Source: a virus. From it: a DNA stretch of 22,537 nucleotides. Made by a program: the position numbers and the translations under genes. A model generated the notes under the pieces. That model searched no databases. It was given only the letters and a program-made list of their open reading frames with translations, and was not told the origin of the DNA. The DNA lies in the IMG/VR virus record IMGVR_UViG_3300043468_000329, positions 1-22,537 of that record, one strand, 5' to 3'. This document shows positions 1 through 22,537 of this stretch, one piece after another; within the stretch, counting starts at the first letter, position 1, and every line of letters starts with the position of its first letter.

Positions 1-2
1 AT

Positions 3-686
3 CCAACATGCGCTGATTTTGGAGAGTTAGGAACTTGGCCTAACTGTTATCCACCTGGAGAAAACCCTACAGTAACTCCAGCAGTAACCCCAGAAGTAAC
101 CCCAGGGGTAACACCTGGAGTAACGCCTGGAGTAACGCCTGAAGTAACCCCATCAGTAACACCTGGAGGATTCAGTTTTACTCCAGTGTTTATGAGATCT
201 CTAGCGCCTATGACTAAGGTTAGAATGGCAGACGGATCTTTGAAGGATGCAGAAGATATTTATGTAGGAGATGTGCTTATGTCCGTAGAACTTCCAGGAT
301 TTGCAGACTCTTATACAACAGAAGAACTAATGTCTTGGGTATCAACTCAAAACATAACCGAACTACCTTTGACAACTACGACTGTCAATAAAGTAGAAGT
401 TTATCCTTCTGCACAGGTTATATCTGTAAATGAAGACGTATTTTCTCCAAACCACTTAATCTTAATTAAGAGAGATCAAGAAATATCAATGAAGAAAACA
501 TCAGATCTTCTAATAACAGACTTAGTTTGGGACCTTGAATCAGCGGGATGGAAAGAAATAACACTATTAGAAATACACGATTACAACCACACAGTTATCA
601 CCATAAATTGTGAACCAAATGACTTATTCTTTACACAAGGTGCTTTGACACATGATGGAAATCAATCACAACCTATTCAAGAATAG
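3..686 (+). CDS. C-terminal part of a virion-type protein: VTPx repeat arm plus C-terminal Hint domain (5'-truncated)
   Basis: The reading frame is open from the left edge, so the true start lies outside the window; a GTG at 186 is not needed as a start. The visible part has about 22 residues with two Cys, then eight VTPx units (bases 72-167), then the junction GFSFTP, then a Hint fold beginning at the Ser coded at 198. Hint signatures are block A (SLAPMTKVRMADG, where inteins usually have Cys or Ser first), a block B-like SPNH, and a C-terminal block ending FFTQGALTHDGN. This domain is roughly two-thirds identical to the end of the protein at 9284-10888. Hint domains self-cleave or splice through an ester or thioester at residue 1; whether this one is active is unknown. 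His-Asp replaces the usual terminal His-Asn. Probably a tail or adhesion protein by analogy with its paralogue. Confidence 0.8.
   Translation, partial: PTCADFGELGTWPNCYPPGENPTVTPAVTPEVTPGVTPGVTPGVTPEVTPSVTPGGFSFTPVFMRSLAPMTKVRMADGSLKDAEDIYVGDVLMSVELPGFADSYTTEELMSWVSTQNITELPLTTTTVNKVEVYPSAQVISVNEDVFSPNHLILIKRDQEISMKKTSDLLITDLVWDLESAGWKEITLLEIHDYNHTVITINCEPNDLFFTQGALTHDGNQSQPIQE
72..167 (+). repeat. 12-bp coding tandem repeat, eight VTPx units
   Basis: Eight consecutive 12-base units of the form GTA-ACN-CCN-NNN encode Val-Thr-Pro-x, with x being Ala, Glu, Gly or Ser. The array forms a Thr/Pro-rich linker just before the Hint domain. The phase is kept and third positions vary, so it is under protein-level constraint and is not a CRISPR or simple satellite. 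Confidence 0.9.
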
Positions 687-694
687 TGTATAAT
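687..694 (+). promoter_or_regulatory. Putative -10 promoter element for a leaderless transcript
   Basis: TGTATAAT follows directly on the TAG stop of the upstream gene and ends 7 bases before the ATG at 702. This places the expected transcription start on or one base before the start codon. No -35 box or Shine-Dalgarno sequence is seen. Confidence 0.55.
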
Positions 695-701
695 TTTATA
701 T

Positions 702-947
702 ATGACAAGTCGTATAGAAAAAATAAAAGAAATAATTGAAGCCAATAAAGCATCAGCAGTAGGCCCATTAGACATATTAAATCCAAATACAGAGTGGGTA
801 GACGATGATTTATATAATGAAAGGTATTCCTTATGCCTATCTTGTCCAGAATTAATAAATTTAACAAAACAGTGTAAAAAATGTGGCTGTTTCATGACGG
901 TAAAGAGTAAGATGAAGATAGCAACATGTCCGCTAGGAAAATGGTAA
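702..947 (+). CDS. Small Cys-rich (zinc-ribbon-like) conserved phage protein
   Basis: An 81-residue protein. The N-terminal half is charged and helical. The C-terminal half carries CxxC, CxxCxC and a final Cys before PLGKW, six cysteines in about 33 residues, which suggests zinc binding. I recall similar short proteins next to glycosyltransferase or structural genes in other phages, but cannot name a function. It has no Shine-Dalgarno sequence; the start is set by a -10 box abutting the ATG. Its TAA overlaps the ATG of the next gene (TAATG), so the two are probably translationally coupled. Confidence 0.75.
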   Translation: MTSRIEKIKEIIEANKASAVGPLDILNPNTEWVDDDLYNERYSLCLSCPELINLTKQCKKCGCFMTVKSKMKIATCPLGKW

Positions 948-1639
948 TGACTATTGAAGAAAACCCATCAACTATTGCATGGGTAACCTTGACAAATGGA
1001 AGAAAAGAATATTTTGAAAAATCAAGACCTTCTTGGTACCAAAAAATGCATGGAAATATAGTTGAAGAGATAATCGTTGACACTTCAGGAGATTCTGAGT
1101 ATTTTGATTGGCTAACAAAAAATTACCCTAGCGCTAAAGTTATTCCATTAGGCAAAACAAGTTTAAGTTATGCAAAATCTGTAAAGTTTTTGCTTGATGT
1201 ATGTTCATCAATAGATTGTGACTATATATTTCATTTAGAAGATGATTATATTTTAGAAAAAGACATTGTTCTTGAGGATGCAATTGATATATTAAAAGAA
1301 AACGAAAATATTGTTCAGGTTCATTTTATAAGACAGCCATGGATTCAAGAAGAAATAGATGCAGGAAGTGTTTTAAACTATTGCAAAGGTTTTGGTATTT
1401 CTATGGATGAAAAACAAAACAGCAAATCTTCGTGGGTTGAGCATACTTGTTATTTTACATTTGGACCAAACATATATAAAAAAGATCTTGTGTTTACGCA
1501 ATGGAATACAGATAAAGACCCAGAACTAGAATTTTACAGAGTTTTAATATCAAATAAAAATAAAACTGCAACATTTGGAAAACTTGATGATCCAAATATT
1601 GTAACGCACATAGGTCACTATAGGTTGGGAACAAAATGA
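947..1639 (+). CDS. Glycosyltransferase-like protein (GT-A fold, family 2-like)
   Basis: About 230 residues from the ATG at 947, chosen because AGGAAA lies 6 bases upstream and the ATG overlaps the previous stop; an in-frame ATG at 926 would add seven residues but has no ribosome site. The N-terminus reads as a beta strand (STIAWVTLTNGR) and the centre has YIFHLEDDYIL, an acidic cluster at about residues 98-100 like the metal- and nucleotide-sugar-binding DxD of GT-A enzymes. The likely role is transfer of a sugar from a nucleotide donor to a virion or host glycan; donor and acceptor cannot be read. The end overlaps the next start by four bases (ATGA), so it is co-translated with the GT61/JmjC-like gene. 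Confidence 0.65.
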   Translation: MTIEENPSTIAWVTLTNGRKEYFEKSRPSWYQKMHGNIVEEIIVDTSGDSEYFDWLTKNYPSAKVIPLGKTSLSYAKSVKFLLDVCSSIDCDYIFHLEDDYILEKDIVLEDAIDILKENENIVQVHFIRQPWIQEEIDAGSVLNYCKGFGISMDEKQNSKSSWVEHTCYFTFGPNIYKKDLVFTQWNTDKDPELEFYRVLISNKNKTATFGKLDDPNIVTHIGHYRLGTK

Positions 1640-3237
1640 TAAAATTAACATGTGATAATTTAAAACAAGAAAAGTTTCTAGATTATGAGTTTGACGCAAT
1701 AGAGATAAATAATTTTTCTGTAAAAAATGATAAAAGTAAAAAGATTTTTGTTCCTGGGGAGACATACTTATTTCCAACATATTCTGCATACGGACACTCT
1801 CTTGTAGACGTATATGCACAGTTTAAAGTTCTTCAATTAAAGTATAAAGACATTAAACCATTCTTCTATGAGCAAAGCGAAAAAGGCTATTTGTTTAATG
1901 AAAGAATATTAAAAGATCAAATGTTTATGTTAGGGTACAGTGATGCAGAAGTATTAGACATATCAAAAGGTAATTATGTTTTTGAAAAAGTTATAATGTT
2001 TTTTGATATGAATAATACATTCCCAGAAGACTTTTATTCTAAAAATGGAGCCACAAGAAGTTCTCACTACTTCCCATTTTGCAACTGCTATAGAGGAACA
2101 GAGCCTTGCGGAGAAAGTAAATATTTTAAGTATAACTATTTAGCAATAGATATGCTAAAAGAAAGTTTTAAAGAATGGTTTAAAACTGAAAAAACGGAAA
2201 AGTTTTTTATTTCAAGAGAAAGATATAACAAAAAATATCAAGATCAAATAAAATACTATTCACAAAAAGCAGTTTTGTCAGATCAAGAAAAACTTATGTA
2301 TCATATTGCAAAAACCAGGTCTACAGAAAAAGAAAAATATATAGAACAACTATTTAGGGAAAATGGATACAAAATTATATATGCAGAAGACTATACCCTA
2401 AAGCAGCAAGTTAAACTTTTTAGTTCTGCAAAAGTTATTGCAAGCGTTTCAGGTACTGGACTTTTTAATACCTTCTGGTGTGACAAACAGACAAAGGTGT
2501 TTGAGATTTTAGCAGTTCCAGAATATAAGTATCACTACAAGGAGTTTGCAGAGCACTCTGGAACAGATCATTCATATATTGATGTTATTTCTCTTTCTAC
2601 TGAAGACTCTATTAAAAAAATCCAAGAATCTTTAGATCAAAACCTATTAAGAACTGAATTAGAAAATATTGATATGGATATCGTAAGACAGGCTATTGCA
2701 GAAAATAGAATTCATATTTTTAAGAATGTGTTTCCCAAGAGACCATCATGGGACACTCTTATGTCAGTTACTTCTAACTATGTTGAACAAGACTTAGAAA
2801 AGTTTCCAGAGAGGTCATACCTCTTAAATGATTTTGTTGAGGGCGAATCTTCTGACATGAGACTAAAATGTAGATTTTGGTCAAGGATGGCATTTCAGTT
2901 ATATGATCCAGAAGATGCGTACATGTCAATAATCCCAGAACTAGAACCAGTAACTGCTTGGGCTCTTTCTGAGTATGGCTCAGACATTTATACTGGAAAC
3001 TTTGGTTTAATATCTTTGATGAAAAACAGGGGAGTAGTTGGAAGCAAGCATAGAGACTATGTTGATCAGTTCCAGTGGGTAGTTAAAGGTGAAATGATTT
3101 GGCGTACTGGAGAGAACTTAGAAAATGAAGACCATGCAGTAGAGGGCGACTTTATCTTTGTTCCTAAAAATCTTGCTCACGAAGTTGAGACGACAAAGGC
3201 TCCAAGAGCAGCAATTAACCTTATTTTAAGAAACTAA
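1636..3237 (+). CDS. Two-domain protein: GT61/DUF563-like glycosyltransferase + C-terminal JmjC/cupin-like oxygenase domain
   Basis: A 533-residue protein. Residues about 35-330 resemble the GT61/DUF563 family: a YGHSLVD segment, FFISRERY near 190-200, KIIYAEDYTLKQQVKLFSSAKV, then SVSGTGLFNTFWC (about 270-282) and VFEILAVPEYKYH. Residues about 385-533 read as a double-stranded beta-helix: KHRDYVDQFQWVVKGEMIW gives a possible His472-x-Asp474 iron pair, followed by GDFIFVPKNLAHEV with the distal His515. That pattern suits a JmjC/cupin_8-type Fe(II)/2-oxoglutarate oxygenase. The pairing could couple glycosylation and hydroxylation of one target. The start overlaps the upstream stop (ATGA). The gene ends four bases before a hairpin shared with the convergent lysozyme gene. 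The GT61 call is firmer than the oxygenase call. Confidence 0.65.
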   Translation: MIKLTCDNLKQEKFLDYEFDAIEINNFSVKNDKSKKIFVPGETYLFPTYSAYGHSLVDVYAQFKVLQLKYKDIKPFFYEQSEKGYLFNERILKDQMFMLGYSDAEVLDISKGNYVFEKVIMFFDMNNTFPEDFYSKNGATRSSHYFPFCNCYRGTEPCGESKYFKYNYLAIDMLKESFKEWFKTEKTEKFFISRERYNKKYQDQIKYYSQKAVLSDQEKLMYHIAKTRSTEKEKYIEQLFRENGYKIIYAEDYTLKQQVKLFSSAKVIASVSGTGLFNTFWCDKQTKVFEILAVPEYKYHYKEFAEHSGTDHSYIDVISLSTEDSIKKIQESLDQNLLRTELENIDMDIVRQAIAENRIHIFKNVFPKRPSWDTLMSVTSNYVEQDLEKFPERSYLLNDFVEGESSDMRLKCRFWSRMAFQLYDPEDAYMSIIPELEPVTAWALSEYGSDIYTGNFGLISLMKNRGVVGSKHRDYVDQFQWVVKGEMIWRTGENLENEDHAVEGDFIFVPKNLAHEVETTKAPRAAINLILRN

Positions 3238-3240
3238 AAA

Positions 3241-3266
3241 GCACCTATAGTTTATACCATAGGTGC
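3241..3266 (-). terminator. Intrinsic terminator between convergent genes
   Basis: A perfect 8-bp inverted repeat, GCACCTAT / ATAGGTGC, with a 10-base loop. On the minus strand the stem is followed by a T-run (the complement of AAAAA at 3236-3240), so it terminates the lysozyme-like gene well. On the + strand the following bases are only moderately T-rich, so termination of the GT61 gene there is less certain. Confidence 0.75.
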
Positions 3267-3282
3267 CTCTAGTTATTATATT

Positions 3283-3846
3283 TTACTTAGGAAATTTAGC
3301 CATCCAGGACTTAGTTCTTGGAGTAATGCCCTTCCATGAGGACCAGTCTTCTCCACCCTTTGTCATATAATATGCAATCTCTGCATTTTTGACGGGATTG
3401 AATAGTTCAGCATTTGATTCAAGATCAAACTTAGTTCTACGATCAGGACCAAGGTTGTCAATCATATTAATTTGAAACATTCCATAGGATGAGTCTCCAG
3501 TCTTGTGGTTGCCATTAAAAGCCAATGGACGACCATTAGACTCCTTCTTAGCAACTGCCCAAGCAACTACAAGGTCTTTACCCTTGAAGCCTACTAGCGA
3601 AAGGAGTTCCTTTAGTTCCAAATCAGTCAGAGAAACCTTGTTCTCAAAACTCTCTAGTTTTTTTGCCTTAGAAACCAAAAAAACCTCTTTCGAGGCAGTT
3701 TCCGATGTCTGAGCCTGTTCCAGGCTAAGATTGTTTTTTGTATTTAGTTCTGGGGTAGCATTAGCAGCATTAGAAAATACACTGACAAGTGCCACGATAC
3801 TGAGTGTGCTAATGATCTCTTTGTTTCTTTCGATAAATTTAATCAT
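3283..3846 (-). CDS. Secreted lysozyme/SLT-like muralytic protein
   Basis: A 187-residue protein. The start at 3846 is chosen over the longer frame to 3873 because AAGGAGGA (3851-3858) lies just upstream. Residues 1-30 form a Sec-type signal peptide: basic N-region, hydrophobic core ISTLSIVALVSVF, and a likely cut after ANA. A linker to about residue 70 follows, then a lysozyme-like domain with VAWAVAKKESNGR (Glu102 the expected catalytic acid), GDSSYGMFQIN and a late DWSSWKG motif typical of phage and actinobacterial SLT/lysozyme folds. It should cleave peptidoglycan outside the membrane. It is the only minus-strand gene in the window, with its own promoter, operator-like repeat and terminator, and so resembles a moron. 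A signal-peptide endolysin or a cell-wall remodelling factor are both possible. Confidence 0.75.
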   Translation of the reverse strand: MIKFIERNKEIISTLSIVALVSVFSNAANATPELNTKNNLSLEQAQTSETASKEVFLVSKAKKLESFENKVSLTDLELKELLSLVGFKGKDLVVAWAVAKKESNGRPLAFNGNHKTGDSSYGMFQINMIDNLGPDRRTKFDLESNAELFNPVKNAEIAYYMTKGGEDWSSWKGITPRTKSWMAKFPK

Positions 3847-3873
3847 AGTTTCCTCCTTAGAAAACAATAACAC

Positions 3874-3895
3874 CTTGGTAGGTGTCTATACCAAG
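3874..3895 (-). promoter_or_regulatory. Operator-like palindrome over the lysozyme promoter start site
   Basis: The inverted repeat CTTGGTA-N8-TACCAAG overlaps the last bases of the -10 box and the predicted transcription start (about 3887) of the minus-strand gene. The position suits a repressor site; in RNA it could also form a small 5'-leader hairpin. Confidence 0.5.
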
Positions 3896-3923
3896 TATAA
3901 CATAATTTTGAGCCAAAAGTCAA
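3894..3923 (-). promoter_or_regulatory. Sigma70-like promoter for the lysozyme-like gene
   Basis: On the minus strand TTGACT (3918-3923) and TATACT (3894-3899) are separated by 18 bases, giving a leader of about 40 bases that carries a strong Shine-Dalgarno sequence. It is the only promoter here with a convincing -35 box, which suggests use by the unmodified host polymerase. Confidence 0.65.
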
Positions 3924-3930
3924 ATCTGGG

Positions 3931-3938
3931 TGTATAAT
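3931..3938 (+). promoter_or_regulatory. Putative -10 promoter element, leaderless or near-leaderless gene at 3948
   Basis: TGTATAAT ends 9 bases before the ATG at 3948, so transcription would begin within about three bases of the start codon. There is no Shine-Dalgarno sequence. It is divergent from the lysozyme promoter. Confidence 0.55.
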
Positions 3939-3947
3939 TATTTTATT

Positions 3948-4472
3948 ATGACCACTTATAATTTTTCTGCCACGGGAGTTAAGTACCCCCTTGAAAACTC
4001 CCCTGTAAACGTACACGGAGACTTTAAAAAACTAGCAGAATCTTTAGATGCAATTCTACCAGCGTATGGCGTATCATATTTCCAGATTGATGTAAATAAT
4101 AATAGCGGATCAGCAATTGATGCAGGAGTTCCAGTTATTGCAACAAATGGAAAAGTAAATGGAAAGGTCACAATTGCAAAAGCCCTTCCATCAACCACTT
4201 CCCCAATATTGGGATTATTGAAAAATAATACAGCAAATAATTCTGATGGAATAGTCGTTGTTGCTGGAGTTATGGAAGGACTAAATACTTCTGGTTTTGC
4301 TGCAGGACAAACACTATATGTTGGTGCATCTGGAGGATTAACCAATGTTAGACCAACAGGAGGATCTGCAGCAGTTGGAATTTGTGCAGTTGCAGATAAT
4401 GTTAATGGAATTGTAATAGTAGAGGCAAAAGGAAACGGTACCTGGGGAGCACTCAGAGACGGTTTGTCGTGA
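3948..4472 (+). CDS. Phage fibre/spike-type structural protein
   Basis: A 174-residue protein starting MTTYNFSATG. A longer frame to 3930 is dismissed because the -10 box would lie inside it. From about residue 45 the chain shows the beta-rich pattern NNSGSAIDAGVPV...TIAKAL...SPILGLLKNNTANNSDGIVVVAGVMEGLNTSGFAAGQTLYVG...VGICA, which I recognise as a recurrent module of phage fibre or capsid-decoration proteins (a small domain repeated in many tail fibres). It likely sits on the virion surface; the exact part is not readable. It is first in the run of fibre-like genes, and its TGA stop provides the TG of the next promoter. Confidence 0.65.
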   Translation: MTTYNFSATGVKYPLENSPVNVHGDFKKLAESLDAILPAYGVSYFQIDVNNNSGSAIDAGVPVIATNGKVNGKVTIAKALPSTTSPILGLLKNNTANNSDGIVVVAGVMEGLNTSGFAAGQTLYVGASGGLTNVRPTGGSAAVGICAVADNVNGIVIVEAKGNGTWGALRDGLS

Positions 4473-4478
4473 TATAAT
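4470..4478 (+). promoter_or_regulatory. Extended -10 promoter overlapping a stop codon, leaderless gene at 4485
   Basis: TGATATAAT is a full TGnTATAAT extended -10. Its TGA is the stop codon of the upstream gene. Six bases separate it from the ATG at 4485, so the predicted +1 is the A of the ATG. Confidence 0.65.
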
Positions 4479-4484
4479 AAACAA

Positions 4485-4874
4485 ATGGCAACTTTTAGAA
4501 ACCAACCCACAGACTCTTACGCATTAGGGGCAGCGCCACCAGAAATTAAATGGACAGTTGTTCGTGGAGACTCAGCAGCATTTCGTGTTTATGTGACTAA
4601 TGATGCAAGACAGCCACTCCTTCTTGAAGACTGGCAAGTTGACATGGATATCTATAGACCTTCAACTGATGATGTAGTTTTAAGTTTAACTCCACAACCT
4701 ATTGAGTTTCAAGACGAAGAAGGAAGTTTTACAGTTACTTTAACATCATCACAATCTCAACTTCTTGAGACAGGAGATATCTTCGATATACAACTCACAG
4801 AACTTCTATCAGAAGGCAGAGTTTGGACGGTAGCCAAAGGCTCAATGGTTATTGTTGAAGACATAACACAGTAA
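4485..4874 (+). CDS. Putative phage structural protein, Ig-like/baseplate-type beta-domain
   Basis: A 129-residue beta-rich protein. The pattern WTVVRGDSAAFRVYVTND...WQVDMDIYRPSTDDVVLSL...GSFTVTLTSSQSQLLETGDIFDIQLTEL...WTVAKGSMVIVEDI resembles small beta-sandwich domains that open phage baseplate or fibre-associated proteins (a polarised or applied property, strand by strand, ending in a GxxxVxxDI element). No catalytic motif is seen. It starts with an ATG immediately after an extended -10 box and has no Shine-Dalgarno sequence. Its TAA overlaps the ATG of the next gene. Family assignment is tentative. Confidence 0.6.
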   Translation: MATFRNQPTDSYALGAAPPEIKWTVVRGDSAAFRVYVTNDARQPLLLEDWQVDMDIYRPSTDDVVLSLTPQPIEFQDEEGSFTVTLTSSQSQLLETGDIFDIQLTELLSEGRVWTVAKGSMVIVEDITQ

Positions 4875-5083
4875 TGCAAACAACTCATCAATTAGCACAC
4901 GGACAAATAAAAGAACTTGACTCAAGGTCTATTCGTATAGATCACATACAGCCAAAAGCGGTTTTACTTGAAGTATTACCTTTTAGAGTTCGCTTTACAA
5001 ACGTAAGTGTGTTTGGATATTCAAAAACAAATCCACCTCCAATCCCACTTCAAGTTATTGGATACAGCAACTATATTCTCTAA
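4874..5083 (+). CDS. Small conserved hypothetical phage protein
   Basis: A 69-residue protein not recognised by function. The start overlaps the previous stop (TAATG), indicating coupling with the 129-residue protein, so a partner or virion role is plausible. The C-terminal half is beta-rich with RFTNVSVFGYS, a PPPIP turn and IGYSNYIL. There is no transmembrane segment or metal motif. Confidence 0.65.
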   Translation: MQTTHQLAHGQIKELDSRSIRIDHIQPKAVLLEVLPFRVRFTNVSVFGYSKTNPPPIPLQVIGYSNYIL

Positions 5084-5101
5084 TTAGATTAATTAAAAGG
5101 G

Positions 5102-5110
5102 TGATATAAT
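5102..5110 (+). promoter_or_regulatory. Extended -10 promoter, leaderless gene at 5117
   Basis: A second exact TGATATAAT, again six bases before an ATG (5117), so the predicted +1 is the first base of the start codon. No -35 box is evident in the AT-rich sequence upstream. Confidence 0.65.
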
Positions 5111-5116
5111 TACCAC

Positions 5117-5563
5117 ATGGCTAAAGTATCAATTCCAGCAGTTAAGAGTCTATTCCAAACTGGAGATAGACCAACTCAAGAAAACTATGAAGATTTAATC
5201 GATACCGCTTCAGCACAGGCAACAGACCTTGGCTCAGCAGGTAATAATGAAAACACAATCACTGGTATTGAGAACGTAACTGTTGTTGATAACTTTGACG
5301 CTACAGTTTGGCGAATGGTCAAGTATATTGTTTCAATATCAAAGACCTCTGCAGGGGACAATAAGTTCTATGCAACCGAACTAACAATTCTCGTTGACGG
5401 TACAAATGTAAATGTCAGCGAATACGGAACAATCGACAATGATGGGAATATTGGCACCATTAATGTCTCTCGCACTGGAAATACCGTGGCCTTAACAGTC
5501 ACTCCAGACCCTGCGATCAAGCCAGTCACAGTTCGTTACGCACGAATTGGACTTAAGGCATAA
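5117..5563 (+). CDS. Tail-fibre-type structural protein with a shared C-terminal beta-module
   Basis: A 148-residue protein. The N-terminus (VKSLFQTGDRPTQENYEDLIDTAS) is a motif seen at the head of phage fibre-like proteins. The C-terminal 85 residues, from WRMVKYIVSISKT to VRYARIGLKA, line up with the last 85 of the following protein (YRSAEYLVKVAY...ITEYGIVGTNG...VTVMGTLLV): a strand with EYLV/KYIV, an LxxD turn, V(S/T)EYG, then NVxLxVT. This repeated domain probably forms a fibre tip or a trimer-closing unit. Its stop is followed by an AAGGAG ribosome site for the next gene 17 bases on, so the two are co-transcribed. Confidence 0.65.
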   Translation: MAKVSIPAVKSLFQTGDRPTQENYEDLIDTASAQATDLGSAGNNENTITGIENVTVVDNFDATVWRMVKYIVSISKTSAGDNKFYATELTILVDGTNVNVSEYGTIDNDGNIGTINVSRTGNTVALTVTPDPAIKPVTVRYARIGLKA

Positions 5564-5580
5564 CTAAGGAGATATAAAAA

Positions 5581-7173
5581 ATGGCAACAGTAAATAAAGA
5601 TTTTAAGATTAAGAGTGGACTCGTCGTTGAAGGCCTACAAGGTACAATCAACGGTGAGGTAATTCTTACAGAAAATGCAGGAGATCAATACATTCTTGAT
5701 TTGATTGGTGGAGAAACACTAGTCAAGTCAGTATCAAACCAGTTTGATGTTTCAGCAGGTGGAGAACTTTCACTTGATCGTACAGTAGTAGATGCTTATT
5801 ATGATGCAGCAGGTTCAGCAGACGATGCAGAGACAGCAGCAAACTCTTACACAGATGGAAGAGAAACAGCAATTACAACTGCTTATGAAGCATACGCAGA
5901 CCAGGCAGAAGTAGACGCTAAGGCTTACACAGACACTCGTGAGACAGCAATTACAACTGCTTATCAGGGATATGCTGACACAGCAGAGGCAGATGCTAAG
6001 TCTTATGCAGATAGCCTTGCACCAAACTATGACCCAGCAGGTTCAGCATCAACAGCACAGTCTAACGCAGAAGATTATGCAGATGCAAAGATTAGCGATG
6101 CAAATGGCACTGCTACAGATAAGGCTTGGTCAGCATACAAGACAAGCACAGAAATTGGTCTTGCACAGGCAGCAGCAGAACAGCATGCAGACGATGCAGT
6201 TGCAGCCCTTGTAGACGGTGCTCCAGCCCTTCTTGACACACTTAATGAGTTGGCTGCAGCATTGGCTGATAATCCAAACTATGCAACTGATGTTGCTAAC
6301 CTTGTTGCAGGCAAGCAGAACAATCTAACTGAAGGCGCAAACATTGATATTACAGACGATGTAATCTCTGTAGTTGGCCTTGATTCAGCAGACATCTCAG
6401 ACTTCAACACAGCAGCAGTTGCAGCAACAGCAGCAGCATACGATATGTATGGTGCAGCAGCAGCAGCACAATCAGCAGCAGAAGACTACGCAGATGGCCT
6501 TGCAATAAACTACGATGCAGCAGGTTCTGCTTTAACAGCACAGACTAATGCTGAATCTTTTGCTACAAATGCAATTAATGATCTTGACACAGACGATATT
6601 GAAGAGGGTGCAACAAACCAATACTTCCTAGATTCTCGTGCCAAGACTTCAGCAGCAGATCTTTTGACTGGTGCAAATCTTACAAATATCACAATCACAG
6701 GATCAGGTGCAGGACTTACTATTACCGCAGAAAACGGTGTAGCAGATTCTACAACTACTGATCTTGCAGAAGGTACAAATAAGTACTTTACAGATGCTCG
6801 TGCTCGTGATGCGGTAGATGGAACAGATCGTTCATTTACTTCTGTTGAGTTAAACTCAGTTGCTAAGCAGATTGCAGCAACACTATCAGCACCTACAGCA
6901 GGAATTCAAGTAGCACACGCCTTCGCAAAGGCTGACTACCGTTCAGCAGAATACCTTGTAAAGGTTGCCTACGGAACACATACTGAAATATCAAAGGTCC
7001 TTTTGACACTTGACTCTTCAGATAACATTGCAATCACTGAATACGGAATTGTTGGAACAAATGGCTCAGCGTCATCAATTTCAGCAGGTATTTCAGGAGC
7101 AAACGTACAACTACAGGTAACAACCGCTAACAATGACTCAACAGTTACTGTTATGGGTACACTTCTAGTTTAA
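5581..7173 (+). CDS. Tail fibre protein with Ala-rich repetitive shaft
   Basis: A 530-residue protein with AAGGAG upstream of the ATG. The N-terminal cap MATVNKDFKIKSGLVVEG is also used by the gene at 7209. Residues about 70-330 are Ala/Asp/Tyr-rich repeats (AYADQAEVDAKAYTD, YDPAGSASTAQSNAEDYAD), likely coiled coil or triple helical. They include a GAPALLDTLNELAAALADNPNYAT unit and the TNxYFxDxRA motif twice, both common in fibre proteins. The last 85 residues match the C-terminal module of the 5117 gene. A host-contact fibre is the likely role. Poly-GCA/CAG runs in the DNA follow from Ala coding. Confidence 0.75.
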   Translation: MATVNKDFKIKSGLVVEGLQGTINGEVILTENAGDQYILDLIGGETLVKSVSNQFDVSAGGELSLDRTVVDAYYDAAGSADDAETAANSYTDGRETAITTAYEAYADQAEVDAKAYTDTRETAITTAYQGYADTAEADAKSYADSLAPNYDPAGSASTAQSNAEDYADAKISDANGTATDKAWSAYKTSTEIGLAQAAAEQHADDAVAALVDGAPALLDTLNELAAALADNPNYATDVANLVAGKQNNLTEGANIDITDDVISVVGLDSADISDFNTAAVAATAAAYDMYGAAAAAQSAAEDYADGLAINYDAAGSALTAQTNAESFATNAINDLDTDDIEEGATNQYFLDSRAKTSAADLLTGANLTNITITGSGAGLTITAENGVADSTTTDLAEGTNKYFTDARARDAVDGTDRSFTSVELNSVAKQIAATLSAPTAGIQVAHAFAKADYRSAEYLVKVAYGTHTEISKVLLTLDSSDNIAITEYGIVGTNGSASSISAGISGANVQLQVTTANNDSTVTVMGTLLV

Positions 7174-7208
7174 TAAAAAATAAAAATAGTTGGAAGAAGG
7201 AGCAGTAA

Positions 7209-7658
7209 ATGGCAACAGTCGATAAAGACTTCAAGGTCAAGAATGGGTTAGTCGTAGCAAACGGCGGTACATTCGGAAATGCAGTAACAGTAGGAGCACC
7301 AACTCTTGCTGAACATGCAGCAACTAAGGAGTATGTCGATAACCGTTCAATGGCTGTTGGCTCAACCGCTCCTTCTTCACCAACTAATGGAACAATGTGG
7401 CTAGACACTCTAACAAACAGAGTTAACTTCTATTACGAGGGTTCTTGGTATACCCAGGCAACTATCGATGATACAAATAACTTACCACAGCACATTCACG
7501 ATACCGCAATTGATGGAACTGGTTTCATAGTATCTCAGTTCTATGAAGGTGGATCATTCAATAGCCCATTGGGTGTAGGTTTGGATGCAGGTGGACCAAG
7601 TACAACAACTTGGACAGTTGTATTCGATGGTGGTAGTGTAGTAGATAATTTCAATTAA
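7209..7658 (+). CDS. Short tail-fibre/adhesin-like protein
   Basis: A 149-residue protein with GAAGGAG before the ATG. Residues 1-18 (MATVDKDFKVKNGLVV) nearly repeat the cap of the preceding fibre, so both probably dock on the same site. A middle segment, TKEYVDNRSMAVGSTAPSSP..GTMWLDTLTNRVNFYYEGSWYTQ, is a common fibre element displaying a Trp-rich strand (MWLD...FYY..SWY). The C-terminus, GVGLDAGGPSTTTWTVVFDGG, is glycine-rich. No enzymatic motif is visible. Confidence 0.7.
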   Translation: MATVDKDFKVKNGLVVANGGTFGNAVTVGAPTLAEHAATKEYVDNRSMAVGSTAPSSPTNGTMWLDTLTNRVNFYYEGSWYTQATIDDTNNLPQHIHDTAIDGTGFIVSQFYEGGSFNSPLGVGLDAGGPSTTTWTVVFDGGSVVDNFN

Positions 7659-7665
7659 AAATTGA

Positions 7666-7674
7666 TGTTATAAT
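7666..7674 (+). promoter_or_regulatory. Extended -10 promoter with a short leader
   Basis: TGTTATAAT (TGnTATAAT) lies just after the stop at 7658. The predicted start at about 7681 gives a leader of about 35 bases containing AAGGAG before the ATG at 7716. No -35 box is seen. Confidence 0.55.
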
Positions 7675-7715
7675 AAGATAAGATAATTGGGCAGCCCCCA
7701 TAAGGAGAATATAAA

Positions 7716-9260
7716 ATGGCAACAAGAATGCAACAGCGCAGAGGAACTGCAGAACAATGGACGGCTGCGAACCCAACTCTAGCAGCAGGAGAAATCGGAT
7801 TTGAAATTGATACTAATCAGTTTAAGATGGGTGACGGAGCAAACGCATGGTCAGCACTATCTTACTTTAAGAACCTAGAAGACCTAGGCGGATCTTTAGA
7901 TGACTACGTTCCAGTAGCACTTGTTGGAGAGCCAGATGGTATTGCAACACTAAATGCCAGTGGACATATTCCAATTTCACAACTAGGATCACTAATTACT
8001 AATGCCCCAGGAGTCTTAGACACACTAGGAGAAATTGCTGAATTCGTTACAGCAGTAGATACAGCAGTAGATACCCACGAAGCAAAGACTCTTAATGTTC
8101 ATGGCATTGCAGATACAGCGCAACTTGAAACATTAACTGGTGCACAGACAAAGGCTACAGCAGCCCAGTCAGCAGCCGAACTTACAGCAAGTAACGCACT
8201 TACTGCACACAATAATGACAGCACAGATGTTCACGGAATTGCTGACACATCAGTTTTAGCAACACAAACAAATATTTCAACAGCAATAACAGCACACAAT
8301 GATGATACAACAAATGTTCATGGCATTGCAGACACAGCAGCCCTTGCAACTACAGCAGCAACAGCATCAGCAATTGGGACAGCAGTTTCTGACCACAATG
8401 CAGTTACAACAAATGTTCACGGTATTTCAGACACTGCAGCACTTGCAACTAAGACATATGCTGACGGAGCAGTTTCAACTGCAGTCTCAGCACTAACAAA
8501 GTCTTCAGTAGGCCTTGCAAATGTAGACAATACAGCAGATGCAGATAAGCCAGTATCAACAGCAGCACAAACTGCTCTTGACCTAAAGGCACCAAAGGCA
8601 GATCCAACATTCACAGGAACTGTATCAGGTGTTACAAAGGCTCACGTAGGTCTTGGAAATGTTGACAATACTTCAGATGCAGATAAGCCAGTTTCAACAG
8701 CACAGGCTACAGCAATCGCAACTGCTAAGTCAGAGGCTATTGCAGATGCTACATCACAGGTAAATGCAGTAATCGCATCTGCCCCAGCAGCACTAAATAC
8801 TCTTGATGAACTTGCAGCAGCACTGGGTGACGATGCAAACTTTGCAACAACAGTAACAAACTCTCTAGCAGCAAAGGCACCGCTTGCAGACCCAACATTT
8901 ACTGGTACAGTAACTGTATCAGCATCTGGAATAGCATTTTCAGACGGTACTCAAACAAAGTTGGGAGTTCCATCTGTAACAACATTTGCAACAGCAATCT
9001 CATCATCTGCAACACTTGCAGCGGGAGAAGCAGACAAGTTTGTTCCACTAACTGGAGCAGTAACGATTACACTTCCTGCAACAGGATACTCAACTGGACA
9101 GTCAATTGACTTCTACCAGGCTTCAGGAACTGGAGCACAGTTTGCTTCAACCAACAGCGTTGTAGGAACACCAGGTTTGAAGTTCAGAACTACAAACTCA
9201 GTTGTAACAGCAATGAAGACTTCAAGTGGATGGTTGGTCTTCGGAGACCTTTCAGCATAA
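7716..9260 (+). CDS. Tail fibre protein with Mtd-like N-terminal domain
   Basis: A 514-residue protein with AAGGAG upstream of the ATG. Residues 1-50 (TRMQQRRGTAEQWTAANPTLAAGEIGFEIDTNQFKMGDG) match the small N-terminal beta-domain known from the major tropism determinant and many fibres. Residues about 125-245 hold four copies of N/D-VHGI(A/S)DTxxLxT. Next come two copies of VGLxNVDNTxDADKPVSTA with adjoining ADPTFTGTV units, the classic repeat of long tail fibres, and a DELAAALGDDANFATTV unit like that in the 5581 protein. The C-terminal 120 residues are beta-rich with ITLPATGYSTGQSIDFYQ. Host adsorption is the likely role. No reverse transcriptase or variable repeat was seen. Confidence 0.75.
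   Translation: MATRMQQRRGTAEQWTAANPTLAAGEIGFEIDTNQFKMGDGANAWSALSYFKNLEDLGGSLDDYVPVALVGEPDGIATLNASGHIPISQLGSLITNAPGVLDTLGEIAEFVTAVDTAVDTHEAKTLNVHGIADTAQLETLTGAQTKATAAQSAAELTASNALTAHNNDSTDVHGIADTSVLATQTNISTAITAHNDDTTNVHGIADTAALATTAATASAIGTAVSDHNAVTTNVHGISDTAALATKTYADGAVSTAVSALTKSSVGLANVDNTADADKPVSTAAQTALDLKAPKADPTFTGTVSGVTKAHVGLGNVDNTSDADKPVSTAQATAIATAKSEAIADATSQVNAVIASAPAALNTLDELAAALGDDANFATTVTNSLAAKAPLADPTFTGTVTVSASGIAFSDGTQTKLGVPSVTTFATAISSSATLAAGEADKFVPLTGAVTITLPATGYSTGQSIDFYQASGTGAQFASTNSVVGTPGLKFRTTNSVVTAMKTSSGWLVFGDLSA
8094..8453 (+). repeat. Four VHGIADTA coding repeats
   Basis: Four copies of a unit of about 14 residues, beginning N/D-VHGI, start at residues 127, 171, 200 and 233 of the fibre protein, with spacings of 44, 29 and 33 residues. 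The uneven spacing points to separate duplications or losses in a fibre shaft. Confidence 0.8.
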
Positions 9261-9283
9261 TAAAAAATTAAAGGAGATTAACT

Positions 9284-10888
9284 ATGTCAAAACAAGCAGG
9301 TAGAATGAGCCAGTCGTCAAACGACTTCCTGGCTCCATACGCACCAACCATAGGAACAGCAACAGATGTTGGAACTAACCGTCCATATAACAATGGTGCA
9401 GCGACAGTAACATTTACTGCCACTGGTCCAAACGCAGCAGATTCTTTTACAGTTTATGCTGTTGAAGATCCAACAAAAACTGCAACTGGTGCATCATCTC
9501 CTTTAACAGTTACTGGTCTTTCATCAGCAACCAACTATACATTTAAGGTATACGGAACAAACACAGCAGGTGGCCGTGGATCTGACTCAGCAGCATCAAA
9601 TCAGATCACAGCAACAACTGTTCCACAGGCACCATCTTTAGGAGCAATAACAGTCTCATGCTCTGCTCGTGCCTTGAATGATGGACTTGTAACAGTTGCA
9701 ATGACAGCAAATGCAACTGGAGGAAAAGCAATCTCTGGATACTATGCAGTTTCTAATGGTGGACAAAATGCTTCTTCAGCATCCTCTCCAGTTAGCGTTA
9801 CTGGTTTATTGTCAGCAACAAACTATACTTTCCAGGGAAGAGTTTCTAATGCAAATGGAAACTCTGAACTAACCGCTTCTTCTTCTGCAGTAACTGTAAC
9901 AACAGTTCCAGGACAGGTTACAGCAGTTTCAGCATCATCACCTTCAGCAGGAGTAGACAGAATTACCTGGACAGCACCATCAAACGGTGGTTCAGCAATT
10001 ACTCAATACAACTGGGTTTCATCTGATGGAAAATCTGGAAGCACAGCAGCAACTTCTATTGATATTTCTCAAGAACAGGGAACTGCACAGACTTATACTG
10101 TTACTGCAGTTAATGCTTGTGGAGCAGGGCCAGCATCTGGTGCTTCAAATAGCATAACAACAACATTTTCATTCGTCCCATTCGGAGTGTTTGGATTCTC
10201 CCCATTCGGAGTGTTCTCGTTCTCTCCATTTGGAGTGTTCTCGTTCTCTCCATTTGGTTTCTCCCCATTCGGAGTGTTCGGTTTCTCCCCATTCGGATTC
10301 TCACCATTCGGATTCTCTCCGTTTGGATTCTCACCATTCGGATTCTCACCGTTCTCATTCTCACCGTCTGGATTCAGTTTCACACCACGCTTCATGGCAT
10401 CGCTTGCACCAATGACAAAGGTCAGAATGGCAGACGGATCTATGAAGGCTGCAGAAGACGTTTACGTCGGAGATGTACTAATGTCTGTAGAACTTCCAGA
10501 GTTTGCAAACTCTTACACAACAGAAGAATTGATGGCTTGGACATCAACGCAAGATATTGCAGACCTAACGCTAACTACCACAACAGTTAATAAAGTAACG
10601 ATACATCCTTCTGATAAAGTAATTAGCGTTAATGAAGATGTCTTCTCTCCAAACCACCTTATATTGATAAAGAGAGACGCTACGGTATTCATGTGTAGAG
10701 CAGACAACCTAACTCCTACAGACCTAATTTGGGATTATTCTACCAATGGATGGGCAGAAATATCAGTACTCGAAATGCATGATTATGATCACACAGTTAT
10801 TACTATTAACTGTGAGCCTAACGACCTATTCTTTACACATAGTGCACTAACGCACGACGGTAACGAATGGAACCCAAATCAAGCATAA
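9284..10888 (+). CDS. Fn3-like adhesin with FSPFG repeat arm and C-terminal Hint domain
   Basis: A 534-residue protein preceded by AAAGGAG. Three Ig/Fn3-like domains span about residues 14-100, 106-197 and 199-290; each has a SPxxVTGLxSATNYTF-type strand or the related ITQYNW...AQTYTVTAVN. Residues 295-362 are an FSPFG array. The junction GFSFTP leads to Ser373, the first residue of a Hint domain: SLAPMTKVRMADGS, SPNH with His458 (block B), and FFTHSALTHDGN with His524-Asp525. Only nine residues follow His-Asp. By analogy with hedgehog and bacterial intein-like domains, the Hint unit may release itself and form an ester at residue 372, cutting or attaching the arm. Ser1 and a final Asp are unusual, so activity is uncertain. 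It ends the fibre gene run. Confidence 0.75.
   Translation: MSKQAGRMSQSSNDFLAPYAPTIGTATDVGTNRPYNNGAATVTFTATGPNAADSFTVYAVEDPTKTATGASSPLTVTGLSSATNYTFKVYGTNTAGGRGSDSAASNQITATTVPQAPSLGAITVSCSARALNDGLVTVAMTANATGGKAISGYYAVSNGGQNASSASSPVSVTGLLSATNYTFQGRVSNANGNSELTASSSAVTVTTVPGQVTAVSASSPSAGVDRITWTAPSNGGSAITQYNWVSSDGKSGSTAATSIDISQEQGTAQTYTVTAVNACGAGPASGASNSITTTFSFVPFGVFGFSPFGVFSFSPFGVFSFSPFGFSPFGVFGFSPFGFSPFGFSPFGFSPFGFSPFSFSPSGFSFTPRFMASLAPMTKVRMADGSMKAAEDVYVGDVLMSVELPEFANSYTTEELMAWTSTQDIADLTLTTTTVNKVTIHPSDKVISVNEDVFSPNHLILIKRDATVFMCRADNLTPTDLIWDYSTNGWAEISVLEMHDYDHTVITINCEPNDLFFTHSALTHDGNEWNPNQA
10166..10369 (+). repeat. Phe/Gly-rich FSPFG tandem repeat
   Basis: Residues 295-362 are built of eleven units: eight exact FSPFG plus FVPFG, FSPFS and FSPSG. 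VFG or VFS spacers interrupt the first half, giving a 24-base period early and a 15-base period later. Near-identical DNA units suggest recent expansion by slippage. A minus-strand open frame across it (NGENP repeats) is a shadow. Confidence 0.9.
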
Positions 10889-10907
10889 ACGGTATACATT
10901 TTTTTAA

Positions 10908-10916
10908 TGGTATAAT
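10908..10916 (+). promoter_or_regulatory. Extended -10 promoter for the oxygenase operon
   Basis: TGGTATAAT (TGnTATAAT) follows a T-run. The predicted start at about 10923 leaves a 21-base leader with AAAGGG before the ATG at 10944. Confidence 0.6.
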
Positions 10917-10943
10917 TATTACACTACTAGAAAAGGGTAAAGA

Positions 10944-11642
10944 ATGAATAGCAATAGCCTTCCACCAAACGATAACGGCATGCCACAAAAACTAGATTGG
11001 GGCACAGCGTCTGTAAGTAAGTCTAAGAAACCTCACAAGTTTTTTGAAAGACATTTAGACAATAACTTAATGATACTATCTGCAGAATTACAAGATAGGT
11101 ACAAGAAGATTGAACAAGCAAAGTTAATAGGAATAACAGAAGTTAAAGATAATGAACTTTGGAAGCAGTCAAATAGCGTATCTACAATGAAATGGAGAGA
11201 GTACAACGTATTTCAATTCCATTCAACAGGACTGCATAATCTTTACAAGTCTATTCGTGAAATGACACAAGAAGCATGCGAGTATTATGAAATAGATTTT
11301 GATAGGCAAAAGTTTATGGTTCAGGGATGGTTTAATATAACACATTCTGGAAAAGGTAAACTAGATTGGCACGATCATGGACCTTCAGGGGCTCCAAACT
11401 TTCATGGGTACTATTCTGTAAGTGCAGAACCATCTATAACTCATTACAGAGTTTTTGATAAAGAAATAGAAAACCATAATGTAAATAATCGTGCAATCCT
11501 TTCTGAAATGGGACATCCACACGCTATGGCAGACTGGGACTGGGAAGGTCCTAGAATAACTGTTGCTTATGATCTAACACCTCTTGCAGATTTAAAGAGA
11601 TTTGGTATGGATCAAGAGCAACACTGGATTCCTTTAGTATAG
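10944..11642 (+). CDS. Putative 2OG-Fe(II) oxygenase-like protein
   Basis: A 232-residue protein. The C-terminal half reads as a double-stranded beta-helix: WFNITHSGKGKLDWHDHG (His143, Asp144, His145 as candidate iron ligands), GYYSVSAEPSITHYRVF, then GHPHAMADWDWEGPRITVAYDL with His191/His193 and Arg204 where the distal His and the 2-oxoglutarate-binding Arg are expected. The W-N-x-T, HxH and RIxxxxDL order resembles the 2OG-FeII_Oxy_5 type of putative oxygenase. The N-terminal 60 residues are charged and unrecognised. The substrate is unknown; it lies between a fibre gene and the reductase, and its TAG overlaps the GTG of the next small gene. Confidence 0.6.
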   Translation: MNSNSLPPNDNGMPQKLDWGTASVSKSKKPHKFFERHLDNNLMILSAELQDRYKKIEQAKLIGITEVKDNELWKQSNSVSTMKWREYNVFQFHSTGLHNLYKSIREMTQEACEYYEIDFDRQKFMVQGWFNITHSGKGKLDWHDHGPSGAPNFHGYYSVSAEPSITHYRVFDKEIENHNVNNRAILSEMGHPHAMADWDWEGPRITVAYDLTPLADLKRFGMDQEQHWIPLV

Positions 11643-11779
11643 TGAAAACAAAAAAAATAGTTTGTTTTTTACTTGGTCATAAAATTGTTCAAGAATCTTG
11701 TCCAGTTACAGATGCCAAGAAAACATATTGCAAAAGATGTTCTCCAGTTGTACACAATTCTCGTGTAACATTTTCTTAA
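11642..11779 (+). CDS. Small CxxC protein, DUF1660-like
   Basis: A 45-residue protein starting with GTG that overlaps the previous stop (TAGTG). It reads VCFLLGHKIVQESCPVTD then YCKRCSPVVHN. The pattern C-x-LxGHK ... CxRC is that of the short DUF1660 family of phage proteins, and four Cys plus His could bind zinc. There is no strong Shine-Dalgarno sequence, so it probably depends on coupling to the upstream gene. It is short enough to be missed by gene finders; codon use and motif argue that it is real. Confidence 0.6.
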   Translation: MKTKKIVCFLLGHKIVQESCPVTDAKKTYCKRCSPVVHNSRVTFS

Positions 11780-11800
11780 TATAAACTATAGGTTTACATA

Positions 11801-11823
11801 GAGTTTTACTTTTTATAAAACTC
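11801..11823. promoter_or_regulatory. Inverted repeat at the ribonucleotide reductase promoter
   Basis: GAGTTTTA-N7-TAAAACTC, a perfect 8-bp palindrome, ends immediately before the extended -10 box and covers any -35 contact (TTTACT at 11805-11810). It is an operator candidate. A weak hairpin terminator for the upstream genes is the alternative, but the stem is AT-rich. It does not match the NrdR box as I know it. Confidence 0.4.
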
Positions 11824-11832
11824 TGCTATACT
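11824..11832 (+). promoter_or_regulatory. Extended -10 promoter for the ribonucleotide reductase gene
   Basis: TGCTATACT (TGnTATACT), with a start expected near 11839 and a leader of about 30 bases that carries GAAAGGA before the ATG at 11870. Confidence 0.55.
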
Positions 11833-11869
11833 TAACACTTAATCCGTTTTTGAAAGGACGATACACATT

Positions 11870-13903
11870 ATGTCAGATTTTTTTAGTTTTAAACTTCCAG
11901 AGGACTTCGTAGAAAAGTACAAAAGCCAAGAAAGCCCATTTGGGTTTAAGGATGCAGCAGAAAATTCACTTGGAGAAATTACTTTTATTCGTACATATTC
12001 TCGCATGAAGGAAGATGGAACTAAAGAAAGATGGCACGAGGTGTGTCGCCGTGTAATCGAGGGTATGTATTCAGTACAGAAGAATCATGCTAAAGAAAAC
12101 CGTTTACCGTGGAATGATTACAAAGCACAGAAGTCTGCACAAGAAGCATTCCAAAGAATGTTTGAATTAAAATGGACACCACCAGGTCGTGGCATGTGGG
12201 CATTTGGAACCCCTATGACTATGGAGAAGAAGAACTCAGCAGCACTACAAAACTGTGCAATGGTTTCAACAAAGGACCTTGATAAGAATGATCCAGGAGC
12301 CTTGTTTGCCTGGGTAATGGATGCATTGATGCTTGGCATTGGTGTAGGGTTTGACACAGTAGGACAGGATAAGAATTTCTCAATCTATACCCCAACAGAA
12401 CCAGAACAGGTGTTCGAAATTCCAGACACTCGTGAAGGCTGGGTAGAGTCAGTACGCCTTCTCATTAACTCTTACTTGAGAGCAAACCAGAGTATTCAGA
12501 AGTTTAACTACGATTTAATCAGACCTCTTGGAGCCCCTATTAAGGGCTTTGGAGGCGTTGCATCAGGGCCTGCACCTCTTATCAAGTTGCACGACCAGAT
12601 AGACCGTGTAATCGGCTCCAGAGGCGGAGAAACACTAGACTCTCGTGCTATCGTAGACCTTGTAAACCTTATTGGTACCTGTGTGGTATCAGGCAATGTT
12701 CGTAGATCAGCAACACTTGCTTTGGGTACAGCAGGAGATGAAACATTTATGAATCTAAAGAATTCAGAGATGTTCCCAGAGCGTAACTCATTTGATCCAG
12801 AGAATCCAGGTTGGGCTTGGATGTCTAATAATTCTATTTCAGCAGAAGTGGGAACAAAGTACGAAGACTATGTAGATTTAATTACAGAAAACGGAGAACC
12901 AGGTTTTATCTGGCTTGATGTTGCTCGTAATTATGGACGACTAAAGGATGCGCCAGACGGTAAGGATTATCGTGTGATGGGATTTAACCCATGTGCGGAG
13001 CAGCCATTGGAATCATACGAACTATGTACACTTGTAGAAGTGCACTTGAATCGTCATGAATCTAAGGAAGATTTCCTGCGTACCCTAAAGTTTGCATACC
13101 TTTATGGAAAGACCGTAACTCTTGTTCCAACACACTGGCCACAAACAAACGGCATTATGCAACGTAATCGTCGTATTGGTACATCACTTACTGGTATTGC
13201 ATCATTTGCAGATCAAAAGGGTTTGCCAATTGTTCGTGAGTGGATGGATGAAGGCTACAACAAGATTCGTCACTATGATCACCAGTACTCTGAGTGGCTA
13301 TGTGTTCGTGAGTCAATTCGTGTAACAACGGTTAAGCCATCAGGATCAGTTTCAATTCTTTCTGGTGCAACTCCTGGAGTTCACTGGGGACCTGGAGGAA
13401 ACTTCTTCCTTCGTGCAGTTCGATTTGGAAACACAGATCCAATGATGCATCTGTTTAAAGCAGCGGGGTACACAATTGAAGACGACGTAGTATCAGCAAA
13501 CACATCAGTTGTATACTTCCCAATTAAGTCAGGTCATCCAAGATCTGAAAAGGATGTTACATTATTTGAGAAGATTGCTCTTGCTGCAACTGCTCAGAAG
13601 TATTGGTCTGACAATGGTGTTTCTGTAACACTTTCATTTGACAAGGAAACAGAGTCAAAGCATGTTGTTCCAGCACTGCATATGTATGAGGGACAACTAA
13701 AGGCAGTCTCATTCCTACCAATGGGAAACCATACATATCCACAACAGCCATATACTCAGATTACTGAAGAGCAATATGAGTCATATATTGGCAAGTTGAA
13801 GCACATTGATTTTGCTGCTATTTATGATGGAGCAGAAAATCTTGAGGCTCAAGGTGAGATGTACTGCACTACAGACTATTGCGAAATAAAGATTGGAAAA
13901 TAA
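11870..13903 (+). CDS. nrdJ: Adenosylcobalamin-dependent (class II) ribonucleoside-triphosphate reductase
   Basis: A 677-residue monomeric class II reductase of the Lactobacillus RTPR type. It reduces ribonucleoside triphosphates to deoxy forms through a thiyl radical made by coenzyme B12, feeding phage DNA synthesis. Visible landmarks are AALQNCAMVS (Cys129, one of the reducing pair), GIGVGFDTVG, SGNVRRSATLALG, FNPCAEQPLESYELC (Cys375 the radical cysteine, Glu377, and Cys386 eleven residues on, as in RTPR), TTVKPSGSVSILSGATPGVHWG, and the C-terminal CTTDYC (Cys666, Cys671) that re-reduces the site from thioredoxin or glutaredoxin. All key residues are present, so it should be active. It depends on host or environmental cobalamin. 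It has GAAAGGA before the ATG, its own extended -10 promoter and a palindrome upstream. Its TAA overlaps the next ATG. Confidence 0.93.
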   Translation: MSDFFSFKLPEDFVEKYKSQESPFGFKDAAENSLGEITFIRTYSRMKEDGTKERWHEVCRRVIEGMYSVQKNHAKENRLPWNDYKAQKSAQEAFQRMFELKWTPPGRGMWAFGTPMTMEKKNSAALQNCAMVSTKDLDKNDPGALFAWVMDALMLGIGVGFDTVGQDKNFSIYTPTEPEQVFEIPDTREGWVESVRLLINSYLRANQSIQKFNYDLIRPLGAPIKGFGGVASGPAPLIKLHDQIDRVIGSRGGETLDSRAIVDLVNLIGTCVVSGNVRRSATLALGTAGDETFMNLKNSEMFPERNSFDPENPGWAWMSNNSISAEVGTKYEDYVDLITENGEPGFIWLDVARNYGRLKDAPDGKDYRVMGFNPCAEQPLESYELCTLVEVHLNRHESKEDFLRTLKFAYLYGKTVTLVPTHWPQTNGIMQRNRRIGTSLTGIASFADQKGLPIVREWMDEGYNKIRHYDHQYSEWLCVRESIRVTTVKPSGSVSILSGATPGVHWGPGGNFFLRAVRFGNTDPMMHLFKAAGYTIEDDVVSANTSVVYFPIKSGHPRSEKDVTLFEKIALAATAQKYWSDNGVSVTLSFDKETESKHVVPALHMYEGQLKAVSFLPMGNHTYPQQPYTQITEEQYESYIGKLKHIDFAAIYDGAENLEAQGEMYCTTDYCEIKIGK

Positions 13904-14511
13904 TGAAAATAGTTAAAGGGTTTATAGAAAAATCAGATTTAGACATAGTTCAAGAGTATATTAAAAATATAAAATTTCATACAAGGGAAGACCATGTACC
14001 ATTGCACGATAATTTATTTGACAACGATGGTACAAAGTTTGACATACATACTCGTGGAGAAATGCCAGACAATGTTTTAGATGTTTTTTCAAAGTACTCT
14101 AGATCCTACTACGATATAGTTCAATCCGAAAATGAAGATTTATATCATCCACCAATGTTTTCTAAGCACTACATAGCAAGATATAGAAGTGGCGCATTTG
14201 CAGAGCCACACAACAATGAAAAGACAAAGCCAGAAGGAACCTACTATTCTTTTATTGTTTGGCAAAATGCAGAAGATGGAGGAGACTTTATCTTCCCTGA
14301 GTTAGATAAATCTTTTAAGCCAGAGCCTGGAGATCTTGTCTATTTTAAAGAAAAGTTTGAAAATAACCATGGTATAACAAAAATAATTTCTGGAGATCTA
14401 TTCTTGTCAGAAGCCTGGATGGGTAAAAGAGGTCAACACTGGATGGAAAATAAAGCATCCTATGAAGAAGTTGACTGGGAAAACTGGGAAATAAAGGGTT
14501 TTTATGAATGA
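13903..14511 (+). CDS. Prolyl-4-hydroxylase-like 2OG-Fe(II) oxygenase with altered active site
   Basis: About 202 residues from the ATG at 13903 (TAATG overlap with the reductase); an upstream start at 13879 would lie inside it and is dismissed. The fold reads as a P4H-type beta-helix: HYIARYRSGAFAEPHNN, SFIVWQN..DGGDFIFPELDKSFKPEPGDLVYFK, NNHGITKI. However, the iron motif HxD is His103-Asn-Asn105, and the usual G-x-R after the distal His156 is GDLFL, so neither the Asp ligand nor the Arg that holds 2-oxoglutarate is in place. It may be a non-catalytic paralogue or partner of the next gene, which it overlaps by eight bases, or use a different chemistry. Confidence 0.65.
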   Translation: MKIVKGFIEKSDLDIVQEYIKNIKFHTREDHVPLHDNLFDNDGTKFDIHTRGEMPDNVLDVFSKYSRSYYDIVQSENEDLYHPPMFSKHYIARYRSGAFAEPHNNEKTKPEGTYYSFIVWQNAEDGGDFIFPELDKSFKPEPGDLVYFKEKFENNHGITKIISGDLFLSEAWMGKRGQHWMENKASYEEVDWENWEIKGFYE

Positions 14512-15013
14512 CCAAATAAAAGTTATAAGAGGGTTCATGGACCCAGAAGATGCGATGCTTGTTTCAGACTATGCCAGGTCTGTCGATTCCTCTTTTACTG
14601 AGTTTGGTAATGGTGAAAAAGAGTTTACATTTCATGCAAAATTTGAAGACTCAGATATTCAAAGCCTTTTAAATTTTTATGGACAACTTTCTTTGAAGTT
14701 TGTAAGAGATAACTACGTGGGCCCATTCCAAGATTATGATAGCACCAAAACCCATATTGCTAGATTTAGTCAAGGGGATGGAATGCACGAACATTTTGAT
14801 TCCACAAAGCCTAATGACATAGCAACTTTAATATATTTAAACAATGATTATGTAGGGGGAGAAATATACTTCCCAGACTATGACGTACACATTAAGCCTG
14901 ATGCTGGAGATCTTGTGTGTTTCCCAGATACTCCAGATTTTGTCCATGGTGTTAAGCCAATAACTGAGGGTATCAGATATACGGCACCACGATGGTTCAC
15001 ACGCATAGTGTGA
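14504..15013 (+). CDS. Prolyl-4-hydroxylase-like 2OG-Fe(II) oxygenase
   Basis: A 169-residue protein. The ATG at 14504 has AAAGGG about 6 bases upstream and overlaps the preceding gene by eight bases in another frame. Complete P4H-type motifs are present: HIARFSQGDGMHEHFDS (His97-x-Asp99), LIYLNNDYVGGEIYFPDYDVHIKPDAGDLVCFP, FVHGVKPI (His148), then GIRYTAPRWF (Arg158 the probable 2-oxoglutarate ligand). It should hydroxylate a protein (often proline) or small molecule using O2 and 2-oxoglutarate. The substrate is unknown; Pro-containing repeats of the Hint-tailed virion proteins are one speculative target. Its TGA stop supplies the TG of the next promoter. Confidence 0.75.
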   Translation: MNDQIKVIRGFMDPEDAMLVSDYARSVDSSFTEFGNGEKEFTFHAKFEDSDIQSLLNFYGQLSLKFVRDNYVGPFQDYDSTKTHIARFSQGDGMHEHFDSTKPNDIATLIYLNNDYVGGEIYFPDYDVHIKPDAGDLVCFPDTPDFVHGVKPITEGIRYTAPRWFTRIV

Positions 15014-15019
15014 TAAAAT
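15011..15019 (+). promoter_or_regulatory. Extended -10 promoter overlapping a stop codon, near-leaderless gene at 15029
   Basis: TGATAAAAT begins with the TGA stop of the upstream gene and ends 9 bases before the ATG at 15029. The predicted start is within about three bases of that ATG. No Shine-Dalgarno sequence is present. Confidence 0.55.
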
Positions 15020-15028
15020 AGACCTATA

Positions 15029-18000
15029 ATGTCTAATCCGTCAAATCTATATGCAGAAAAAATTTATGCAGAGCACCCCATCGCTCTTTGGTCCCTTGAT
15101 GACAAGGCTGACTATATAAGCCTAATAGACGAATCAGATCGTAATATCAACTTGTGGACTATAACAAATGGAACATCCACATCACATTCTTTATTTGATG
15201 AGCCATTTCCAGAAAGCCAAACTACAAAAATAACTGGTGTTTTGACAGAAGATGATTTTGGGCAGATAACTTGCATAAGCAATAACATTGTTAACTTTTC
15301 TTCATTAAATAAAACATTATCAACATTTTCAATTGGGGCATTCTTTAACTCGATAAGTGCCTATGCCTCTAGTTTTGAAATAGGGTATGAATATTATGAC
15401 ACAACATCTGGAAGCACAATTCAAAGGCTAAAGTCTTATACAACATCTGTTCAGGGTAGATGGTTTTTTATATCAGAAACATTTGACATTCCAGAAGATA
15501 ATACTGAGTTTAGAATTGTTATAAAGATTAATTACATAGGGGGTGCGTCAACTACGGATGACTATGAGTTTTTGATAAATGGAATTACTGCTGGACAGTG
15601 GTGTGAAGAATTTAACTCTTCATCTCTTGGAGTTCAAAAGTCTGCATTGCCGTCAAGTATTGCATTGCCTTCATCTTTTGGAATTGAGGCAGATGCTTAT
15701 GGACTTCAAGAAAACAAAGCATACTACATAGTTAAAGACAACAGCCTTGTAGCAAAAAATACAGGAATCCCACTTGTTTATGGTGCATCAAACCTAACAA
15801 AACTTTTACCAAACCCAAATATGCCATCCCTTATAATTCCAGGATTGGGGTTTTTATCTGAAGCGGGGCAGTACAAAGAATATACTCTAGAGGCATGGTT
15901 AAGAATTAATTCAGACTCAGTTACGAAGAAGCGAATAATTGGCCCAATTGCTTCTACTGATGGAATATATGTAGAAGGACCTTTTATTATTTTAAAAATT
16001 GGAGATAGTTCTGGATCTTACTATGTTGGAGAGTGGACTAGACCAATGCTCATTCACATTAGATTTTCAGAAAATAGTTCATCACTTCTTATAAATGGTG
16101 AGCAGGTTATATCTTTAAACTATCTTAGTTCTGAACTTGTGTTCCCTTCAAAATTAAACTCATTGTCAAAAGATCAGGACTGGATAGGATTTTATGCATA
16201 CGAGGATGTTTCGCCAATAGAGGTAGATTGCGTTGCAATATATACCTATCAAGTTCCAACAATTCTTGCTAAAAAAAGATTTGTTTATGGTCAGGGAGTT
16301 GAGTTTCCAGAAGGCATTAATCAGGCATACAGTGGCTCATCTGTGTATATCGACTATCCTTTTGCAGACTATACAAATAATTACTCATACCCAAATATAG
16401 GCAAGTGGGGTCAGGCAATCGTTGATAATCTTAGTGTTGAAAATAATCTTTTATGCACACCAGACTATAAACTTCCAGAAATAGTTTTAGGATCTTCAAA
16501 TATAGATCAGTTATATTCTGATCTTGAAGACATTCAAAATGAAACAAATAAGTTTTTTTCCTTTGATTCCGTAGCAAGCGGATATATGTACTTTGATAAT
16601 CTAAACTTTTTAAATCAAAAGGTTAGATCCTTTTATGGATCTTTTAAGTTTTTAGAAGAGCCAACATCAACACAGATACTGTTTAGGATAGAGTCTGAAA
16701 ATTCATCAGACTACTTTGAGGTATCTACACAAAACAAAAATGTTGTGTATAAGTTAAAGTATGGATCAACAGAAGAAGTTCTTGCAACATTTTCTTGGTC
16801 AGGCTCAAACCCATTTACTGGAATAGCGATAGAAGAAATGTTTTCTGTTGGATTAGATATAGACAAAGCCTCTAAGTATTTTGGAGGAAATCTTGCATCA
16901 TTCTTTGGCAATATCAACACCCTAAAGTTTTACATAGGTGGAAGGTCAAACTTAACACAAACCTTTACTGGTAAAATATACAAGGTTGGTTTTTGCACAG
17001 CAAGAAATCATAAAAAGATTGAGTATTTATTTAATGAAAGAGGAATACCTCTAAACGATGAGAGCGTCTTTGATTTGTACTCAGATACAATAGATGTGGC
17101 GTACAACTCTACAGATAATTATTTTGGAACCAATGAGGCAGAGTGGGACCAAGTAGTTGACTCTGGAAGCGTAGACTCGTACCCACTGGAAGGTTTCCAG
17201 GTACACACAGCAAGTTATACACTTTCTCCTTCAAGTTACTTTGATAAATATGCACTAGATATAGATATACAAGGTTATTGGGAAGACTATATTCCTCTTA
17301 CATACTTTGCTCAATATGTGGAAGATGAAAAAAACAGTTCATATTATGACTTAGATCTTCTACAGTTTAACCTTAACTATCCAGCACCATCAAACTTTAT
17401 TGAAGAAGAACAAACTGGGGAATGGACATATAGAGAATTAACCGATGAGTATAACCTGCCAATTCAAAGGACTTATCAGTCATTAGATAATCAGTTGTTT
17501 ACTGGTTACTTAAACTACGATGATTTAAAAAATAGAGCATATAAAAATTACAAGTATGACACATCAAACTCTTTGGTAAAGTCTTATGTAACATTTCAAT
17601 ATATAGCAAATGGGGCAAACCTTTCAGAGTCAAACTTTGTTAATATAGAAAAGCCATCAAACGATTCCATTGTTGTTCCAGGAGAAAACTGGATGAGTAC
17701 AAAGTATGAAGTTGTAAATAACATGATTATTTATCCACCAAAGGATGTTCGTGTTTTGGACCTTGCTATAGTAACTCACTTAGATTTTAACGTAAAGGGA
17801 ATTATAAATAACAGGGTAAAGATAAGAAATCTAGAATATGCTTCCCAAGCCTTTAACTCAACATCTCCAAACCCAATTGGTACAAGATTTGGAAATGAAA
17901 TTTATCCATATAGGAAGTCTGGATTCTACTATGACTACAAATCTAGAAATCCGTTTACAATTTACAAGGGCAGTTCTCCTTATCTATATCTTACACGGTA

Positions 18001-18736
18001 CACAGGGATCGAACTAAAAGGAACCTACGACCCAATAATTAATCGTGGTCTTTCTATTCCCATTAACAAAGAGATGTCAAGCAATTACAAAGTAATGGCT
18101 ATGCAAACAGCAATACGCTATGACCAAGACGCTTTCCCTTATGCTTCAACAGAGATATTTGAGATTAAAGCAAAAAACACACATATTAAGTTTTATATGG
18201 TTGCAATACATCCTAGCGGAGAAAGAGCAAAGATATATGCTGTAAATGTTAAAACTGGAAGGCTTGAAGACGGCATTGGATTTTATTGGAACGGTAAATT
18301 AGTAAAAGAGCCAGTAATCACAGTTAAGGAGTGGGGGTTCCTTGGAATTGCATTCCCTACACTGCTAGACTTTAATTCTAGGGTTGGGTCAATTAACCTA
18401 AATGGACCTATCACATTTAACACAATATCTTACTACCAGTCAACCAACCTTCAAGAGGTTCAAAAGGTAGATGTTCGACCTTGGTTTGCTGTTAAGTATG
18501 CAATCCCCCTCACTCTTGAGTGGGACTACTGGAAGACATCTCCATCTGTCTGGGATGGTGTTCTAATTCTTTCTTCAACAAGTTATTACGGAGTAGACCC
18601 ATCTACTATTTATAAGAGTTATACTGGAACAAATAAGATAATTGTTGATACTGACAAGGTTTTTACGGTTAATGGATACGAATATACAGTCTATAAAGGT
18701 ATCACATCGAAACAAATAACCTCTGATGCTGTCTAA
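15029..18736 (+). CDS. Large virion-type protein with LamG/concanavalin-like domains
   Basis: A 1235-residue protein, the largest in the window. It opens with SNPSNLYAEKIYAEHPIALWSLDD, a start I associate with phage LamG-containing structural proteins. Residues about 75-190 look like a carbohydrate-binding-type sandwich (FSIGAFFNSIS...RWFFISETF...FRIVIKINYIGG). Residues about 285-410 look LamG-like (YTLEAWLRIN...GPFIILKIGD...MLIHIRFSENSSSLLINGEQV...DWIGFYAYED). A second such unit lies at about 515-660 (FYGSFKFLEEPTSTQILFRI...KIYKVGFCTARNH). The rest is beta-rich, Tyr/Asn-rich and unrecognised. There is no signal peptide or catalytic motif. It is probably a tail, fibre or capsid-surface protein that binds glycans. 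It sits just before the head genes, where a terminase is often found. Confidence 0.6.
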   Translation: MSNPSNLYAEKIYAEHPIALWSLDDKADYISLIDESDRNINLWTITNGTSTSHSLFDEPFPESQTTKITGVLTEDDFGQITCISNNIVNFSSLNKTLSTFSIGAFFNSISAYASSFEIGYEYYDTTSGSTIQRLKSYTTSVQGRWFFISETFDIPEDNTEFRIVIKINYIGGASTTDDYEFLINGITAGQWCEEFNSSSLGVQKSALPSSIALPSSFGIEADAYGLQENKAYYIVKDNSLVAKNTGIPLVYGASNLTKLLPNPNMPSLIIPGLGFLSEAGQYKEYTLEAWLRINSDSVTKKRIIGPIASTDGIYVEGPFIILKIGDSSGSYYVGEWTRPMLIHIRFSENSSSLLINGEQVISLNYLSSELVFPSKLNSLSKDQDWIGFYAYEDVSPIEVDCVAIYTYQVPTILAKKRFVYGQGVEFPEGINQAYSGSSVYIDYPFADYTNNYSYPNIGKWGQAIVDNLSVENNLLCTPDYKLPEIVLGSSNIDQLYSDLEDIQNETNKFFSFDSVASGYMYFDNLNFLNQKVRSFYGSFKFLEEPTSTQILFRIESENSSDYFEVSTQNKNVVYKLKYGSTEEVLATFSWSGSNPFTGIAIEEMFSVGLDIDKASKYFGGNLASFFGNINTLKFYIGGRSNLTQTFTGKIYKVGFCTARNHKKIEYLFNERGIPLNDESVFDLYSDTIDVAYNSTDNYFGTNEAEWDQVVDSGSVDSYPLEGFQVHTASYTLSPSSYFDKYALDIDIQGYWEDYIPLTYFAQYVEDEKNSSYYDLDLLQFNLNYPAPSNFIEEEQTGEWTYRELTDEYNLPIQRTYQSLDNQLFTGYLNYDDLKNRAYKNYKYDTSNSLVKSYVTFQYIANGANLSESNFVNIEKPSNDSIVVPGENWMSTKYEVVNNMIIYPPKDVRVLDLAIVTHLDFNVKGIINNRVKIRNLEYASQAFNSTSPNPIGTRFGNEIYPYRKSGFYYDYKSRNPFTIYKGSSPYLYLTRYTGIELKGTYDPIINRGLSIPINKEMSSNYKVMAMQTAIRYDQDAFPYASTEIFEIKAKNTHIKFYMVAIHPSGERAKIYAVNVKTGRLEDGIGFYWNGKLVKEPVITVKEWGFLGIAFPTLLDFNSRVGSINLNGPITFNTISYYQSTNLQEVQKVDVRPWFAVKYAIPLTLEWDYWKTSPSVWDGVLILSSTSYYGVDPSTIYKSYTGTNKIIVDTDKVFTVNGYEYTVYKGITSKQITSDAV

Positions 18737-18738
18737 TG

Positions 18739-18747
18739 TGGTATACT
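18739..18747 (+). promoter_or_regulatory. Extended -10 promoter, leaderless gene at 18755
   Basis: TGGTATACT (TGnTATACT) ends 7 bases before the ATG at 18755 and begins three bases after the previous TAA. The expected start is at or one base before the ATG. A Met at 18761 would be the alternative start. Confidence 0.6.
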
Positions 18748-18754
18748 TATTGAT

Positions 18755-19159
18755 ATGAATATGGAAGATCCACGTAAAAAGAAGAAGCAACTGCCCAAAA
18801 TGAAGGGGCAAGTGGGCGAGTCCCGTGCAAAAGTTATTGAAAAGCATTATGACTGGGGTCTATATGTGTATAAGAAGGCTAACGGTAAGTGGTTTACGGA
18901 TGGAACAGGTTCAGTTCTCAACATTGAATCAATGAAGGGTGACATCCTCCAAATCTCTAAACTCAAAGAAGCAGCAAAATATTACGGGGATGAAGGAGAT
19001 GGAGAATGCATCTTCGTCCCAGGACTAACAAGAATTTCAGAAGAAGAATACTCTGAGCAAAAACAAAGAATGGCAGAAGGTCTGATTCCTTCTCTTAATG
19101 ACCTTGGTGCAGTTCAGGCAGCCAAGGACACAATTGCTAAGTATGGAAGTGATGACTAA
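18755..19159 (+). CDS. Conserved hypothetical protein upstream of the portal gene
   Basis: A 134-residue soluble protein with a Lys-rich N-terminus (PRKKKKQLPKMKG), a central beta segment (YDWGLYVYKKANGKWFTDGTGSVLNIESMKGDI) and a charged helical C-terminus. The function is not recognised. It is leaderless by promoter position, and its TAA overlaps the ATG of the portal gene, so it should be made in step with the portal and may be a head-assembly accessory. Confidence 0.65.
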   Translation: MNMEDPRKKKKQLPKMKGQVGESRAKVIEKHYDWGLYVYKKANGKWFTDGTGSVLNIESMKGDILQISKLKEAAKYYGDEGDGECIFVPGLTRISEEEYSEQKQRMAEGLIPSLNDLGAVQAAKDTIAKYGSDD

Positions 19160-20766
19160 TGAGTGAAGAAAAAGAATTTTTTATTAGAGCAAAGACAGAC
19201 AGCCCACTTCCAGAAGATGATACATTTACAAAGCAGGACCCTTTTAATCAGTCTTGGGATGTAATTAAAGACCTACAGGGACTTGACTCAAACTTTAAAA
19301 GAAGAACTTCCCGCATCGTAAAGGGAGAAGCAACACAAGGCTATATTGATAGTTCACGAGCAGAAAGCACAGGTCGTGATGGGGCAAAGTCTAAAGAAAT
19401 TAACTCAGGAACAGTATTTAGAAATGCCTATGGACTCTTTGATGTAATTACGCCTCCGTGGAATCTTTATGAACTTGCAAGTTTTTATGACACCTCTTTT
19501 GCTAACCATGCAGCAATTGATGCAAAGGTTGAGAACATTGTAGGTCTTGGATATGAGTTTAAGGTTTCACAAAGAACAATGCTTAAGTTAGAAGCATCAG
19601 AGCCAAAGACAGCAGAGAATGCACGTAAGAGAATTGAACGAGCAAAGATTGAACTAAGTGATTGGCTAGAATCGCTAAACACAGAAGACTCATTTACAAC
19701 AACCATGGAAAAGGTTTTTACAGATCTTCAAGCAACAGGTAACGGGTACCTTGAAGTAGGTAGAACTGTTCGTGGTGATATTGGATATGTTGGACATATC
19801 CCTTCTACAACAATGCGTGTTCGTCGTCTTCGTGATGGCTTTGTCCAGGTTATTGCAAATAAAGTAGTTTACTTCCGTAACTTTGGAGCAAGTAACCCAA
19901 ACCCGCTTGGAACAGATGCTCGTCCTAACGAGATCATTCACTTTAAAGAATACTCACCACTTAATACATTCTATGGAGTACCAGATATTATGTCTGCAAT
20001 CGGATCACTTCATGGAGACCAACTTGCGTCACAGTACAACATTGATTACTTTCAGAATAAGGCAACTCCCAGGTATGTTGTAACACTTAAGGGCGCTAAG
20101 TTATCTGCTGAAGCAGAAGACAAGATGTTTAGATTCTTACAGACTGGTCTTAAAGGACAGAATCACAGAACTCTTTACATACCGCTTCCTGGTGACTCAG
20201 ACACTAACAAGGTAGAGTTTAAGATGGACCCTGTAGAAAATGGAATCCAAGAAGCATCGTTTAAAGAATACCGTAAGCAAAATAGAGATGACATTCTTGT
20301 TGCACACCAAGTTCCTCTTTCTAAGATTGGTGGTTCTGACTCTGCAGCAATCGCAGCAGCACTGTCTCAAGACAGAACATTTAAAGAGCAGGTTGCAAGA
20401 CCAGCACAAAGAAATCTTGAGAAGATGATCAACAAGATAGTAAAAGAAAAAACAGATATTCTGGAGTTTAAGTTTAATGAACTTACACTTACAGATGAGA
20501 TTGCTCAGTCACAGATTATTGAGAGACTTGTTAAGACTCAGGTTATGATGCCAAATGAGGGAAGAGAACTTCTTGGACTTCCTCAGATAGAAGGCGGAAA
20601 TGAACCGTTTGATCCAAAGCCAGAACAGGCAGCAAACGATAATGCAGACCGTGCAAGGGACACCGAAAGAACTAACAACCAGTCTGATGGACCAGCCACA
20701 GTAAGTGGAAGAAATCCAAAAGGCGAAGGTCGTAAATCTGACGACGTGTCCGATATGTCCAAATAG
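19159..20766 (+). CDS. Phage portal protein
   Basis: A 535-residue protein that forms the ring at the capsid vertex through which DNA enters and leaves. It shows the order of the PBSX/HK97-like portal family: an N-terminal arm; ITPPWNLYELASFYDTSFANHAAIDAKVENIVGLGYEF; a wing with DLQATGNGYLEVGRTVRGDIGYVGHIPSTTMRVRR; the DRARPNEIIHFK-like segment (TDARPNEIIHFKEYSPLNTFYGVPDI); then NIDYFQNKATPRYVV, and a stem/crown with HQVPLSKIGG..SAAIAAALSQDRTFKEQVARPAQRNLE. The last ~60 residues are polar and charged (Asp/Glu/Lys/Asn), a common disordered tail. The start overlaps the previous stop (TAATG). The protease and capsid genes follow, as in a standard head operon. Confidence 0.88.
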   Translation: MSEEKEFFIRAKTDSPLPEDDTFTKQDPFNQSWDVIKDLQGLDSNFKRRTSRIVKGEATQGYIDSSRAESTGRDGAKSKEINSGTVFRNAYGLFDVITPPWNLYELASFYDTSFANHAAIDAKVENIVGLGYEFKVSQRTMLKLEASEPKTAENARKRIERAKIELSDWLESLNTEDSFTTTMEKVFTDLQATGNGYLEVGRTVRGDIGYVGHIPSTTMRVRRLRDGFVQVIANKVVYFRNFGASNPNPLGTDARPNEIIHFKEYSPLNTFYGVPDIMSAIGSLHGDQLASQYNIDYFQNKATPRYVVTLKGAKLSAEAEDKMFRFLQTGLKGQNHRTLYIPLPGDSDTNKVEFKMDPVENGIQEASFKEYRKQNRDDILVAHQVPLSKIGGSDSAAIAAALSQDRTFKEQVARPAQRNLEKMINKIVKEKTDILEFKFNELTLTDEIAQSQIIERLVKTQVMMPNEGRELLGLPQIEGGNEPFDPKPEQAANDNADRARDTERTNNQSDGPATVSGRNPKGEGRKSDDVSDMSK

Positions 20767-20787
20767 TGATACTTTAGAAAAAAAGGG

Positions 20788-20795
20788 TATATAAT
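20788..20795 (+). promoter_or_regulatory. Putative -10 promoter, near-leaderless protease gene
   Basis: TATAAT at 20790-20795, preceded by GGGTA rather than TGn, ends 9 bases before the ATG at 20805. No Shine-Dalgarno sequence lies at useful distance, although AAAGGG is about 20 bases upstream. Confidence 0.5.
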
Positions 20796-20804
20796 AGAAT
20801 AACC

Positions 20805-22121
20805 ATGATTATATCAAAAGCGCATTGGAATTCAGATGGTGATAATATTCGCCTATCTATGCCTTTAACCAAGGTAGATAAAGAACGCAGAATTGTATCT
20901 GGTTTTGCATCCCTTGACAACCTTGATAAGCAAGACGATATCGTAACTGCAGAAGCAAGCATGGCAGCATTTGCAAAATTCCGTGGGAACATTAGAGAAA
21001 TGCATCAGCCAGTAGCAGTAGGCAAGATGGTAGATTTTAAAGAAGATAAATATTTTGATCCAGAGACAAAGAAATTCTATAAGGGAGTATTTGTTTCAGC
21101 ATATGTTTCAAAGGGTGCTCAAGATACTTGGGAAAAGGTTCTCGATGGAACACTTACAGGTTTTTCTATTGGTGGACGAATGAACAAGTGGGACGATGCC
21201 TATGATGAGAAGTCAGATAAGTCAATCAGAGTTATTAAGGAATATGATTTGGTAGAGTTGAGTCTTGTAGATTCCCCTGCTAATCAATTTGCAAACATTG
21301 TGTCGGTTGAAAAGGTAGATGGTGTAGATGTTATTAAAGGTGACTCAACTGTCCTAGAAAATGTTTTTTACGATAAGCAAAATGGTATTGTTATAGCATC
21401 TGAAAATGAATCAGAACTTAGCCCAATTACTGGTGAGCAGATGGAAAATATAGGGTTCGTTGAAAAAACGGATAGTGAAAAAACAAACATGATAAAATTC
21501 TTAGTTGATAGTGCTAAAGGCATTAATACTTCTAAGATTAACAAGGAGGTACAACCTATGACAGAAAACACAGAAACAGTTGCAGAAGTTATTGAAACAG
21601 AAGCATCAGTAGAAGTAGCAAAGTCAGAGGTCGCTCCAGAGGTTGATGCCGTAGTTGAGGCACCTACAGAAGAAGTTGCTAAGGCTGATGAAGCCCCAGC
21701 ATCTGAAGAAGTTGCAAAGTCTGAAGAGACTCCTGCAGCAGATGTAGTTGAAGAAGTTACAGAAGTATCTAAATCAGATGAAGCAATTGTTGACTCAGTT
21801 GCAGAAATCAAGAACACTCTAGAATCAGCCTTTAGCGATCTAGTTTCAACAGTTAAGTCTTTGCAGGCCGAAGTAGAAATGCTTAAGTCTTCTAAGGTAG
21901 ATGTTGAAACAGCAAAAACATCATTTGAAGCAGTTGCAAAAGATATTGCAGCAGTGTCAAGTGAATTTAATGAATTTGGTAAGCGTGTGGAACTTGTAGA
22001 GCAAGACACTGCTTTCCGAAAGTCTGGCGATCTCGGCGAGATAGTACAGAATCAACCTGAAACGGTTGAAAAATCCCTATGGGGCGGTAGTTTCCTCAAA
22101 ACAGCCGACTTATTTAATTAA
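20805..22121 (+). CDS. XkdF-like prohead serine protease fused to scaffold-like tail
   Basis: A 438-residue protein. Residues about 15-175 match the XkdF/Peptidase_S78_2 type of capsid maturation protease: RIVSGFASLDNLDKQDDIVTAEA, REMHQPVAVGKM (His67), KGVFVSAYVSKG, TWEKVLDGTLTGFSIGGRM (Ser121) and YDLVELSLVDSPANQ; His67 and Ser121 are the likely catalytic pair. Residues about 250-335 are an Ala/Glu/Val-rich acidic stretch (EEVAKSEE-type repeats), followed by a coiled coil to about 400 (VAEIKNTLESAFSDLVSTVKSLQAEVEML), a composition and shape typical of capsid scaffolds. It would process scaffold and capsid during head assembly. The portal precedes it and the capsid follows. A strong ribosome site inside predicts a shorter scaffold product. 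Confidence 0.82.
   Translation: MIISKAHWNSDGDNIRLSMPLTKVDKERRIVSGFASLDNLDKQDDIVTAEASMAAFAKFRGNIREMHQPVAVGKMVDFKEDKYFDPETKKFYKGVFVSAYVSKGAQDTWEKVLDGTLTGFSIGGRMNKWDDAYDEKSDKSIRVIKEYDLVELSLVDSPANQFANIVSVEKVDGVDVIKGDSTVLENVFYDKQNGIVIASENESELSPITGEQMENIGFVEKTDSEKTNMIKFLVDSAKGINTSKINKEVQPMTENTETVAEVIETEASVEVAKSEVAPEVDAVVEAPTEEVAKADEAPASEEVAKSEETPAADVVEEVTEVSKSDEAIVDSVAEIKNTLESAFSDLVSTVKSLQAEVEMLKSSKVDVETAKTSFEAVAKDIAAVSSEFNEFGKRVELVEQDTAFRKSGDLGEIVQNQPETVEKSLWGGSFLKTADLFN
21543..21550 (+). promoter_or_regulatory. Internal Shine-Dalgarno site in the protease gene
   Basis: AAGGAGGT lies 7 bases before an in-frame ATG at 21558, inside the protease reading frame. It is among the strongest ribosome sites in the window, while the full-length gene itself has none at useful distance, so it is unlikely to be incidental. 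Confidence 0.7.
21558..22121 (+). CDS. Nested in-frame scaffold protein (internal start at Met252 of the protease)
   Basis: Starting at the ATG at 21558, the frame gives a 187-residue acidic protein beginning MTENTETVAEV, identical to the C-terminal part of the protease: an Ala/Glu-rich segment and then a coiled coil. The AAGGAGGT site decides this start. The arrangement mirrors the known lambda C/Nu3 case, in which the scaffold is translated from inside the protease gene with the same C-terminus. Free scaffold would be made in excess over the leaderless full-length form. Inference from sequence only; an ordinary fusion with an accidental site remains possible. Confidence 0.6.
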   Translation: MTENTETVAEVIETEASVEVAKSEVAPEVDAVVEAPTEEVAKADEAPASEEVAKSEETPAADVVEEVTEVSKSDEAIVDSVAEIKNTLESAFSDLVSTVKSLQAEVEMLKSSKVDVETAKTSFEAVAKDIAAVSSEFNEFGKRVELVEQDTAFRKSGDLGEIVQNQPETVEKSLWGGSFLKTADLFN

Positions 22122-22157
22122 AAAAACAATAAGTAAAAAATCACAGGAGGTGACAAT

Positions 22158-22537
22158 ATGTCGGAACAAAATATAGAAAAGAACCAGCCTGGAACTTCAG
22201 GTAATCTTGGTGGAACAGCACCAGGACTGTATCAGGGACAAGGTGCATTCGCATCTGGATCTGAAGCAGGTTCAAACGTACCAGGTAATTACACCGATGG
22301 TGGTGTCTTGGGTAATATCCCAACAGCACTATCAGGAGTAACATCTGGACCAAATGCAGTTAACCCTTCAGGTGAGGCTGGATCAGGTATCCTACGCCCA
22401 GAGCAAGCACGTCGTTTTATCGACTACGTGTGGGATGCTACCATTCTCGCCCAAGATGGCCGTCGTGTTACTATGAGAGCCAATACAATGGAACTCGAAA
22501 AGGTAAACGTCGGAGAGCGTGTTATTCGTGCAGCAGC
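22158..22537 (+). CDS. Major capsid protein, N-terminal part (3'-truncated)
   Basis: The ATG at 22158 is preceded by CAGGAGGTGA, the strongest type of ribosome site, fitting an abundant product. The visible 126 residues comprise a Gly/Ser/Asn-rich disordered arm of about 75 residues, then ILRPEQARRFIDYVWDATIL and RRVTMRANTMELEKVNVGERVIRAA. The latter opens many HK97-fold phage capsid proteins that follow a protease/scaffold gene. The frame is open at the right edge. The arm is likely the part removed by the upstream protease. Confidence 0.8.
   Translation, partial: MSEQNIEKNQPGTSGNLGGTAPGLYQGQGAFASGSEAGSNVPGNYTDGGVLGNIPTALSGVTSGPNAVNPSGEAGSGILRPEQARRFIDYVWDATILAQDGRRVTMRANTMELEKVNVGERVIRAA

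Follow-up and report, generated by a model that had tools for sequence, protein, structure and literature searches.

An aromatic FSPFG array kept by purifying selection precedes a predicted self-cleaving Hint domain in a probable fiber-type phage protein

In the 22,537-nucleotide stretch of the IMG/VR virus record IMGVR_UViG_3300043468_000329 (the window), we found a complete gene of 534 codons for amino acids (9284–10888, plus strand, as are all features below unless stated) whose product carries an array of phenylalanine-rich FSPFG-type units between three fibronectin type III (Fn3) domains and a Hint domain. Computational comparison shows that the array is under purifying selection, and it belongs, as one of several dialects, to a large class of phage proteins that is apparently undescribed. 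The reading we favor, which we put at an even chance, is that the protein is a modular appendage of adhesin or fiber type whose Hint domain cleaves itself off at Ser373, so that the aromatic array becomes the sticky C-terminal tail of the mature protein. A sequence-only reading of the same DNA had pointed to the array as a possible sticky, self-associating or membrane-contacting linker that recalls the FG repeats of nucleoporins, an interpretation that our results support in part.

The protein begins with a basic leader (MSKQAGRMSQSSNDFLA; 9284–9334), which we placed using the listed leaders and the consensus of relatives; the pattern KxxGxxSQxANDFLxP is common to most Fn3-type relatives, and the leader may serve in virion attachment. 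The Fn3 domains (amino acids about 18–293; 9335–10162) were located with Pfam and with an AlphaFold2 (AF2) model of the window protein, run as a monomer with the family alignment; the first domain matches Pfam fn3 (E = 1.3e-9), and the whole three-Fn3 stretch has pLDDT values mostly above 94. The aromatic array (amino acids 295–364; 10166–10375), which stands out by composition, codon comparison and AF2, is followed by a spacer, SFTPRFMA (10376–10399), that joins it to Ser373 (10400–10402). This serine lies eight residues downstream of the array, aligns with Cys/Ser1 of inteins and is, by conservation of position 1, the predicted cleavage nucleophile, with the scissile bond between Ala372 and Ser373. 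The Hint domain itself (amino acids 373–525; 10400–10858) is nearest to bacterial intein-like (BIL) domains according to AF2, Foldseek and profile comparison. It contains the B-block motif S-P-N-H with the catalytic His458 (10646–10657) and ends in His524-Asp525 (10853–10858), where Asp replaces the intein Asn and Gly follows as the start of a 9-amino-acid tail. Pfam fn3, AF2, Foldseek and the family profile agree on the proposed position of the array between Fn3 and Hint. A minus-strand ORF that overlaps the array (10093–10395) was rejected as an antisense artefact.

The 70 residues of the array comprise 27 Phe, 15 Ser, 12 Gly, 11 Pro and 5 Val, with no charged residue. The span first proposed, 10166–10369, is 68 residues long (amino acids 295–362) and in frame with the ORF at 9284–10888; we found that the array extends two residues further, to 10375. 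Counting in the sequence confirmed eleven units of 15 or 24 bases (FSPFG eight times; FVPFG, FSPFS and FSPSG once each), the registers being mixed because some units carry a VFG or VFS insert. Phe accounts for 4.6% of residues in the other window proteins, and the richest 70-residue stretch elsewhere in the window has 11 Phe; thus, the Phe density of the array is not due to chance (binomial p about 1.6e-18) and its description as highly Phe-rich is accurate. AF2 gives the array no confident structure (pLDDT about 45), and this monomer model, which is compatible with a folded multimer such as a trimeric shaft, suggests a disordered aromatic low-complexity segment. The Phe codons of the array are TTC 22 times and TTT 5 times, whereas elsewhere in the window TTT prevails (TTC 65, TTT 224); this preference perhaps reflects avoidance of T runs or an effect on translation rate. 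Three further IMG/VR contigs, assembled from other metagenomes (3300002835, 3300002387 and 3300049595), carry the identical array, and a diverged array of equal length is present in 3300042542 and 3300042673. Since the array recurs in contigs of other assemblies, it is not an assembly artefact.

To follow how the array evolves, we compared the L003 and L006 groups, which were retrieved via the Hint domain and not via the array. Both arrays are 70 codons long and differ by 24 synonymous codons and 1 nonsynonymous codon; because length is kept and synonymous changes outnumber amino acid changes 24 to 1, we conclude that the array is selected and is not a product of assembly or slippage. A second comparison used an array-independent survey, in which two degenerate scans for Hint C-terminal motifs gave 89 non-redundant proteins. 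In this set, pN/pS is 0.20/0.67 in aromatic linkers and 0.18/0.54 in their Hint domains, and it is 0.24/0.58 in non-aromatic linkers and 0.05/0.545 in their Hint domains, indicating that constraint on the aromatic arrays is similar to that on the Hint, and on other linkers weaker. Across 98 pairs, array pN is near 0 and pS about 0.5, values that are biased since most of these pairs were fetched by the array pattern. We do not rank the array above the rest of the protein in conservation, since most loci in that comparison were retrieved by the array pattern and alignments of repeats favor identity.

Some features of the array would suit a neutral repeat made by slippage or recombination: its units of 15 and 24 bases stand in tandem, their number varies among more distant relatives, and some pairs show recombination of Fn3 with Hint modules at the array/Hint border. 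In three pairs (L014/L057, L033/L090 and L033/L127), the Hint domains are nearly identical but the Fn3 parts have diverged, which implies module exchange near this border. However, the synonymous to nonsynonymous pattern and the identical length between relatives contradict neutral slippage, and the synonymous diversity among units indicates that they were not recently homogenized; we therefore consider a neutral origin extremely unlikely. The expectation that array length would vary between relatives fails for the closest relatives, which have 70 codons each, and holds for distant FxPF relatives, whose arrays differ in length, usually by whole units.

The array is one of several repeat dialects found before the Hint. 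The portal relatives of the window phage (at least 599 stretches) were chosen without reference to the array; when we checked 21 large contigs among them, 12 encoded a Hint protein and only 4 had the FxPFxFxPF pattern. The other Hint-positive contigs carry (AFG)n, FAPFGAFG, FSHYAG/FYHG, PPFFPPFF, FSPTPPFGVFG and, once, PTP repeats in the same place. Two further scans detected FSHYG arrays in 10 stretches and AFG arrays in 82; a Hint follows in most of the AFG cases, and some of these matches are due to chance or to antisense ORFs. In the array-independent survey, the 70 amino acids before the Hint have a median aromatic fraction of 0.31, and the FxPF, AFG, FxHY and FFPP dialects cover 70 of the 89 proteins; the linkers of the remaining 19 are VIIAEP, NPGF, FNEPAF, PVGS, xTP and similar. 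Because about a fifth of linkers are not clearly aromatic (VTP, VIIAEP, PVGS and others), aromatic stickiness is not required of every member. Within the FxPF family, the x position accepts only T, S, A or V, 0.9% of residues are charged, and Phe residues are spaced 2–3 residues apart. The dialects have in common dense aromatic residues paired with small or turn-forming ones; neither Pro nor Ser nor any one FG motif is shared by all, so it is probably their sticker chemistry that is preserved. A sticky, self-associating array is plausible.

We considered three other roles for the array. The first is that it is a mere flexible spacer that holds the Hint off the stalk for its reaction, its sequence being irrelevant. 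The great diversity of linkers before the Hint and the absence of structure in the AF2 model fit a spacer, yet the FxPF motif is tightly constrained, amino acids are kept while synonymous sites change, and ordinary spacers are polar whereas these are mostly aromatic. In addition, 13 complete relatives end at the array (see below), where there is nothing to hold away, and we regard a pure spacer as unlikely. The second is a candidate membrane role, in which the array would insert into or contact the host membrane during infection. Its extreme hydrophobic and aromatic content and near-lack of charge agree with this, but Pro and Gly every five residues speak against a transmembrane helix, and the existence of (AFG)n and His/Tyr-rich dialects is more suggestive of stickers than of insertion, making a membrane role quite improbable. 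The third is that Pro/Ser/Thr-rich repeats are substrates of phage prolyl hydroxylases and glycosyltransferases, as in extensin-like modification. Although the window encodes 2OG-Fe(II) oxygenases (13903–14511 and 14504–15013) and a GT61 glycosyltransferase (1636–3237), and S/T-P is frequent in the FSP and VTP repeats, the sister dialects (AFG)n and FSHYAG have no Pro at all. The oxygenase domain PF13640 is found in 10 of 12 Hint-positive and 6 of 9 Hint-negative portal relatives, with no clear association. We rejected such modification as a general role and consider it very improbable for these repeats.

Aromatic residues are heavily under-represented in the low-complexity regions of prokaryotes and phages (PMC6821194), so the array is unusual in known proteomes. 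The rarity claimed for it holds in that respect, but it is not a one-off: the pattern of two FxPFG units matches at least 119 stretches in viral contigs, which also answers the suggested search for FSPFG arrays in other phage proteins. The likeness to nucleoporins stands as a resemblance and not as kinship. Like FG nucleoporins, the array is of low complexity and dense in Phe-Gly (11 FG in 70 amino acids), and aromatic sticker physics likely applies to both. Unlike them, it has a five-residue spacing without long polar spacers, its sister phages use AFG, FSHYG and PPFF, and it belongs to a prokaryotic virus. A phmmer search of the array against PDB chains found no nucleoporin at E ≤ 10, and homology to nucleoporins was rejected. 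Low-complexity repeats of this aromatic, FG-like kind are regarded as characteristic of eukaryotes; here they occur in many uncultivated phages, some of them related to actinobacteriophages by their portal, as selected repeats in several chemically different dialects that normally stand beside a predicted self-cleaving Hint. If our reading is correct, they would offer a prokaryotic counterpart for sticker-spacer physics that is open to testing, and a natural collection of aromatic sticker polymers that come joined to a cleavage domain.

To determine where proteins with the array end, we examined the matches in viral contigs and in prokaryotic genomes. In 84,980 prokaryote species genomes, the FxPFG pattern had 19 matches and a single genuine member, on a 3.2-kb contig of a Chitinophagaceae MAG (L141); with only 1 of the 19 real, a chromosomal origin was rejected. 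Among the viral matches listed, there are 104 distinct proteins, 76 of them complete. Of these 76 FxPF proteins, 13 stop 3–12 residues past the array and the other 63 have a Hint of 143–270 residues, with none in between, and all C-terminal domains examined fall in one BLASTP cluster (77/77). Given that the relatives either stop at the array or extend into a domain whose self-cleavage nucleophile is conserved, the array is probably a C-terminal tail and not the linker that was first proposed, even though it does lie between Fn3 and Hint in the window protein. A separate Hint gene acting in trans for the array-terminated proteins was rejected; none was found elsewhere on the contig in 15 records, some of which are fragments, while positive controls were recovered in 11 of 11 cases. 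The array-terminated proteins L027 and L047 have the C-termini FAPNWYGCAGWC and FAPNWYNCPGPC, respectively, a Cys-containing tail that could cross-link.

In isolated phages, tblastn with the low-complexity filter on found no array, and the Hint relatives there are only distant; we found no description of FSPFG arrays or of a Hint-terminated fiber class in the open literature searched. Deposited relatives do exist in UniProt/BFVD, all from uncultured Caudovirales phage: A0A6J5NYB8 and A0A6J5MFV5 (‘Fibronectin type III’) and A0A6J5NY54 (‘PASTA_pknB’). The first two share this architecture, as both match Fn3 and Hint models. These entries are annotated by one domain only, and we found no functional description of them.

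The AF2 model of the Hint domain has a pLDDT of 88.5. Foldseek against the PDB returned 53 matches at E ≤ 0.001, and those listed are BILs, inteins, hedgehog and a Vint domain; the top match is 6y75 (BIL2, E = 1e-8), followed by the BIL 2lwy, inteins and hedgehog 1at0. The family profile searched against PDB sequences also has a BIL as its top match (2lwy, E = 6.5e-8). Pfam Intein_splicing is found in 11 of 47 family members, and family Hints are often only 20–35% identical to that of the window. Position 1, a few residues past the repeat across homologues, is Ser or Cys in every set compared: 47/47, 161/161, 89/89 (array-independent, non-redundant) and 156/156 (non-redundant; 106 Ser and 50 Cys). 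The nucleophile type goes along with the end of the domain. In Cys1 proteins, the terminal pair is His-Asn in 47 of 50, and position +1 is Lys in 33 of 50 and Cys, Ser or Thr in only 3 of 50. In Ser1 proteins, a terminal Asp preceded by His, Phe or Tyr is present in 91 and Asn in 2, and a few are out of register. The B-block His is found in 25/25 Ser1 members and in 10/22 Cys1 members, where it is otherwise Gln (11/22) or Glu (1/22). As the B-block His is replaced in the Cys1 subclass, not every member need be active. Many Cys1 members (for example L039, L066, L074 and L084) end exactly in His-Asn-Lys-stop, with a single conserved Lys.

The window protein shows the marks of the Hint superfamily, namely the fold, Ser373 and the T/S-x-x-H motif as SPNH458. 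Type A BILs end in His-Asn without a +1 nucleophile and mainly cleave (PMC4031507), and the Cys1 subclass fits this type because it has both features. The window Hint departs from type A in ending with His-Asp, and agrees with it in having Gly, not Cys, Ser or Thr, after that pair. Type B BILs cleave at splice sites without splicing and have a block G unlike that of inteins; the window Hint has Asp for Asn, yet its surrounding block still aligns. It does not qualify as an intein: the Hint lies at the protein end, with a 9-residue tail that starts with Gly and no +1 nucleophile.

The fold, the conserved nucleophile and the B-block His are thus computational results, and cleavage itself is predicted from them. 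Two features count against it: Ser1 is rarer than Cys as a nucleophile, and the window Hint terminates in His-Asp instead of His-Asn. Alternatively, the Hint could be catalytically dead and either cap the aromatic segment structurally or serve as its intramolecular chaperone, a possibility to which we give a small chance. The departure of the Ser1/Asp type from canonical inteins, the replaced B-block His in half of the Cys1 type and the common use of C-terminal capping domains in phage fibers (PMC10579305) all agree with a dead Hint; however, if the role of the domain were purely structural, position 1 would not be Ser or Cys in 156/156 proteins and the terminal Asn or Asp would not track the nucleophile type. 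With a conserved nucleophile, and with Hint-less relatives that end at the equivalent place, cleavage at Ala372-Ser373 is most likely. This layout is retained in hundreds of related phages, in many cases with another Phe/Tyr-rich repeat, which makes sticky tails produced by self-processing probable.

In the mechanism that we propose for such self-processing, the basic leader and three Fn3 domains would form a folded stalk, and the C-terminal Hint would be a single-use self-cleaving domain. The protein would be translated with the Hint folding last; Ser373, helped by the B-block His458, would carry out an N-to-O acyl shift at Ala372-Ser373; and hydrolysis or attack by another nucleophile would free the Hint, so that the aromatic array would become the mature C-terminus. 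The exposed array could then act as a set of aromatic stickers that bind its own copies in an appendage bundle, or a host or virion surface. Different phages would use different repeat dialects for one physical job, and some would skip processing, their protein simply ending at the array. A further possibility, to which we assign a slim chance, is that the Hint transfers the aromatic tail via a (thio)ester to a specific amine or hydroxyl acceptor on a virion protein or the host envelope, fixing an FG-like self-associating polymer covalently; the repeat dialects would in that case be interchangeable adhesive polymers.

Hint/BIL autoprocessing is already known, and the phage class that joins an array to a Hint is a variant that we have not found described. 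The BIL domains 2lwy (C. thermocellum) and 6y75 (Tetrahymena BUBL1 BIL2) share the Hint fold and position-1 nucleophile with the phage domain. As in BILs, no homing endonuclease is evident and, in the Cys1 subclass, the +1 residue is usually not Cys, Ser or Thr; unlike BILs, the phage Hint is the C-terminal end of an appendage protein, with a short tail beyond it and a low-complexity repeat before it, and the Ser1/Asp-ended subclass dominates. Hedgehog (1at0; Foldseek E = 2.2e-5) also has a C-terminal Hint, as the phage protein does with its predicted cut at the Hint's own N-terminus, and in both the N-terminal product would be left modified or free. In contrast to hedgehog, the phage Hint has no visible sterol-recognition region, is viral, and would leave a product that ends in an aromatic tail. 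Phage fibers already use self-cleaving C-terminal chaperones of the Peptidase_S74 type, which are removed from the adhesin in T5 and K1F (PMC10579305), as is predicted here. However, the Hint fold is unrelated, there is no triple-beta-helix shaft, and a Pfam scan of the window protein gave no Peptidase_S74 match. The phage Hint may represent a convergent answer to the same task, one that additionally keeps the sticky tail in solution up to the point of cleavage; if our reading is correct, it would be a second, independent route to fiber maturation by C-terminal self-cleavage.

A repeat followed by a terminal Hint recurs in phage fibers. Collagen-like virion structural proteins of Alexandraviruses (Erwinia pEa_SNUABM_2 gp110 and Dickeya AD1 gp108) and of Yersinia fHe-Yen9-02 have a homologous terminal Hint with Cys1 and His-Asn (L152, 3038–4480; L153, 2017–3456; L154, 2047–3489), and the ‘large intein domain protein’ of Phage NCTB has a poly-Gly repeat and a Hint. 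These jumbo-phage and NCTB proteins differ in having Gly-X-Y or poly-Gly repeats, not aromatic arrays, and are about 25–31% identical to a family Hint. The Alexandraviruses and fHe-Yen9-02, which are cultured, have neighboring collagen-like fiber genes without a Hint.

The neighboring genes point to a place on the virion. Upstream of the array gene are a tail-fiber gene (5581–7173; PHROG tail fiber phrog_2631, E = 8.5e-13) and an adjoining fiber gene with an Mtd_N domain (7716–9260; Pfam Mtd_N, E = 7.2e-13, with PHROG structural and tail-fiber matches); downstream are the portal gene (19159–20766; Pfam Phage_portal, E = 3.4e-34) and head protease genes. The array gene is thus encoded among tail and fiber genes, as expected of a phage appendage. 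An Mtd_N-type signature lies near 52 of 60 array genes as compared to 114 of 400 random positions, a crude background in which strands are mixed. The window portal is 45–47% identical to portals of Streptomyces phages of about 120–134 kb, and together with the window GC content of 38.5% this suggests an actinobacterial host. At the start of the window, and truncated by it at the 5' end, is a paralogue (3–686) with VTP repeats (70–168) and a Hint whose Ser1 is at 198–200; this Hint is 73% identical to that of 9284–10888. In relatives of the paralogue (L008, L009 and L013), the full protein is 860–1010 amino acids long, with PASTA-like and Cys-rich modules split by VTP repeats.

Several other genes of the window were recorded. 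The two oxygenase-type genes at 13903–15013 are adjacent and near the portal gene, one of them falling below the Pfam cut-off, and several portal relatives have up to nine PF13640 matches. In the gene at 1636–3237, the Glycosyltransferase 61 (GT61) domain is fused to a C-terminal cupin-like domain, and the gene overlaps the end of a glycosyltransferase-like ORF (926–1639). A B12-dependent ribonucleotide reductase gene (11870–13903) lies within the block of structural genes.
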